DNA from: Pseudomonas sp. MYb185
GTDB taxonomy: Bacteria > Pseudomonadota > Gammaproteobacteria > Pseudomonadales > Pseudomonadaceae
Length of the DNA: 64,000 nt
Assembly (NCBI RefSeq): GCF_002979975.1
Contig: NZ_PCQD01000004.1
Span: 130,486 to 194,485, forward strand
Reading direction: 5' to 3'
The notes beneath the pieces are model-generated. The model had not been told where the DNA came from, did not search any database, and saw only the letters and a program-made list of their open reading frames with translations. This document shows, in pieces, positions 1-64,000 of this stretch (the first letter of the stretch is position 1; each line of letters opens with the position of its first letter). Made by a program: the position numbers and the translations under genes.

Positions 1-317
1 ATCCAGTGGATGAGGTAGCCGAGTCCGATCACGGTGAACAGCACCAGGCCGAGCGCCAGTTTCAGGATCGGCTTGTAGAGCGCGAAGAACTCGCGCTTTG
101 GAATCCGCCAGCCATCGGCGAACAGCAAAGGGGGAATGAACAGCAGCAGGAACAGCTCAGGATCAAAGACGATATGCAGCCCTTGCTGGGGCCAGGATAT
201 CGCGGCGCCCAGGCCGATCTGGATCAGGGGTAAGGGAACTGCACGAATATAGCGAGCAACGATGCCGGTCAGTGCTCCGAGCATCAGCACCAGGAGCACA
301 GTTTCAACGGTATGCAT
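1..317 (-). CDS. Na+/H+ antiporter, CPA1 type (N-terminal part, cut by window edge)
   Basis: This is the N-terminal 105 codons of a gene read leftwards out of the window. It starts at the ATG whose complement is 315-317 (MHTVETVLLVLML). Visible are a hydrophobic first segment (about residues 5-20), a loop, and the sequence LLLFIPPLLFADGWRIPKRE, which is typical of transmembrane helices 3-4 in NhaP/YjcE-type monovalent cation:proton antiporters. A third hydrophobic stretch follows near residues 85-104. The family exchanges cytoplasmic Na+ or K+ for periplasmic H+ across the inner membrane. The catalytic Asp pair lies beyond the edge, so function is inferred from the N-terminal family pattern only. 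Confidence 0.75.
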   Translation of the reverse strand, partial: MHTVETVLLVLMLGALTGIVARYIRAVPLPLIQIGLGAAISWPQQGLHIVFDPELFLLLFIPPLLFADGWRIPKREFFALYKPILKLALGLVLFTVIGLGYLIHW

Positions 318-512
318 ATATGAGTCTCAAAAGCAGAGGGCACGCCTGGTAGAGATTGCCATTTTACTTTCAAACGAACCAGAGGCTTCTTGCATGTCAG
401 GAGAGATTGTCGTAGCTGGTATTGGCTCAGGGCCGAGCTCGGGCTTCGTTGCGCTGGGCGGGGCTTCCCGAAGACTGGGGCAGGGATTGGATGTAGGAGA
501 ATTCCAATAACG

Positions 513-538
513 AAAAAAGGGCCGTTAGGCCCTTTTTT
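513..538 (-). terminator. Rho-independent terminator of the tRNA-Glu/tRNA-Gly operon
   Basis: An 11-bp stem (AAAAAAGGGCC/GGCCCTTTTTT) encloses the loop GTTA. A run of six T follows on either strand, so it could work in both directions. It lies 35 nt beyond the 3' end of tRNA-Gly in the direction of tRNA transcription, and would end the tRNA operon read leftwards. The stretch 318-512 between it and the antiporter start shows no convincing gene. Confidence 0.85.
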
Positions 539-572
539 GTTGTCTTCAGGTCGAGTACCTGTAGACAGGATT

Positions 573-648
<76 letters not shown>

Positions 649-664
649 AAAACTGACGCCGAAG

Positions 665-740
665 TGGCGTCCCCTAGGGGACTCGAACCCCTGTTACCGC
701 CGTGAAAGGGCGGTGTCCTAGGCCACTAGACGAAGGGGAC
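665..740 (-). tRNA. tRNA-Glu (TTC)
   Basis: A 76-nt tRNA on the minus strand with acceptor stem GTCCCCT/AGGGGAC, an encoded GCCA 3' end, and anticodon loop CTTTCAC (anticodon TTC). An identical 76-nt copy lies in the opposite orientation at 10770-10845. It precedes tRNA-Gly by 16 nt and is the first gene after the strong promoter at 826-854. Confidence 0.97.
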
Positions 741-1069
741 GTATCCGGTCTTCACAGTGCCGAGGTGTTAACCCTGGCTACTTGCTGCTTACTCCGTGTT
801 GCGTTGTTCGCTGCAAGTGGCGCGCATTTTAGGCATGGTCCGGGGAAGCGTCAACCCCTCAAGCCAATCTTTTTTCAGGTTTTTTTTCGTATTCCCGAAA
901 ATCCTGGCCTGCAGGGGGAGGCATTCCACTGATCCGCCTGGCCGATGCCGCACAGATGCAGTCTGGAGGTCGGTCCGACGTAATGCAAGCGTGGCGGCAC
1001 GGTCGGTTCATTGTGTTGAATTCACTAATATGGCATAACGACATACTGCATCTCATTGGAGAGTATCTC
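741..1069. other. Intergenic region between tRNA-Glu and the PA2814-like gene
   Basis: This 329-nt stretch separates divergent transcription units. It holds the tRNA promoter (826-854) and a T-rich stretch at 871-890. The ribosome binding sequence of the next gene (GGAGAG near 1058-1063) is at the right end. I see no protein gene with convincing composition and no recognisable promoter hexamers for the rightward gene. Confidence 0.5.
826..854 (-). promoter_or_regulatory. sigma-70 promoter of the tRNA-Glu/tRNA-Gly operon
   Basis: On the minus strand, TTGACG (complement of 849-854) and TAAAAT (complement of 826-831) are separated by exactly 17 nt. They are followed by a GC-rich discriminator GCGCGCC, as expected for a stringently controlled stable-RNA promoter. 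Transcription would start about 80 nt upstream of tRNA-Glu. Confidence 0.8.
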
Positions 1070-1840
1070 GTGTCCACCATGCTTATTGCGGCCCTGGTTG
1101 TCGGTGGTCTGGCGATAGTGATCGGTATCGGCTTTCTCAGTCAGGCCGTGGAGCGTTCGCGCCTGGAGCGGGCGCGGGCGCTGGCGGAGCTGCAGGCGCG
1201 TTGGAGTCACTGCGCCAGCATCAGCTCCGAATTGCCCGGGCAGTTCATGTCTGCCGAACTCAAGCTCCTGCTGCTGCAGGTCGAGGCTGGCCTGCTGGAG
1301 CGTCTGGTCAGGCAGGATGGCAAGAATGCCAGGCACGCCGGACTCCTGGCGGAGGTACGTCAGCAGCTTGGTCAGGGTGAACCGCGTATCACTAATGCAC
1401 CGCTGGTCATCGACAATGAGGTGGCGGCGCAGACGGCCCGTCAGCAACTGGGTGATCTGATCCGTCTGTTGGAGCAGGTGCGGCGAGAGGGTGGGCTGGA
1501 TAATGCCGCTTTCCAGCGGTGGAACCAGGAGCTTGGCCTGCATCTGCTGCAGACCACCCTGAGCATGCACCAGGCGCTGGCCAACGAGGCGATGCGGAGC
1601 GGCAAGCCCCGTGTCGCCAAACTGCAGTATGAACGGGCGCTGTCTTATCTGGGCAAGCAGCAGCATCCCGCTGCTGCCGGTCAGATGGTGGTGTTTCGCC
1701 AATTGATGGAGCAGGCGGAACAGGCTGCGCTGCAGATGGAGCAGAGTGCCGGGAATACCGGCACGGTACTGAGCGAAGGGGTACAGGCGCTGGAGGAGGA
1801 TGATCAGGCGTGGAAGAAAAAAGCGTTGTACGATGACTGA
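1070..1840 (+). CDS. Membrane-anchored protein of unknown function (PA2814-like)
   Basis: I do not recognise a named domain. Using the GTG at 1070, preceded by GGAGAG with 6 nt spacing, the product is 256 residues; ATG 1079 is an alternative start. Residues about 5-25 form a single hydrophobic segment (LIAALVVGGLAIVIGIGFL). The rest is a basic/acidic, Leu- and Gln-rich cytoplasmic part predicted to be mostly helical or coiled. The C-terminus is charged (KKKALYDD). The gene runs into the GST-like gene 24 nt downstream, as I recall for PA2814-PA2813 in P. aeruginosa, so the two are probably co-transcribed. Its biochemical role cannot be inferred from sequence. Confidence 0.7.
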   Translation: MSTMLIAALVVGGLAIVIGIGFLSQAVERSRLERARALAELQARWSHCASISSELPGQFMSAELKLLLLQVEAGLLERLVRQDGKNARHAGLLAEVRQQLGQGEPRITNAPLVIDNEVAAQTARQQLGDLIRLLEQVRREGGLDNAAFQRWNQELGLHLLQTTLSMHQALANEAMRSGKPRVAKLQYERALSYLGKQQHPAAAGQMVVFRQLMEQAEQAALQMEQSAGNTGTVLSEGVQALEEDDQAWKKKALYDD

Positions 1841-1864
1841 TCTCTCAACCTGGAACCTGTCCGC

Positions 1865-2524
1865 ATGTCTCTGATTCTTTACGGGGCGATTCTCTCCCCC
1901 TTCGTTCGCAAGATCCGTATTCAACTGGCTGAGCAGCAGATTGCCCATGAACTGGTGACCCAGCCGCCATTCAACCAGCCTGACTGGTACTACGAAATCA
2001 GCCCGCTTGGCCGCATTCCGGCACTTCGGGATGGGGATTTCGCGCTGGCCGATTCCAGTGTCATCGGCCAGTACCTGCAGGATACTCGCGGCGGTGCGGC
2101 ACTCTATGGCGAGACGCCGCAACAGGCCGCGCGGGTACGCTGGCTGGAAAAGTACGCCGATTACGAGCTTGGCGCGCTGGCGACCCTGGTGGTGTTCCGT
2201 AACCGTATCGTCAAGCCGGTGGTTGGCGAGGTCTGTGACGAGGCGGCGATTCAGCAGGCACTGGGGCAGGGCCTGCCGGTGCTGTTCGATTATCTGGAAA
2301 CCCAGCTTGGCGACCAGCGGTACTTCCTGGGCGAGCAGTTCAGCATGGCCGATATTGCAGTGTGCTGTCAGTTGATCAACCTGGCGCATGCCGGGGAGCT
2401 GATCGATGAAATGACCTGGCCGGGGCTATCCTCGCTGCTGAGCCGGGTGACCTCCCGCAGCAGTGTCAGCGGCCTGTTGCCGGCCGAGCATCAGTTGGTG
2501 GCGAAGATGACCGGCCGGGTGTAA
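1865..2524 (+). CDS. Glutathione S-transferase family protein
   Basis: The 219-residue product has the classical GST layout. An N-terminal thioredoxin-fold domain contains SPFVRKIRIQLAE (about residues 11-23), the cis-Pro region LGRIPAL (about 49-55) and ADSSVIGQYL, which lines the glutathione site. An all-helical C-terminal domain follows, with FSMADIAVCCQL near 160-171. SPFVRK carries a Ser in the position where many bacterial GSTs have Ser or Cys to activate glutathione. The likely role is conjugation or reduction of electrophiles in the cytoplasm; the substrate is unknown. It follows the membrane-anchored protein gene in what looks like a two-gene operon, matching PA2813 context. Confidence 0.9.
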   Translation: MSLILYGAILSPFVRKIRIQLAEQQIAHELVTQPPFNQPDWYYEISPLGRIPALRDGDFALADSSVIGQYLQDTRGGAALYGETPQQAARVRWLEKYADYELGALATLVVFRNRIVKPVVGEVCDEAAIQQALGQGLPVLFDYLETQLGDQRYFLGEQFSMADIAVCCQLINLAHAGELIDEMTWPGLSSLLSRVTSRSSVSGLLPAEHQLVAKMTGRV

Positions 2525-2528
2525 ACCC

Positions 2529-3455
2529 CTATGGTGTGGGCCGGCACGCCAGGCTGCGGCAGGCGGCCGGCTTGTCCGGTTGCTCGCTGCATTGGCGGGC
2601 AGCTGTGGCCTGTTCGCTGCAGCCGAGCATGTCCAGACCGGTCGCCAGGTTACTCCAGCCAGGCTGGAACTCCGGGAAGTCGTTGACCAACTGCTGGAAC
2701 TGCTCGATGGCGGTCTGGCGCTCGTTCTTTGCCCAGTAGGTATTGCCCAGGCCCAGGCGTGCCGCCGGTTGCTCCGGCCATTGTTGCGCGGCACCCTGGT
2801 AGGCATGCAGGGCACTATCCAGGCGGCCGGTCTGTTCCAAGTCGCTGGCGGCCTTGAGATAGGTCAGCGGCTGGGCGGTGGCCGGCAACTGATCCGGGGG
2901 CAGCACCACCCTGGCCCAGCGGTCGGCGCGTTGCCAGGTGCGCATGAATACTTTGAATGGCTCGCGCTGGGCCTGGTTCAGGCCGCTGTGGAGAATCATC
3001 TCCTCGGCTGGCAGGTCATAGCCGATAACCACTGCGTAGTGCCATTGGGGATACCAGTCGAAGGCCAGGTTCTGCATGACCAGCACCGGATTGCCCGCAT
3101 TCACTTCCGCAAGAATCGCCTCCAGCTTGCGCTCCAGCGGGTAGACCAGAAGATCACGCTCGCGGGCGGCGGCGACCATCTCCACCTGCAGGGTGCCTTT
3201 GCGCTCGGGCAGGTAGACGCGGTCTTTCAGGGCGTCCGGGGTGGCGGCTACATTCCGGTGATTCAATACCATTGCCAGGGACGCGGGGCCGCATTGGTAG
3301 GCGTCCTGGGCATGAAAGGGCACCTGCTCCAGTATTACCCGGTCAGGCAGATGGCTCAGGGTGGATGGCTCGGGCAGCACCGGAGCGCGCCCGGCGCAGG
3401 CTGACAGCAGGGCTGTCAGTCCGAGCAGGGCGGCAAGCCGCAGCAAGGGAGGCAC
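2529..3455 (-). CDS. C39-like cysteine peptidase lipoprotein with TPR repeats (PA2778 family)
   Basis: The 308-residue product begins at a GTG (complement 3453-3455), 3 nt after the stop of the upstream gene. Residues 1-20 are a lipoprotein signal with lipobox LLSAC (Cys20). Residues about 40-165 form a C39-type papain-like domain: QVPFHAQDAYQCGPASL supplies the catalytic Cys55, and QWHYAVVIGYD supplies His139 and a candidate Asp. The C-terminal part has tetratricopeptide-like helices (AARLGLGNTYWAKNERQTAI, then a second repeat). C39 domains normally cleave double-glycine leaders inside ABC exporters; here the domain is free and probably periplasmic. The pairing with the small membrane protein just upstream is conserved in pseudomonads as I recall. 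The substrate is unknown. Confidence 0.85.
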   Translation of the reverse strand: MPPLLRLAALLGLTALLSACAGRAPVLPEPSTLSHLPDRVILEQVPFHAQDAYQCGPASLAMVLNHRNVAATPDALKDRVYLPERKGTLQVEMVAAARERDLLVYPLERKLEAILAEVNAGNPVLVMQNLAFDWYPQWHYAVVIGYDLPAEEMILHSGLNQAQREPFKVFMRTWQRADRWARVVLPPDQLPATAQPLTYLKAASDLEQTGRLDSALHAYQGAAQQWPEQPAARLGLGNTYWAKNERQTAIEQFQQLVNDFPEFQPGWSNLATGLDMLGCSEQATAARQCSEQPDKPAACRSLACRPTP

Positions 3456-3458
3456 CGG

Positions 3459-3872
3459 TTAGCGGTTGATGCAGTTGACGAAGCGGAAGATGTTGGTGGC
3501 GCAGAGCATGTCGGTGATGATGAAGATCACCAGGAACAGCACGATGACACCGAGCACACCGGCACCTGCCGGGGCCTCATCCAGCTGGCTGTTGAAGTAG
3601 GCCAGTTCGTCGGCGGTCAGGCTGTTGATGCGCTGCTCGACCTGCTCGGGAGCGACCCCCATGCTGGCCAGCTTGTCCTGCACAGCTTCATCATCCAGCA
3701 TTGCCTTGAGCTGGTCACGATCGACAGTCAGTTGTTCTGCGGCGATCACCTCGTGGGTTCCTACCATTGCAGCCTGGGTAGCCTGGGCGTGGATGCTGAC
3801 CATGCTGGTGAGCATGAATAGCGTAGCCATGAGGATGGATATATAGCGCCGGGCAGTGGATGTATGGTTCAT
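3459..3872 (-). CDS. Small membrane protein, PA2779 family
   Basis: The start is the ATG complementary to 3870-3872 (MNHTSTARRYISILMATLF), with AAGGAGTAG just upstream as ribosome site; longer in-frame extensions lack this. The 137-residue product has an N-terminal signal-like segment (about 10-30, ending AQATQA), a charged helical middle region (TVDRDQLKAMLDDEAVQDKL), and a strongly hydrophobic C-terminal segment (GVLGVIVLFLVIFIITDML). It lies 3 nt upstream of the C39-like lipoprotein gene, so the two are almost certainly translated together. The function is unknown; a role as partner or substrate of that peptidase is inference. Confidence 0.8.
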   Translation of the reverse strand: MNHTSTARRYISILMATLFMLTSMVSIHAQATQAAMVGTHEVIAAEQLTVDRDQLKAMLDDEAVQDKLASMGVAPEQVEQRINSLTADELAYFNSQLDEAPAGAGVLGVIVLFLVIFIITDMLCATNIFRFVNCINR

Positions 3873-3964
3873 GGGACTACTCCTTGTTTCGAGTCGGGGC
3901 TTTGGTTTTTGCTGATTATCTTCGACACTTCCTGTGACCACGCAAACAGGGGACCGTTCATGTA

Positions 3965-5248
3965 TTACCATCCTAGACGGTCGCGCAACTGATAATACCA
4001 GGCGCCCAGGGCGGTAAATGGCACCCGCAGCAACCTGCCGCCGGGGAAGGGGTAGTGGGGCAGGGCGGCGAAGGCATCGAAGCGCTCGGCCTGGCCGCGG
4101 ATCACCTCGGCGAGCACCTTGCCGGCGACGTGAGTATAGGTCACGCCATGGCCGCTGCAACCCTGGGAGTAGAAGATATTGCTGCCCAGGCGACCCACCT
4201 GTGGCAGGCGTGACAGGGTCAACAGGAAATTGCCGGTCCAGGCATAGTCGATCTTCACATCGTGCAGTTGAGGGAAGGTGCGCAGCAGGTTCGGCCGGAT
4301 CATCGCCTCGATATTGGCCGGGTCTCGGGCACCATAGACCACACCGCCGCCGAAGATCAGACGCTTGTCGGCGGACAGGCGATAGTAATCCAGCAGATAG
4401 TTGCAATCCTCGACGCAATAATCCTGTGGCAGCAGCGCCTGGGCCAGCTCAGGGGCCAGTGGTTCGGTAGCTACTACCTGGGTGCCGCAGGGCATGGATT
4501 TGGCCGCCAGCGGCGGCAGCAGGTCGCCCAGATAGGCATTGCCGGCGACCACGACGAAGCGTGCGGTGACCTGGCCTTGTTCGGTATAAACAACAGGAGA
4601 TGTACCCTGCTGCACGCGAATGACCGGCGACTGCTCATGAATGATGCCGCCCAGGGACGCCACTGCGGCGGCTTCGCCGAGCACCAGGTTGAGTGGATGG
4701 ATATGCCCGCCGCTCATGTCCAGCATGCCGCCGACATACAGCTCGGTATTCACCACACCACGGATGGCCTTGGCGTCGAGCAGTTCCAGTTGGGTATGCC
4801 CGTAGCGCTCCCACAGCCTTTTCTGCTGCTCCAGGTGGCCGAGCTGTCTGTGGTTCACGGCGCCGAAGACGCCGCCGTCCTTGAGGTCGCAGTCGATGGC
4901 GTAGCGCTGGACCCGGTCGCGAATGATGCGACCACCTTCGAAGGCCATCTCACCCAGTAGCCTGGCCTGCTCCGGCGGCACCTGCTTCTCGATCACATCC
5001 AGATCCCGGCTGTAGCTGTTGACGATCTGCCCGCCGTTGCGTCCCGAAGCACCAAAACCGACCTTGGCGGCCTCCAGCACGGTGACCCGGAAGCCATGTT
5101 CGAGCAGAAACAACGCCGTGGAGATGCCGGTATAGCCGGCACCGATGACGCATACATCGGTTTCATGGGCGCCCTGCAAGGGTGGTCGTTCCGGTGCCGG
5201 AAGGGCAGAGGCGGCGTAGTAGGAAGGCGGGTAGGGCGTATGGCTCAT
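3965..5248 (-). CDS. FAD-dependent oxidoreductase, gamma-glutamylputrescine oxidase-like
   Basis: A protein of about 427 residues starting at the ATG complementary to 5246-5248, preceded by AAGGTG with 6 nt spacing; a GTG three codons earlier is the alternative. A Rossmann FAD site lies near residues 31-60 (CVIGAGYTG, then LEA). KVGFGASGRNGGQIVNSY follows, characteristic of the DAO/PuuB/OrdL group. SQGCSGHGVTYTH near the C-terminus is the second FAD-contacting segment. The family oxidises amines or amino acids; PauB/PuuB members oxidise gamma-glutamylputrescine in polyamine catabolism. No other polyamine pathway gene is adjacent, so the substrate is uncertain. A gene symbol is withheld for that reason. 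Confidence 0.8.
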   Translation of the reverse strand: MSHTPYPPSYYAASALPAPERPPLQGAHETDVCVIGAGYTGISTALFLLEHGFRVTVLEAAKVGFGASGRNGGQIVNSYSRDLDVIEKQVPPEQARLLGEMAFEGGRIIRDRVQRYAIDCDLKDGGVFGAVNHRQLGHLEQQKRLWERYGHTQLELLDAKAIRGVVNTELYVGGMLDMSGGHIHPLNLVLGEAAAVASLGGIIHEQSPVIRVQQGTSPVVYTEQGQVTARFVVVAGNAYLGDLLPPLAAKSMPCGTQVVATEPLAPELAQALLPQDYCVEDCNYLLDYYRLSADKRLIFGGGVVYGARDPANIEAMIRPNLLRTFPQLHDVKIDYAWTGNFLLTLSRLPQVGRLGSNIFYSQGCSGHGVTYTHVAGKVLAEVIRGQAERFDAFAALPHYPFPGGRLLRVPFTALGAWYYQLRDRLGW

Positions 5249-5320
5249 GCTGCGCACCTTGTTTGATATTTTTTACATGCCTGATGCTACCGGTTCAGAT
5301 GAGGGAAGGCCAGATGAAGT

Positions 5321-5350
5321 GTAGCGCCCCGGTCCGCGTTCGGGCGCTAC
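5321..5350. repeat. REP-like palindrome, family 1
   Basis: Inverted arms GTAGCGCCC and GGGCGCTAC enclose the 12-nt loop CGGTCCGCGTTC. Related copies are at 48411-48428 (short form), 57334-57363 and 63295-63324. It lies between the amine oxidase start and the end of the MFS gene. Confidence 0.85.
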
Positions 5351-5375
5351 GCCGGGGACGGAGTGACCAACCGGG

Positions 5376-6917
5376 TCAAGCCCTGGCCGGCGCCTTTGGC
5401 AGCGAACGGGTCAGCAGTATGCACACCACGGAACAGGCGAGCATGATGCCGATCAGATGAAAGGCGTCGTTATAGGCCATGATCTGGGCCTGCTGGCGCA
5501 CCTGCATGTCGAGTACGCGCAGGGCCGCCTCGGAGCCGCCCAGCTGTTCGCGGAGTATGGTCAGCCGTTCCGTGACCGCATAATTCCCGGCACTGACATG
5601 GCTGCGCAGGATGTCGAAATAATAGGCTGTCCGGCTATCGAGAATGGTCGCCAGTGCGGCAATGCCGATGGCGCCGCCCAGGTTGCGCAGAATGTTGTAC
5701 AGGCTGGAGGCAGAGCCGGCCTGGGACGGAGGGATCATGGCCGTGGCGATGATCGACAGGGGTACCATGACCATGGGTTGGCCGATGGCCCGGATGATCT
5801 GGATGCCGATGAGCTGGTCCCCGGCGAAGTCCAGGTTGAGCGAGCCAGTGAGAAAGCTGCCCAGACCGAACAGCATCAGGCCGCAGGCGCAGATCAGCCG
5901 GGCGTCGACGAAGCGCATGAGAATCGGCACCAGGGGGATCAGGAGCAACTGGGGCAAGCCCATCCACATGATCACCTGGCCGATCTGCAGCGCGTTGTAA
6001 CCCTGGATCTGGGCCAGGTACAGAGGCAGGATGAAGATGGTGCCGTACAGGCCCACCCCCAGGCCGATATTGGCCAGGCTGCCAAGCAGGAAGTTTCGGT
6101 GCTTGAGCAGCCGCAGGTTGACCAGGTGGTTATCGCGTGACAACTGCAGGATCACGAAGCACACCAGGCTGACGAAGGCGAGGCTGGCCAGTGTCACCAT
6201 CCATGATGATTCCAGCCAGTCTTCACGATGGCCTTCTTCGAGGAAGACCTGCAGACAGCCCAGGCCGATGGCCATCGTCAGGATGCCGGCATAGTCGCCC
6301 TTTTTCAGCAGCTCCCAGCGTGGCTCGCTCTTGTCCAGCCCATACAGCAGGCCCAGGGTCATCAGCGCGCCGGGAACGATGTTGATGTAGAAGATGAATT
6401 CCCAGCCATAGTTCTCGGTCAGCCAGCCACCAAGGGTGGGGCCGATGGAGGGCGCGAAGGTGGCGGTGATGGCAAACAGCGCCATGCCCTTGGGGCGCAC
6501 ATCCAGCGGCAGCTTGGTCAGCACCAGGGAGAAGGCGAAGGGAATCAGCGCGCCACCGGCCAGGCCCTGCAGCACCCGGAAAACGATCATGCTTTCCAGG
6601 CTCCAGGCCATCGAGCAGAGCAGCGAGGCAGTCACGAACAGGATCGAGATGCTTACCGCGAAACGTCGCGGCGACAGGATGGTGGCCAGCCATGCCGCCA
6701 GCGGAATGATGATGATCTCGGCGACCAGGTAGGAGGTCGAGATCCAGGAGCCTTCCTCGATGGTCGCCGACAGTGCGCCCTGGATATCCTTCAGCGACGA
6801 GTTGATGATCTGGATGTCCAGAATCGCCATGAACGCGCCAAGAATGGCGCTGAGGATGGCAATCCAGTCGCGGCGGGTCGGTGGTGGAATGAGCTGCGAT
6901 GATGTCGCTTCAGTCAC
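5376..6917 (-). CDS. EmrB-type MFS drug efflux transporter (DHA2 family)
   Basis: The 513-residue product is an inner-membrane proton-driven exporter of the 14-helix DHA2 family. Diagnostic sequence includes AFMAILDIQIINSSLKDIQGAL in helix 1 (the D of this segment is essential in EmrB relatives), SWISTSYLVAEIIIIPL, RVLQGLAGGALIPFAFSL and GPTLGGWLTENYGWEFIF (antiporter motif C). The GTG start overlaps the stop of the membrane fusion gene by 8 nt, so translation is coupled. Together with the fusion protein and a TolC-type channel it would expel hydrophobic compounds. The order matches PA3137-PA3136 with a divergent LysR gene. Confidence 0.93.
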   Translation of the reverse strand: MTEATSSQLIPPPTRRDWIAILSAILGAFMAILDIQIINSSLKDIQGALSATIEEGSWISTSYLVAEIIIIPLAAWLATILSPRRFAVSISILFVTASLLCSMAWSLESMIVFRVLQGLAGGALIPFAFSLVLTKLPLDVRPKGMALFAITATFAPSIGPTLGGWLTENYGWEFIFYINIVPGALMTLGLLYGLDKSEPRWELLKKGDYAGILTMAIGLGCLQVFLEEGHREDWLESSWMVTLASLAFVSLVCFVILQLSRDNHLVNLRLLKHRNFLLGSLANIGLGVGLYGTIFILPLYLAQIQGYNALQIGQVIMWMGLPQLLLIPLVPILMRFVDARLICACGLMLFGLGSFLTGSLNLDFAGDQLIGIQIIRAIGQPMVMVPLSIIATAMIPPSQAGSASSLYNILRNLGGAIGIAALATILDSRTAYYFDILRSHVSAGNYAVTERLTILREQLGGSEAALRVLDMQVRQQAQIMAYNDAFHLIGIMLACSVVCILLTRSLPKAPARA

Positions 6918-7941
6918 GCAGGTCGACCTTGATGCTGACCGACATGCCCGGACGTACCGCCTGGCTCAGTGGGTGATCGTTGTCGATCCTGATTTTCACC
7001 GGAATGCGCTGCACCACCTTGGTGAAGTTGCCGGTGGCGTTATCCGGTGGCAGCAGGCTGAACTGCGCGCCGGAGGCGGGGAACAGGCTGTCGATGGTGC
7101 CTTCCAGTGGTTGATCATCGAAGGCATCGAATATCAGGGTGGCGCGCTGCCCCTGGTGCATGCGCTTGATCTGGGTTTCCTTGAAGTTGGCCTGCACCCA
7201 CAGATCCTTGCCGGGCACTATGGCCAGCAGATGGTCGCCTGGTTGCACGTTCAGGCCGATGCGCACGCTACGCTGGCCGACCCGGCCCGGAACCGGTGCG
7301 CGGATCTCGCTGCGTGACAGGTCCAGCTCGGCCTTGGCTACCTCGCTCTGCGCCGCCTGAGTCAGTGCCGCCAGCCGATCGATATCCGCGCCCAGGGTAT
7401 CCTTGGTGAGGATCTGGGTCTGCAGCTCGGCCTCGGCGCCGCGCACCTGGGCCTTGGCTACATCCAGCTGGGCGCGGAAGTTGCTCAATTGCTCCTCCGA
7501 CGCGTAGCCCGATTGGCGCAGGGGAGTGATGCGCTTGATATCCAGCTCGATGCGCCGCTGCTCGGCCTTGCGCGCCTCGACTGCGGCGCGGGCGGTCTCG
7601 ATCAGGCTGTCCTGGCGCACCAGTTGGGCGCGGGCCTGCAGGTGTTCGGCTTCACGGGTGGCCAGATTGGCCCGGGCCTGCGCCAGGGCGGTGGTGAAAT
7701 CCCGATCGTCCAGGCGTACCAGCAGGTCGCCCGCCTCAACGCTCTGGTTGTCGGTCACCAGTACCTCGGTGACCTGGGCGGCCAACTGGCTGCTGACGCG
7801 GGTGATATCGCCATGCACATAGGCGTTGTCGGTCTTTTCGTAATGCCGTCCGATCAGCCACCAGTGACCAAGAAAAGCGGCAACGGCAAGGGCCACCAGA
7901 AGCAGGAAAACGAACAGACGAGTGCGAACCCGGGCCGGCAT
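6910..7941 (-). CDS. EmrA/HlyD-type membrane fusion protein
   Basis: The 343-residue product has a short cytoplasmic N-terminus, one transmembrane anchor (about residues 8-27, LFVFLLLVALAVAAFLGHW) and NAYVHGDITRVSSQLAAQV, the start of the lipoyl-like domain. A coiled-coil hairpin (about 90-200) rich in Ala, Glu and Gln follows. The second lipoyl half contains ELDLSRSEIRAPVPGRVGQR, and a beta-barrel domain carries GQRATLIFDAF. It bridges the MFS pump to an outer-membrane channel in the periplasm. No outer-membrane factor is encoded beside it. Its start faces the LysR regulator across 102 nt. Confidence 0.92.
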   Translation of the reverse strand: MPARVRTRLFVFLLLVALAVAAFLGHWWLIGRHYEKTDNAYVHGDITRVSSQLAAQVTEVLVTDNQSVEAGDLLVRLDDRDFTTALAQARANLATREAEHLQARAQLVRQDSLIETARAAVEARKAEQRRIELDIKRITPLRQSGYASEEQLSNFRAQLDVAKAQVRGAEAELQTQILTKDTLGADIDRLAALTQAAQSEVAKAELDLSRSEIRAPVPGRVGQRSVRIGLNVQPGDHLLAIVPGKDLWVQANFKETQIKRMHQGQRATLIFDAFDDQPLEGTIDSLFPASGAQFSLLPPDNATGNFTKVVQRIPVKIRIDNDHPLSQAVRPGMSVSIKVDLRD

Positions 7942-8043
7942 GCTTTATCCCCATGATTGTTATGTGGGTCACTCTACCACTGTTCCGTACTGGGCCAATG
8001 GCGCTAGAATCTGGAAACTTTGTTGCATCACAGGAACAGTGCG

Positions 8044-8973
8044 ATGGGATTGGACGACGCCCTGATATTCACTCGGGTAGTGGAGTGTCACAGTTTTACC
8101 AGCGCGGCGCTGACGTTGGGTATGCAGAAATCCACCGTCAGTCGGCGTATTGCGCAACTGGAAGAGCGCCTTGGTGTGCGCCTGCTCAACCGCACCACGC
8201 GCAAGCTGCGCCTGACCGAAGTCGGCCAGGCCTATTACGAGCGTTGCCGGCAGATCATGCAGGAGTTTGCCGAGGCCGAGCAGGCCATCATGCAATTGCA
8301 GCGCGAGCCCACCGGTTTGTTGCGTATCAGCTCACCGATCGAGTTCGGCCAGCTGTTTCTCGGCGGGGTAGTGGGCGACTTCATGCGCCGTTACCCGGCG
8401 ATCCAGGTCGAGGTCGAGCTGACCACCAGAGTGGTCGATCCGGTCGAGGAGGGCATGGATATCGTTATCCACCGTGGTCGGCCACAGGATTCCAGCCTGG
8501 TGGCACGGCCGATGATGCAGAGCCCACGGCAGCTGTTTGCCAGTCCGGCATACCTGGCCGAGCATGGTGTGCCGGAGAAGCCCGAGGACCTGTTGCAGCA
8601 CCGCTGTATCCACACACTGATGGATGACGGGCGCAAATGGCACTTTCTGGAACCGGCGGTGAGTGTGGCGATCACCCCGGTGCTGACCATCAACAACATC
8701 ACCTTCGCCCGTGAGGCGGCTCTGTCCGGCGCCGGGGTGATCAATGTGCCGGCGTTCATTGCCGAAGCCTTTGTCGAGCAGGGCACGCTGTGTCGGGTAC
8801 TGGAGCATTGCGTGCTACCCTCCACCGAGCTGTTTGCGCTGTATCCATCGCGGCGTTTCCAGGCGATGAAGGTGAAGGCCTTTATCGACTACATGATCGA
8901 ACAGCTGCGTGAGCGGCTGAATGTCGGGGTGGAGGAGCATGATGATCCACTGGTAAAATTGCCTTCTACCTGA
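8044..8973 (+). CDS. LysR-family transcriptional regulator
   Basis: The 309-residue product starts at ATG 8044, with AGGAA 7 nt upstream. The N-terminal winged helix-turn-helix covers about residues 1-60 (SFTSAALTLGMQKSTVSRRIAQLEERLGVRLL in segments). The effector domain (about 90-295) has the PBP2 fold typical of the CrgA/DhcR-like group (GLLRISSPIEFGQLFL, VAITPVLTINN). It is divergent from the emrAB-like operon, with both starts in a 102-nt gap, so it most likely controls that operon and itself; the inducer is unknown. Context equals PA3135 in P. aeruginosa. Confidence 0.92.
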   Translation: MGLDDALIFTRVVECHSFTSAALTLGMQKSTVSRRIAQLEERLGVRLLNRTTRKLRLTEVGQAYYERCRQIMQEFAEAEQAIMQLQREPTGLLRISSPIEFGQLFLGGVVGDFMRRYPAIQVEVELTTRVVDPVEEGMDIVIHRGRPQDSSLVARPMMQSPRQLFASPAYLAEHGVPEKPEDLLQHRCIHTLMDDGRKWHFLEPAVSVAITPVLTINNITFAREAALSGAGVINVPAFIAEAFVEQGTLCRVLEHCVLPSTELFALYPSRRFQAMKVKAFIDYMIEQLRERLNVGVEEHDDPLVKLPST

Positions 8974-9018
8974 GCTACTTACCTGGCCCGCTGGGGGCCG
9001 CTGTTACCGAGATATTCC

Positions 9019-10506
9019 ATGACCGTGCGTACCCGTATTGCTCCGTCACCCACCGGAGATCCCCATGTAGGCACTGCCTATATTGCCCTGTTCAACCAGT
9101 GCTTCGCCCGCCAGCATGGCGGCCAGTTCGTCCTGCGGATCGAGGACACCGACCAGGTGCGCTCCAGTGCCGAGTCGGAGCAGCAGATTCTCGACTCGCT
9201 GCGCTGGCTGGGCCTGGACTGGGACGAAGGCCCGGATGTCGGCGGCCCCCACGGCCCGTACCGACAGAGCGAGCGTAGCGCAATCTACCATGAGCACAGC
9301 GAACAACTGATCGCCAAGGGCCATGCCTTCCGCTGTTTCTGCAGCGCTGAGCGCCTGGACAAGCTGCGTGCCGAGCAGATGGCCAACAAGCAGACTCCCG
9401 GCTACGACGGCCATTGCCTGCACCTGAGCGAGCAGGAGGTGGCGCAGCGGGTCGCCGCTGGCGAGCCCCATGTGGTGCGCATGAAAGTCCCCGGTACCGG
9501 CGTGTGCAAGGTGCAGGACATGCTGCGCGGCGAGATCGAGATCCCGTGGGAGCAGGTCGACATGCAGGTGCTGATGAAGGCCGATGGTCTGCCCACCTAT
9601 CACCTGGCCAACGTGGTGGATGATCATCTGATGCAGATCACCCATGTGCTGCGTGGCGAGGAGTGGATCAACTCGGCGCCCAAGCACATTCTGCTGTATC
9701 GCTATTTTGGCTGGGACATGCCGCAGCTGTGCCACATGCCGCTGCTGCGCAACCCGGACAAGAGCAAGCTGTCCAAGCGCAAGAACCCGACCAGCATCAT
9801 CTTCTACCAGCGCATGGGCTATCTGCCACAGGCGCTGCTCAACTACCTGGGTCGCATGGGCTGGTCGATGCCGGATGAGCGCGAAAAGTTCTCCCTGGAC
9901 GAGATGGTCGAGCATTTCGATATCCAGCGGGTATCGCTCGGCGGGCCGATCTTCGATGTGGAGAAGCTGGCCTGGCTGAACGGGCAGTGGATTCGCGACC
10001 TGTCGGAACAGGATTTTGTCGATGCGGTGCAGACCTGGGCGCTCAACAGCGATTACCTGCGTCCGCTGGTGCCGCTGGTGCAGAGCCGCGTGGAAACCTT
10101 CAGCGAGCTGCTGCCGCTGGCTGGCTTCTTCATGACTGGCAAGCTGGAGCTGGACCCGGCGCAGTTCGCACACAAGAAGCTGTCTCAGGATGAGGTCCGT
10201 CAGGTACTACAACTGCTGTTGTGGAAGCTGGAGGCGTTGCGCCAGTGGGACAAGGAGGGCATCACCGCCAGCATCCAGCAGGTAGCCGAAGGGGTGCAGC
10301 TCAAGCTGCGCGACCTGATGCCGCTGCTGTTCGTGGCCATCACCGGGCAGGCCAGTTCGGTCTCGGTGCTCGACGCCATGGCCCACCTGGGACCGGACCT
10401 GAGCCGCTTCCGTTTGCGCCAGGCCCTGGAATTGCTGGGCGGCGCCTCGAAGAAGGAAGTCAAAGCCTGGGAAAAGCTGCTGGCCGATTTTGCCAGCGCC
10501 CAATAA
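9019..10506 (+). CDS. gltX: Glutamyl-tRNA synthetase
   Basis: The 495-residue class Ib aminoacyl-tRNA synthetase charges tRNA-Glu with glutamate in the cytoplasm. The HIGH-like signature is HVGT at residues 16-19 ([14 protein letters not shown]), and the KMSKS-like loop is KLSKRKNPT near residue 252. FCFCSAERL-type Cys residues of the zinc-binding insert region are seen in the segment around 100-125 ([14 protein letters not shown]). The length is normal for the family. Downstream lie tRNA-Ala, tRNA-Glu and tRNA-Ala, so the enzyme is encoded beside one copy of its own substrate; the tRNAs have a separate promoter. Confidence 0.97.
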
Positions 10507-10542
10507 ATTTGGCCTTAAGTTGCTGTTTTACGTAATTTTCTG

Positions 10543-10571
10543 TTGACAGCTTCGGGCCATAGACCTAATAT
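10543..10571 (+). promoter_or_regulatory. sigma-70 promoter of the tRNA-Ala/Glu/Ala operon
   Basis: A perfect TTGACA (10543-10548) and TAATAT (10566-10571) are separated by 17 nt and followed by the GC-rich discriminator GCGCCCC. Transcription would start about 12 nt before tRNA-Ala. This is one of the clearest promoters in the window. Confidence 0.9.
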
Positions 10572-10589
10572 GCGCCCCGTCCAGAAGAC

Positions 10590-10665
10590 GGGGCTATAGC
10601 TCAGCTGGGAGAGCGCCTGCATGGCATGCAGGAGGTCTGCGGTTCGATCCCGCATAGCTCCACCA
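10590..10665 (+). tRNA. tRNA-Ala (GGC), first copy
   Basis: A 76-nt tRNA with acceptor GGGGCTA/TAGCTCC, D-arm GCTCAGCTGGGAGAGC, anticodon stem-loop CTGCATGGCATGCAG with anticodon GGC, T-arm GGTTCGATCC and encoded ACCA. It is identical to the copy at 10886-10961. Confidence 0.97.
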
Positions 10666-10769
10666 ATTTTTGGTCATCGCTTGTCGGTGACCTGTTTTAC
10701 ACTAGCCGGTATGCAGCAGTGCATATCAGGTGATGAGACGATACCAGCATCGTTTCGAGAAGGGTTTGC

Positions 10770-10845
10770 GTCCCCTTCGTCTAGTGGCCTAGGACACCGC
10801 CCTTTCACGGCGGTAACAGGGGTTCGAGTCCCCTAGGGGACGCCA
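10770..10845 (+). tRNA. tRNA-Glu (TTC), second copy
   Basis: A 76-nt tRNA identical to the one on the opposite strand at 665-740: acceptor GTCCCCT/AGGGGAC, anticodon loop CTTTCAC (anticodon TTC), encoded GCCA end. It is the middle gene of the tRNA operon after gltX. Confidence 0.97.
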
Positions 10846-10885
10846 TCTTTACCGACACAGCAATGTGTCACGGTCGCAAGACCAC

Positions 10886-10961
10886 GGGGCTATAGCTCAG
10901 CTGGGAGAGCGCCTGCATGGCATGCAGGAGGTCTGCGGTTCGATCCCGCATAGCTCCACCA
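10886..10961 (+). tRNA. tRNA-Ala (GGC), second copy
   Basis: Same 76-nt sequence as 10590-10665, with anticodon GGC. It is the last gene of the tRNA operon; a strong terminator begins 10 nt downstream. Confidence 0.97.
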
Positions 10962-10970
10962 TTTTTTAAA

Positions 10971-11001
10971 GGGCCGACACTTGTTGTCGGTCCTTTTTTT
11001 T
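10971..11001 (+). terminator. Rho-independent terminator of the tRNA operon
   Basis: A 9-bp stem (GGGCCGACA with TGTCGGTCC, one G-U pair), a 5-nt loop and eight consecutive T. It ends the rightward tRNA operon just before the convergent TetR gene. Confidence 0.9.
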
Positions 11002-11015
11002 GTCCGCAATTTTCG

Positions 11016-11594
11016 CTACGTCTTGCTTCGATCATGCACCTGCAGATGCCCAAGCACGGATTCGACCAGTGCTCCAAGCTGGTCCGGTTTCATCAGCTCC
11101 TCTGGAAGCAATCGGTCGATCAGCAGCTGGGACAACCCATGGACCAGGGCCCAGGCGGCGAGGGTGCCACTCTGCTCCTGATCGGTAGCGGCAGTCTGAC
11201 TCCGCAGCAGTCCGAAAGCGGCGCCGGCTGCATCAGCCAATAGCTCGGGCTTCTTCCGGTCCAGCTCGGGACTGAACATCAGTTTGTAAAGCGACGGATT
11301 GCCAATGGCAAAGCTGACATAGGCCTGCCCCATGTCCATCAGAGTGTCATCCTTCCCCTCCTGTGCGCGCAGGCGTCTGGCCAGCTCGTTAAAGCCGTCC
11401 GTCGCCAACGCCATCAATAACGTCTCCCGGTTGGCGAAGTGCCGGTAGGGCGCGGCATGGGAAACCCCGACGCGACGCGCCAACTCGCGCAGGCTCACGG
11501 CGCTTGCACCGTTCTGTTCAAGGGCATCCCGGGCTGCGTTCAATAGCGCCCCGCGCAGGTCGCCATGATGGTAATCAGATTCTTTGGTTTTCAA
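11016..11594 (-). CDS. TetR/AcrR-family transcriptional regulator
   Basis: The 192-residue product has an N-terminal DNA-binding domain of about residues 10-60 (ALLNAARDALEQNGASAVSL, then RVGVSHAAPYRHFANRETLL) and a helical ligand-binding domain with a WHG-like segment (AWALVHGLSQLLIDRLL). The start appears to be a TTG (complement 11592-11594); an in-frame TAG lies five codons upstream and no ATG is available nearby. That start lies inside the left arm of an inverted repeat (see findings). The gene is divergent from the DoxX-carotenoid oxygenase pair with only 60 nt between starts, so control of that pair and of itself is likely. Confidence 0.9.
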   Translation of the reverse strand: MKTKESDYHHGDLRGALLNAARDALEQNGASAVSLRELARRVGVSHAAPYRHFANRETLLMALATDGFNELARRLRAQEGKDDTLMDMGQAYVSFAIGNPSLYKLMFSPELDRKKPELLADAAGAAFGLLRSQTAATDQEQSGTLAAWALVHGLSQLLIDRLLPEELMKPDQLGALVESVLGHLQVHDRSKT

Positions 11595-11641
11595 TGTTGA
11601 CAGTGCCTACTTTTGGGTTCAATGTTTATGGTGTCTACATT
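11593..11641. promoter_or_regulatory. Candidate TetR operator (inverted repeat) with embedded TTGACA
   Basis: Arms AATGTTGACA (11593-11602) and TGTCTACATT (11632-11641) match with one internal mismatch (AATGTnGACA / TGTCnACATT), separated by 29 nt. TTGACA at 11597-11602 could be a -35 hexamer, with a poor -10 near 11620. The repeat spans the whole intergenic space of a TetR regulator and its divergent neighbour. The spacing is wide for one TetR dimer, so it may represent two half-related sites. Assignment is inferred from position and symmetry. Confidence 0.4.
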
Positions 11642-11654
11642 ACCGGAGGCGGCC

Positions 11655-12173
11655 ATGATTTTCTTCCTTTCTTTACTCATTCTCACTGGCCTCGCCTGGC
11701 TAGCTGGCCGTATGGGCATGACTTCCCTGCGTGAAGGGCGTGCGTGCATGAGATTGGCACTCACTGTGGCATTGGTGTTTTTTGGCGCAGACCACCTGCT
11801 CACCCCGCAGCGCTACCTGCCGATGATTGACAGCTGGCTGCCCTGGGCAGGCACCGTTGTCGCTCTGACCGGCATCTGCGAAATCGCCGGGGGCTTGGGG
11901 CTGTTAATGCCCGGGCTACGTCGATGGGCGGGTGCGCTGCTGGCGGTGTACTTCATTGCGGTGTTCCCCGCCAATGTGCATAACGCCCTGCAGGGTTTGA
12001 GCGTAGACGGCTTGCCCGCCAGTGAATGGTACTACTGGGTACGGCTTGGATTTCAGCCGTTGGCAGTCTGGTGGGCGCTATTCAGCGCCGGACTTTTACG
12101 CTGGCCCTTCGCTGGTGGGTCGGATCTCAGCTTGCGCCCGACACCCACGCATAGGAGACACCATCATGGTTAA
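11655..12173 (+). CDS. DoxX-like four-helix membrane protein
   Basis: Start ATG 11655 is chosen because GGAGG (11645-11649) precedes it by 5 nt; in-frame ATGs at 11622 and 11628 lack such a site. The 172-residue product has about four hydrophobic segments: FFLSLLILTGLAWLAG, LALTVALVFFGADHLL, VALTGICEIAGGLGLLMPG and WAGALLAVYFIAVFPANVH. The segment FFGADHLLTP...EIAGGLGLL resembles the DoxX/DoxD-like fold (Pfam DoxX group). It overlaps the carotenoid oxygenase gene by 8 nt, so the two are translationally coupled. DoxX-like proteins are often linked to redox or quinone-related membrane functions; the actual role here is unknown. Confidence 0.75.
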   Translation: MIFFLSLLILTGLAWLAGRMGMTSLREGRACMRLALTVALVFFGADHLLTPQRYLPMIDSWLPWAGTVVALTGICEIAGGLGLLMPGLRRWAGALLAVYFIAVFPANVHNALQGLSVDGLPASEWYYWVRLGFQPLAVWWALFSAGLLRWPFAGGSDLSLRPTPTHRRHHHG

Positions 12174-13587
12174 TACCGGAAGTGCGCTTGGATTCACAAC
12201 CCTGGGTCAGGAGTTGACGGAAGTCGAACTGCATGGGCGCGGCCAGGTACCCGAGTGGCTTGAAGGCGACCTGTTGCGCACCGGACCGGCACAGTTTGAG
12301 GTAGGCAAAGCGTCTTATCGGCACTGGTTTGACGGTCTTGCGATGCTGTACCGGTTCCATTTTCAGGAAGGACGCGTGGTCTATTCCAATCGCTATTTGC
12401 AAAGCAACGCCTACCTGAAGGCCAAGGCCGCCGGTGCACCCTACAGTCCTGAGTTCGCCACCAACCCGCGGCCGACTCTGTTACAGAGATTGCGGCTCGT
12501 CGCGCGAGCGGGTTCAGGCGACAACGCCAACGTCAATACCAGCCGGATCGGCACCCACACTGTGGCATTAACGGAAACGCCCCAGCCAGTCGCCTTCGAC
12601 CCGGCCAGCCTGGCAACCCTGGACAGTCGCACGCTGCTGCCATCACTACCGGGGCAGGTCACCACCGCCCATCCGCACTTCGATGCGCGTCGCCAGTGCC
12701 AGTACAACTACCTGCTGGAGTTCGGGCGGGTGAGCAAGTACCGCCTCTACCGCATTGATGCCGGGGCAACACAGGCGCAACTGGTGGCCACGCTCGACAC
12801 GCAACGCCCGGCCTACATGCACTCATTCGGTATGAGTCAGCGTTATCTGGTGCTGACCGAGTTCCCGCTGGTCACCAATCCCCTGCGCTTCCTGCTCAGG
12901 AACCGGCCGTTCATCCAGAATTACCGCTGGGAGCCAGAGCGGGGCACCCTGTTCCATGTGATCGACAAGGACACTGGTCAGGTCATGAAAACCGCCCGGT
13001 CAGAACCGTTCTTTGCCTTTCACCACGTCAATGCCTTCGAGCGGGACGGGAAGCTCTGCGTAGATATCATTGCCTTCCCCGATCCTTCGGTGATCGACGA
13101 ACTGTACCTGGAGCACCTCAGGTCCGGGGCACCCACGAAGGTAGCGGGAAAACTGACCCGCTTCACCATTGACCTGGATGGCGATGACGACGAGGTGGTA
13201 TCACGAACACTGGCAGACGCGGCACTGGAATTGCCCCGCTTTGATTACCGTCGCCGTGCGGGACAACCTTACCGCTACGTGTACGCGGCGGGGACAGGTC
13301 CCAATGCAACATTCATTGATGCGTTGATCCGGATTGACCTCGAGACGGGGAAGGAGACAGCCTGGCATGAAGCGGACTGTTACCCAGGCGAGCCGGTATT
13401 CGTACCCAGGCCCGAAGCCCAGGATGAAGACGACGGCGTCATTCTGTCCGTGGTGCTGGATGCCAAGGTCGGTCGATCATTTCTTATCGTTCTGGACGCG
13501 GCGAGCTGGACAGAGCAGGCACGGCTCGAGGTGCCACACCCGGTGCCGTTTGGCTTCCATGGCAACTTCTTTGCGTCAGCGGCCTAG
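12166..13587 (+). CDS. Carotenoid oxygenase family dioxygenase (RPE65/CCD/NOV type)
   Basis: The 473-residue product belongs to the seven-bladed beta-propeller Fe(II) dioxygenases that cleave carotenoids, apocarotenoids or stilbenes. The four iron ligands are recognisable in context: a His of TTAHPHFD (about residue 169), MHSFG (about 219), FAFHHVNAFE (about 287) and FGFHGNFF (about 465). GDLLRTGPAQFEVG near residue 35 is the usual N-terminal blade signature. ATG 12166 follows ATAGGAGAC. The gene overlaps the DoxX-like gene upstream and the end of the convergent OprD gene by 4 nt. No carotenoid biosynthesis gene is nearby, so the substrate could be an imported plant or algal compound. Confidence 0.92.
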   Translation: MVNTGSALGFTTLGQELTEVELHGRGQVPEWLEGDLLRTGPAQFEVGKASYRHWFDGLAMLYRFHFQEGRVVYSNRYLQSNAYLKAKAAGAPYSPEFATNPRPTLLQRLRLVARAGSGDNANVNTSRIGTHTVALTETPQPVAFDPASLATLDSRTLLPSLPGQVTTAHPHFDARRQCQYNYLLEFGRVSKYRLYRIDAGATQAQLVATLDTQRPAYMHSFGMSQRYLVLTEFPLVTNPLRFLLRNRPFIQNYRWEPERGTLFHVIDKDTGQVMKTARSEPFFAFHHVNAFERDGKLCVDIIAFPDPSVIDELYLEHLRSGAPTKVAGKLTRFTIDLDGDDDEVVSRTLADAALELPRFDYRRRAGQPYRYVYAAGTGPNATFIDALIRIDLETGKETAWHEADCYPGEPVFVPRPEAQDEDDGVILSVVLDAKVGRSFLIVLDAASWTEQARLEVPHPVPFGFHGNFFASAA

Positions 13588-14930
13588 AACATCCCCTTGA
13601 GGGGATATTCCACCGCCAAGCGAAACTGGTCGGTGTCCAGTTCCGCCTGATCGGTGTTGCCACGGTGCGTTGCGTGCCGTGCACTGATGACCACTCCCCT
13701 GGCCGCCCCGCTCTGCACGACGTAACGGGCTTCAAGGTCGCGCTCCCAATGCCGTCCGCTACGGCCGTAACCCAGATAGGCATAGCCGCCGTTGGGGTCC
13801 ACATTGCTACCGTTGATGCCGCTGCCGCGAATATAGGCCGCGTTGAAGCTCAAGCCGGGAATGCCGTAGCCAGCCATAGCCAGGTCGTAGCGGATCTGCC
13901 ATGAGGCTTCGTTCGGGCCGTTGAAATCAGACAGCGCCATCGCGTTGGTGAGGTAGATTGCACCCCGGGTAACGTAATCGAATGGTGTATCCCCATGCAC
14001 CTTCTGATATCCCAGCGAGAGGCTATGGGCTCCGCGTGAATAGGTGCTCATCAGGCTCCAGGTGGTGTTGTCGATATCCCCCGAACGCGCTTCATCCGTG
14101 TCCTGTGTGCGATACAGGTTCAGGTTGAAGGACAGCATCTGCTTATCATCGATCGGCCAGGCGTACGCCCCAGCCAGATAATGTTGCCGCCAGGTCCCTT
14201 CGTACAGCGCGCTATAAAGCGTCAGGTCAAGGCGCTCTATGCCATCATAGCTGCCACCAAAAAAGCGAAACGAATTGCCCTGCCGCCCATTGGAATAGTT
14301 CACTACGAATCCATCGTTATGGCTGCTGGCATTACGGTCAGTGCTTTCAGTGAAGCTACCACCGTTCAGGGTCAGGTTGTTCCACTCCTGGCTGGTCACC
14401 AACCAGCCAGTGGCGGTTTCGGGCAGCAAGCGGCTATCGGATGAACCGAATACCGGTGTTTTCACCCGTTGCTCGCCATACTTCAATACAGTGGAAGACA
14501 GCCGCAGCTTCGCCGCTGCGCCGGCGCGCCCGTAATCATCCTTGGGGTGACCGTCGTTATCCACGGAAAGCAGGCGTGCTTTGCCTGCACGGCCGCCGCC
14601 GCTATCCAGTTTCACTCCGAGGTAGGCGTGGGCATCGAGACCGAAGCCGACCGGGCCTTGGGTGAACCCTGAGGTATAGCTGCCCATCAGCCCATAGCCC
14701 CATTCTTCCGCCAGGTCACTGCGCTCGCTGCGCGGTTTGACGGCATTGCGCGCGGCTCCGTTCAGCCCGCCGTTACGGTAAGCGCGGCGGTCGTAGACGG
14801 TACGGTTCAGCAGATCCCAGGTGCTGTCTTCAGCGAAGCCCGCCGCATGCTCCTGAGCCCCAGCGCACACCATCAATGGCAGGCAGGTGAGCGCCAATCC
14901 CTGTATCCAGTAACCAAGCTGCCTGTTCAC
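13584..14930 (-). CDS. OprD-family outer-membrane porin
   Basis: The 448-residue product starts at GTG (complement 14928-14930) with AAGG 7 nt before. A signal peptide covers about residues 1-25 (LALTCLPLMVCAGA). The mature part has the OprD hallmarks: FAEDSTWDLLNRTVYDRRAYRNG near the N-terminus, FTQGPVGFGLDAHAYLGVKLD, and a C-terminal aromatic-rich strand ending in Phe (VEYPLKGMF). OprD members form 18-stranded monomeric channels for small carboxylates, amino acids or aromatics. The gene is 9 nt downstream of the DUF1624 gene and convergent with the carotenoid oxygenase gene. A role in taking up that enzyme's substrate is inference. Confidence 0.93.
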   Translation of the reverse strand: MNRQLGYWIQGLALTCLPLMVCAGAQEHAAGFAEDSTWDLLNRTVYDRRAYRNGGLNGAARNAVKPRSERSDLAEEWGYGLMGSYTSGFTQGPVGFGLDAHAYLGVKLDSGGGRAGKARLLSVDNDGHPKDDYGRAGAAAKLRLSSTVLKYGEQRVKTPVFGSSDSRLLPETATGWLVTSQEWNNLTLNGGSFTESTDRNASSHNDGFVVNYSNGRQGNSFRFFGGSYDGIERLDLTLYSALYEGTWRQHYLAGAYAWPIDDKQMLSFNLNLYRTQDTDEARSGDIDNTTWSLMSTYSRGAHSLSLGYQKVHGDTPFDYVTRGAIYLTNAMALSDFNGPNEASWQIRYDLAMAGYGIPGLSFNAAYIRGSGINGSNVDPNGGYAYLGYGRSGRHWERDLEARYVVQSGAARGVVISARHATHRGNTDQAELDTDQFRLAVEYPLKGMF

Positions 14931-14939
14931 CAGCAGGCC

Positions 14940-16139
14940 TTAGAAATACTTCAGCCAGGTGATATCGCGACGGCGCTGCTTGAGCTGCGCGAACCAGCGG
15001 GTAGGGAAGTAAAGCACGGCCGACAACAGTACTGCCCAAAGCCAGATACCTGCGAGGCTATCGAAGCCGTAGTAGTTGCCCTGGTTCAGCCCCCAGATTT
15101 GCACCGCTATCAGGTAAAGGGCCTTGAGCACCAGCAAATGCAGCACGTAGAAGAACATCGGCGCGCCGCCATACAGCGAAAGCACCTTCAGTGTGGGACG
15201 CCCTTCGAGTTGCTGGAACCAGGCGAGCAGCAGGAAGCCGACGCCGATGGTTGGCATCAGGAACATCAGGGAAGGTGGGTACTTGGTGAGTGACATGAAG
15301 CTCATGAAGGTGCGTATGCCATCCTCCATGGTGTTCCACGGCTTGTCACCATAGACATTCAAATAGCGGATGAGGACGAAGCCCACCAGCAAACCGATAC
15401 CCCAGGTCAGGAGACGGCGGGCCCGTTGCTCTGGGTCGGAATCGCGGGCGAACCACGGTCCGGCGCAGTAGCCCAGGGCGATAACGCCGATCCAGGGCAG
15501 GATAGGGTAGGTGGTACGCGCGCGCGTGTGCTCGGTGATTTCGAGGAACGAACGCTGGTGCAGGATCGACCAGATCTCGAAGAAGGGTGAATCTGCGGTC
15601 AGCACGATACCATCGAGTAGGTTGTGTCCGGCAACGATAATGAAACCCAGCACCGCCAAGGCTGCACGCGGCATGTGGATAAGGGCAGCCAGAATGATCA
15701 TGCTCAGACCAATGGCCCAGATGACTTGCAGCCACAGGGTAGGTGGTATGAAGGTGGCGTTCCAGGCGAAGTTCACCAGGGTCAGCTCGAGGAATACGAG
15801 GAACACCCCGCGCTTGAGCAAGAACGTCGATACTTCGCTGCGGCTGTGGGATTGTCCGTACAGCCATGCCGAAAGGCCGGTCAGGAATATGAATACCGGC
15901 GCGCAGACCATGCTGCTGATACGCGTGAGAAAGAGCTCCGGTGGTGTGCTGACCGGATCCATGGGGTCACTTACCTGAACATGCAGGAAAAACGTCTCCC
16001 GCACATGATCGACGAGCATGAACAGCATGACCAGCCCGCGCAACGCGTCGATTGCAAGCATTCGCGTGTGTGCCTGCGTCTTGGCTTGAGGGGACAGAAG
16101 TGTGCCGGGTGGAAGCGTCGTGGCGGCGGGGTTGGTCAT
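14940..16139 (-). CDS. DUF1624 / heparan-alpha-glucosaminide N-acetyltransferase-like membrane protein
   Basis: The 399-residue inner-membrane protein has about ten hydrophobic segments. The N-terminal motif RMLAIDALRGLVMLFMLVDH and the following SSMVCAPVFIFLTGLSAWLYG are typical of the DUF1624/HGSNAT/YeiB group. HGSNAT relatives transfer acetyl groups from cytoplasmic acetyl-CoA to substrates across the membrane; for bacterial members the substrate is generally unknown. The first His of LVDHVRETF is a candidate catalytic residue by analogy. The OprD gene follows at 9 nt spacing, so both are probably one operon. Confidence 0.85.
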   Translation of the reverse strand: MTNPAATTLPPGTLLSPQAKTQAHTRMLAIDALRGLVMLFMLVDHVRETFFLHVQVSDPMDPVSTPPELFLTRISSMVCAPVFIFLTGLSAWLYGQSHSRSEVSTFLLKRGVFLVFLELTLVNFAWNATFIPPTLWLQVIWAIGLSMIILAALIHMPRAALAVLGFIIVAGHNLLDGIVLTADSPFFEIWSILHQRSFLEITEHTRARTTYPILPWIGVIALGYCAGPWFARDSDPEQRARRLLTWGIGLLVGFVLIRYLNVYGDKPWNTMEDGIRTFMSFMSLTKYPPSLMFLMPTIGVGFLLLAWFQQLEGRPTLKVLSLYGGAPMFFYVLHLLVLKALYLIAVQIWGLNQGNYYGFDSLAGIWLWAVLLSAVLYFPTRWFAQLKQRRRDITWLKYF

Positions 16140-16234
16140 GTACGCGGTGTCCAGGAGAATGCATGGGGCGCAGATGTTATATTATATCTATTGCTTTGCA
16201 AATGACTGTGCAGCCAATGCTCATGTCCGGGCTA

Positions 16235-17353
16235 TTACCGTGGCCGCAGCCGGGTGACCAGTTCGCCCTGGCGATTGATGCCCATCTTCTCGTAGATGCT
16301 CTTGATCTGGCTGCGAATGGTTGCCACCGAGACCCTTCTGCTATCGGCTATGTCTTCGGGTTTCTGGCCGTTGGCCAGTTGCATGGCAACCTGCGCCTCC
16401 GCCTCGGTCAGCAGGAAGGCTGTTTTCAGCGCAGCAATCAGTTGCTGGTCATCCCGGTTGAGTCCGCGTACCAATACCAGTGCCCGGGGAGTGAAGCTGA
16501 AGGCGAAGGGCCTGACCGGAAGTGAGATCACATCCACGATGATGGTATCGGGCGTCTGCTCGCCCTGCAGAGAGCGGATGAACAGGCTTTTCATCAGGGG
16601 TGGGCCAGGGCGCTGCAGGCCGGCAACCGCTTCCCGGATGGCCTGATCCAGTGCCTGGCTGTCCTGCGATAGCTCGGCTGTCAGGCAGTTGAGTTGCAGT
16701 TTGAGAAAGCGCCCATCGCTGAGCAGTGCCTCGGCCTGGGGAGTCATGGCCATGACCTGGCCGATATGGTCACAGGCGAACGCCGCCAGGGACATGGCCT
16801 CCATGGTGCCGGTAAGCAGGCTGGCGGTATTGCCCTCGAGCATCATCTGGGTGCGGACAGCGGTGCGCACATGGGGAGCCAGGGAGGCGAAAATCTGTTT
16901 CTGGGCGGGCGTGATATGCCCATCCCTGTTGCTGCGCGATACCGCCAGCCCGATCAGGGAATCCGTCCCTGCGATCAAGGTGCTCAGGCAACAGTAGGGA
17001 ACATCCCGGTGCCTGCTCCACTTGTAATGTTCGTCGGTTCTGATCTGCTCTGGGGTGATGAAATCCGCCTCAGATATCACCCGCCCCGGCCCGGCCGCCA
17101 TGCCGGCACGTACCCGTGGATTCAGGTCGGGACTGGAGAAGCCCAGCTCATCGAATTCGGCGGCTATCTCCGGATTTATCGTCCAGGTATTGAAAGGTGT
17201 AGTGATACCGGTTCCGATACCGATCAACTGGCCGCCTTCCGAGCCTGTGGCCTGGGCGAACAGCTCAAGGGCCTGATACCAGCCATCTCCATTCAACGCC
17301 GCATCGGTAAAGCTATCGGCAACGTGAATCCACTGATCATCCGTATCGAGCAT
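16235..17353 (-). CDS. LuxR-type (helix-turn-helix) transcriptional regulator
   Basis: The 372-residue product has a C-terminal LuxR/GerE DNA-binding domain (about residues 310-370): LTEAEAQVAMQLANGQKPEDIA, then SVATIRSQIKSIYEKMGI. The N-terminal about 300 residues resemble the large LuxR proteins with an uncharacterised sensor region (VADSFTDAALNGDGWYQALELFAQATG). There is no response-regulator Asp pattern or acyl-homoserine lactone signature. It is divergent from the thioredoxin-fused gene of the selenoprotein operon, with 280 nt between starts. It may control that operon; this is inferred from position. Confidence 0.88.
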   Translation of the reverse strand: MLDTDDQWIHVADSFTDAALNGDGWYQALELFAQATGSEGGQLIGIGTGITTPFNTWTINPEIAAEFDELGFSSPDLNPRVRAGMAAGPGRVISEADFITPEQIRTDEHYKWSRHRDVPYCCLSTLIAGTDSLIGLAVSRSNRDGHITPAQKQIFASLAPHVRTAVRTQMMLEGNTASLLTGTMEAMSLAAFACDHIGQVMAMTPQAEALLSDGRFLKLQLNCLTAELSQDSQALDQAIREAVAGLQRPGPPLMKSLFIRSLQGEQTPDTIIVDVISLPVRPFAFSFTPRALVLVRGLNRDDQQLIAALKTAFLLTEAEAQVAMQLANGQKPEDIADSRRVSVATIRSQIKSIYEKMGINRQGELVTRLRPR

Positions 17354-17633
17354 TCTTTGTTTTTCTCGGTCAAGCCCAGGCGATAGGCCCTGTAGAGAGC
17401 CTGGCTGTGTCGATCATGATAATGCCTCGATAATGGCATTCAGGAAAGAGGGGCGAGCGCCAATATCGTTGTATGGGCTGATCAGTGGCCGTATCAATTT
17501 TCGGGTTCTGGGCCTCAACCGCTAATGTTCCACCAATCACCCCGCCCATGATCCCGGCCCGGGTTCGACAACCCGCGCCTGCCTGCTTATCCTGTTCTTT
17601 CGATAAGACATAAGACCCGCCAAAGGGCTACCG

Positions 17634-19073
17634 ATGAAGACTGCCTTGCCAGATGGCCTGATCGTTGTGGCCAAAGCTGATTGTCCCACCTGCCGGCTGG
17701 CCGAGCCGCTGCTCGCCGAGCTGAGCGCGCAGGCCGGGCCCTTGACGGTCTATGTGCAGGACTCCTCCGAATATGCCGCTGATGTGTCTGGCACCCTCCA
17801 TGACAGCACTCTGGAACACTCCTACCGCCTGGGTATCGAGTTCGTGCCGACGCTGATCCGCGTCGAGAATGGGATCGAGGTGCAACGCACCTATGGCTGG
17901 CACAAGGAAGACTGGCGACAGATCTCCAGGGTGGCGACGCTGGGTGAGGACTTGCCGGTGATGCGCCCGGGTTGTGGGTCGAAGACCCTGGAACCGGGTA
18001 TTGCCGAGGAGCTGGAGCTGGCTTTCGGTGACGTCCGCCTGCAGTCCCGGGAGATCGACTTTTCCGCCGTCGACGATCCCTTCGAGGCCTGTTTCGATGG
18101 GGGTTGGAGCGATGGCCTGCCGGTGGTGCCGCCGACGCCGGTGCGGGTGCTGCGCATGCTCAAGGGTACCCAGCGCAAGCCGGATGAGGTGGTTGGGTTG
18201 ATGCCGCCGGATCTGGTGCCCTGCACAGTGGAGAAGGTGGCGATCAATGCGGTGCTGGCTGGCTGCAAGCCGGAATACATGCCGGTGCTGCTGGCCGCGC
18301 TGGAGGCGGCGCTGACCGATGAGTTCGGTCTGCACGGGCTGATCTGCACGACCATGTTCGGTAGCCCGATGATCATCGTCAATGGTCCGGTGGCAAAGGC
18401 CATCGGCATGAATTCGGGCGTCAATGCACTGGGGCAGGGCAATCGCGCCAATGCCACCATTGGCCGGGCGCTGCAGCTGATCATTCGCAATGTCGGCGGT
18501 GGTCGCCCCGGCGAGATCGATCGTGCCACCCTGGGTAATCCCGGCAAATACAGTTTCTGCTTCGCCGAAGCCGAGGACAGTGATTGGCTGTCGTTGGCGC
18601 AGGTGCGGGGCATCGAGGCTGGACGTTCGGCAGTGACGCTGTTCCCCGGAGAGGGGGTGCAGGGCATCGTCGATCAGAAGTCCCGCGATCCCGACTCCCT
18701 GGCGCGTTCCTTTGCCTTGTCGCTGCGCACCGTCGATCACGCCAAGCTGGCCATGGCGGGCGACGCGGTGCTGGTTGTATCGCCCGAGCATGCGCGGGTG
18801 TTCATCGAGGCAGGCTGGTCCAAGCAGCGCCTGGGTGAGGAGCTGGACAGGCTGTTGCTGGCGCCGGGCAAGGATCTGGTGGCCGGTGCCGGAGGCATTA
18901 CCGAGGGTATTCCCGAACGTTTCAAGGATATGCAGGTGCCCAAGTTCCGACCTGGCGGCCTGCTTATCGTCCGGGCCGGCGGTACCGCCGGCCTGTTTTC
19001 CGCCATCATTGCCGGCTGGGCTGCGTCCGGCCCGGTCGGCTCGTCTGCGGTAACACGTGAGGTAAACACATGA
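17634..19073 (+). CDS. Thioredoxin-fold fusion protein, partner of the UGSC selenoprotein
   Basis: The 479-residue product has two parts. Residues about 8-105 look like a thioredoxin fold with an active-site CPTC (Cys17, Cys20; VVAKADCPTCRLAE) and a cis-Pro region FVPTLIRVENG. From about residue 155 a second conserved region begins (GWSDGLPVVPPTPVRVLRML), followed by VEKVAINAVLAGCKPEYMPV and NATIGRALQLIIRNVGG. I recall this second region as an uncharacterised family that occurs beside UGSC proteins in other bacteria, but I cannot name its reaction. The gene overlaps the UGSC gene by 4 nt (ATGA), so the two are translated together. A thiol/selenol exchange partnership is inferred. AGGG precedes ATG 17634 by 8 nt. 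Confidence 0.75.
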   Translation: MKTALPDGLIVVAKADCPTCRLAEPLLAELSAQAGPLTVYVQDSSEYAADVSGTLHDSTLEHSYRLGIEFVPTLIRVENGIEVQRTYGWHKEDWRQISRVATLGEDLPVMRPGCGSKTLEPGIAEELELAFGDVRLQSREIDFSAVDDPFEACFDGGWSDGLPVVPPTPVRVLRMLKGTQRKPDEVVGLMPPDLVPCTVEKVAINAVLAGCKPEYMPVLLAALEAALTDEFGLHGLICTTMFGSPMIIVNGPVAKAIGMNSGVNALGQGNRANATIGRALQLIIRNVGGGRPGEIDRATLGNPGKYSFCFAEAEDSDWLSLAQVRGIEAGRSAVTLFPGEGVQGIVDQKSRDPDSLARSFALSLRTVDHAKLAMAGDAVLVVSPEHARVFIEAGWSKQRLGEELDRLLLAPGKDLVAGAGGITEGIPERFKDMQVPKFRPGGLLIVRAGGTAGLFSAIIAGWAASGPVGSSAVTREVNT

Positions 19074-19609
19074 ACGAGAACAGGGTGCTGGACCCGACGG
19101 CCGAGCAAGCGCCGGCCCAGCGGGCGCGTCTGCCCCGGCCGACGTCGGTAGAGGGCAGGGTGGTTGGCCTGCTGGATATATCCAAGCCGCGTGGCGATGT
19201 CTTCCTCGACCGTATCGAGGAGCAATTGGCTGCCATGGGTATCCAGGTCAAGCGTTACGCCAAGCCGACCTTTACCCGGATCGCCCCGACCGAACTCAAG
19301 CAGCGAATGGCCGCCGAGGTCGATCTGCTGGTGGAAGGGCTGGCCGACTGAGGATCTTGCACGTCGTGCTGTATGCATGACATCGCAGATCTGGAGTCTC
19401 GCCAGATTCCGGGAGTAGGTGTTGCCTCCAGCGAATTCATCGAGGCAGCGGCGCTGCAGTCGCGGGCGTTGGGCTTTGATCCGGCGATGGTCTTCGTGCC
19501 GCATCCGATTCAGGATCGCACCGATGAGGAAATGCGCGCCCTGGCCGATGCCGCGCTGGCGGATATCCTGCGCCTGCTCTGTGCAGAGGAGGGTGACACC
19601 AGCGGATGA
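19070..19609 (+). CDS. UGSC-family selenoprotein (UGA at codon 94 read as selenocysteine)
   Basis: The frame opens at ATG 19070 and meets UGA at 19349-19351, codon 94. It continues in the same frame without another stop to UGA 19607-19609, giving 179 residues. The residues around the UGA read EGLAD-U-GSCTSCCMHD, so Sec94 is followed by Gly95, Ser96, Cys97, Cys100, Cys101 and His103. This is the Sec-Gly-Ser-Cys signature that names the UGSC (seleno)protein family, whose function is unknown to me. The downstream part (QIPGVGVASSEFIEAAALQS, VFVPHP) is conserved-looking and not degenerate. A SECIS-like hairpin follows the UGA, and selA, selB and selC follow in order. A pseudogene or two separate genes is unlikely: no start with a ribosome site precedes the second half, and the motif itself spans the UGA. 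Confidence 0.92.
19349..19391 (+). promoter_or_regulatory. Bacterial SECIS element directing UGA recoding
   Basis: Directly after UGA (19349-19351) the mRNA can form a two-part hairpin. The lower stem is GAUCU (19353-19357) with AGAUC (19387-19391), plus GC/GC above it. The upper stem is GUCGUGC (19363-19369) with GCAUGAC (19375-19381), including one G-U pair. The apical loop is UGUAU (19370-19374). Counting the U of UGA as 1, the loop holds G23 and U24, the positions I recall as essential for SelB binding in E. coli fdhF. SelB bound here would deliver Sec-tRNA to the ribosome. Confidence 0.8.
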
Positions 19610-19658
19610 GCTTGCTGAGGGGTTGCGGCAACCGAGAGAGAACAGGAAAAGGTAATCA

Positions 19659-21044
19659 ATGAAGCAGCCGACAAGCCCGCCGCATCCCCCATCGGTTGAC
19701 CGCATACTGGCCTGGCCGTTGATGCAGGCACTGGTGGCCAGTCATGGCCGGGTACTGGTGCTCGATTGCCTGCGCGAAGCCCTGGAATTGTGGCGGGCCG
19801 GCTCGGTGAGTGACGAAGCAGGCCTTACCCAGGCGGTGCAGCAGCGTGTCGAGCGGATCCTCGCTCCGTCGATGCAGCCGGTGCATAACCTCACCGGCAC
19901 CGTTCTGCACACCAATCTGGGCCGGGCGCCCCTGCCACCAGAAGCGGTCGAGGCGATGGTTGCCGTGGCGCTGGGTGCGAGCAATCTCGAGTTCGATCTG
20001 CAGACCGGACTGCGCGGCGATCGTGACGACCATGTCGAGCAATGGATCTGCCGGCTGACCGGTGCCGAGGCGGCGACTGTGGTCAACAACAACGCCGCAG
20101 CGGTGCTGCTGGTGCTCAATGCGCTGGCGCAGCGCCGCGAGGTAGTGGTATCCCGTGGCGAACTGATCGAGATCGGCGGCTCGTTCCGCCTGCCCGATAT
20201 CATGGCCCGCGCCGGGTGCAGGCTGCGTGAGGTGGGGGCCACCAACCGTACCCACATCCACGATTACGTCGAGGCCATTGGCCCGCGTACCGCGTTACTG
20301 CTCAAGGCGCACACCAGCAATTTCAGCATCGAAGGCTTTACCAAGGCTCTGAGCGAGGCGCAGTTGGCGGACATCGCTCATGAGCACGGGTTGCCGCTGG
20401 TGGTGGACCTGGGCAGTGGTTCGCTGATCGATATGCAGACGCTGGGCCTGCCCGCCGAACCGGTGGTGCGCCGGGTACTGGAACAGGGGGCGGATATCGT
20501 CACCTTCAGCGGCGACAAGCTGCTCGGTGGCCCCCAGGCCGGCATCATTGCCGGTCGGGCGGACCTGGTAGCGCGCATTCGCAAGAGCCCGCTCAAGCGG
20601 GCGTTGCGGTGCGACAAGATGACCCTCGCCGCCCTGGAGGCGGTGCTGCGTCTGTATGCCGACCCTGACACCTTGGTGCAGAAGGTCCCGACCCTGCGCT
20701 TGCTCACTCGCAGCACCGACGATATCCGCCGTACCGCTGAGGCGCTGGTGCCGGCGTTGGCCACGTGGACTGGTAGCGACTTCAGCACAGATGTATGTGA
20801 GGTCAGCAGCCAGATCGGATCCGGTTCGCTGCCGCTGGAGCGGTTGCCCAGCGCGGCCCTGCGACTGCGCAGTAACAGCCCCAACAAGCGTCAGCGTAGC
20901 CGCCACCTGCGTGAGCTCGCCGAGCGTTTGCGCCGATTGCCGCAACCCGTGATAGGGCGTATCGCCGATGACAGCCTGCTGCTCGACTGCCGTTGCGTGG
21001 AGCACCCGGCAGTGCTGCGAGGGCAGTGGGAAACCGGGCCATGA
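19659..21044 (+). CDS. selA: L-seryl-tRNA(Sec) selenium transferase
   Basis: The 461-residue PLP enzyme converts Ser-tRNA(Sec) to Sec-tRNA(Sec) using selenophosphate. Visible family features are [20 protein letters not shown] (N-terminal core), [29 protein letters not shown] and [13 protein letters not shown], whose Lys is the PLP-binding residue. The length is normal for the family. AAAAGG lies 7 nt before ATG 19659. The gene is 49 nt downstream of the UGSC gene and overlaps selB by 4 nt. The selenophosphate synthetase gene selD is not in this window and must lie elsewhere. Confidence 0.97.
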
Positions 21045-22900
21045 TCATTGCCACCGCTGGACATGTGGATCATGGCAAGACCTCGCTGGTCAGGGCATTG
21101 ACTGGCATCGACACTGATCAACTGGCCGAGGAGAAACGCCGCGGCCTGACCATCGAGCTGGGGTTTGCCTGGATCGGCACTGAAGCAGGCCAGGCGCTGG
21201 GCTTCGTGGATGTACCGGGGCATGAGCGCTTCATCGCCACCATGCTGGCCGGTGTCGCGGCGGTGGATGCGGCGCTGCTGGTGGTGGCGGCGGATGATAG
21301 TGTAATGCCGCAAACCCGCGAACACCTGAGCATATTGCGGCTGCTCGGAGTAGAGCGGCTGATCATCGTCTTCAGCCGTTGTGATCTGGTAGAGCCGACC
21401 AGGTTGAAGACGGTACAGGTCGAGCTGAGCGAGCTGCTGGTGCAGCAGGGCTGGGCATCACCGCCGATATTCTGCGTATCTGCTGTCACCGGCGAAGGAA
21501 TACCCGTGCTGCGGGAGTACCTGTTCGGGCTGGCCCGGGATCACCGCCTGAGCGCTGCTGGCGGTCATGCGCGGCTGATGGTGGATCGCCGCTTCAGTGT
21601 GCCGGGGGCTGGCTGCGTGGTAACCGGCACCCTGGTCAGCGGCAGTCTGCAGGTAGGTCAGCGCTTGCTGGCCGAAGGACGAGAGCTGCGTGTGCGCAGC
21701 CTGCAGATCGCGGGTCGGGAAGCGACGCGGGCGGAGGCTGGGCAACGCTGTGCAGTGAATCTGGCAGGTGCGGTGGATACTCATCCGCGCCGGGGCGACT
21801 GGCTGACGGCAGTAGCCTTCGGCGCCTCCGAGCGGCTGGATGTAGAGCTGGTGCAATTGGAGGGCAGTCGCTGGCATCGCGGACTGCTGCAGCTGCATCT
21901 GGGCACGGCGGTGCATTCCGTGCGGGTGGTCGTGCTGGAACAAGGGCGGCCGGCGCTGGCTCAGCTGATGCTGGAGCAGCCAGTGCAGGCCGTATGGGGA
22001 GAGCGCTTCATCATCCGCGACCCGGCGGCCAATACCACGCTGGGTGGTGGGCGGGTGCTGGACCCGCAGGGCCTGCGGCGTGGGCGTAGCAAGTCGCAGC
22101 GCCTGGCGCTGCTGCGCGAGTGGCAGCAGGCAACGACGGTTCAGCAGGCGCTGGTGGCGGCACTGCGATGGCAGCCGGTGGAGCTAAGCGGCTTCGCCCG
22201 GCGTTTCAACCTGACCGAAGCCGAATTGACAGCATTGCTCGGTACGGTCAACTGCGAAGTCCTGCGCGGGGCGGAGCAGGCATGGGCGCTGCTGCCAGAG
22301 CAAATGGAAACCGCCTGGGCTGTCCTGTTTGAGCGCCTGACGGCCTGGCATGCTGCGCACCCTGAGCAGCTGGGGCCAGGCGAGGGCGAGCTGAGGCTGG
22401 CTAGCTGTCTGCAGTTGCCATTGGAGTTGAGCAGTTGCCTGCTGGGCCGCTGGTTGCGCGAAGGTCGACTGCAGCGTCAGGCCTGGGCCTGGTACCTGCC
22501 GGGGCACCGGCAGCGATTGCTGGAGGAGGACCAGGCGCTGCTTGCCAGGATCAGCGAGCTATTGCTGAGGGGGGGCCTGCGCCCGCCGATCATTGGCGAA
22601 CTGAGCCAGGCACTGGAGATCGAACTGGAGCCGCTGCGGGCCTTTCTGCAGCGCATGCAGCGGGCGGGCGAGCTGATTGCGGTCGCGCCGAACCGCTATT
22701 ATCTGCCATCCCAGGTCGATGGCCTGCTGGCGGTGGCGAAACGGTTGGCGGCGGGCTCCTGCTCTGGTAGTTTCACTGCCGCCGAGTACCGGGATGCGTC
22801 CGGTATCGGGCGCAACCTGACCATTCAGGTATTGCACTATCTCGACCGGGCGGGCATGACCCGTTTCGTACGGCAACAACGTTTCCTTACCACTGGCTGA
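21041..22900 (+). CDS. selB: Selenocysteine-specific translation elongation factor
   Basis: ATG 21041 overlaps the selA stop (ATGA). The first residues are [20 protein letters not shown]; an upstream in-frame extension would lack the typical SelB N-terminus. The 619-residue protein has the GTPase G1 motif (GHVDHGKTS, residues 7-15), G3 DVPGHE, and an FSRCD segment in place of NKCD. An EF-Tu-like barrel region follows ([21 protein letters not shown]). Winged-helix repeats at the C-terminus bind the SECIS loop ([38 protein letters not shown]). It brings Sec-tRNA(Sec) to UGA codons marked by a SECIS. selC begins 15 nt downstream. Confidence 0.97.
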
Positions 22901-22914
22901 CGCCGGTGGACAAG

Positions 22915-23009
22915 GGAAGGACATCGTCCCCGGTGGGGCGCCCGGACTTCAACTCCGGTGAGATGCGCAACGCGTGTCTGGTGGGTTCGACTCCCATGTC
23001 CTTCCGCCA
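22915..23009 (+). tRNA. selC: tRNA-Sec (anticodon TCA)
   Basis: This 95-nt tRNA is longer than ordinary tRNAs. The 8-bp acceptor GGAAGGAC pairs with GTCCTTCC and is followed by GCCA. The anticodon arm CCGGACTTCAACTCCGG carries anticodon TCA. It has a long variable arm and T-arm GGGTTCGACTCCC. It lies directly behind selB, and its 3' end is 8 nt from the stop codon of the convergent decarboxylase gene. Confidence 0.96.
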
Positions 23010-23017
23010 TTTACCCG

Positions 23018-25270
23018 CTATACCAGGCAGTCCACATAGTGGCGGATGCCGCCATCCCTCTGTGTTACGACCCGCAATCCATGGATGTCGCTCTCGAACC
23101 CCGGGAACTGCTCATCCAGGCTCCGTGCCACGCACAGGTAGTCAGCGATGGCGGTGCTGTCCGAGGGAAAGCGTTCGCCCGGCATGATCACCGGGATGCC
23201 GGGCGGGTAGGGTACCAGCATGACGGCGCTGATGCGGCCCGCCAGTTGTTCGACCGGTACCATTTCCACCTGGCCGCGAACCATCTGCTGGTAGGCATCG
23301 GCGGGGCGTACGACGATCTCCGGCAACTCGGTGTAGATCTGCCGTAGTACACGGACCATGTGCTGTTGCATGTAGAAGCGGTGCAGTCGATGACACAGAT
23401 CCTGCAGGCCCAGGCCGGGGTAGTGACCGCTACGGGCGATCGCCGGCAGGGTCAACTCCAGGGGGGCGTTGCAGTCGTACAGGCGCTTGAACTCCTGCAG
23501 CTCCGACACCAGTGCGCTCCATTTGCCCTTGGTGATACCCAGCGAAAACAGGATCAGGAACGAATACAGGCCGGTCTTTTCCACCACCAGCCCGCGTTCA
23601 GCCAGAAAGCGGGTGACCACTGCCGCTGGGATGCCGGTGCGGCCGAGGCGGCCCTGCTCTTCGACGCCAGGGGTGAGCAGGGTGACCTTGATCGGGTCGA
23701 GCAGTGCGTAGTCCTCTGCCATGTCGCCAAAGCCGTGCCAGGGTGCCTGATGGTCCAGTGTCCAGTCACTGGCCTGCAACTGCTCTGCATCCAGTGCCTG
23801 CTCGGGCTCCCAGACGTCGAACCACCATTGGTCCTCATCCAGGCGCTCGGCGGTCTGCTGCATGGCGCGGCGGAAGGAGAGTGCCTCATCGAGCGTTTCC
23901 TGAACCAGCGAGCGTCCGGGCTCACCGGCCATCATGCCGGTGGCTACATCGATCGAGGCGATGATGCCGTAGTGTGGCGAGGTCGAGGTGTGCATCATGA
24001 AGGATTCATTGAAGCGCTCCACATCGAGCTGCTGTTCGACGCTGTTCTCGGCCAGGATGATCGACGCCTGGGACAACGCTGCCAGTACCTTGTGGGGCGA
24101 CTGGGTGGCGAATACCAGGGGATGCCTGGCGCGCTCGAAGCCGCGCTTGCTGCCCATGCCGTGGCGCCCGGCATAGAATTCATGGAAGGCGGCGTAGCCA
24201 TACCAGGCTTCGTCGAAGTGCAGGATATCGACCGCATCTTCCAGTTCATCCTTGATCAGCTCGGCGTTGTAGCACAGGCCGTCATAGGTGGAATTGGTCA
24301 GCACCGCCAGCCGGATGCGTGCCTTGCGGCCCTGTAGCAAGGGGTGTTCGGCCAGGCGTTGGCGCAGGTTCTGTGGTGAAAACGAGTCCAGGCTGATCGG
24401 GCCGATGATGCCATAGTCATTGCGTGAGCCGGTCAGGTACACCGGTATGGCACCGGTCATGATGATTGAGTGGAGGATCGATTTGTGGCAGTTGCGGTCG
24501 ACCAGTACCACGTCGTCACGGGTAACGAAGGCATGCCAGATGATCTTGTTCGCGGTGGAGGTGCCGTTGATCACATAGAAGCTGTGGTCGGCACCGAAGG
24601 TGCGGGCGGTATTGGTTTCGGCCTCGGCGATCGGGCCGCTGTGATCCAGCAGCGAGCCCAGGCCGGGGACCGATACCGACAGGTCCGAACGCAGGGTGTT
24701 TTCCCCGAAGAAGTCATGAAAGGCGCGGCCCACCGGGCTTTTGCGAAAGGCCACGCCACCGCCGTGACCGGGCGAGTGCCAGGAGTAGCTGGCGCGTCCG
24801 GTGTAGTCGAGCAACGCCTTGAAGAACGGCGGCAGCAACTGGGAGAGATAGGCGCGCGCGGTACGGGCGATCTGCCCGGCGATGAACGGCATGGTGTCTT
24901 CGAAAAGATAGATGATGCCGCGCAGCTGGTGCAGGTCACGCAGGCGGCTCAGCAGCTGGTTATCCAGTGCCTGGGTGGTGCTCAATGCCATGATCGGCAG
25001 CTCGGGGGAGCGCGAGTGCGCCGCCAAGAAGAGCTTGCGCACCGGCTCGAGTTCGTGGACCGGGTCGTTCTCGGCGGTGAACAGGATGCAGGATAGACCG
25101 CGGTGCGCCTCGGCCACCAGGCGGCCTTCATCCAGCGAGGTGGTGGCGAGCACTTCGAAGCCTTCATGCTGCAGGGCGGCGAACAGTTCGGCCAGTTGCT
25201 GGCCGGCGACGTTGCTGCGGCCGGTGTCCGGATTGATGACCAGAATGGGGAAATGCAGATGCTTGAACAT
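23018..25270 (-). CDS. Lysine/arginine/ornithine decarboxylase, PLP-dependent
   Basis: The 750-residue protein has the layout of the fold-type I basic amino acid decarboxylases (CadA/AdiA/LdcA). An N-terminal response-regulator-like wing domain covers about 1-130 (PILVINPDTGRSN). The PLP core contains YSWHSPGHGGGVAFRKSPVG, FYVINGTSTANKIIWHAF and LHFDEAWYGYAAFH; the Schiff-base Lys is in ATQSPHKVLAALSQ. A C-terminal domain follows. It decarboxylates lysine, arginine or ornithine to a polyamine precursor and CO2 in the cytoplasm. Length and neighbour order resemble PA1818 (LdcA) of P. aeruginosa, but the substrate cannot be told from sequence alone, so no symbol is given. Confidence 0.93.
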   Translation of the reverse strand: MFKHLHFPILVINPDTGRSNVAGQQLAELFAALQHEGFEVLATTSLDEGRLVAEAHRGLSCILFTAENDPVHELEPVRKLFLAAHSRSPELPIMALSTTQALDNQLLSRLRDLHQLRGIIYLFEDTMPFIAGQIARTARAYLSQLLPPFFKALLDYTGRASYSWHSPGHGGGVAFRKSPVGRAFHDFFGENTLRSDLSVSVPGLGSLLDHSGPIAEAETNTARTFGADHSFYVINGTSTANKIIWHAFVTRDDVVLVDRNCHKSILHSIIMTGAIPVYLTGSRNDYGIIGPISLDSFSPQNLRQRLAEHPLLQGRKARIRLAVLTNSTYDGLCYNAELIKDELEDAVDILHFDEAWYGYAAFHEFYAGRHGMGSKRGFERARHPLVFATQSPHKVLAALSQASIILAENSVEQQLDVERFNESFMMHTSTSPHYGIIASIDVATGMMAGEPGRSLVQETLDEALSFRRAMQQTAERLDEDQWWFDVWEPEQALDAEQLQASDWTLDHQAPWHGFGDMAEDYALLDPIKVTLLTPGVEEQGRLGRTGIPAAVVTRFLAERGLVVEKTGLYSFLILFSLGITKGKWSALVSELQEFKRLYDCNAPLELTLPAIARSGHYPGLGLQDLCHRLHRFYMQQHMVRVLRQIYTELPEIVVRPADAYQQMVRGQVEMVPVEQLAGRISAVMLVPYPPGIPVIMPGERFPSDSTAIADYLCVARSLDEQFPGFESDIHGLRVVTQRDGGIRHYVDCLV

Positions 25271-25413
25271 GCTGTCTCCTGTGAACGCTCTGCATCACAG
25301 TGTTGTGCCGGGTGGCAGGCTTGGCAAGTCCGCACCGGTAAATCGCCGCGGTCTATCACAGGCTCGGCGGTGGTATGCTGCACTCTTTGTTCTGCTTTGC
25401 CGGGAGACAGCGT

Positions 25414-25845
25414 GTGAAATGGGATCTGCAAACCCCCTTTATCGACAATGTGCAGGTGCAGCCGGAGGATATCGACGAGCTGGGGCATGCCAATAATGCC
25501 GTCTATGTGCGTTGGCTGGAGCGCTGCGCATGGCGGCATTCCCAGTCGCTAGGCCTGGGTTTGCCCGAGTATCAGCAGCTCAATCGCGCCATGGTGGTGG
25601 TACGCCATGAAATCGACTACCTGGCGGCGGCCTATGTCGATGAAGAGTTGCAGATGGCGACCTGGATCGTCAGTTGGGACAGCAAGCTGCGCATGACTCG
25701 GCGCTTCCAGCTGGTGCGTCCGAGCGATGGAGTCACTCTGCTGCGGGCTTACACCACCTTTGCCTGTGTCGAACTGAGTAGCGGGCGTCCACGGCGGATG
25801 CCGGCGGAGTTCGTCGAGGGGTATGGGCGGGCGATCGTGGCGTAG
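25414..25845 (+). CDS. Acyl-CoA thioesterase, 4-hydroxybenzoyl-CoA thioesterase-like hotdog fold
   Basis: Start GTG 25414 (MKWDLQTPF) follows GGGAGA with 7 nt spacing; an upstream extension has no such support. The 143-residue product carries VQPEDIDELGHANNAVYVRWLERCAW (positions about 13-38), where Asp in DELGHANN is the usual catalytic acid of the FcbC/YbgC hotdog group. VVVRHEIDYLAAAYVDEEL and SWDSKLRMTRRFQLVR complete the fold. It would hydrolyse short or medium acyl-CoA thioesters in the cytoplasm. The gene is divergent from the decarboxylase and ends before the long hairpin element at 25921. Confidence 0.9.
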   Translation: MKWDLQTPFIDNVQVQPEDIDELGHANNAVYVRWLERCAWRHSQSLGLGLPEYQQLNRAMVVVRHEIDYLAAAYVDEELQMATWIVSWDSKLRMTRRFQLVRPSDGVTLLRAYTTFACVELSSGRPRRMPAEFVEGYGRAIVA

Positions 25846-25920
25846 CTGCGGTATGTCGAGCCCGATCATTGCTGAGTTGCTTGATAGGGTTTGATTGGAG
25901 TTTGTTGAGGTACCGAGTAG

Positions 25921-26032
25921 GGCGGTGATGAGCCGCAACAGTTGCAGAACGCGCACCCCGCCATCCATGGCGCTCGTCTACGGCCGTCCCTGGCCGCAGA
26001 CGGTTCTGCAACTGTTGCGGCTCATCACCGCC
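25921..26032. repeat. Long-stem hairpin element, copy 1
   Basis: A perfect 30-bp inverted repeat (25921-25950 with 26003-26032) encloses a 52-nt interior (25951-26002). The interior is identical in the copies at 48270-48379 and 57183-57294. It holds the palindrome CGCCATCCATGGCG (25959-25972) and a second hairpin at 25975-26002 with one mismatch, so a three-way junction can form. The stem is conserved only in its inner about 9 bp (TTGCAGAAC). It lies between two convergent genes. Confidence 0.92.
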
Positions 26033-26097
26033 TGCGAGTTTGGAGTGGTGCGCAGTCGTGCAGCCACCGCATCGGGTTTACCGGCTGAGGTGTTGTC

Positions 26098-26115
26098 GTC
26101 GAGCAGGCGCTCGAC
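26098..26115. repeat. REP-like palindrome, family 2
   Basis: GTCGAGC-AGGC-GCTCGAC, followed by AACCC. Related copies are at 57383-57400 (same loop) and 63230-63247 (loop GGGC). It lies 65 nt beyond hairpin element copy 1 and 18 nt before the stop of ppnP. Confidence 0.8.
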
Positions 26116-26133
26116 AACCCGTGACCGGTGAGC

Positions 26134-26415
26134 TCAGCGATACTCGCACAGGTAGGCGGTATCCTGCGCGACCTGCAGCTGGAAGCGACTGTTGGCCGGC
26201 ACGGTAAACTGGCTGCCAGCCTTGAAGTCTTCCCAGAACTCGCTGCCGGGAAGTTTGACGGTCAGTTGGCCGCTGATCACGTGCATGATCTCCAGCTGAT
26301 TGGTGCCGAACTCGTACTCTCCCGGTGCCATGACACCGACGGTGGCCGCGCCTTCGGGCTGGGTGAAGGCGATGGAAGCTACTTTTCCTTCGAAGTACTG
26401 GTTGACGTTGAACAT
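26134..26415 (-). CDS. ppnP: Pyrimidine/purine nucleoside phosphorylase (PpnP, DUF1255)
   Basis: ATG (complement 26413-26415) is preceded by GGAG with 7 nt spacing; longer versions lack this. The 93-residue product [17 protein letters not shown]... has the typical length and single cupin fold of the YaiE/PpnP family. [17 protein letters not shown] and [13 protein letters not shown] form the beta core. The family phosphorolyses a range of nucleosides to base and ribose 1-phosphate. It is divergent from the dehydrogenase gene at 26544. Confidence 0.92.
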
Positions 26416-26543
26416 GTCGTGACTCCATGGATGCGTGAAAGGGTGCACATTATGCCTGCCGCCGCTTTTGCCAGCCAGCGCCGCGAAGCCTGCTATTATC
26501 AGCGATCACGACGATGTGTCTATGCATGAATCAGGAGTATGGA

Positions 26544-27416
26544 ATGGCGAATGTGGCCTTTGTTGGTTTGGGGGTGATGGGTTATCCGATGGCGGGGCAT
26601 CTGGCCCGTGCCGGGCATGAGGTGACCGTGTACAACCGCACCGCTGAAAAAGCGGCGCAATGGGTAGCGCAATATGGCGGACGTGCCTGTGCCACCCCGG
26701 CTGAAGCGGCGCAGGAGCAGGACTTCGTGATGGTCTGCGTTGGCAACGATCAGGACCTGCTGGAAGTGATCGGCGGCTCGCAAGGGGTATTGGCAGGTGC
26801 GCGCAGTGGCGCGGTCATCGTCGACCATACCACCGCGTCGGCCGGTGTGGCCCGGCAACTGAGCGAGCTGGCCGCGGCAAGTGGCGTGGGCTTTCTCGAT
26901 GCGCCGGTGTCGGGTGGTCAGGCGGGTGCCGAGAATGGGCAGTTGACCGTGATGGTCGGTGGTGAGGAAGCGGTATTCGATCTGGCGCGCCCGGTGATCA
27001 ACAGCTATGCCAGGATGCTCAAGCTGATGGGGCCGATCGGTAGCGGCCAGCTGACCAAGATGGTCAACCAGATCTGCATTGCCGGGCTGGTTCAGGGTTT
27101 GTCCGAGGCGCTGCATTTCGCCCAGTGTGCCGGTATTGATGGCGAAGCGGCGGTATCGGTGATCAGCAAGGGCGCGGCGCAGTCCTGGCAGATGGAAAAT
27201 CGGCACAAGACCATGCTTGCCGGGGAGTTCGATTTCGGCTTTGCGGTCGACTGGATGCGCAAGGATCTGTCAATCGTGCTGGACGAGTCGCGACGCAATG
27301 GCGCGCAACTGCCCATTACCGCATTGGTCGACCAGTTCTACGCCGATGTTCAGCAGATGGGTGGTGGACGCTGGGATACTTCAAGTCTGATTGCCAGACT
27401 CAAGAGCGGAAAATAA
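26544..27416 (+). CDS. NAD(P)-dependent beta-hydroxyacid dehydrogenase (3-hydroxyisobutyrate dehydrogenase family)
   Basis: ATG 26544 follows AGGAG (26533-26537). The 290-residue product starts with the Rossmann motif VAFVGLGVMGYPMAGHLARAG (residues 4-24). The substrate-binding signature is FLDAPVSGGQAGAENGQLTVM, and the catalytic Lys is in GSGQLTKMVNQI. The C-terminal segment KDLSIVLDESRRNGAQLPIT is typical of GarR/GlxR/MmsB relatives. It oxidises or reduces a short 3-hydroxy acid such as tartronate semialdehyde or 3-hydroxyisobutyrate; the exact substrate is open. The 3' end overlaps the convergent DUF486 gene by 17 nt. The order matches the PA1576-PA1577 region. Confidence 0.92.
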   Translation: MANVAFVGLGVMGYPMAGHLARAGHEVTVYNRTAEKAAQWVAQYGGRACATPAEAAQEQDFVMVCVGNDQDLLEVIGGSQGVLAGARSGAVIVDHTTASAGVARQLSELAAASGVGFLDAPVSGGQAGAENGQLTVMVGGEEAVFDLARPVINSYARMLKLMGPIGSGQLTKMVNQICIAGLVQGLSEALHFAQCAGIDGEAAVSVISKGAAQSWQMENRHKTMLAGEFDFGFAVDWMRKDLSIVLDESRRNGAQLPITALVDQFYADVQQMGGGRWDTSSLIARLKSGK

Positions 27417-27747
27417 AATACACCGCGCCGAGAAGACACAGGCCGGCCCAGAGATAATCCAGTTTCAATGGCTGATGCAGGAAGAACACCGCAAAGGGTA
27501 CGAACACGCAGAGCGTGATCACTTCCTGCATTATCTTCAGCTGGGCCACTGACATCTCGGTATAGCCGATACGGTTGGCCGGGACCATCAGCAGATACTC
27601 GAACAGTGCGATACCCCAGCTGACCAGCGCGGCGATGATCCACGGCTTGCTGTTCAGGGAACGCAGGTGCCCATACCAGGCGAAGGTCATGAAAATATTC
27701 GACAGGCTCAACAGCAAGGCGGTCTGGGCCCAGACGGGTATGTGCAT
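27400..27747 (-). CDS. DUF486 family four-helix membrane protein
   Basis: The 115-residue product has four hydrophobic segments: TALLLSLSNIFMTFAWYGHL, PWIIAALVSWGIALFEYLL, IMQEVITLCVFVPFAVFFL and YLWAGLCLLGAVYFIF. The segment NRIGYTEMSVAQLKIMQEV is the DUF486 signature. These proteins resemble half-size drug/metabolite transporters; no substrate is established. It converges on, and overlaps by 17 nt, the dehydrogenase gene. Confidence 0.88.
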   Translation of the reverse strand: MHIPVWAQTALLLSLSNIFMTFAWYGHLRSLNSKPWIIAALVSWGIALFEYLLMVPANRIGYTEMSVAQLKIMQEVITLCVFVPFAVFFLHQPLKLDYLWAGLCLLGAVYFIFRS

Positions 27748-27823
27748 GGTATGGGGCTCGAAAGGTGTGGAAGGTGCCCGTCAGGCGGGCGTAATCAGAT
27801 TCAGCGGGAATTCTAGCTTCTAT

Positions 27824-28075
27824 ATGCAATGTCGAGAAGGCTGTGGCGCCTGTTGTGTGGCGCCCTCGATCACTTCATCCATTCCAGGCATGCCCGGCGG
27901 TAAACCGGCGGGTGTGGCCTGTATTCATCTTACGTCGGATCGGCGTTGTGGGATCTTCCATTCGCCGCAGCGGCCCCGCGTCTGCGCCGAGTTCATGGCT
28001 GATGAGGAGGTGTGTGGCGGTAGTGCTGAGGAAGCGGTGCGGATACTGAGCTGGTGGGAGCAGGCCACGGCCTGA
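27824..28075 (+). CDS. YkgJ-family cysteine cluster protein
   Basis: Start ATG 27824 gives an 83-residue product beginning MQCREGCGACCVAPSI, the usual N-terminus of this short family; no strong ribosome site is visible. Cys residues at about positions 3, 7, 10, 11, 32, 41 and 52 (CREGCGACC, ACIHLTSDRRCGIF, RVCAEF) form the predicted zinc or iron-sulfur binding cluster of the CxxCxxCC type. The function of the family is unknown. The gene ends before the terminator that separates it from the convergent gltA. Confidence 0.85.
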   Translation: MQCREGCGACCVAPSITSSIPGMPGGKPAGVACIHLTSDRRCGIFHSPQRPRVCAEFMADEEVCGGSAEEAVRILSWWEQATA

Positions 28076-28112
28076 ACGGAGGCCCGGCTGCAATTCGGCC
28101 CCACCCGCCAAT

Positions 28113-28139
28113 AAAAAACCCGCCGAAGCGGGTTTTTTT
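28113..28139. terminator. Bidirectional terminator between the YkgJ-type gene and gltA
   Basis: Stem AAAAAACCCGC/GCGGGTTTTTT (11 bp) with tetraloop CGAA, and a T run on both strands. It lies between convergent genes and can serve both, 11 nt past the gltA stop. Confidence 0.92.
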
Positions 28140-28149
28140 GGGACTGCCC

Positions 28150-29424
28150 TTACTTGTTCGGGTAGTCGCGCTGGGTGTAGCCGGTATACAGCTGGCGCGG
28201 ACGGCCGATCTTGTACGGGTTGCTGATCATTTCGTTCCAGTGCGCGATCCATCCCGGGGTGCGGCCGGTGGCGAAGATCACGGTGAACATCTCGGTGGGG
28301 ATGCCCAGCGCCTTGAGGATGATACCGGAGTAGAAGTCCACGTTCGGATACAGGTTGCGTTCGGCGAAGTAGGGGTCGCTCAGGGCGATCTCTTCCAGCT
28401 TCATGGCCAGTTCCAGTTGCGGGTCATTGATGCCCAGCTCACCCAGAACCTCGTCGCAGGTCTGCTTCATGACGCGGGCGCGCGGGTCGAAGTTCTTGTA
28501 CACGCGGTGGCCGAAGCCCATCAGCTTGAACGGATCGTCCTTGTCCTTGGCCTTGGCGATGAAGCTGTCGATGTTGGACACATCGCCGATCTCATCGAGC
28601 ATGCGCAGTACGGCTTCGTTGGCACCACCGTGAGCCGGTCCCCACAGGGCGGCGATACCGGCAGCGATACAGGCGAACGGGTTGGCGCCGGAGGAGCCGG
28701 CCAGACGGACGGTGGAGGTGGAGGCGTTCTGTTCGTGGTCGGCGTGCAGCACGAAGATGCGATCCATGGCACGGGCCAACACCGGGCTGATCGGTTTGAT
28801 CTCGGCCGGGGTATTGAACATCATGTGCAGGAAGTTTTCCGAGTAGCTCAGGTCGTTACGCGGATACATCATCGGCTGGCCGGCGGAATACTTGTAGACC
28901 ATGGCGGCAATGGTCGGCATCTTGGCGATCAGGCGGATGGCCGAGATTTCGCGATGATGGGGGTCGTTGATATCCAGCGAATCGTGGTAGAAGGCGGACA
29001 GGGCGCCCACCACGCCACACATGATGGCCATCGGGTGGGCGTCGCGGCGGAAGCCATTGAGGAAGTTCTTCAACTGCTCATGAACCATGGTGTGGTTCTT
29101 GATGGTGTTGTCGAACTTCTCTTTCTCCGCTGCGGTGGGCAGTTCACCCTTGAGCAGCAGGAAGCAGGTTTCCAGGAAGTCGGATTTCTCTGCCAGTTGT
29201 TCGATCGGATAGCCCCGATGCAGCAATACACCCTTGTCGCCATCAATGTAGGTGATCTTGGATTCGCAGGATGAAGTCGCCATGAAACCGGGGTCGAAGG
29301 TGAATACCCCTTCGCTGGTCAGGCCGCGAACGTCGACGACATCCGGCCCCAAGGTGCCCGAATAGACAGGCAGCTCGATGGGGGCAGCGCCCTCGATGAT
29401 CAACTGCGCTTTTTTGTCAGCCAT
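28150..29424 (-). CDS. gltA: Citrate synthase (type II)
   Basis: The 424-residue protein condenses acetyl-CoA and oxaloacetate to citrate, the entry step of the TCA cycle. Catalytic residues are in context: His in [16 protein letters not shown], His in [17 protein letters not shown], and the Asp region [13 protein letters not shown]. The N-terminal extension before the core ([24 protein letters not shown]) is typical of the NADH-sensitive hexameric type found in Gram-negatives. It is divergent from sdhC, as in other pseudomonads, and has a sigma-70-like promoter at 29482-29509. Confidence 0.98.
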
Positions 29425-29481
29425 TGATGGCCTCCTATTTTGCTGTATCGAAAGTGTGACCCCCCACGCAGGGCCCGCATC

Positions 29482-29509
29482 ACTATAAGGTCAAAAACCC
29501 GTTTGTCAA
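29482..29509 (-). promoter_or_regulatory. Predicted sigma-70 promoter of gltA
   Basis: On the minus strand TTGACA (complement 29504-29509) and TATAGT (complement 29482-29487) are 16 nt apart. They lie about 58 nt upstream of the gltA start. Prediction is from hexamers and position. Confidence 0.65.
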
Positions 29510-29720
29510 TTCTACCGATAGAGTTTCTGAATCGTTGCCATTCAAAGGTTTCATTGACAAAACGGGATGCGCGCATTTGACGCAGCGGGGGTTCTTGCAA
29601 GGGCGGCGGGCGCTGCTGGCTGGGCTTTATCGCGTTGTAATCAGGCGGCCAAGTCTCTATACTCCTTGACCGGCAAAGTGACCCATTCGGCTTCTTCCTT
29701 GAAGCTGTGCCGCGCGTCAT

Positions 29721-29748
29721 TTGGGTGTGAACCACACCTTTCTATAAT
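29721..29748 (+). promoter_or_regulatory. Possible promoter of sdhCDAB
   Basis: A perfect -10 TATAAT (29743-29748) is preceded at 16 nt by TTGGGT (29721-29726), a weak -35. A transcript would begin near 29755, giving a short leader before sdhC. Confidence 0.5.
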
Positions 29749-29786
29749 CCAGCCCTGTCCACAGGGTAATGAGTGTGAATATAGCC

Positions 29787-30161
29787 GTGAATAGCAAAAG
29801 ACCTGTCAACCTAGATCTCAGGACAATCAAACTTCCTGTCACAGCCTATACGTCTATCGCTCACCGAATTTCGGGAGTCATTCTGTTCATCGCCATTGCT
29901 GGTCTGCTTTGGATGCTGAGCACGTCACTGAGTTCCGAAAGCGGTTTCGAGCAAGTCAAGGCATGCCTGCAAAATCCGTTCGCCAAGCTGGTGCTCTGGG
30001 GTGTTCTGTCCGCCCTGTTGTATCACCTGGTAGCGGGTATCCGCCATCTGATCATGGATGCCGGCATCGGTGAGGGGCTGGAAAGTGGCCGGCTGGGTTC
30101 CAAGCTGGTGATTGTCATCGCCGTTGTTCTGATTGTTCTTCTGGGGGTATGGATATGGTAA
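29787..30161 (+). CDS. sdhC: Succinate dehydrogenase cytochrome b556 subunit
   Basis: The GTG at 29787 gives MNSKRPVNLDLRTIKLPVTA, the N-terminus expected for pseudomonad SdhC, and a 124-residue product. ATG 29769 would add six residues and has AGGG close upstream, so the start is uncertain. The protein is a three-helix membrane anchor. SIAHRISGVILFI carries the haem/quinone-site Ser and Arg region, and YHLVAGIRHLIMD contains the haem ligand His. It forms complex II with SdhD, SdhA and SdhB. The end overlaps sdhD. Confidence 0.93.
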   Translation: MNSKRPVNLDLRTIKLPVTAYTSIAHRISGVILFIAIAGLLWMLSTSLSSESGFEQVKACLQNPFAKLVLWGVLSALLYHLVAGIRHLIMDAGIGEGLESGRLGSKLVIVIAVVLIVLLGVWIW

Positions 30162-30526
30162 CCAACGTCACCAACCTGTCGCGCAGCGGTCTATATGACT
30201 GGATGGCGCAGCGCGTATCCGCTGTGCTGCTGGCGGCCTATACCCTGTTTATGCTTGGCTTTCTGCTGCTCAACCCCGGGCTGACCTATGCCGAGTGGCA
30301 GGGTCTGTTCAGCAACAATGCCATGCGCATCTTCAGCCTGCTGACGCTGGTTGCGCTGAGCGTGCATTCATGGGTCGGCATGTGGACCATCTCCACTGAC
30401 TACCTCACCCCCATGGCCTTCGGCAAAGCCGCTACCGTGTTGCGCTTCCTGTTCCAGGTGGTCTGCGGTCTGGCGATGTTCGTGCTGTTCGTCTGGGGTG
30501 TACAGATTCTGTGGGGTTTTAACTAA
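30155..30526 (+). CDS. sdhD: Succinate dehydrogenase membrane anchor subunit
   Basis: ATG 30155 overlaps the sdhC stop (ATGGTAA) and gives [20 protein letters not shown], the usual SdhD N-terminus. ATG 30149 would add two residues. The 123-residue product has three hydrophobic helices; [17 protein letters not shown] contains the conserved His and the Asp-Tyr pair near the quinone site. It anchors SdhAB to the inner membrane and passes electrons to ubiquinone. The stop overlaps the sdhA start by 1 nt. Confidence 0.93.
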
Positions 30527-32298
30527 TGGCTAACATTCGTACTTTGACATTTGACGCCATCATCGTTGGTGGTGGTGGTGCCGGTATGCGCGCGGCGCTG
30601 CAACTGGCTCAGGGCGGTCACAAGACTGCCGTCGTAACCAAGGTATTCCCGACCCGTTCGCACACCGTTTCCGCCCAGGGCGGTATTACCTGTGCGATCG
30701 CCTCGGCCGACCCGAACGACGATTGGCGCTGGCACATGTATGACACCGTCAAGGGGTCCGACTATATCGGTGACCAGGACGCAATCGAGTACATGTGTTC
30801 CGTGGGTCCTGAAGCGGTATTCGAACTCGAGCACATGGGCCTGCCATTCTCCCGTACCGAGCAGGGCCGCATCTATCAGCGTCCGTTCGGTGGTCAGTCC
30901 AAGGACTATGGCAACGGTGGCCAGGCCGCGCGTACCTGCGCTGCCGCCGACCGTACCGGTCACGCCCTGCTGCACACCCTGTATCAGGGTAATATCAAGC
31001 ACAACACCACTTTCCTCAATGAGTGGTATGCGGTCGATCTGGTCAAGAACCAGGACGGCGCCATCGTCGGCGTCATCGCCATCTGCATCGAAACCGGCGA
31101 AACCGTCTACATCCGTTCCAAGGCCACTGTTCTGGCCACCGGTGGTGCAGGCCGTATCTACGCCTCGACCACCAACGCCCTGATCAATACCGGTGACGGT
31201 GTCGGCATGGCGCTGCGCGCCGGCGTACCGGTCCAGGATATGGAAATGTGGCAGTTCCACCCGACCGGTATTGCCGGTGCCGGTGTACTGGTTACCGAAG
31301 GTTGCCGTGGTGAAGGTGGATACCTGATCAACAAGCACGGCGAGCGCTTCATGGAGCGTTACGCTCCCAACGCCAAGGACCTTGCCGGTCGTGACGTCGT
31401 GGCCCGCTCCATGGTCAAGGAAATCCTGGCTGGCAACGGTTGTGGCCCGGATGGCGACCACGTCATGCTGAAGCTGGATCACCTGGGTGAGGAAGTGCTG
31501 CACAGCCGCCTGCCGGGTATCTGTGAGCTGTCCAAGACCTTCGCCCATGTCGACCCGGTCACTGCCCCGGTGCCGGTAGTACCGACCTGTCACTACATGA
31601 TGGGTGGTGTTGCCACCAACATCCATGGTCAGGCGATCGCCCAGGATGCCGAAGGCAACGACAAGATCATCGAAGGCCTGTTCGCCGTTGGCGAAGTGGC
31701 CTGCGTATCGGTACACGGTGCCAACCGTCTGGGCGGTAACTCGCTGCTCGACCTGGTGGTATTCGGTCGCGCTGCCGGCCTGCACCTGGAAAGCGCTCTG
31801 AAGGAAGGTATCGACTACCGCGGCGCTTCCGAGTCCGACATCGAAGCCTCCCTGTCCCGCCTGTCCGGCATCAACACCCGTACTACCGGTGAAGACGTCG
31901 CTCCGCTGCGCAAGGAACTGCAGAACTGCATGCAGAACTACTTCGGTGTATTCCGTACCGGCGAATACATGCAGAAGGGCATCAAGGAGCTGGAAGGCCT
32001 GCGTGAGCGCATCGCCAACGTCAAGATCGACGACAAGAGCAACGCGTTCAACACCGCGCGGATCGAAGCGCTGGAACTGCAGAACCTGCTGGAAGTGGCC
32101 GAGGCGACCGCCATTGCCGCTGACACACGTACTGAAAGCCGTGGCGCGCATGCCCGTGAAGACTTCACCGAGCGTGACGACGAAAACTGGCTGTGCCACA
32201 GCATGTACCATCCGCAGACCAAGCAGCTGACCAAGCGTGCGGTCAACTTCGCGCCGAAGACCGTTCCGGTGTTCGAACCCAAAGTCCGCACATATTAA
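30526..32298 (+). CDS. sdhA: Succinate dehydrogenase flavoprotein subunit
   Basis: The 590-residue catalytic subunit of complex II oxidises succinate to fumarate on the cytoplasmic face. The FAD-binding motif [14 protein letters not shown] lies near residue 12. The covalent FAD His is in [12 protein letters not shown]. The active-site region [21 protein letters not shown] and [13 protein letters not shown] are intact. The C-terminal helical domain ends in [11 protein letters not shown] as usual. It is coupled to sdhD by a 1-nt overlap. Confidence 0.98.
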
Positions 32299-32309
32299 GG
32301 GGATCCGAT

Positions 32310-33014
32310 ATGTTGCAAGTCAGTATCTATCGTTACAACCCTGAGACCGACAAGGCTCCCTACATGCAGGACTTCCAGGTCGACACCGAGGGCAAGGACC
32401 TGATGGTGCTGGACGTTCTGCAGCTGGCCAAGGAGCAGGACGCTGGGCTGGGTTTCCGCCGCGCCTGCCGTGAAGGTGTGTGCGGTTCCGATGGCATGAA
32501 CATCAACGGCAAGAACGGGCTCGCTTGCATCACTCCGCTGTCAAGTGTAGTGAAGAACAACAAGCTGGTTCTGCGTCCGTTGCCGGGTTTGCCGGTAATC
32601 CGTGACCTGGTCGTGGATATGAGCATCTTCTATAAGCAATACGAGAAGGTTCAGCCTTATCTGCAGAACGACACGCCGGCGCCGGCTATCGAGCGCCTGC
32701 AGTCGCCGGAGGAGCGGGAAAAGCTGGATGGCCTGTACGAGTGCATTCTCTGTGCATGCTGCTCCACGTCCTGCCCTTCGTTCTGGTGGAACCCGGACAA
32801 GTTCATTGGTCCTGCGGGTCTGTTGCAGGCTTACCGCTTCCTGGCGGACAGCCGCGACACCGAGACCGAGAACCGCCTGGCAGCGCTGGATGATCCGTTC
32901 AGCGTGTTCCGCTGCCGTGGCATCATGAACTGCGTGAATGTCTGCCCCAAGGGTCTGAATCCGACCCGGGCAATCGGACATATCCGCAACATGCTGCTGC
33001 AAAGCGGGACTTGA
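32310..33014 (+). CDS. sdhB: Succinate dehydrogenase iron-sulfur subunit
   Basis: The 234-residue protein carries electrons from SdhA to the quinone site. The 2Fe-2S ligands are in RRACREGVCGSDGMN and the later GLACI. The 4Fe-4S/3Fe-4S domain has CILCACCSTSCPSFWW and CRGIMNCVNVCPKGLNP. ATG 32310 follows AAGGGGATC. It ends the sdhCDAB operon; two hairpins lie in the gap before sucA. Confidence 0.98.
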   Translation: MLQVSIYRYNPETDKAPYMQDFQVDTEGKDLMVLDVLQLAKEQDAGLGFRRACREGVCGSDGMNINGKNGLACITPLSSVVKNNKLVLRPLPGLPVIRDLVVDMSIFYKQYEKVQPYLQNDTPAPAIERLQSPEEREKLDGLYECILCACCSTSCPSFWWNPDKFIGPAGLLQAYRFLADSRDTETENRLAALDDPFSVFRCRGIMNCVNVCPKGLNPTRAIGHIRNMLLQSGT

Positions 33015-33321
33015 GTAGGGCTCTGTTTGAGCACGAGTCTGCGCCGGCCCCTGCATCAGGGGTCGGCCAGTAATTGAATTCGGACCGCCGCTCACAAAGC
33101 AGCGGTCTGTATTATGTAGCTAAACCAACAGGGGCAACGGGTAACACCCGAACTATCTGTCGGGGCCGGCAATATTCCGGTTTCGCGGAATGTGACAGAG
33201 CAGGGCGATTGGCAGGGACAATGCCGAGACCCCATCTGACTGTTCTGCACGGATGGCAATCTGATTGCCAATTAATGGTCTTTTGCGCCAGGTGGTGTCC
33301 CCTTATAGAGGGTGACCAAGA
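33015..33321. other. sdhB-sucA intergenic region with two hairpins
   Basis: This 307-nt gap holds hairpin A at 33044-33066 (10-bp stem CCGGCCCCTG/CAGGGGTCGG, loop CAT, one G-U pair) and hairpin B at 33083-33107 (GACCGC/GCGGTC plus GCT/AGC, loop CACAA). Neither is followed by a T run, so they may slow or process the transcript rather than end it. The rest up to the sucA start shows no gene and no clear promoter. Confidence 0.6.
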
Positions 33322-36159
33322 ATGCCAGACAGCGAAATGCAGCAGCTGTGGAGTACATCTCACCTATCCGGTGGGAATGCCTCCTACGTTGAAGAGCTCT
33401 ATGAGCTCTATCTGCACGATCCGAACAGTGTCGCCGAAGAATGGCGCAGCTATTTCGACAAGCTGCCCCAGATCACCGGCTCCACCGGCTCGGACATTTC
33501 CCATTCCACCATCCGCGAGCATTTCCTGTCGCTCGCGCAGAACAACCGCCGTCCGCAGGCGGTAAGCGGTGGCCAGGTCAGCAGCGAGCGTGACAAGAAG
33601 CAGGTCGGTGTGCTGCGCCTGATTCAGGCCTACCGCATGCGTGGCCACCAGGCTTCCAGTCTCGATCCGCTGGGGTTGTGGGAGCGGGAAGAAATCGCTG
33701 ATCTGACGCTGGCCGAGTATGGCCTGACCGACGCTGATCTGGACACCGTGTTCCGTACCGGTGAGCTGAACATCGGCAAGGAAGAGGCGCCCCTGCGTGA
33801 AATTCTCGAAGCACTGAAGTCGACCTATTGCGGTACCTTCGGGGCTGAATACATGCATATCGTCGATTCTGCTCAGCGCCGCTGGTTCCAGCAGCGCCTG
33901 GAGAGCGTGCGCGGCAAGCCGCAGCATTCGACCGAAAGCAAACGTCACCTGCTCGAGCGCCTGACCGCCGCCGAAGGCCTGGAAAAGTACCTGGGCACCA
34001 AGTACCCCGGCACCAAGCGTTTCGGTGTGGAAGGTGGCGAGAGCCTGATCCCCATGCTCGACGAGATCATCCAGCGCTCCGGCTCCTATGGGGTCAACGA
34101 AGTCGTACTGGGCATGGCTCACCGTGGCCGTCTCAACGTGCTGGTCAACACCCTGGGCAAGAACCCGCGCGATCTGTTCGACGAGTTCGAAGGCAAGAAG
34201 ATGATCGACCTGGGCTCCGGTGACGTGAAATATCACCAGGGCTTTTCGTCCAACGTCATGACCTCCGGCGGCGAAGTGCATCTGGCGCTGTCGTTCAACC
34301 CCTCGCACCTGGAGATCGTCTCTCCGGTGGTCGAAGGCTCGGTGCGTGCCCGTCAGGACCGCCGCAAGGATGCCACCGGTGACAAGGTGCTGCCGATCAG
34401 CATCCATGGCGACGCTGCCTTTGCCGGCCAGGGCGTGGTCATGGAAACCTTCCAGATGTCCCAGACCCGCGCCTACAAGACCGGTGGCACCATCCATATC
34501 GTGGTCAACAACCAGGTCGGCTTTACCACCAGCCGTCAGGAAGATGCCCGCTCCACCGAGTACTGCACCGACATCGCCAAGATGATTCAGGCGCCGATCT
34601 TCCACGTCAACGGGGATGATCCGGAAGCCGTGCTGTTCGTCACCCAGTTGGCAGTCGACTACCGCATGCAGTTCAAGCGTGACGTGGTGATCGACCTGGT
34701 GTGCTACCGCCGTCGCGGCCACAACGAAGCGGACGAGCCGTCCGGCACCCAGCCGCGCATGTACGCGGTGATCAGCAAGCACCCGACTACCCGCGAGATC
34801 TACGCCAAGCGTCTGGTCGAAGGTGGCGCGCTGACCGAAGAGGATGTGCAGAAGCGAATCGAGGAGTACCGTACCGCCCTGGACAATGGCGATCACGTGG
34901 TGAAAAGCCTGGTCAAGGAGCCTGACTCCAACTCCTTCGTTGACTGGAGACCCTACCTGGGCCACCAGTGGACTGCGCGCCATGACACCCGCTTCGACCT
35001 CAAGACCCTGCAGGAGCTGGCCAACCGCCTGACCAACCTGCCGGACGGTCTGGTGGTACAGCGCCAGGTAGCCAAGATCATCGAGGACCGGGTGAAGATG
35101 GCCGCTGGCGGCCTGGCCCTGAACTGGGGCTTCGCCGAAACCATGGCCTACGCCACCCTGCTGCACGAAGGGCATCCGGTGCGTATTACCGGCCAGGACG
35201 TGGGACGCGGTACCTTCTCCCACCGTCATGCGGTGCTGCACAACCAGAAAGGCGATGGCGCCTACATTCCGCTGGCCAACCTCAGCGAGAACCAGCCACG
35301 CCTGGATATCTACGACTCCCTGCTGTCGGAAGAGGCGGTGCTGGCCTTCGAATACGGCTACGCTACCACCACGCCCAATGCGCTGGTGATCTGGGAAGCG
35401 CAGTTCGGCGACTTCGCCAACGGTGCCCAGGTGGTGATCGACCAGTTCATCACCAGTGGTGAGCACAAGTGGGGCCGCCTGTGCGGTCTGACCATGCTGC
35501 TGCCGCACGGCTATGAAGGTCAGGGGCCGGAGCACTCTTCCGCACGTCTGGAGCGCTTCCTGCAGCTGTGCGCCGAGCAGAACATCCAGGTCTGCGTACC
35601 GACCACGCCGGCCCAGATCTACCATCTGCTGCGCCGTCAGGTGATTCGCCCGCTGCGCAAGCCGCTGGTGGTACTGACGCCGAAATCCCTGCTGCGTCAT
35701 AAACTGGCAATCTCCACCCTGGAAGATCTGGCCGAAGGGTCCTTCCAGACCGTGATTCCCGAAGCCGACGCGATCGATCCGGCGAAGGTGGACCGGGTGG
35801 TCATGTGCAGCGGCAAGGTGTACTACGATTTGCTGGAGAAGCGTCGCGCCGATGAGCTCGAGAATGTCGCCATCGTCCGTATCGAACAGCTGTACCCGTT
35901 CCCGGAAGACGACCTGGCCGAGGTTCTTGCCCCTTACAGCGGACTGAAGAAAGTGGTCTGGTGTCAGGAAGAGCCCATGAACCAGGGTGCCTGGTACTGC
36001 AGCCAGCATCACATGCGCCGCGTGCTGGCACAGCACAGCGTCAGCAATCTGTATCTGGACTACGCTGGACGAGAGGCTTCCGCAGCACCTGCTGGTGGCT
36101 ACCCCTCCGTTCATGCAGAAGAACAAGCGAAACTCCTGCAGGACGCGCTCTACGCTTGA
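33322..36159 (+). CDS. sucA: 2-oxoglutarate dehydrogenase E1 component
   Basis: The 945-residue ThDP-dependent enzyme decarboxylates 2-oxoglutarate and transfers the succinyl group to lipoyl-SucB. The N-terminal segment LWSTSHLSGGNASYVEELYE is the E2-binding region. Core motifs are LGMAHRGRLNVLVNTLGK, the ThDP/Mg site HGDAAFAGQGVVMETFQMS with NNQVGFTTS, and YRRRGHNEADEPS with the active His. Length is normal. sucB follows 35 nt downstream. Confidence 0.98.
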   Translation: MPDSEMQQLWSTSHLSGGNASYVEELYELYLHDPNSVAEEWRSYFDKLPQITGSTGSDISHSTIREHFLSLAQNNRRPQAVSGGQVSSERDKKQVGVLRLIQAYRMRGHQASSLDPLGLWEREEIADLTLAEYGLTDADLDTVFRTGELNIGKEEAPLREILEALKSTYCGTFGAEYMHIVDSAQRRWFQQRLESVRGKPQHSTESKRHLLERLTAAEGLEKYLGTKYPGTKRFGVEGGESLIPMLDEIIQRSGSYGVNEVVLGMAHRGRLNVLVNTLGKNPRDLFDEFEGKKMIDLGSGDVKYHQGFSSNVMTSGGEVHLALSFNPSHLEIVSPVVEGSVRARQDRRKDATGDKVLPISIHGDAAFAGQGVVMETFQMSQTRAYKTGGTIHIVVNNQVGFTTSRQEDARSTEYCTDIAKMIQAPIFHVNGDDPEAVLFVTQLAVDYRMQFKRDVVIDLVCYRRRGHNEADEPSGTQPRMYAVISKHPTTREIYAKRLVEGGALTEEDVQKRIEEYRTALDNGDHVVKSLVKEPDSNSFVDWRPYLGHQWTARHDTRFDLKTLQELANRLTNLPDGLVVQRQVAKIIEDRVKMAAGGLALNWGFAETMAYATLLHEGHPVRITGQDVGRGTFSHRHAVLHNQKGDGAYIPLANLSENQPRLDIYDSLLSEEAVLAFEYGYATTTPNALVIWEAQFGDFANGAQVVIDQFITSGEHKWGRLCGLTMLLPHGYEGQGPEHSSARLERFLQLCAEQNIQVCVPTTPAQIYHLLRRQVIRPLRKPLVVLTPKSLLRHKLAISTLEDLAEGSFQTVIPEADAIDPAKVDRVVMCSGKVYYDLLEKRRADELENVAIVRIEQLYPFPEDDLAEVLAPYSGLKKVVWCQEEPMNQGAWYCSQHHMRRVLAQHSVSNLYLDYAGREASAAPAGGYPSVHAEEQAKLLQDALYA

Positions 36160-36194
36160 GCCACTGCACAACACAGTTTATTTAAGGATTGACA

Positions 36195-37427
36195 ATGGCG
36201 ATTGAAATCAAGGCCCCTACATTCCCCGAATCGGTTGCGGACGGCACTGTTGCCACCTGGCACAAGCAGCCCGGCGACGCAGTCAAGCGCGATGACCTGA
36301 TCGTTGACATCGAGACCGACAAGGTTGTTCTGGAAGTTCTGGCCGAAGCCGATGGCGTGCTGGGCGATATCATCAAGGGCGAAGGCGATACCGTCCTCAG
36401 CGGCGAGAAACTGGGTACGCTGAACGAAGGCGCCACTGCCGCACCGAAGGCCGAGGCCGCGCCGGCAGCAACTGCGGCTCCCGCCGCTGCCGCCGAAGCC
36501 GAAGCGGGTGATGAGCAACTGCTGAATCCGGCAGCGCGCAAGCTGGCCGAAGAAAGTGGCCTGGATCCTGCCCAGATCAAGGGCACCGGCAAGGGCGGTC
36601 GCGTCACCAAGGAAGACGTGCTCAACGCCATCGAGGCGAAGAAATCCGCTCCGGCTGCTGCCGCTGCACCGGCCGCCAAGCCTGCTGCCGCCAGCGCCTC
36701 CTCGGTCATGCTGAGCGAAGGTGACCGCGTCGAGAAGCGCGTGCCCATGACCCGCCTGCGTGCGCGCATTGCCGAGCGTCTGGTCGAGGCGCAGTCGAGC
36801 ATGGCCATGCTGACGACCTACAACGAAGTCGACATGAAGCCGATCATGGACCTGCGCAAGAAGTACAAGGACCTGTTCGAGAAGAAGCACAATGGCGTAC
36901 GCCTGGGCTTCATGTCCTTCTTCGTCAAGGCGGCTACCGAAGCGCTGAAGCGTTTCCCCGCGGTCAACGCCTCCATCGATGGCAAGGACATCGTCTATCA
37001 CGGCTACCAGGATATCGGTGTGGCCGTATCCAGTGACCGTGGTCTGGTGGTGCCGGTGCTGCGCAACACCGAGTTCATGAACCTGGCCCAGATCGAAGGC
37101 ACCATCAGCGACTTCGGCCGCAAGGCACGCGATGGCAAGCTGTCCATGGAGGAAATGACTGGTGGTACTTTCACCATTTCCAACGGCGGGGTATTCGGTT
37201 CGCTGCTGTCTTCGCCGATCGTAAACCCCCCGCAGGCCGCCATTCTGGGCATGCACAAGATCCAGGAGCGCCCGATGGCCGTTGATGGCCAGGTGGTGAT
37301 CCGGCCGATGATGTATCTGGCGCTGTCCTATGACCACCGCCTGATCGATGGCAAGGAAGCGGTCAGCTTCCTGGTCGCGATCAAGGAGCTGCTGGAAGAT
37401 CCGGCTCGCATGCTGTTGGACATCTGA
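36195..37427 (+). CDS. sucB: Dihydrolipoamide succinyltransferase (E2 of 2-oxoglutarate dehydrogenase)
   Basis: The 410-residue E2 protein starts at ATG 36195 ([13 protein letters not shown]). Domain order is: lipoyl domain, residues 1-80, with the lipoylated Lys in [11 protein letters not shown]; an Ala/Pro-rich linker; the E1/E3-binding domain ([20 protein letters not shown]); a second linker; and the catalytic domain with [16 protein letters not shown], whose His and Asp perform acyl transfer. It forms the 24-mer core of the complex. lpdG, encoding E3, follows after a hairpin. Confidence 0.98.
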
Positions 37428-37461
37428 CCGCAGCAACTGGTTTTAACGCGTCAAGCGGCAG

Positions 37462-37485
37462 ACTGCCGGTAGTCGTACCGGCAGT
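37462..37485 (+). other. Perfect hairpin between sucB and lpdG
   Basis: ACTGCCGGTA (37462-37471) and TACCGGCAGT (37476-37485) form a perfect 10-bp stem with loop GTCG. There is no T run, so it is not a typical terminator. Its position inside an operon suggests a role in mRNA stability or processing. Confidence 0.65.
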
Positions 37486-37496
37486 TTGGGATATAG

Positions 37497-38957
<1,461 letters not shown>

Positions 38958-38972
38958 GTAATCCTCCCCGGA

Positions 38973-39007
38973 CCGCCGGCACTTCCGCACAGCGGATGTG
39001 CCGGCGG
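38973..39007 (+). other. Long GC-rich hairpin between lpdG and sucC
   Basis: CCGCCGGCAC (38973-38982) pairs perfectly with GTGCCGGCGG (38998-39007). An inner TCCG/CGGA pair makes the total stem about 14 bp with one mismatch; the apical loop is CACAG. No T run follows. It lies 16 nt past the lpdG stop and 154 nt before sucC. Confidence 0.75.
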
Positions 39008-39161
39008 CCTGGTTGCCGATTCACAAGGCAAGGTCGAAGGATCGACCATCACCCCCGGGGGTGACTCGGGTATGCAGGGACTCTGGTCCGGCAGCCTGAT
39101 CGGTGACAGTGGCGCAGTACCGTCACTGTTATGAAATTCATATGAACAACGGTACAAATGA

Positions 39162-40328
39162 ATGAATCTTCACGAATATCAGGGGAAGCAGCTGTTCGCT
39201 GAGTACGGCCTTCCTGTCTCCAAAGGTATTGCTGTCGACACTCCTGAAGCAGCTGCCGAAGCCTGTGACACCATCGGTGGTTCCGAGTGGGTAGTCAAAG
39301 CCCAGGTCCACGCTGGTGGCCGCGGCAAGGCTGGTGGCGTCAAGCTGGTCAAGAACAAGGAAGACGCCAAGGCCTTTGCCGAGAAGTGGCTGGGTCAGCG
39401 TCTGGTAACCTATCAGACCGATGCCAACGGTCAGCCGGTGACCAAGATTCTGGTAGAGTCCTGCACTGATATCGACCAGGAACTCTATCTGGGCGCCGTC
39501 GTGGATCGTTCCACCCGCCGTATCGTTTTCATGGCATCCACCGAAGGTGGCGTTGAAATCGAGAAGGTCGCTGAAGAAACTCCCGAGAAAATCCTCAAGG
39601 CCACCATCGATCCGCTGGTCGGTCCGCAGCCCTACCAGGGCCGTGACCTGGCTTTCCAGCTGGGCCTGAAGGGCGACCAGATCAAGCAGTTCACCAATAT
39701 CTTCGTCGGTCTGGGCAAGTTGTTCGCCGACTACGACCTGGCGCTGCTGGAAATCAACCCGCTGGTGATCAAGAAAGACGGCAACCTGCACTGCCTGGAC
39801 GCCAAGATCAACATCGACGCCAACGCCCTGTACCGTCAACCCAAGCTGCGCGCCATGCACGATCCGTCCCAGGACGATGCCCGTGAAGCGCATGCTGCCC
39901 AGTTCGAACTGAACTACGTGGCGCTGGAAGGCAACATCGGCTGCATGGTCAACGGTGCCGGTCTGGCCATGGGTACCATGGACATCGTCAACCTGCACGG
40001 CGGCAAGCCGGCCAACTTCCTCGACGTCGGCGGCGGTGCAACCAAGGAGCGCGTGACTGAAGCGTTCAAGATCATCCTCTCCGACAGCAATGTGGCCGCG
40101 GTTCTGGTCAACATCTTCGGTGGCATCGTGCGTTGCGACATGATCGCCGAAGGCATCATCGGTGCGGTCAAGGATGTAGGCGTCAAGGTGCCGGTAGTGG
40201 TGCGCCTGGAAGGCAACAACGCCGACCTGGGTGCCAAGGTACTGGCTGAAAGTGGTTTGAACATCATCGCAGCAACCAGTCTGACCGACGCTGCAGTACA
40301 GGTCGTCAAAGCGGCGGAGGGCAAGTAA
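39162..40328 (+). CDS. sucC: Succinyl-CoA ligase (ADP/GDP-forming) beta subunit
   Basis: The 388-residue ATP-grasp subunit binds the nucleotide and, with SucD, converts succinyl-CoA to succinate with substrate-level phosphorylation. [19 protein letters not shown] is the standard N-terminus. [20 protein letters not shown] lines the nucleotide site, ALLEINPLV carries a Mg ligand, and [19 protein letters not shown] is the subunit interface. The stop overlaps the sucD start by 1 nt. Confidence 0.98.
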
Positions 40329-41209
40329 TGAGCATCCTGATCGACAAGAACACCAAGGTAATCTGCCAGGGCATCACCGGCTCGCAGGGCTCCTTCCACA
40401 CCGAACAGGCCATTGCCTACGGTACTCAGATGGTCGGTGGCGTTACCCCGGGCAAGGGTGGCACTACGCACCTGGGCCTGCCGGTATTCAACACTGTGCG
40501 CGAAGCAGTGGAAGCTACTGGTGCTGATGCCTCCGTGATCTACGTTCCGGCTCCGTTCTGCAAGGATTCCATCCTGGAAGCCGCCAACGCCGGTATCAAG
40601 CTGATCGTATGCATCACCGAAGGTATCGCTACCCTCGACATGCTGGATGCCAAGGTCAAGTGCGACGAACTGGGCGTACGCCTGATCGGGCCTAACTGCC
40701 CGGGCGTCATCACCCCCGGCGAGTGCAAGATCGGCATCATGCCCGGCCACATCCACCTGCCAGGCAAGGTAGGCATCGTTTCCCGCTCCGGCACCCTGAC
40801 CTACGAAGCGGTCAAGCAGACCACTGACGCCGGTTTCGGTCAGTCCAGCTGCGTCGGTATCGGCGGTGACCCGATCCCTGGCTCCAACTTCATCGATATC
40901 CTGAAGCTGTTCCAGGAAGATCCGCAGACCGAAGCCATCGTCATGATCGGCGAGATCGGCGGTAGCGCTGAAGAAGAAGCCGCTGCCTTCATCAAGGCCA
41001 ATGTGACCAAGCCGGTGGTGTCCTACATCGCTGGTGTGACTGCTCCGGCAGGCAAGCGCATGGGCCATGCCGGTGCGATCATCTCCGGCGGCAAGGGTAC
41101 TGCCGACGAGAAGTTCGCTGCCCTGGAAGACGCAGGCGTGAAGACCGTCCGCTCGCTGGCCGATATCGGCAAGGCGCTGTCGGAACTGACTGGCTGGGAA
41201 ATGAAGTAA
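40328..41209 (+). CDS. sucD: Succinyl-CoA ligase alpha subunit
   Basis: The 293-residue subunit binds CoA through its N-terminal Rossmann domain ([20 protein letters not shown]). The phosphorylated catalytic His is in [38 protein letters not shown] is typical. It is translated in coupling with sucC, and a strong terminator follows 19 nt after the stop. Confidence 0.98.
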
Positions 41210-41228
41210 TTCCCCGCTGATCTGCAAG

Positions 41229-41254
41229 CAAAACCCCGCCTCGGCGGGGTTTTG
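41229..41254 (+). terminator. Rho-independent terminator after sucCD
   Basis: CAAAACCCCGCC/GGCGGGGTTTTG form a 12-bp stem with loop TC (in practice CTCG), ending in a T-rich tail. It ends the TCA-cycle gene block. Confidence 0.92.
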
Positions 41255-41361
41255 TCATTTTTGGTTCACAACATGACCGGGAGCAGCCCTTTTGCCCATA
41301 CGCATGTTTATAATGCCCGCATTGCTGTCTGTACCGGGCAGTCCCTGACAGAAGAATTTCA

Positions 41362-42672
41362 ATGAAGACATTATCGCCGGCCAATATTCTGGCCCTCGGT
41401 TTCATGACCTTCGCCCTGTTTCTGGGTGCAGGCAATATCATCTTTCCGCCCAGCGCCGGTCTGTTGGCCGGTGAGAACATGTGGCCCACCGCGCTGGGAT
41501 TCCTGCTGACTGCGGTGGGTTTACCGCTGCTGACGCTGGTTGCGCTGGCGCGGGTTGGTGGTGGTATCCAGGAGCTGACCGCGCCGCTGGGGAAATATCC
41601 CGGCCTGATCCTGGCCATTCTGGTCTATCTCTCCATCGGGCCGCTGTTCGCCACGCCACGAACCGCCGTGGTGTCGTATGAGGTGGGTGTGGTCGGATTG
41701 GTCGAGGACAGCTGGCAGGCGCTGCTGATCTATTCGCTGGTGTATTTCACTGTGGTGTTGTGCCTGGCATTGAAGCCCGGCCGCCTGGTGGACAATATCG
41801 GCAAGCTGATCACGCCAGTGCTGCTACTGGCATTGGTGATTCTCGGTATAGCGGCGCTGCTGTTCCCGGCAGGTGATGTCAGTGAGGCGGCATCGGCCTA
41901 CCGGGAAAACCCGCTTATCGAGGGTGTTCTGCAAGGCTATTTGACCATGGACGCCCTGGGGGCGCTGGTGTTCGGTGTGGTGATCACCCGAGCCATTCGT
42001 GATCGCCAGGTGCAGGAAACCCATGTGGTGACCCGCTATACGATTACTGCATCGGTGATCGCTGCCGTTGGTTTGGCCCTGGTCTACCTGGCGCTGTTTC
42101 AGCTGGGCGCTACCAGCAGCTCATTGGTGGAGCCGGGCGCCAATGGTGGGCAGATCCTGGCCGCCTTCGTCCAGTATCGTTTCGGTACGGCGGGCAGCCT
42201 GCTGCTGGCGGTGGTGATCACCCTGGCATGCCTGACCACCGCGGTAGGGCTGATATCGGCCTGTGGCGCGTTTTTCAGTCGCGAGTTTCCGGTCAGCTAT
42301 GAACAGGTGGTTTGGGTATTCACCATCTTCTGCATGGCGGTATCCAACCAGGGGCTGGACAGCCTGATCCGGGTTTCCATCCCGGTGCTGGTGGGGTTGT
42401 ACCCGCTGGCTATCGTGCTGGTCTGTCTTGGCCTGTTCCTGCCAGGTTGGCAGCGTCCGCAGAACATCATGCGCCCGGTGATGCTGGTCGCCTTGTTGTT
42501 CGGTATCATCGATGGCCTCAAGGCCGCCGGTTTCATGGACCGTGATACGGCCTGGATGAGTGGCCTGCCGTTTGCTTCTCTGGGGCTGGGCTGGTTGGTG
42601 CCGGCCATCGTCATGCTGGTCATCGCCATTGTGGTGGACCAGTTACGCTATGGCAGGCTGCGCAGCGCATGA
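41362..42672 (+). CDS. brnQ: Branched-chain amino acid transport system II carrier protein
   Basis: The 436-residue inner-membrane protein belongs to the LIVCS family, which imports Leu, Ile and Val with Na+. The N-terminus MKTLSPANILALGFMTFALFL and FLGAGNIIFPPSAGLLAGE are family hallmarks. About twelve hydrophobic segments follow (for example GLVEDSWQALLIYSLVYFTV, MDALGALVFGVVITRAI). The position after sucD matches braB in P. aeruginosa; braB and braZ paralogues cannot be told apart by eye, so the general symbol is used. Confidence 0.93.
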   Translation: MKTLSPANILALGFMTFALFLGAGNIIFPPSAGLLAGENMWPTALGFLLTAVGLPLLTLVALARVGGGIQELTAPLGKYPGLILAILVYLSIGPLFATPRTAVVSYEVGVVGLVEDSWQALLIYSLVYFTVVLCLALKPGRLVDNIGKLITPVLLLALVILGIAALLFPAGDVSEAASAYRENPLIEGVLQGYLTMDALGALVFGVVITRAIRDRQVQETHVVTRYTITASVIAAVGLALVYLALFQLGATSSSLVEPGANGGQILAAFVQYRFGTAGSLLLAVVITLACLTTAVGLISACGAFFSREFPVSYEQVVWVFTIFCMAVSNQGLDSLIRVSIPVLVGLYPLAIVLVCLGLFLPGWQRPQNIMRPVMLVALLFGIIDGLKAAGFMDRDTAWMSGLPFASLGLGWLVPAIVMLVIAIVVDQLRYGRLRSA

Positions 42673-42691
42673 GTTCGTTGAAGGAAGCACA

Positions 42692-43429
42692 ATGAACGAT
42701 ATTCTCCATGCCGAATCGCTCTGGCTGAATTTTACCGCCTTTGGCTGGTTCATCTTCTGCTGGATCGGCTATACCCGCTACGCCTGGCACAAAGGGCGGG
42801 ATACGCCCTGCCTGGCGAGCGTACTGCACCTGTATCGCAAGGACTGGATGAGCCGGCTGCTGCTGCGTGAGCAGCGCATTGCCGACGCCAGCCTGATCAG
42901 CAACCTGGAGCGCAACACCTCGTTCTTCGCCTCCAGCACGTTGCTGATCGTGGCGGGGTTGATCACCGTGATGGGGGCAACGGATCGGGCCCAGAGCCTG
43001 CTGCAGGAACTGCCATTCGTGGCCTCGGTCAGCCGTGAAATTTCGGAGGTGAAGCTGCTGGCGATGCTGGGTATCTTCGTCTACGCGTTCTTCACCTTCT
43101 CCTGGGCGATGCGTCAGTACAACTTTGCTTCAGTGCTGTTTGGCTCGGCTCCACTGGTAGGGGAGAAGCATGTCAGCGAGATCGAACGCAAGGCCTTCGC
43201 CACCCGGGCGGCCAAGGTGCTGTCCAAGGCTGCGCACTCCTTCAACCTGGGCTTGCGTTCCTATTACTTCGCGCTGGCGATGCTCTGCTGGTTCATCAAC
43301 CCCTGGGTGTTCATGGGCATGACCGCGGGCGTGGTATATGTGTTGTACCGTCGGGAGTTCAAATCCACGGTGCTGGAAGTGCTGATGGCGACGCCGGCGC
43401 AGTTCCCCGAACCCCCGCCAGAGCAATGA
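42692..43429 (+). CDS. DUF599 membrane protein
   Basis: ATG 42692 follows AAGGAAGC. The 245-residue product has four or five hydrophobic segments. The conserved core is FGWFIFCWIGYTRYAWHKG near the N-terminus, then MSRLLLREQRIADASLISNL, FFASSTLLIVAGLITVMGA and FAFFTFSWAMRQYNF-like text (YAFFTFSWAMRQYNFASVL). These mark DUF599, whose function is unknown. It is 19 nt behind brnQ and probably in the same operon, as I recall for PA1590-PA1591. Confidence 0.9.
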   Translation: MNDILHAESLWLNFTAFGWFIFCWIGYTRYAWHKGRDTPCLASVLHLYRKDWMSRLLLREQRIADASLISNLERNTSFFASSTLLIVAGLITVMGATDRAQSLLQELPFVASVSREISEVKLLAMLGIFVYAFFTFSWAMRQYNFASVLFGSAPLVGEKHVSEIERKAFATRAAKVLSKAAHSFNLGLRSYYFALAMLCWFINPWVFMGMTAGVVYVLYRREFKSTVLEVLMATPAQFPEPPPEQ

Positions 43430-43440
43430 CTGACGCACAA

Positions 43441-43472
43441 ACAATATCGGCCGCATAAGCGGCCGATATTGT
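43441..43472. terminator. Perfect palindrome, likely bidirectional terminator
   Basis: A 14-bp perfect stem (ACAATATCGGCCGC/GCGGCCGATATTGT) with tetraloop ATAA between convergent genes, starting 12 nt after the DUF599 stop. The T content downstream is modest, so termination strength is uncertain. Confidence 0.7.
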
Positions 43473-43498
43473 CGTGGGGTATACAGCAACTGCGGGGG

Positions 43499-43855
43499 TT
43501 ATTCGCCGTTCATGCGCTGGTTCAGATCGTCCCGGGCATCAGCGGCGGCTTCCTTGGCCTGTTGACCTTTTTCCTGCAGGTAATCGGTGGAGTCATCATA
43601 GGCTTCACTGATCCTGTCGCCGGCTGCATCCAGATTCTCCTGAATGCGTTCGCCGGTAGTCGGCTCGTTATTGAAGGTTTCGTCGGCTTTCTGCTCGATG
43701 GCATCGCCGGTATCTTCGATGGCATCACCTACATTGTCCATCGCATCGGACATGGACTCGCGAGCCGACTCCATCTTGTCTTCCGGCTTGTCCTGACAGG
43801 CTGCCAGCATACCGAGACTGGCCATGAGGATGGCCGTTGCGCAAAGCTTTTTCAT
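43499..43855 (-). CDS. Small acidic lipoprotein with coiled-coil repeats
   Basis: ATG (complement 43853-43855) gives 118 residues starting MKKLCATAILMASLGMLAAC, a lipoprotein signal with Cys at residue 20. The mature part is acidic and helical, with heptad-like repeats of the pattern (A)xDAxxxxxDAIE: ESARESMSDAMDNVGDAIED, then EERIQENLDAAGDRI-like text and QQAKEAAADARDDLNQRM. This resembles YtxH/CsbD-like or apolipophorin-like stress lipoproteins, but I do not assign a family. Probably periplasmic, membrane-anchored. Confidence 0.8.
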   Translation of the reverse strand: MKKLCATAILMASLGMLAACQDKPEDKMESARESMSDAMDNVGDAIEDTGDAIEQKADETFNNEPTTGERIQENLDAAGDRISEAYDDSTDYLQEKGQQAKEAAADARDDLNQRMNGE

Positions 43856-43989
43856 CTGATTCTCCAAGTGATGATTCACTGTCTGGTTAGTCCGGCGTAA
43901 GCGGCAAGAGTTCCCGCTTCGCTACACCAAGCGTAGTAGATTCATGCTGGTCTGTTAAAATCTGGAGTTTTGTATCCGGTGGGCTTGAT

Positions 43990-44454
43990 ATGAGTATTGA
44001 ACAACGCGCACGCAACTTCCTGTCCGTGCTGCGCCATTGCCAGGTGCTTGGCATGACGGTGGAGCAGGCCGATGAGAGCGGCCTGGTCATCAAACTGCCC
44101 TACAGTGAACTCATTGTCGGCAATCCGGTGACCGGTGTGGTGCACGGTGGGGCAATCACCACCCTGATGGACAGCTGCTGTGGCATTTCCACGGTCTGTT
44201 ACCTGGATGATTTCGAGATCTGCCCGACGCTGGACCTGCGCATCGACTATATGCATCCGGCCGAGCCGGGGGCGCCGATCTTCGGTTTTGCCGAATGCTA
44301 CCGGGTAACGCCCACGATCATCTTCACCCGCGGCGTGGCCTACCAGCACAGCCGAGAGGAGCCGCTGGCCCACGTGGTGGGCACCTTCATGCGCATGGGC
44401 AAGGGTACGCTGGAGTCGGGGCAGGTACGCCCCGCAGCAGGAGGCGCAGCATGA
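43990..44454 (+). CDS. PaaI-family hotdog thioesterase (first of a pair)
   Basis: The 154-residue product has the hotdog core GNPVTGVVHGGAITTLMDSCCG (about 40-62), where HGG and the following Asp form the PaaI-type active site. The strand LDLRIDYMHPAEPGAPIFG follows. It would hydrolyse acyl- or aryl-CoA thioesters. Its stop overlaps the start of a second hotdog gene (ATGA), so the two products probably form a heteromer or act together. Confidence 0.9.
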   Translation: MSIEQRARNFLSVLRHCQVLGMTVEQADESGLVIKLPYSELIVGNPVTGVVHGGAITTLMDSCCGISTVCYLDDFEICPTLDLRIDYMHPAEPGAPIFGFAECYRVTPTIIFTRGVAYQHSREEPLAHVVGTFMRMGKGTLESGQVRPAAGGAA

Positions 44455-44888
44455 ACCAGCATATCGAACAGTTGGTGCGCGATGCCCACCAGACCGGTGA
44501 CTACCGGCCGCTGATAGAACAGATCCCCTATGCGCAGATGCTCGGCATGCGGGTATTGCGGCTGGGGGAGGAGATGGTCTTCCACCTGCCCATCAGCAAG
44601 GACAATATCGGCAATCCGGTATTGCCCGCGTTGCATGGCGGCGTGCTGGCTGGTTTCATGGAGCTGGCGGCCATGTTGCATCTGATGGTCAGCATGAACA
44701 GCCCGACCTTTCCCAAGATTATTGATTTTTCCGTGGATTACCTGCGGGCCGGCCTGTCCCGGGATACCTATGCGACCTGTCAGGTATGGCGTCAGGGGCG
44801 GCGAGTGGGTAATGTGGCGATTACCGCATGGCAAACCCGCTCGGACGAGCCGGTGGCCACGGCACGGGCGCATTTCAAGCTGGATTGA
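44451..44888 (+). CDS. PaaI-family hotdog thioesterase (second of a pair)
   Basis: The 145-residue product has GNPVLPALHGGVLAGFMELAAML, aligning with the HGG helix of its neighbour. The catalytic Asp position is replaced by Glu (FMELAAM rather than LMDSCC). The rest of the fold (IIDFSVDYLRAGLSRDTYATC, GRRVGNVAITAW) is intact. ATG 44451 lies behind AGGAGGCGCAGC. The Asp to Glu difference suggests division of labour between the two subunits; this is inference. Confidence 0.88.
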   Translation: MNQHIEQLVRDAHQTGDYRPLIEQIPYAQMLGMRVLRLGEEMVFHLPISKDNIGNPVLPALHGGVLAGFMELAAMLHLMVSMNSPTFPKIIDFSVDYLRAGLSRDTYATCQVWRQGRRVGNVAITAWQTRSDEPVATARAHFKLD

Positions 44889-44923
44889 ATTTTCGACAGC
44901 CGTACGAGTGGAGATGTCAGGAC

Positions 44924-45916
44924 ATGGAAGCCTTGTTGTTACTTGGCGGTGCTGTATTACTGACCCTGGGCTGGCTGTGGCTGGTGATCGCCGCTGTGCG
45001 ATTGTCGGTCGGCAGGATGCTGCTGGCGCTGCTGTTCGCGCCGCTGACCCTGGTATTGCGCGGGCTTGGCTATCCGTTGTGGCCGCGTCTGCTGCTGTTG
45101 TTCGGGTTGTGCGCTGCGATTGCCGGTGCAGCACTGCTGCAGGTCAATCATCCTGAGCGTATGCAGGCGCTGCTATCGGGTCGCTGGGCGGTGGAGCCCG
45201 AGGCGGCCAGCGACCTGCGCGGCACCATCATGGGCCAGCCGTTCGTGCCGAACCGGATATTCTGGCGCGGTGAGGATCTGGTGTTCGAGGAAGGCCCGGC
45301 CGACCGGGTTCGCCGCTCGCTGACCATTCGCTTTGCCAATGCCCGCGAGCTGCTGCTTGCCCCGGTCATCGAGCGCCTGCCCGAGGACCAGGGCGCGTGG
45401 CCGGAGCTGATCCTGCGCTGGCACACCGGCGCCCTGTCCGAACCGGGGTTGCGCCGGGTGTCGGGGGACTACAGTCTGAGCCTGGATTTCGCCCAACCGG
45501 TTGCCGGACGGGTCGAGGGACGCATCCACCTGCATCTGCCGACCATCCACAGCACCTGGTTGACCGGTCAGGTCGTGCTGTCCTCCACGCCGGAATGGTT
45601 GCTCGAGCGCGAACGTGCCAGGCGTGTCGTGCTGTATTCCCGGACCAGCGAACCGGCTGTCGCAGCGCCAGCCGAGGCGCCACCTGTGCCGCCGCAGTGG
45701 CGGGAGCTGAGTCTGCTGGCGCTGATGGACGAGCCGCAGCTGTTCAGCGGCGCAGCGGTACGTCTGACCACCTGGTCCGGGCGTACGCACCTGGGCAGTT
45801 TCAAGGAGTTGAGCGCCGAGCAGCGCCTGATCCTGTCACAGGAGCGGGGGCCGCATCAGGTCGAGTTGCACTTTCACCCGCTGGATATCCGCCGGATCGA
45901 GGAGCGCGCTCGCTGA
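44924..45916 (+). CDS. Membrane protein of unknown function upstream of htpG
   Basis: I do not recognise a named domain. ATG 44924 follows AGGAC and GGAG further upstream, and gives 330 residues. Residues about 4-26 (LLLLGGAVLLTLGWLWLVIAA) and 30-75 hold two or three hydrophobic helices. The remaining about 250 residues are hydrophilic, probably extracytoplasmic and beta-rich (IHLHLPTIHSTWLTGQVVLS). It follows the hotdog pair by 35 nt and precedes htpG, as in the PA1593-PA1596 arrangement I recall. Confidence 0.75.
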   Translation: MEALLLLGGAVLLTLGWLWLVIAAVRLSVGRMLLALLFAPLTLVLRGLGYPLWPRLLLLFGLCAAIAGAALLQVNHPERMQALLSGRWAVEPEAASDLRGTIMGQPFVPNRIFWRGEDLVFEEGPADRVRRSLTIRFANARELLLAPVIERLPEDQGAWPELILRWHTGALSEPGLRRVSGDYSLSLDFAQPVAGRVEGRIHLHLPTIHSTWLTGQVVLSSTPEWLLERERARRVVLYSRTSEPAVAAPAEAPPVPPQWRELSLLALMDEPQLFSGAAVRLTTWSGRTHLGSFKELSAEQRLILSQERGPHQVELHFHPLDIRRIEERAR

Positions 45917-46020
45917 TCCGGTCATGCCTTGAAATTCTCCTGCCGCATCCCCATCAATGACCCATCTGCCCGGTTGCTGCCGGGTGAAGGCCCTTTGTGA
46001 AACATGGAGATACTGCAAAC

Positions 46021-47925
46021 ATGACCGTGGAAGCCCAGAAGGAAACGCTTGGATTTCAGACCGAAGTGAAGCAACTGCTGCACCTGATGATCCATTCGAT
46101 GTACTCGAACAAGGAGATCTTCCTCCGCGAGCTGATTTCCAACGCCTCGGACGCCTCGGACAAGCTGCGCTTCGAAGCCATCGCCCAGCCGCAACTGCTG
46201 GAAGATGATCCGAACCTGCGCATCCGCATCAGCGCTGACGAACAGGCCAGGACCCTGACCATCGAGGACAACGGCATCGGCATGTCCCGCGAGGAGGTCA
46301 TCAGCCACCTGGGTACCATCGCCAAGTCGGGTACCGCCGCGTTCATGCAGCAGCTGACCGGTGACCAGAAGAAGGACGCCAGTCTGATCGGCCAGTTCGG
46401 TGTGGGCTTCTACAGTGCCTTCATCGTTGCTGACAAGGTCGAGGTATTCACCCGCCGTGCCGGCGCCGATGCTGCTGAGGGGGTGCGCTGGGAGTCGGCG
46501 GGCGAGGGCGACTTCACCATCGAGAACATCGACAAGCCCGGGCGTGGCACACGCATTGTGTTGCATCTGAAGGCCGACGAGAGCGAGTTCGCCGATGGCT
46601 GGCGCCTGCGCAACGTCATCAAGAAGTATTCCGACCATATCTCCCTGCCGATCGAGCTGCCCAAGCAGCATCTCGGTGAGGAGCAGGACAAGCCGGCCGA
46701 GCCGGAATGGGAAACCGTCAACCGCGCCAGCGCGCTGTGGACCCGCCCGCGTACCGAGGTCAAGGAAGAGGAGTACCAGGAGTTCTACAAGCACGTTGCC
46801 CATGACTTCGAGAACCCGCTGAGCTGGAGCCATAACAAGGTCGAAGGCAAGCTGGAATACACCAGCCTGCTGTACGTTCCCGGCCGCGCACCCTTCGACC
46901 TGTATCAGCGCGAGGCGCCGCGTGGGCTGAAGCTCTATGTGCAGCGCGTGTTCATCATGGATGATGCCGAGCAGTTCCTGCCGCTGTACCTGCGCTTCAT
47001 CAAGGGGGTGGTGGACTCCAACGACCTGTCGCTGAACGTCTCCCGGGAGATCCTGCAGAAGGACCCGGCCATCGACAGTATGAAGTCGGCCCTGACCAAG
47101 CGCGTCCTGGACATGCTGGAGAAGCTGGCGAAGAACGATGCTGAGAAATACGCTGCCTTCTGGAAGGCCTTCGGCAGCGTGATGAAGGAAGGTCCGGCGG
47201 AAGACTTCGCCAACCGCGAGAAGATCGCCGGCCTGCTGCGTTTCGCCTCCACCGCGCAAAGCGATGACAGTGAAGTGGTCAGCCTGGATGCCTACATCGA
47301 GCGCATGCAGGAAGGTCAGGACAAGATCTACTACCTCACGGGCGAGCGCTACAACCAGGTCAAGAACAGCCCGCATCTGGAGATCTTCCGCAAGAAGGGT
47401 ATCGAGGTGCTGCTGTTGACCGACCGTATCGACGAGTGGCTGATGAGCCACCTGAGCGAGTACAAGGACAAGCAGTTCGTCGATGTCGCTCGCGGTGATC
47501 TGGACCTGGGCAAACTGGAAGGCGAAGAGGACAAGCAGGCCCAGGAAGAGGCGGCCAAGGCCAAGGCCGATCTGGTCGAGCGGGTCAAGCAGGTGTTGGC
47601 CGACAGTGTGGATGAGGTCAAGGTCTCGCATCGTCTGACCGACTCCCCGGCGGTACTGGTGATCAACGAAGACGGCATGGGTCTGCAGATGCGCAAGATC
47701 CTCGAAGCCACTGGGCAGAAGGCACCGGAAAGCAAGCCGATCCTGGAGATCAATCCGGCACACCCGCTGCTGGAAAAGCTCGATCAGGAGCAGGACGAGG
47801 ATCGCTTCGCCGATCTGACCCACATCCTGTTCGACCAGGCCGCGCTGGCCGCCGGCGAAGCGTTGCAGGACCCGGGCAGTTATGTGCGTCGGCTCAACGC
47901 GCTGCTGGTCGAGCTGAGCAAGTAA
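46021..47925 (+). CDS. htpG: Hsp90 chaperone
   Basis: The 634-residue ATP-dependent chaperone starts [20 protein letters not shown]. The N-terminal GHKL ATPase has [30 protein letters not shown] and [15 protein letters not shown]. The middle domain contains [16 protein letters not shown] with the catalytic-loop Arg, and the C-terminal dimerisation domain ends [15 protein letters not shown]. Its length and the lack of an MEEVD tail are normal for bacterial HtpG. No heat-shock promoter was recognised by eye. A terminator follows 12 nt after the stop. Confidence 0.97.
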
Positions 47926-47937
47926 TACCGCTGTAAC

Positions 47938-47971
47938 AACGCCCGGTGTGGGGAGGCTCACACCGGGCGTT
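47938..47971 (+). terminator. Rho-independent terminator after htpG
   Basis: AACGCCCGGTGTG pairs perfectly with CACACCGGGCGTT (13 bp), with loop GGGAGGCT, followed by TGTCATTT. It starts 12 nt after the htpG stop. Confidence 0.88.
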
Positions 47972-48007
47972 GTCATTTCTGCGTGTCCTGCACTCCCTAT
48001 AAACACC

Positions 48008-48247
48008 GTCACTGCGAACCCGTAGGGAGCGGCAGTCGGTTGGCGTCTGCAACTGGCCAGTGCCTCAAAGGCACGGTCATTGCGAACCCCGCAGGGAGCG
48101 GCAGTCGGTTGGCGCCTGCAACTGGCCAGCGCCTCGAAAGCACAGTCATTGCGAGCCCGCAGGGAGCGGCAGGCGGTTGGCGTCTGCAACTGGCCAGTGC
48201 CTCAAAAGCACAGTCATTGCGAGCCCGTAGGGCGTGGCAATCCATGG
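48008..48247. repeat. 68-nt tandem repeat array (three and a half units)
   Basis: Units start at 48008, 48076, 48145 and 48213, with lengths 68, 69, 68 and a partial 35 nt. Each begins GTCA(C/T)TGCGA and contains GGGAGCGGCAG, GGTTGGCG and CTGCAACTGGCCAG. Units differ at a few scattered positions. The last unit ends differently (TGGCAATCCATGG), resembling a common dispersed repeat that starts GTCATTGCGAGC. No open frame of coding character is present. Confidence 0.88.
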
Positions 48248-48269
48248 GCGGCGACATGCTCCGCGTAAA

Positions 48270-48379
48270 GCCGTGGTGAGCAGCCGCCATTGCAGAACGC
48301 GCACCCCGCCATCCATGGCGCTCGTCTACGGCCGTCCCTGGCCGCAGACGGTTCTGCAATGGCGGCTGCTCACCACGGC
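48270..48379. repeat. Long-stem hairpin element, copy 2
   Basis: Perfect 29-bp arms (48270-48298 and 48351-48379) enclose the same 52-nt interior (48299-48350) as copies 1 and 3. The outer 20 bp of the arms differ from the other copies, with matched changes in both arms. The right flank CTGCGA is shared with the others. Confidence 0.92.
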
Positions 48380-48410
48380 CTGCGACTTCGGGGCGGCAAA
48401 GCCCTGGGGT

Positions 48411-48428
48411 GTAGCGCGCCTGCGCTAC
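48411..48428. repeat. REP-like palindrome, family 1 (short variant)
   Basis: GTAGCGC-GCCT-GCGCTAC, preceded by GGGGT and followed by GCC as in the longer copies at 57334 and 63295. The loop lacks the GGTCCGCGTTC segment. Confidence 0.7.
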
Positions 48429-48510
48429 GCCGGACAGGACTGCCAGCCGTTTCCCAAGTTGCGTCTTCTTGTCTATTCTGTGCTGAGCATCCTTGGCTCA
48501 GGAACCTCCT

Positions 48511-49332
48511 ATGAAAAGAATTCTCGGTATGTTGCTCATGGCCGGCAGCGCAGGGCTGGTGCAGGCGGGCATGGTCACGCAGGCAGTGGACTATCAGATC
48601 GACGGTGAGACCTATCAAGGCATGCTGGTATATGACAACGCGGTCACTGAAAGACGGCCCGGGTTGCTGATGGTGCCGAACTGGATGGGCGTTACCGACA
48701 ACGCGGCGAAGAAGGCCTTCCGCGCTGGTGGTTCGGAATTTATCGTGTTCGTCGCCGATATGTACGGCAAGGATATCCGCCCGGCCAATGCCGAGGAGGC
48801 GGGCAAGGCTGCCGGACTGGTGCGGTCCGACCGGGCCTTGATGCGCAAGCGGGCCAATGCGGCGCTGGAGGCATTCAAGGCCCAGTCCGACAAGGTCGCG
48901 CTGGATGTCGAGCGCCTGGGTGCGATCGGCTTCTGCTTTGGCGGCGGCACGGTGCTGGAGCTGGCCCGTTCCGGTAGTGCAATTGGCGGCGTGGTGTCCT
49001 TCCATGGCAACCTGGATACGCCGAACCCGAAGGATGCCAGTGCGATCCGCACGCCACTGCTGGTGCTGCACGGCGCAGATGATCCTTATGTTCCGCCGGA
49101 GCAGGTCGCTGCCTTCGAGAATGAGATGCGTGAGGCCAAGGTCAATGACTGGCAGTTGATCAGCTATGGCGGTGCCGTGCATTCATTCACTGACCCTACC
49201 GCCAATATGCCGGGCCAGGCGCAATACGATGCACGGGTGGCAGGGCGAGCATTTTCTCAAATGCGAATGTTTTTCAATGAGACCCTGAAAGCTGGTACTA
49301 TTTCGACACAACCGCAGCAAAACAATCCCTAG
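48511..49332 (+). CDS. Secreted dienelactone hydrolase-family protein
   Basis: The 273-residue alpha/beta hydrolase has a signal peptide (about 1-19, MKRILGMLLMAGSAGLVQAG). The nucleophile elbow is GAIGFCFGGGTVLELA, with Cys as nucleophile as in dienelactone hydrolases. The acid is in HGADDPYVPPE and the His in GGAVHSFTDP. PGLLMVPNWMGVTDNAAKK is the oxyanion region. Family members hydrolyse lactones or esters; the exported location and lack of aromatic catabolism genes nearby leave the substrate open. Corresponds in context to PA1597. Confidence 0.9.
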   Translation: MKRILGMLLMAGSAGLVQAGMVTQAVDYQIDGETYQGMLVYDNAVTERRPGLLMVPNWMGVTDNAAKKAFRAGGSEFIVFVADMYGKDIRPANAEEAGKAAGLVRSDRALMRKRANAALEAFKAQSDKVALDVERLGAIGFCFGGGTVLELARSGSAIGGVVSFHGNLDTPNPKDASAIRTPLLVLHGADDPYVPPEQVAAFENEMREAKVNDWQLISYGGAVHSFTDPTANMPGQAQYDARVAGRAFSQMRMFFNETLKAGTISTQPQQNNP

Positions 49333-49416
49333 CCGATTGATTCTCTGTTTGTCACACTTCGGCTACACCCGACTGCGATAATCAGCAGTCGAGGCTGAAC
49401 CCGAAGGAATCATTGG

Positions 49417-50475
49417 ATGATGAAGTTGATCAGGAGTGCACAGCGCAGGGTGCTGTGTCATGCAGCCGGCTGTGTTCTTCTTTTTTCCCTGCCGGTGCAG
49501 GCAGAGGAGGAGGTATTTCAGGTCTCTGCCGAGCCGGTCCGGGAAATCCGTGTGGCCAGCCGGATCGAGGCGCTGGGTACCTTGTACGCCAACGAGACGG
49601 CGGTGCTGGCGGCCAATCTCACCGAAACCATTTCCGAGATCAATTTTTCCGATGGCCAGCGGGTCAAGGCTGGCGACATCCTGGTGGCGCTGACCAATCG
49701 CGAACAATTGGCCCAGCTGGACGAGGCGCGCACTGGTGTCGCCGATGCCGAGCAGCAGTTGGAACGGGCCAGGCAACTGATTGCCAGCAAGTATGTATCG
49801 CGCCAGGAACTGGACGACCGCACCCGCGAGTTCAATATCGCCAAGGCCCGCTTGCGAGCAGTGGAGGCGCGGCTGGCCGATCGGCTGATCCGTGCGCCGT
49901 TCGACAGTGTGGTCGGGCTGCGCCAGGTCAGTGTCGGAACCCTGCTGACGCCGGGCATGGCGGTGACGACACTGCATGACGACAGCGTGATGAAGCTGGA
50001 CTTCACTGTGCCGGAGCTCAGGTTGGCGGATATCCAGCCGGGGCAGCGGATCATCGCCAGCAGCCGGGCCTTTGCCGAGGAGCAGTTCGAGGGCGAGGTA
50101 GCGGTGCTGGACAATGAGGTGGATCTGGTCACCCGTTCGATTCGCGTGCGTGCCCTGATACCCAACCCCGCCGGTCTGCTGCGTCCGGGCATGCTGATGA
50201 AGGTGCTGGTGGAAGGTGAGCCGCGCCAGGCGCTGGTCATTCCGGAGGGCGCCTTGCTGCCCCTGGGCAAGCAGCAGTTCGTGATGGTGGTCACCGAGCG
50301 CGATGGTGAGACCGTCGCCGGACGCCTGGAAGTGAAGATTGGTGAGCGTAGCGCCGGGATGGTCGAGGTGGTCGAAGGCTTGAGCAAGGACCAGCAGGTC
50401 ATCACCCATGGCAATTTCCGCGTCAGCCCCGGTCAGCAGATCGAGGTCAAGGTGCCCGAGGAAGTCCTGCCGTGA
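49417..50475 (+). CDS. RND efflux periplasmic adaptor (membrane fusion protein)
   Basis: The 352-residue protein has a signal segment (about 10-29, LCHAAGCVLLFSLPVQAE). Lipoyl halves include LTETISEINFSDGQRVKAGDIL and LIRAPFDSVVGLRQVSVGT, split by a short helical hairpin. A beta-barrel (MKLDFTVPELRLADIQPGQ) and a membrane-proximal domain follow. The start may be ATG 49417 or 49420. It overlaps the pump gene by 4 nt and would link it to an outer-membrane channel that is not encoded here. Context resembles PA1435-PA1436. Confidence 0.93.
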   Translation: MMKLIRSAQRRVLCHAAGCVLLFSLPVQAEEEVFQVSAEPVREIRVASRIEALGTLYANETAVLAANLTETISEINFSDGQRVKAGDILVALTNREQLAQLDEARTGVADAEQQLERARQLIASKYVSRQELDDRTREFNIAKARLRAVEARLADRLIRAPFDSVVGLRQVSVGTLLTPGMAVTTLHDDSVMKLDFTVPELRLADIQPGQRIIASSRAFAEEQFEGEVAVLDNEVDLVTRSIRVRALIPNPAGLLRPGMLMKVLVEGEPRQALVIPEGALLPLGKQQFVMVVTERDGETVAGRLEVKIGERSAGMVEVVEGLSKDQQVITHGNFRVSPGQQIEVKVPEEVLP

Positions 50476-53400
50476 TCCTCTCCGACACCGCTGTACTGCG
50501 CCCGGTATTCGCCACCGTGGTATCGCTGCTGCTGATCATCTTCGGCCTGGTGGCCTACCAGACCTTGCCGTTGCGCGAATACCCCGACATCGACCCTCCC
50601 GTCGTCACCATCGACACCACCTATCGTGGTGCCTCGGCCAGCATCATCGATTCCCAGGTGACACAGATCATCGAGGAGAACATCGCCGGCATCGAAGGTG
50701 TCGAGTACATCGAGTCGAGAAGCGAGGATGGCCGCTCGCAGATCACCGTGCGTTTTTCCATCGATCGCGATGTCAGCGAGGCGGCCAACGATGTGCGTGA
50801 CCGGGTCTCGAGAATATTGCCGGACCTGCCGGTGGAGGCCGATCCGCCCGAGATCGAGAAGCAGGATGCCAACCAGGACGTGGTGGTGTGGTGGAACCTC
50901 AACAGTGATCGTCTATCGGTGCCCGAGCTGACCGATTATGCCGACCGTTATCTGATCGACCGTTTCTCCAACCTCAAGGGGGTGGCCCGGGTGCGGATTG
51001 GCGGGGCGCAGCCCTGGGCCATGCGTGTCTGGCTGGATGCCGAGTTGCTCGCTGCGCACAACCTGACTGTCGATGACGTGGAGCAGGCGTTGCGCCAGGA
51101 GAACGTCGAGTTGCCGGCTGGCAGCATCGAGTCGGTTGATCGCCAGTTCACTGTGCGCGTGCAGCGGGCTTTCAGTACCGCCGAGGACTTCGCCCAGCTG
51201 GTGGTGTCCCGGGGTGCAGACAATCACCTGGTGCGTTTGCGCGATGTCGCGCTGGTGGAACGCGGTACCGAAGAACAGCGCAGCCTGTTTCGTGGCAACG
51301 GTGTGCCCATGGTCGGTATCGGTCTGGAGCGTCAGTCCACGGCCAATACGTTGGAGATTTCTCGCTCCGCCGCGCAATTGGTGGAGGAAATCAATCCGAC
51401 CCTGCCTGAGGGCATGCGCCTGAGCCCCAGTTTCGATAGTTCGATCTTCATCGAAGGCGCGATCGGCGAGGTGTACCGTACCCTGACCATCGCGCTGGTG
51501 CTGGTGGTGCTGGCGATCTTCCTGTTCCTTGGCAGTCCGCGGGCGGTGCTGGTGCCGGCTGTCACCCTGCCGGTATCGATGACCGCGACCTTCATCGCGT
51601 TGATGGTGTTCGGCTTCACCGTCAACCTGCTGACCTTGCTGGCACTGGTGCTGGCCATCTCGCTGGTGGTGGACGACGCCATCATCGTGCTGGAGAACAT
51701 CCGCCGGCGCATCGATGAGGAGGGCGAGACGCCGTTGGTCGCCGCGTTCCGTGGTACCCGGCAGGTCGGCTTTGCCGTGGTTTCCACCACCCTGGTGCTG
51801 ATTGCGGTATTCGTGCCGATCGCCTTTCTGAGCGGGGACGTCGGCAAGCTGTTTGCCGAGTTCGCCCTGACCATGGCGGCAGCGGTGGTGTTTTCCAGCT
51901 TCGTGGCGCTGACGCTGTCGCCGGCCCTGGCGTCGAAGATTCTGCGCCGCAATGACGACAACCACCGCCTGGTACGCACCGTCGACTGGGCTCTGCAGCG
52001 CAGCCGGAAGCTCTACAGCACGGTGTTGCTGCTGGCGTTGCGGATACGCTGGTTGACGGTACTGTTCTTTGCCGCGCTGTCGGTGCTGAGCATCTGGCTG
52101 ATCACCCAACTACCCAATGAGTACACTCCGATCGAGGACCGGGGGGTGTTCATGATCATGGTCAATGGGCCGGAAGGGGCCACCTTCGACTACATGGTCG
52201 AGTACATGGATGAGATCGAGTCGCGGGTAATGGACCTGGTCGAGAGCGGCGAGGTGTCACGTATCATGGTACGCGCGCCGCGCTCCTTTGGTGCCATCAC
52301 CACCTTCAATACCGGCATGCTCAACGTGGTGCTGAACGACTGGGCGGATCGCCGGCCAGCCACCGAGATCATCGAGGAGCTGCGTGAGCGGTTCACCGAC
52401 CTGTCCGGAGTGCGCATCATCCCGATCATGCGCCAGGGCTTCGGCGCCGGGCGCGACCAGCCGTTCCAGCTGGTGATCGGTGGCGCTGGCACCTACCAGG
52501 AACTGGCCGAATGGCGGGATATCCTGCTGGAGAAGCTGGCACAGGATAACCCCGGCCTGATCAACATCGATACCGATTACAAGGAAACCCAGCCACAGCT
52601 GGAGGTGCATATCGACTACGACCGGGCGGCGGCGCTGGGGGTCAATATCAACACCATCGGCCGTACTCTGGAGACCATGCTCGGTTCGCGTCGGGTCACC
52701 ACCTATCTGGATGATGGTGAAGAATACGATGTGATTCTCGAGGCGGAGAAGCTGGACAAGCGTACCCCGTCGAGCATGCAGAATATCTATGTACGTTCGG
52801 CCACCAGCGGTGCGCTGATTCCGCTGTCGAACCTGATCACCATCGAGGAATATGCCGGCTCCACCACCCTCAACCGCTATAACCGCAACCGCGCCATCAC
52901 CATCGACGCATCCATGCTGCCGGGGCTGGCTCTGGGTGATGCGCTGGACCACGTTGAGCAACTGGCCCGGGATAACCTGCCGGAAACCCTGGTGATCGGA
53001 TACAAGGGCCAGTCGCTGGATCTGCGCAATGCCAGCGGCTCGATGATGTTCGTCTTCATGCTCGGCGGGCTGGTGATCTTCCTGGTACTGGCTGCGTTGT
53101 TCGAGAGCTTCGTGCATCCGCTGGTGATCATGCTCGGCGTACCCATGGCCATCGGTGGTGGGCTGATCGGGCTGTGGGTGACCGGCAACAGTCTCAATCT
53201 GTACAGCCAGATCGCGCTGCTGATGTTGATCGGCCTGGCGGCCAAGAACGGTATTCTGATCGTCGAGTTCGCCAACCAGCTGCGTGATGCCGGGCGCAGC
53301 TTCGATGAGGCGTTGGTGCAGGCGAGTATCCTGCGCCTGCGCCCGATCCTGATGACCGGTGTGACCACGGTGGCCGGAGCCATACCGCTGATCATGGCCT

Positions 53401-53585
53401 CCGGGGCGGGTGCGGAGACCCGGGCGGTGATCGGTATCGTGGTGGTATGGGGGGTGACGGTATCGATGTTCGTGACGCTGATACTGATCCCGGTGCTGTA
53501 TAGCCTTCTGGCACGTCGCACCGGGTCGCCGCTGGCGGTCAGACGGCGGCTGGAGCAGGAGTCGCAGCCCGAACTGGACGGTTGA
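50472..53585 (+). CDS. RND-family multidrug efflux pump (HAE1 type)
   Basis: The 1037-residue inner-membrane pump starts at GTG 50472 inside the adaptor stop. It has the twelve-helix, two-large-loop layout. TM1 begins SDTAVLRPVFATVVSLLLII. The proton-relay Asp pair is in ISLVVDDAIIVLENIRRRID (TM4), and GLAAKNGILIVEFANQLRD (TM10) holds the relay Lys. PATEIIEELRERF and the periplasmic porter domains are complete. It would expel hydrophobic or amphiphilic compounds by proton antiport. No regulator or outer-membrane factor is adjacent, so specificity is unknown. Confidence 0.95.
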   Translation: MILSDTAVLRPVFATVVSLLLIIFGLVAYQTLPLREYPDIDPPVVTIDTTYRGASASIIDSQVTQIIEENIAGIEGVEYIESRSEDGRSQITVRFSIDRDVSEAANDVRDRVSRILPDLPVEADPPEIEKQDANQDVVVWWNLNSDRLSVPELTDYADRYLIDRFSNLKGVARVRIGGAQPWAMRVWLDAELLAAHNLTVDDVEQALRQENVELPAGSIESVDRQFTVRVQRAFSTAEDFAQLVVSRGADNHLVRLRDVALVERGTEEQRSLFRGNGVPMVGIGLERQSTANTLEISRSAAQLVEEINPTLPEGMRLSPSFDSSIFIEGAIGEVYRTLTIALVLVVLAIFLFLGSPRAVLVPAVTLPVSMTATFIALMVFGFTVNLLTLLALVLAISLVVDDAIIVLENIRRRIDEEGETPLVAAFRGTRQVGFAVVSTTLVLIAVFVPIAFLSGDVGKLFAEFALTMAAAVVFSSFVALTLSPALASKILRRNDDNHRLVRTVDWALQRSRKLYSTVLLLALRIRWLTVLFFAALSVLSIWLITQLPNEYTPIEDRGVFMIMVNGPEGATFDYMVEYMDEIESRVMDLVESGEVSRIMVRAPRSFGAITTFNTGMLNVVLNDWADRRPATEIIEELRERFTDLSGVRIIPIMRQGFGAGRDQPFQLVIGGAGTYQELAEWRDILLEKLAQDNPGLINIDTDYKETQPQLEVHIDYDRAAALGVNINTIGRTLETMLGSRRVTTYLDDGEEYDVILEAEKLDKRTPSSMQNIYVRSATSGALIPLSNLITIEEYAGSTTLNRYNRNRAITIDASMLPGLALGDALDHVEQLARDNLPETLVIGYKGQSLDLRNASGSMMFVFMLGGLVIFLVLAALFESFVHPLVIMLGVPMAIGGGLIGLWVTGNSLNLYSQIALLMLIGLAAKNGILIVEFANQLRDAGRSFDEALVQASILRLRPILMTGVTTVAGAIPLIMASGAGAETRAVIGIVVVWGVTVSMFVTLILIPVLYSLLARRTGSPLAVRRRLEQESQPELDG

Positions 53586-53850
53586 AACAACTGGAAACAG
53601 GCTATTCACCAGATTGATGGCGAAGGTGTGGGGATAGTCGTGGGCGGGTGCGAGCCATGTATTGTCTGGAGTTGGAGCTCGACTGGCGCCTGCTGCCCTG
53701 GCCGAGAAGCCCTCCCGGCAGCGGCTGGGGCAGCGCTTGCCAGCAATGGCTCATGCAGACTTTCCCGCTGCCTTGCATAATGGCTTGAGCCCACGCCTTC
53801 CAGGTTGGCGGGCCGAATAATAAATCCAATAAAAAGCCACGGAGTCTGAC

Positions 53851-55200
53851 ATGTCCAAACCCGAATTGCCCGGATGGCGCTGGGGGCCATTCATTTTTCG
53901 CCTGCCTTTCTACCACACCAGACTGTACTGGCCCGAGGCTTTGCAGGGGCTGTTCGTTGCCGCTGCCACTGGCCTGTCGCTGGTGCCGTTGATGACTATG
54001 TTCTTCGGTCTGACCTTCGAAGAAGCCGTGGCGCTATCGATGCTGCACTCGATTTTGATCGGTTCGGCGCTGATCTTCTTCGGCGAGCCCTATGCGCCAG
54101 GCTGGATCACACCGGCCCTGCCATTGGTGCTGGCCTTCGTTCTGGGCAGTTACGAGGACCCCGTTCTGCGCTTTCAGGCGATGACGGCGATATCGCTGAA
54201 CTTCGCTCTGTTGCTGTTTATTCTCGGTGTGTCCGGGCTGGGCAAGAAGTTCGTACTCTGGCTCCCGGATACCCTCAAGGCCGGCATCATTCTTGGGGCG
54301 GCCATTGCTGCACTCAAGCGAGTGTTCATCGATGACGCCGAGCGCTTCCTGCTGCAGCAGCCGATCATCACCACGCTGGCCTGTGCGGTGTGCCTGATAT
54401 TCGCCTTTTCCTTGCCGATGGCCCGGCTGAAGGAGAAATATCACCTGGTCGCCCTTATCGGTGCGATGGGGCTGCTGCCGGGTTTTCTGCTGGCGGCGCT
54501 GGTGGGACCGCTGGTGGGGGAGGTCAGCTATGAGATCGAGTGGGGCATCCTGATCCCACCGGTGGGCGACCTGTGGCTGAAGGTCTCGCCATTTGCGATC
54601 GGCTGGCCGAGCGCCGAGATGTTCATCAAGGGTATTCCGCTGGCGTTGATCACCTATGTGATCCTGTTCGGCGACATTGTCACCGGCAACGAGATGATCC
54701 GTGAGGGTATGGCTACCCGCAAGGATGAGCATATCGATATCAACCCCAACCGGACGCATCTGTCGTTGGCTATCCGTAATGGCCTGATGGGCCTGTTCGC
54801 ACCCTTCTTTCCAACCCAGGGCGCGCTGTGGACCGGGGTCCATGTCATCATCGTGCAGCGCTGGAAGCAGGGGCGACGGGCGATGGACAGCCTGCACAGC
54901 GGGCTGGTGTCCTATTACCTCATGGGCATTCCGGTGCTGTTCGTGCTGCTGCCGCTGGTGACCGGCCTGCGTCCGTTGCTGGGCGTAGCACTGTCGCTGA
55001 CCCTGGTACTGACTGGCTTCGCCTGCGCCTACATCGCCATGGCGATTCCCAGGAACAACACCTCGCGTGGGGCGGTGGTACTGATTGGCACGGGGCTGGC
55101 GCTCTTCGAGCCCTGGATCGGCCTGCTGTTCGGCATCATCACCACGCTGCTGTTGGTGGGCTGGGACCGCAATCCCGACCCTATTCCCCACGAGGACTGA
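53851..55200 (+). CDS. Predicted permease of the nucleobase/sulfate (NCS2/SulP-like) type
   Basis: The 449-residue protein has about 12 hydrophobic segments. Candidate inverted-repeat motifs are GLSLVPLMTMFFGLTFEEAVALSM near residues 40-63 and LALITYVILFGDIVTGNEMIREG near 270, which resemble the substrate-binding helices of the NCS2 xanthine/uracil carriers. RPLLGVALSLTLVLTGF and FEPWIGLLFGIITTLLLVGW are terminal helices. ATG 53851 follows CGGAGTC. The family assignment is by pattern only and the substrate is not predictable; the 265-nt gap in front of it holds no recognisable gene. Confidence 0.6.
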   Translation: MSKPELPGWRWGPFIFRLPFYHTRLYWPEALQGLFVAAATGLSLVPLMTMFFGLTFEEAVALSMLHSILIGSALIFFGEPYAPGWITPALPLVLAFVLGSYEDPVLRFQAMTAISLNFALLLFILGVSGLGKKFVLWLPDTLKAGIILGAAIAALKRVFIDDAERFLLQQPIITTLACAVCLIFAFSLPMARLKEKYHLVALIGAMGLLPGFLLAALVGPLVGEVSYEIEWGILIPPVGDLWLKVSPFAIGWPSAEMFIKGIPLALITYVILFGDIVTGNEMIREGMATRKDEHIDINPNRTHLSLAIRNGLMGLFAPFFPTQGALWTGVHVIIVQRWKQGRRAMDSLHSGLVSYYLMGIPVLFVLLPLVTGLRPLLGVALSLTLVLTGFACAYIAMAIPRNNTSRGAVVLIGTGLALFEPWIGLLFGIITTLLLVGWDRNPDPIPHED

Positions 55201-55223
55201 GTACCTCTCTCCACTCGCATAGC

Positions 55224-55259
55224 CCCTGCAGGAGCCATAGTATGACGGTTCCTGCAGGG
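55224..55259. other. Hairpin between the permease and the ABC transporter gene
   Basis: CCCTGCAGGA (55224-55233) pairs with TCCTGCAGGG (55250-55259) around a 16-nt loop. It is 23 nt after the permease stop. There is no T run; it may protect or attenuate the transcript. Confidence 0.55.
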
Positions 55260-55315
55260 AGCAGCTCCAACTGCTGTGCTATGCTCGCTGGCTTCGTTGT
55301 CCGCCGAGGCCTCCC

Positions 55316-57109
55316 ATGCGTTCCCTGTCCGACAAGTCCTATACCGGTGGTCCGGTCAACTGGCGGATCATCCGCAGTCTGCTTCCTTATCTGAGCGAAT
55401 TCCGTGGTCGTGTGCTGCTGGCATTGGGTTGCCTGATCCTGGCCAAGCTGGCAGGGGTCGCTGTGCCCTGGATGCTCAAGCTGATCGTCGAGCATTATGA
55501 AACTGTTACCGATGCGCTGATCCTGGTTCCGGTGGCTCTGCTGGCCGGCTACGGGCTGCTGCGCTTCGCCTCGGTATTCTTTTCCGAACTGCGTGACGCG
55601 GTATTCGCCCGGGTCGCCGAGCGTGCCATGCGGCGCATTTCACTCAAGGTATTCGAACATCTGCACCGGCTGGATCTGGGGTTTCATCTGTCGCGGCGCA
55701 CCGGTGGGCTGGCTCGGGATATCGAGCGCGGCACCAGCGGTATCAGCTTTCTACTGCGTTTCATGGTGTTCAATATCCTGCCGACGTTGCTGGAGATCGG
55801 CCTGATTGCCGCCATCCTGTTGCTCAACTTCAGTCCGATCTACGCGCTGACCGTGCTCGGCTCGGTGGTGGTCTATGCCCTGTTCACTATCGTCTTCACC
55901 GAGTGGCGCAACCGCTTCGTGCGTGAGAGCAATCAACTGGACAACCGCTCCAATACCCGGGCGGTGGACAGCCTGCTGAACTACGAAACGGTGAAGTATT
56001 TCGGCAACGAGCAGTTCGAGGCCCGCCAGTACGATGTGCACCTGGCCAACTGGGAGGCGGCGCGCATGAAGACGCGGCTGTCGCTGGCGGCGCTGAACTC
56101 CGGGCAGGCGCTGATCATCGCCGGTTCGGTCACCCTGTTGATGGTGCTGGCGGCGCGGCAGGTGTCCGCCGGCGCCATGACCCTGGGCGAGCTGGTGATG
56201 ATCAATGCCTACATGATCCAGCTGTTCATTCCGCTGAACTTTCTCGGTTTCATCTACCGGGAGATCCGCGAGGCACTGATCAATATCGAGCGCCTGTTCG
56301 GCCTGTTGCAGGCGCCGGTGCGGGTGGTCGATGCGGCGGAGGCGCCGGCGCTGCAGGTCGGTGGTGGGCAGGTGCGCTTCGACAATGTGGGCTTCGCCTA
56401 TCAGGCGGACCGACCCATATTGCAGGGTGTCAGCATTACCATTCCGGCAGGCCAGACGCTGGCCGTGGTCGGCCCCAGTGGCGGGGGCAAGTCCACGCTG
56501 GCGCGCCTGCTGTTCCGTTTCTATGATGTGGACGCTGGCGCCATCAGCATCGACGGGCAGGATATCCGCAGTGTCAGCCAGCAGAGCCTGCGCCAGCACA
56601 TCGGCGTGGTGCCGCAGGATACCGTGCTGTTCAACGACACCATCGGCTACAACATCGCCTACGGCAAGCCGGAGGCAAGCGAGGCGGATATCTGGAAAGC
56701 GCTGCGTATGGCGCAGCTGGAAGATTTCGTCAAACGCTTGCCGGAGGGGCTGGAGACACAGGTCGGTGAGCGCGGGCTGAAGCTCTCCGGTGGCGAGAAA
56801 CAGCGCATCGCCATCGCCCGGGTACTGCTCAAGAATCCACCGATACTGATTCTCGATGAGGCCACTGCCTCACTGGATACACACTCCGAGCGGCGTATTC
56901 TGGATGCGCTCAACCTGGTGGCGCAGCGACGCACGACCCTGGCCATCGCCCACCGGTTATCGACCATTATCCATGCCGAGCAGATCCTGGTGCTGGATCA
57001 GGGGCGGGTGGTGGAGCAGGGTAATCACCAGCAATTGCTGGCCGCCGGTGGCGCCTATGCGCGGCTATGGGCGGAGCAGCTGCGACATGGGGAGAGCAGC
57101 AGGGGGTAG
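55316..57109 (+). CDS. Atm1-type ABC exporter (fused permease and ATPase)
   Basis: The 597-residue half-transporter has six helices (residues about 30-310) followed by an ATPase domain. NYETVKYFGNEQFEARQYD in the permease part is the Atm1/HMT1 signature. In the ATPase, Walker A is GPSGGGKST, the Q-loop VPQDTVLFNDTIGYNIAYG, the signature LSGGEKQRIAIARVLL, and Walker B ILILDEATASLD. Relatives export glutathione-linked or metal-thiol compounds from the cytoplasm. It is not linked to iron-sulfur genes here, so the substrate is inferred only at family level. Confidence 0.92.
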   Translation: MRSLSDKSYTGGPVNWRIIRSLLPYLSEFRGRVLLALGCLILAKLAGVAVPWMLKLIVEHYETVTDALILVPVALLAGYGLLRFASVFFSELRDAVFARVAERAMRRISLKVFEHLHRLDLGFHLSRRTGGLARDIERGTSGISFLLRFMVFNILPTLLEIGLIAAILLLNFSPIYALTVLGSVVVYALFTIVFTEWRNRFVRESNQLDNRSNTRAVDSLLNYETVKYFGNEQFEARQYDVHLANWEAARMKTRLSLAALNSGQALIIAGSVTLLMVLAARQVSAGAMTLGELVMINAYMIQLFIPLNFLGFIYREIREALINIERLFGLLQAPVRVVDAAEAPALQVGGGQVRFDNVGFAYQADRPILQGVSITIPAGQTLAVVGPSGGGKSTLARLLFRFYDVDAGAISIDGQDIRSVSQQSLRQHIGVVPQDTVLFNDTIGYNIAYGKPEASEADIWKALRMAQLEDFVKRLPEGLETQVGERGLKLSGGEKQRIAIARVLLKNPPILILDEATASLDTHSERRILDALNLVAQRRTTLAIAHRLSTIIHAEQILVLDQGRVVEQGNHQQLLAAGGAYARLWAEQLRHGESSRG

Positions 57110-57182
57110 CATCTCGCCCGGTCCGTGTTCGGGGCTCGACCCACACCAGGATTTGGTTAGGAGGCAGTGGGCTGTCGAGTGG

Positions 57183-57294
57183 GGCCTTGGTGACCAGCAG
57201 CCGTTGCAGAACGCGCACCCCGCCATCCATGGCGCTCGTCTACGGCCGTCCCTGGCCGCAGACGGTTCTGCAACGGCTGCTGGTCACCAAGGCC
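57183..57294. repeat. Long-stem hairpin element, copy 3
   Basis: Perfect 30-bp arms (57183-57212 and 57265-57294) enclose the 52-nt interior 57213-57264, identical to the other copies. The flanks GTCGAGTGG and CTGCGAC may extend the stem imperfectly. The outer arm sequence is unique to this copy. Confidence 0.92.
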
Positions 57295-57333
57295 TGCGAC
57301 TCTCGGCACTTGTCGTGCAGCAAACCTTGGGGT

Positions 57334-57363
57334 GTAGCGCCCCCGGTCCGCGTTCGGCGCTAC
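57334..57363. repeat. REP-like palindrome, family 1
   Basis: GTAGCGCC and GGCGCTAC enclose a loop containing GGTCCGCGTTC; preceded by GGGGT and followed by GCC. One stem base shorter than the copy at 5321. Confidence 0.8.
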
Positions 57364-57382
57364 GCCTGAAAGTGCTTCGGTC

Positions 57383-57400
57383 GTCGAGCAGGCGCTCGAC
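57383..57400. repeat. REP-like palindrome, family 2
   Basis: GTCGAGC-AGGC-GCTCGAC followed by AACCC, identical to the copy at 26098-26115 including the preceding GTC. Confidence 0.8.
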
Positions 57401-57415
57401 AACCCAGGAGATGGA

Positions 57416-59848
57416 TTAGCGCGGCGTCATCTCCTCCTGGGAAAAGTCATCCACTTCGATCACTGCGCGGCGGGCCAGCCGGGCATCGCGGACCTTCTGT
57501 GCTTCGTCCGGGCTGATCACACCGCTTTCGGCGGCCACCGCAAGCGGATCGGCGTCGCTGTCATGTTGCAGTTCGCCGGAACGCTGAGCCTTGCTCAGTC
57601 GCAGCTCGATGGGATCGGCCAGGATTACCTTGTCCAGCGTGTTGTTCAGCAGGCCGGTGACATCCTCGGGGTCGTTGCTGCGATAGCAGCCTTCCAGCAA
57701 TCGATCACGCGAGGCGCCGGGCGTCATCAGCCGTCGCGCTACTTCCCGGCCGGTGATATCGGCCGGCGGCTTGAGCCGGCGGCCGAGCGGGAAGATCAGC
57801 ACGCGCAGGGCGATGCCTACGCAGCGGTCAGGGAAGTTGAGCAGGATCTCATGCATGGCCTGTTCGGTCTTCACCAGCAGGTCCTCCACGCCCCAGCGCA
57901 GCAGCGGCAGGTCTTCCTCCGGTTCGCCCTGGTCGTGATAGTGCTTGAGCGTGGCGCTGGCCAGATAGATGAAGCTGAGTACGTCGCCGAGCCGCGCCGA
58001 CAGCCGCTCGCGGCGCTTCAGCTCGCCGCCGAGCATCAGCATGGTGGTATCGGTCAGGGTGGCGAATGCCGCCGACAGACGTGACAACTGGCGATAATAG
58101 CCGCGGGTGTCGGCGTTGCCCGGGGTCTTGACCAAGACGCCGCAGGTCAGTCCCAGCAGCAGGCTGCCAGCGGCATTGCCCAGTGCATGGCCGATATGCT
58201 CATACAGCAGGGCATCGAAACGGGCGATGGCCTGTTCCTGGTCGGGGTCCTGGGTGGCGAGCATTTCCTGCAGCACATAGGGATGGCTGCGAATGGCGCC
58301 CTGACCGAAGATCATCATGCTGCGGGTGAGGATATTGGCGCCTTCCACGGTGATGGAAATCGGTATCGACTGATAGCCGCGGCCCAGATAGTTCTTCGGC
58401 CCCATGCAGATGCCCTTGCCACCATGCACATCCATGGCATCGTTCAGGCACTGGCGCATGCGTTCGGTGATGTGGTACTTGACCACGCCGGACAGCACTG
58501 CGGGCTTCTCGCCGAGGTCCACCGCGCCGGCGGTCATGCTGCGGGCTGCGTCCATCACGTAGGTGTTGCCACCGATGCGCGCCAGCGCTTCCTGTACTCC
58601 CTCGAACTCGCCGATGGGCAGGTTGAACTGGCGACGAATCCGCGCATAGGCGCCGGTGGTCATGCTGGCCATCTTGGCGGCACCGGTGCCACCGGCGGGC
58701 AGGGAAATGGAGCGCCCGACCGCCAGGCAGTTCATCAGCATCTTCCAGCCGTGGCCGATCATATGCTGCCCGCCGATCAGGTAATCCATCGGGATGAACA
58801 CGTCCTTGCCGGAGTTCGGGCCGTTCATGAAGGCTGCATTGAGCGGAAAGTGGCGCCGGCCGATCTCGACGCCGTCGGTATCGGTAGGGATCAGAGCCAG
58901 GCTGATGCCCAGTTCTTCCCGGTCGCCGAGCAGGCCGTCGGGGTCGTAGACTTTGAAGGCCAACCCCAGCAGGGTGGCGACCGGGCCGAGGGTGATGTAG
59001 CGCTTCTCCCAGGTGACGCTCAGGCCCAGCACTTCCTGGCCCTGCCACTGGCCGCGGCAGACGATGCCGCGGTCGGGCATGGCGCCGGCGTCGGAGCCGG
59101 CCTCTGGCGAGGTCAGGGCAAAACAGGGTACTTCCTGGCCGGCGGCCAGGCGTGGCAGGTAATACTGCTTCTGGGCGTCGGTGCCGTACTGCATCAGCAG
59201 CTCGGCGGGGCCCAGGGAGTTGGGAACCATGATGGTCGAGCCCAGGTCACCGCTGCGGCTGGCCAGTTTCATGGCGACCTGCGAATGGGCATAGGCGGAA
59301 AAGCCCTTGCCACCATATTCCCTGGGGATGATCAGGCCGAAGAAGCCGTTGCTCTTGATGAACTGCCACACCGGCTCCGGCAGGTCCTGCAGTTGGGTGG
59401 TGACCTGCCACTCGTTGGTCATGCGGCACAGTTCTTCCACCGGGCCATCGAGAAATGCCTGCTCTTCGGCGGTCAGGGTCGGCTTGGGATAGCTGTGCAG
59501 CTTGTCCCAGTCGGGACGGCCACTGAAGATCTCCCCATCCCACCAGACGGTACCGGCATCCAGTGCTTCCTGCTCGGTATCGGATATCGGCGGCAGCACC
59601 TTCCTGAACCAGTGGAACAGTGGGGTGGTGATGCTTCTGCGGCGCCAATCGGTGAGGTTCAGGGGGATGGCGATACCGAGAAACAGCGCCCAGAGGATCA
59701 GGTCCAGCAGCCAGTGCACCGGGCCGAGCAGGGTCATCGCCAGCAGATAGGCACCGACCACTACAGAACCATTGAGCAGGCCACTGCGGACCCAGGCCAG
59801 CACGGCAATACAGAGAATCAGACCCAGCAGCCAGAGCAGGGTGAGCAT
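57416..59848 (-). CDS. fadE: Acyl-CoA dehydrogenase, FadE type
   Basis: The 810-residue enzyme introduces the first double bond in fatty acid beta-oxidation. AGGAG precedes the ATG (complement 59846-59848) by 6 nt. Two or three N-terminal hydrophobic helices (about 1-65) anchor it to the inner membrane. The dehydrogenase core contains GLIIPREYGGKGFSAYAHSQ, FALTSPEAGSDAGAMPDRG, the FAD region and MDVHGGKGICMGPKNYLGRGY. The C-terminal about 250 residues form the DUF1974 domain found in E. coli FadE. The context matches PA2815. Several FadE paralogues are usual in pseudomonads. Confidence 0.95.
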   Translation of the reverse strand: MLTLLWLLGLILCIAVLAWVRSGLLNGSVVVGAYLLAMTLLGPVHWLLDLILWALFLGIAIPLNLTDWRRRSITTPLFHWFRKVLPPISDTEQEALDAGTVWWDGEIFSGRPDWDKLHSYPKPTLTAEEQAFLDGPVEELCRMTNEWQVTTQLQDLPEPVWQFIKSNGFFGLIIPREYGGKGFSAYAHSQVAMKLASRSGDLGSTIMVPNSLGPAELLMQYGTDAQKQYYLPRLAAGQEVPCFALTSPEAGSDAGAMPDRGIVCRGQWQGQEVLGLSVTWEKRYITLGPVATLLGLAFKVYDPDGLLGDREELGISLALIPTDTDGVEIGRRHFPLNAAFMNGPNSGKDVFIPMDYLIGGQHMIGHGWKMLMNCLAVGRSISLPAGGTGAAKMASMTTGAYARIRRQFNLPIGEFEGVQEALARIGGNTYVMDAARSMTAGAVDLGEKPAVLSGVVKYHITERMRQCLNDAMDVHGGKGICMGPKNYLGRGYQSIPISITVEGANILTRSMMIFGQGAIRSHPYVLQEMLATQDPDQEQAIARFDALLYEHIGHALGNAAGSLLLGLTCGVLVKTPGNADTRGYYRQLSRLSAAFATLTDTTMLMLGGELKRRERLSARLGDVLSFIYLASATLKHYHDQGEPEEDLPLLRWGVEDLLVKTEQAMHEILLNFPDRCVGIALRVLIFPLGRRLKPPADITGREVARRLMTPGASRDRLLEGCYRSNDPEDVTGLLNNTLDKVILADPIELRLSKAQRSGELQHDSDADPLAVAAESGVISPDEAQKVRDARLARRAVIEVDDFSQEEMTPR

Positions 59849-59975
59849 GAAGCACTCCTTTCAGCGTTGAAATACAGCCTTTAGCATAGTCGGTTTGGCC
59901 GGGCGTTGCGGCCTGGGCTGTAACGGAATATCACCGCGCCGGGGCGGAACAGGGAAGGAGAGGGGGGAGAAAGGG

Positions 59976-60004
59976 CGGGACAACGCCGCGGAGGCGTTGT
60001 CCCG
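59976..60004 (-). terminator. Likely terminator of the MFS transporter gene
   Basis: A 12-bp perfect stem (CGGGACAACGCC/GGCGTTGTCCCG) with loop GCGGA lies 13 nt past the MFS stop. On the minus strand it is followed by CCCTTTCTCCCC, a pyrimidine tract rather than a pure T run, so strength is uncertain. Confidence 0.65.
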
Positions 60005-60017
60005 GTAGGGCTGGTGT

Positions 60018-61331
60018 TCAGGGTTCGATGTGCGCGCTGTCGTACTTGATGGTCTTGCCGGCCAGGTAGTAGTGGAAGCAGGCCCAGATATTCGCCAATG
60101 CCGCGACGATCAGCGCATAGCGCAGGCTTTCCATTCCATATGCACTGCTCATCAGGTCGCTGGCCAGACCGATCAGCTGCGGGCCGAAACCGAGGCCGAA
60201 CAGGTTGAGGATCAGCAGCATGATTGCCGAGGCCAGCGCACGGCTGCGCAGCGGCGTCAGACTCTGGATCATGGCGAAGCTGGGGCCGAGATAGAAGGCG
60301 CCCAGGAACACCGCCGGGATATAGGCAGCCAGTGCCCACATGGTGTTGTCGATGGTATAGAAGGCGATGACGAACGGAACCGCACAGACCTTCGCCAGAC
60401 CGACGATCCACGCGTTCCAGCTCTGGTTGCGCGCCGCCAGCTTGTCCGCCAACAGGCCGCCGACCCAGGCGCCCAGACCGCCGACGATGCCCATCATCGG
60501 CCCCAGCAGCAGACCCACCTGACCGGCGGTCAGGCCGTGGCTGCGCATCAGGAAGGCCGGATTCCAGACGATGGTCCCGTAGCCGACCAGCGCGGTCAGG
60601 GTGACACCGATCACCACATGGCGGGTGGTACGTACGCGCCACAGTACTGCCATGCCGGCCTTGACGCTGACCTTGCCGCGCGGTGGCGGCGGTACCCCGT
60701 CGGCAAAGCCGCGCGGCGGCTCGATCATGGTGAAGCGGACCAGCAGGGCGATCAGCAGGCCGGGCATGCCGACGATGAAGAAGGCCGCACGCCAGCCCCA
60801 GGCATCGGCCACGAAGCCGCCGACGATGAAGCCGATCATGATGCCGAAGTACACCCCCAGCGAGTAGAGGGCCATGGCGCTGGAGCGTTTTTCCTTCGGA
60901 TACAGGTCCGAGAGCATGGAATGCGAGGGCGGGCTGGAGCCGGCTTCGCCGATGCCGACGCCGATACGGGCGGCGGCCAGTTGCCAGAAATTCTGTGCCA
61001 GGCCGCAGACAGCGGTCATCAGACTCCAGATGGCGATGGCCCAGGCGATGATGTTGCGGCGGTTGGAGCGGTCGGCCCAGATCGCGATCGGAATGCCGAG
61101 GGTGGCGTAGAACAGGGCGAAGGCGATACCGGACAAAAAGCCGAGCTGGGTATCGGACAGCAGCAGATCGGCCTTGAGCGGCTGGATCAGGATGCCGACG
61201 ATATTGCGGTCAACGTGGCTGGAGGTATAGGCCAACACCAGAATGAACAGTGCATATCGCCGGTACGCCGGGGTGATGCGACTGGCAAAGTCGTCCTTGG
61301 CAGGTGCCGATGTTTCTGGCGCTTGGGACAT
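60018..61331 (-). CDS. MFS transporter (spinster-like)
   Basis: The 437-residue protein has 12 predicted helices. Motifs are LVLAYTSSHVDRNIVGILIQPLKADL near the N-terminus (Asp-Arg of helix 1), GIPIAIWADRSNRRN (motif A, helix 2-3 loop), ARIGVGIGEAGSSPPSHSMLSDLYP (helix 4-5), and the DK-like loop LLADKLAARNQ. The pattern VDRxIVGIL with GIGEAGxxPxxxSML is typical of the spinster-like group that carries small organic acids or lipids. GGAG precedes the ATG by 7 nt. The substrate is unknown. It lies between fadE and a divergent ABC transporter. Confidence 0.9.
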   Translation of the reverse strand: MSQAPETSAPAKDDFASRITPAYRRYALFILVLAYTSSHVDRNIVGILIQPLKADLLLSDTQLGFLSGIAFALFYATLGIPIAIWADRSNRRNIIAWAIAIWSLMTAVCGLAQNFWQLAAARIGVGIGEAGSSPPSHSMLSDLYPKEKRSSAMALYSLGVYFGIMIGFIVGGFVADAWGWRAAFFIVGMPGLLIALLVRFTMIEPPRGFADGVPPPPRGKVSVKAGMAVLWRVRTTRHVVIGVTLTALVGYGTIVWNPAFLMRSHGLTAGQVGLLLGPMMGIVGGLGAWVGGLLADKLAARNQSWNAWIVGLAKVCAVPFVIAFYTIDNTMWALAAYIPAVFLGAFYLGPSFAMIQSLTPLRSRALASAIMLLILNLFGLGFGPQLIGLASDLMSSAYGMESLRYALIVAALANIWACFHYYLAGKTIKYDSAHIEP

Positions 61332-61507
61332 GAAGCGTCTCCGTATGTGTGGTTATTCTTGTCACGTTGAAGCATACGGCTGGGTACCGGTGACCACAAT
61401 CGACCGACCAGTCACATTTGTAGAACTTTTGTAATTGCCAGCGTGGCTTGAATACGCGATTTTCACCCCCATATCCTCTGGCTGATCGCTGGATTAAGGA
61501 TGTATGC

Positions 61508-62440
61508 ATGACGGCTGCAATTACGATTCGCGGGCTTGAAAAAACCTACCCCAATGGCATGCGCGCCCTGAAGGGGATGGATCTGGAGGTGGCGCAGGGT
61601 GACTTCTTCGCTCTGCTCGGTCCCAACGGAGCCGGCAAGTCCACGACCATCGGCATCCTGTCGTCGCTGGTCAGCAAGAGTGCTGGCAAGGTCAGCATCT
61701 TCGGCCACGACCTGGATACCGATCTGATGGCGGCCAAGCGCTGCATTGGCGTGGTGCCGCAGGAATTCAATTTCAGCCAGTTCGAGAAGAGCCAGGATAT
61801 CCTGGTCAATCAGGCCGGCTACTACGGCATTCCGGCTGGCGAGGCGCGCGAGCGGTCCGAGCATTTCCTGCGCCGGCTGAACCTGTGGGACAAGCGCAAT
61901 GTGGCCTCGCGCATGCTGTCCGGTGGCATGAAGCGGCGGCTGATGATCGCCCGCGCGCTGATCCATGAGCCGCGGCTGCTGATTCTCGATGAACCGACTG
62001 CCGGGGTGGATATCGAGATCCGTCGCTCGATGTGGCAATTCCTCGAGGAGATCAACGCCCAGGGGGTGACCATCATCCTGACCACCCATTACCTGGAAGA
62101 GGCCGAGCAGTTGTGCCGCAACATCGCCATCATCGATGGCGGGCAGATCATCCACAACACCAGCATGCGTGAGCTGCTCAAGGAGTTGCAGGTCGAGACC
62201 TTCCTGCTCGACTGCCGCGACGCACTGGTCGAGCCGCCCGCGCTCGGCGGCTATCCCTGTGCGCTGGTGGATGATCACACCCTGGAGGTGCAGGTGGACA
62301 GGGAGCAGGGCATGAACGGGCTGTTCGCCGAACTGGCCACGCAGGACATCGAGGTACTGAGCCTGCGCAACAAGAGCAACCGGCTGGAGGAACTGTTCCT
62401 GCGTCTGGTGGATGGCAATGCGCAGAAGGGAGTGGCATGA
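61508..62440 (+). CDS. ABC transporter ATP-binding protein (ABC-2 type)
   Basis: ATG 61508 follows AAGGA with 7 nt spacing; an extension to 61448 is not supported. The 310-residue ATPase has Walker A GPNGAGKST at residues 38-46, Q-loop VVPQEFNFSQFE, signature LSGGMKRRLMIARAL, and Walker B LLILDEPTAGVD. A C-terminal domain of about 80 residues follows (VETFLLDCRDALVEPPALG). It overlaps the permease gene by 4 nt. The pair resembles the NatA/DrrA-like exporters and PA2812-PA2811; the cargo is unknown. Confidence 0.94.
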   Translation: MTAAITIRGLEKTYPNGMRALKGMDLEVAQGDFFALLGPNGAGKSTTIGILSSLVSKSAGKVSIFGHDLDTDLMAAKRCIGVVPQEFNFSQFEKSQDILVNQAGYYGIPAGEARERSEHFLRRLNLWDKRNVASRMLSGGMKRRLMIARALIHEPRLLILDEPTAGVDIEIRRSMWQFLEEINAQGVTIILTTHYLEEAEQLCRNIAIIDGGQIIHNTSMRELLKELQVETFLLDCRDALVEPPALGGYPCALVDDHTLEVQVDREQGMNGLFAELATQDIEVLSLRNKSNRLEELFLRLVDGNAQKGVA

Positions 62441-63219
62441 ACATGAATTACTGGCGCAACAGCTGGGTCGCCTTCAGCACCATCCTGTTCAAGGAAATCC
62501 GTCGTTTCACCCGGATATGGCCGCAGACGCTGCTGCCGCCGGGTATCACCATGGCCCTGTACTTCGTCATCTTCGGTAACCTGATCGGCCGGCGTATCGG
62601 TGACATGGGCGGGTTCACCTACATCGACTACATCGTGCCCGGGCTGATCATGATGGCGGTGATCACCAACAGCTATTCCAACGTGGTATCGAGCTTCTTC
62701 AGCACCAAGTTCCAGCGCTCCATCGAGGAACTGATGGTGGCACCGGTGTCACCGCACGTGATCCTGCTGGGCTACACCCTGGGCGGCGTCGCCCGCGGGC
62801 TGGCGGTAGGCCTGATCGTCACGCTGATGTCGCTGTTCTTCACCCGCCTGCAGGTGCAGCACATCGGCTTGACGATCGCCGTGGTGTTCCTCACCTCGCT
62901 GGTGTTTTCCCTCGGTGGTTTCATCAATGCGGTATACGCGCGCAGCTTCGATGACATCTCCATCGTGCCGACCTTCGTGCTGACGCCGCTGACCTATCTT
63001 GGCGGGGTGTTCTACTCGATCAACCTGCTGCCCGAGTTCTGGCAGAGCGTATCGCTGATCAACCCCATCCTGCACATGGTCAATGCCTTCCGCTTCGGCA
63101 TCCTGGGTGTATCGGACATCAATATCGGCGTCGCCCTGTTACTGATGATGGTGTTCGTGGTGGGACTCTATCTGTTCAGCTACCGCCTGCTGGTGCGCGG
63201 TACCGGTCTGCGCCAGTAG
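62437..63219 (+). CDS. ABC-2 type transporter permease
   Basis: The 260-residue inner-membrane protein has six helices. IWPQTLLPPGITMALYFVIFG (helix 1) and YSNVVSSFFSTKFQRSIEELMVAPVSPHV are the ABC-2 core, with PTFVLTPLTYLGGVFYSINLLPEFW near the end. The arrangement fits the YadH family partner of YadG-like ATPases. Start ATG 62437 overlaps the ATPase stop. It exports an unknown compound. Confidence 0.94.
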   Translation: MNMNYWRNSWVAFSTILFKEIRRFTRIWPQTLLPPGITMALYFVIFGNLIGRRIGDMGGFTYIDYIVPGLIMMAVITNSYSNVVSSFFSTKFQRSIEELMVAPVSPHVILLGYTLGGVARGLAVGLIVTLMSLFFTRLQVQHIGLTIAVVFLTSLVFSLGGFINAVYARSFDDISIVPTFVLTPLTYLGGVFYSINLLPEFWQSVSLINPILHMVNAFRFGILGVSDINIGVALLLMMVFVVGLYLFSYRLLVRGTGLRQ

Positions 63220-63229
63220 TGACCCTGCC

Positions 63230-63247
63230 GTCGAGCGGGCGCTCGAC
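63230..63247. repeat. REP-like palindrome, family 2
   Basis: GTCGAGC-GGGC-GCTCGAC followed by AGCCC. The loop differs by one base from the copies at 26098 and 57383. It lies 10 nt past the permease stop. Confidence 0.75.
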
Positions 63248-63294
63248 AGCCCGAGGGAGTGTGGCACGCCTGCCCAGACGCCGCGCCTAGGGGT

Positions 63295-63324
63295 GTAGCG
63301 CCCCGGTCCGCGTTCGGGCGCTAC
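63295..63324. repeat. REP-like palindrome, family 1
   Basis: GTAGCGCCC and GGGCGCTAC around CGGTCCGCGTTC, identical in the arms and loop to 5321-5350, and preceded by GGGGT like the copy at 57334. It lies 122 nt before queF. Confidence 0.85.
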
Positions 63325-63446
63325 GCCTTGGGTGCCTGACCGCAGACGCTGTCTTGCCGCTTGCCAGCACTCCCCGAGGGAACAGCCCCTAGGCCTGATG
63401 CCCCGCCCAAGGTATGCTTGCGGCTCTCAACCCAGGAGACCCGCAA

Positions 63447-64000
63447 ATGCATCCGGCAGACCAGTCGCCCCTCGGAAAATCCAGCAGTTACAGTGACATC
63501 TATACTCCGTCGCTGCTGTATCCGATCCCGCGCCAACCGATCTGGCAAGCGCTCGGGCTGGACCCGGAGCGCTTGCCATTCCATGGTGTGGATGTGTGGA
63601 ACAGTTACGAGGTGTCCTGGCTGACACCGTCCGGCAAGCCAGAAGTGGCTGCGGTGGAATTCATTTTCCCGGTTACCGCCACGGCTCGCATCGTCGAATC
63701 GAAATCCTTCAAGCTGTATCTCAACTCCTTCAACCAGACGGTGTTCAGTGATCGTTCCGAAGTGCTGCGTACCCTCGAATCGGACCTGAGCGTGACTGCC
63801 CAGGCTCCGGTGATGGTGCGTCTGCTGAACATGACGCGCCTGCAGCAGGCCGGCATTGCCCGTTTGCCTGGTGAGTGCCTGGATGATCTGGATGTGCAGA
63901 TCGAGACCTATGACTACTCCCCGCAGTTGCTGCAACTGGCGTCGGGGGGGCGGCACGTGCGGGAAACCCTGCATAGCCACCTGCTCAAGTCCAATTGCCC
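63447..64000 (+). CDS. queF: NADPH-dependent 7-cyano-7-deazaguanine reductase (C-terminus beyond window)
   Basis: The frame from ATG 63447 (after AGGAGAC) is open to the end of the window, 184 codons of about 275 expected. The sequence begins MHPADQSPLGKSSSYSDIYT, typical of the long bimodular QueF of gammaproteobacteria. Residues about 70-85 (VAAVEFIFPVT) and ESKSFKLYLNSFNQT contain the substrate-binding part. The last visible residues are KSNCP, holding the catalytic Cys that forms the thioimide with preQ0. The enzyme reduces preQ0 to preQ1 for queuosine of tRNA. The NADPH-binding half lies outside. No preQ1 riboswitch was recognised upstream. Confidence 0.95.
   Translation, partial: MHPADQSPLGKSSSYSDIYTPSLLYPIPRQPIWQALGLDPERLPFHGVDVWNSYEVSWLTPSGKPEVAAVEFIFPVTATARIVESKSFKLYLNSFNQTVFSDRSEVLRTLESDLSVTAQAPVMVRLLNMTRLQQAGIARLPGECLDDLDVQIETYDYSPQLLQLASGGRHVRETLHSHLLKSNC

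Follow-up and report, generated by a model that had tools for sequence, protein, structure and literature searches.

The question raised by this locus is whether a reading frame of Pseudomonas sp. MYb185 that contains an in-frame UGA encodes a selenoprotein, and which reaction such a protein could carry out. The DNA analyzed, here called the window, is a stretch of 64,000 nucleotides. The initial annotation had assigned the gene to the UGSC family from a frame that starts at 19070 and continues past the UGA for 85 codons, and re-reading led to the same result. It was also right that standard gene calling (table 11) splits the gene, into pieces of 93 and 78 amino acids, and that the motif around the UGA reads U94-G-S-C97-T-S-C100-C101-M-H103-D104. 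The UGSC family is already known, with no assigned function in the literature searched, which left out most subscription papers and in which no functional study of UGSC was found. The relevant features of the gene are the following.

19070..19609, plus strand: UGSC gene for a predicted selenoprotein, 179 amino acids with Sec94; ATG at 19070, final TGA at 19607-19609
19349..19351, plus strand: UGA codon for Sec94 (codon 94), in-frame TGA, a TGA in 81/81 loci
19358-19360, plus strand: Cys97, invariant column in 49 members
19367-19369, plus strand: Cys100, tied to the thioredoxin-fused clade
19363..19381, plus strand: bacterial SECIS-like hairpin with a 7-bp stem and a 5-nt loop UGUAU (19370-19374), the loop starting 18 nt past the UGA

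An open stretch of 85 codons in GC-rich DNA is by itself weak evidence for recoding, and the case for selenocysteine at the UGA is carried by homology, RNA and context. The protein scores 145.6 bits with the family model NF041046 and 140.7 bits with PF24696 (cut-offs 125 and 25), and the homology check suggested by the initial annotation was run: the family matches extend across the UGA (residues 29-170 and 5-171). Compared to other members of NF041046/PF24696 the match is full-length with Sec in the motif, and the protein itself is no different. Sec or Cys had been anticipated at position 94 of the homologues, and this column is invariant in 49 diverse UGSC members, picked by hand from 134 profile hits. 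A TGA at the Sec94 codon together with an intact downstream frame was found in 81 out of 81 UGSC loci, a set biased to close relatives because one of the six search peptides (residues 100-107) sat directly behind the Sec. A survey of the genus found UGSC in 27 out of 37 genomes, with one in-frame TGA in 27/27. Cys takes the place of Sec in 6 out of 138 UGSC matches and in four out of five plasmid copies.

The gene call that ends at the UGA could also be taken at face value, in which case either the product ends at 93 residues or the gene has decayed. The preserved TGA and downstream frame in the 81 loci, the Cys that other homologues have at this position, the constraint and covariation of the hairpin and the Sec machinery inside the cassette (both described below) argue so strongly against a real stop that we give it next to no credence. 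The region 19070-19609 is thus confirmed as a UGSC family gene for a predicted selenoprotein.

The hairpin behind the UGA folds with −12.7 kcal/mol, with a z of only −1.25 compared to shuffles in this single-sequence fold of the window. The bacterial SECIS model, as far as it is laid out in the accessible part of PMC13188914, comprises a loop of 3-9 nt, a stem of 4-16 bp, a spacing of 16-37 nt, a G within the first two loop positions and an MFE <= −7.5; the hairpin agrees with this model. Its codons show the lowest synonymous variation among 164 seven-codon segments (34 loci), with a mean pairwise synonymous difference of 0.109 compared to 0.557 elsewhere. As the stem hardly varies in this close set, covariation is uninformative there, and 38 sequences including distant paralogues were used instead and compared with 500 shuffles. 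In counts that are inflated by relatedness among the sequences, paired cells made up 86.5% of the stem (shuffled mean 78.2), both sides were changed in 13 stem cells (shuffled 3.2), and the stem covariation score was 0.218 (shuffled 0.107); none of the 500 shuffles was as high in any of the three. At the position adjoining the loop, 30 sequences have C-G and eight have G-C, and none has a broken pair. Two of the five measures were unremarkable: three pairs had both sides changed compared to 2.2 (169 out of 500 shuffles as high), and seven further pair types were found compared to 5.1 (43 out of 500). Sliding the stem by −3 columns also yields 14 cells changed on both sides, but only 36.8% of the cells are then paired. 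RNAalifold predicted no pairs on the 38-sequence paralogue alignment.

The UGSC gene is part of a compact cassette of five genes, LARGE, UGSC, selA, selB and the tRNA-Sec gene, in which the UGSC ATG overlaps the stop of its partner LARGE (ATGA) and the selB ATG overlaps the stop of selA.

17634..19073, plus strand: partner gene LARGE, 479 amino acids, with a thioredoxin-like N-terminus (about residues 1-105) and a domain of about 350 residues
17682..17693, plus strand: CPTC (Cys17/Cys20) of the LARGE thioredoxin domain, read from the sequence; CxTC in the alignment consensus
18021-19070, plus strand: C-terminal domain of LARGE, about 350 residues, without a Pfam family
19659..21044, plus strand: selA (TIGR00474, 580.3 bits)
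21041..22900, plus strand: selB (TIGR00475, 351.7 bits for the open reading frame from 20993; Met at 21041)
22915..23009, plus strand: selC, tRNA-Sec with anticodon UCA (ARAGORN; Rfam RF01852, 78.5 bits, 22915-23005)

The selD gene lies outside the cassette, elsewhere in the genome, and has no in-frame stop; SelA, SelB, SelD and tRNA-Sec form a complete set in this genome. A tRNA-Sec is present in 37 of the 49 loci scanned out of the 81. Searches of this genome for other selenoproteins found no formate dehydrogenase (TIGR01553) and no match to GrdA or GrdB (PF04723, PF07355), and its one molybdopterin oxidoreductase has no in-frame stop. As a side observation, four loci (L012, L014, L050, L063) have selB after UGSC and no match to selA, and in L046 the order is reversed, with selB before selA.

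The G+C content of the cassette is 64-66% (five 1-kb steps, 18-23 kb), that of the upstream flank 58-61% (11-18 kb) and that of the downstream flank, up to 27 kb, 62-63%. Among the 81 loci the flanking genes as a set are common only to L002, a Halopseudomonas record with a 96% identical UGSC, which indicates that the cassette rather than its flanks is the common unit. The LuxR, RPE65 and decarboxylase genes and three further flanking genes recur in L002, and no counterpart of the OprD or the HGSNAT-type gene was seen in any of the 81 loci; a weak match to RPE65 (30%) occurs once, in L052, and one to HIBADH (29%) in L050. The window's own flanks yield no substrate clue. A TwoAYGGAY RNA-like match was noted at 25917-26036 on the minus strand (36.5 bits, under the gathering score of 43).

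The company of selA, selB and selC could mean that UGSC supports selenium handling, for example delivery to SelA or SelD. SelB scores above the cut-off in 28 out of the 37 genus genomes, namely the 27 with UGSC and one that is 79% complete, which fits this possibility. The existence of Cys forms of UGSC, the presence of 12 UGSC matches in a single genome and the many loci without sel genes nearby (some of these loci are short) speak against such a role, and we regard it as very unlikely.

Which residues could take part in catalysis was judged from the 49 members. The only invariant columns are U/C94, G95 and C97, while P9, S96, D104, F123 and G135 are conserved at >=90%. The initial annotation had envisaged a reactive centre of Sec94 with Cys97 and Cys100/Cys101. 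The Sec94-Cys97 redox pair stands, since its two positions and G95 are the sole invariant columns, and the two further cysteines turned out to be limited to a clade: Cys100 occurs in 94 out of 94 pairs with a thioredoxin-fused partner compared to 10 out of 37 pairs without a thioredoxin domain, and many relatives have Ser at position 101. Similarly, of the His and Asp pointed out behind the motif, Asp104 holds and His103 is not conserved family-wide.

The partner lies <=400 bases from UGSC on the same strand in 131 out of the 138 UGSC matches. Three of the seven matches without an adjacent LARGE are at contig ends (L021, L075, L077) and one is near such an end (L225); in the other exceptions LARGE is fragmented (L034), 2.1 kb upstream (L073) or 2.3 kb away on the opposite strand (L133). 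The C-terminal domain of the window protein has no match to a Pfam family up to E 1; across 47 rows DGLP is invariant in it, and Cys211, GNRAN..IGRA and Cys309 are nearly so. The N-terminus resembles a thioredoxin/TlpA-type domain with its CPTC, but is fused to the LARGE domain.

This fusion is found in 94 out of the 131 LARGE-UGSC pairs. In a tree of the LARGE domain (97 rows, thinned from 131) the fused forms group in a single clade (62 rows, support 100/98) in which only L054 is unfused, and the correlation between the fusion and Cys100 therefore counts as one event, not many. A separate thioredoxin reductase gene, trxB, is present in three of the five plasmid loci opened, in the order trxB-trxA-LARGE-UGSC in Arthrobacter, LARGE-UGSC-trxB in Roseovarius, and upstream of LARGE with two genes between in Variovorax. 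In total trxB is near four out of 47 loci without a detected fusion, a number that includes the five plasmid loci and the seven loci without an adjacent partner, compared to none of 93 fused loci; outside the plasmid loci it is near one out of 42 unfused loci (L136, other strand, about 2 kb off).

UxxC selenoproteins are usually assumed to be thiol redox or antioxidant proteins. This gives rise to the main rival of the reductase proposed below, namely that UGSC is a general thiol redox/antioxidant protein (peroxidase or disulfide reductase) with the partner as its reducing arm. The UxxC motif and the thioredoxin domain on LARGE agree with this, and the accessible parts of two surveys group UGSC with proteins of thioredoxin-like fold (PMC13188914, PMC2398784). 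The AF2 model of UGSC (pLDDT 94.1) shows a parallel-strand flavodoxin/receiver-like fold instead, different from that of the thioredoxin/TlpA-type domain, and none of the 50 matches listed in each of two structure searches was a thioredoxin; the thioredoxin fold called likely in the accessible part of PMC2398784 is not supported by this model, though a thioredoxin match beyond those listed may exist. The 12 matches in one genome, several of them beside substrate receptors or CoA enzymes, also suit catabolism better, so that we consider an antioxidant role unlikely.

A different relationship emerges from profile comparison. The 49 UGSC members aligned by hhalign with 12 GrdB/PrdB-type sequences at 95.15% (E 2.9e-8), with Sec placed on Sec, where E-values refer to one comparison and not to a library search. 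PrdB-type sequences alone gave 84.2% (E 7.4e-6) and GrdB-type sequences alone a weak 42.4% (E 2.6e-4); the controls, class I fumarase and LARGE with its thioredoxin domain, reached 0.7% and 0.4%. Individual members match the models of GrdB (28 out of 49, best 1.1e-4), GrdF (22 out of 49) and PrdB (5 out of 49), and the window UGSC scores 14.8 bits with the GrdB model TIGR01917, below its cut-off of 602.2. Shared with GrdB, GrdF, GrdH and PrdB are the Sec after a strand at the start of a helix, the next helix, a GIP-type strand and the region of an HP motif. The UGSC-TSC sequence also has the UxxCxxC form described for GrdB in the accessible part of PMC13188914, while UxxC is common to the wider group. 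Judged by these profiles, UGSC and the Sec domain of the glycine and D-proline reductases are related.

The cassette is not glycine reductase itself, because neither GrdA nor GrdB has a match in this genome. The part in common with the GrdB/PrdB systems is the Sec domain only: UGSC has no detected GrdE-type partner, and LARGE brings a C-terminal domain without a Pfam match. The second subunit is not demonstrably homologous, since LARGE has no profile similarity to the GrdE type; a GrdE-type origin was rejected after hhalign against one GrdE-type protein gave 0.4%, and PF09338 had no hit on the window LARGE. When the profiles of UGSC and LARGE were searched by sequence against solved structures, only weak matches came back (best E 0.37 and 0.22). 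Apart from this, in four loci (L137-L140) a GrdB-like gene places Sec in the motif UGTGTRSG, without the UxxC cysteine, and that of L137 adjoins a PF09338 GrdE-type gene.

We lean towards the view that UGSC and LARGE form a two-subunit, thioredoxin-driven reductase, with a Sec domain related to that of glycine and D-proline reductase and bond cleavage by a selenolate. From the computed profile similarity, partner, fusion and trxB proximity we infer a complex, this bond cleavage, an electron route and a substrate of the organic-acid type. The substrate would bind between LARGE and UGSC, and the selenolate of Sec94, positioned at the N-terminal end of the helix that follows strand three, would attack it and expel a leaving group. 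Cys97 could then resolve the selenium intermediate as a Se-S bond, and Cys100 might hand the oxidation on to the CPTC of the thioredoxin domain fused to LARGE, for which a separate thioredoxin/thioredoxin reductase may substitute in other clades. As its second subunit is different and GrdA and GrdB have no match here, UGSC-LARGE may work, in its presumed chemistry and substrate, like the protein B step of glycine/proline reductases without belonging to that complex.

According to the accessible part of PMC10298544, glycine reductase receives its electrons from thioredoxin and releases acetyl phosphate that is passed on to acetate kinase, and D-proline reductase splits a C-N bond with no acyl phosphate involved. 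UGSC-LARGE has a thioredoxin link as well. A GrdB-like system has been proposed for C-F bond cleavage of fluoroacetate (PMC10838667, accessible part).

The roles of the two subunits could also be reversed, with LARGE as the true catabolic enzyme (lyase or hydratase) and UGSC only maintaining or activating it. LARGE is the larger subunit, has the near-invariant Cys211 and Cys309, and matched class I fumarase marginally in Foldseek (E 1.5e-3 to 2.5e-3, TM about 0.21). A fumarase origin was rejected, with hhalign against class I fumarase giving 0.2%; moreover, Sec/Cys94 and Cys97 are invariant in the 49 UGSC members, and Sec is kept although Cys forms exist. These observations make such a reversal of roles quite improbable.

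A further hint towards the substrate of the proposed reductase arises from the neighbours of UGSC relatives, among which several UGSC paralogues sit among genes of organic-acid catabolism. The genome of L053, a Comamonadaceae MAG, has 12 UGSC matches over the cut-off (weakest 30.8 bits), 11 of them with an in-frame TGA, and several adjoin TctC-type receptors (loci L117-L127). We note that this is an unusually large set of paralogous selenoproteins. From 171 open reading frames, 30 operon-like neighbours of unfused paralogues were chosen and Pfam-scanned. They comprise five TctC receptors, one DctP, two CoA transferases, an ATP-grasp type acyl-CoA ligase, an acyl-CoA dehydrogenase, an aldehyde dehydrogenase, two P450s, two zinc alcohol dehydrogenases, three IclR/LysR regulators and a mixed rest (e.g. 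QueC, PGA_cap and a fumarase), three being without a family. Acyl-CoA dehydrogenases recur beside some fused-clade loci. The neighbours of actinobacterial fused-clade loci (DNA-glycosylase-type, an LPG-synthase-type membrane protein, hydrolases) say nothing of catabolism. Out of 396 genomes drawn from the phylum of genome G046, 29 have a UGSC match, in 27 over the cut-off.

Acetate kinase (PF00871) directly follows UGSC in seven acidimicrobiial-type loci (L070, L074, L075, L076, L077, L079, L080), an arrangement to be expected should the reaction yield an acyl phosphate. These loci belong to a single lineage, with 82-89% identity to the copy in L079; L078, from the same clade, has no acetate kinase, and in L047 a distant kinase lies 4 kb off on the other strand. 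The kinase could instead serve glycine reductase, because all three kinase-locus genomes searched (G047, G050, G051) also hold GrdA and full-length GrdB. The same holds for G052, the genome of L078, which has no kinase at the locus, and GrdA is absent from the other eight genomes searched, this genome among them. The single lineage of the kinase, the weak comparison with GrdB alone, the single fusion event and the rarity of trxB linkage outside the plasmid records opened are points against the reading as a reductase.

Beyond the initial annotation, our analysis adds the partner LARGE, the Sec machinery encoded after UGSC and the relationship to glycine/proline reductase. The partner, the fused or adjacent thioredoxin and this relationship make of UGSC a candidate two-subunit enzyme that can be tested, and the search for its substrates can start from the genes of catabolism beside the paralogues. 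We also put forward, more tentatively and as slightly less likely than not, that UGSC-LARGE represents an unrecognised class of thioredoxin-coupled enzymes for reductive bond cleavage by a selenolate, located largely outside the anaerobic amino-acid fermenters from which chemistry of this type is known, with many paralogues for different organic acids and a portable Sec machinery.

Further observations concern the distribution of the family. In aquatic metagenomes UGSC ranks among the more abundant families of selenoproteins, with 255 sequences according to the accessible part of PMC2398784 (Table 2). A paper from 2017, in its accessible part, describes a tRNA-Sec with anticodon CUA in Geodermatophilaceae and lists UGSC-motif selenoproteins among the predictions for these genomes (PMC5330540). 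Finally, genes annotated as phosphosulfolactate synthase lie near UGSC-LARGE in L232 and L233, on plasmids of the distant hosts Natrinema and Arthrobacter, and could possibly represent a substrate clue.
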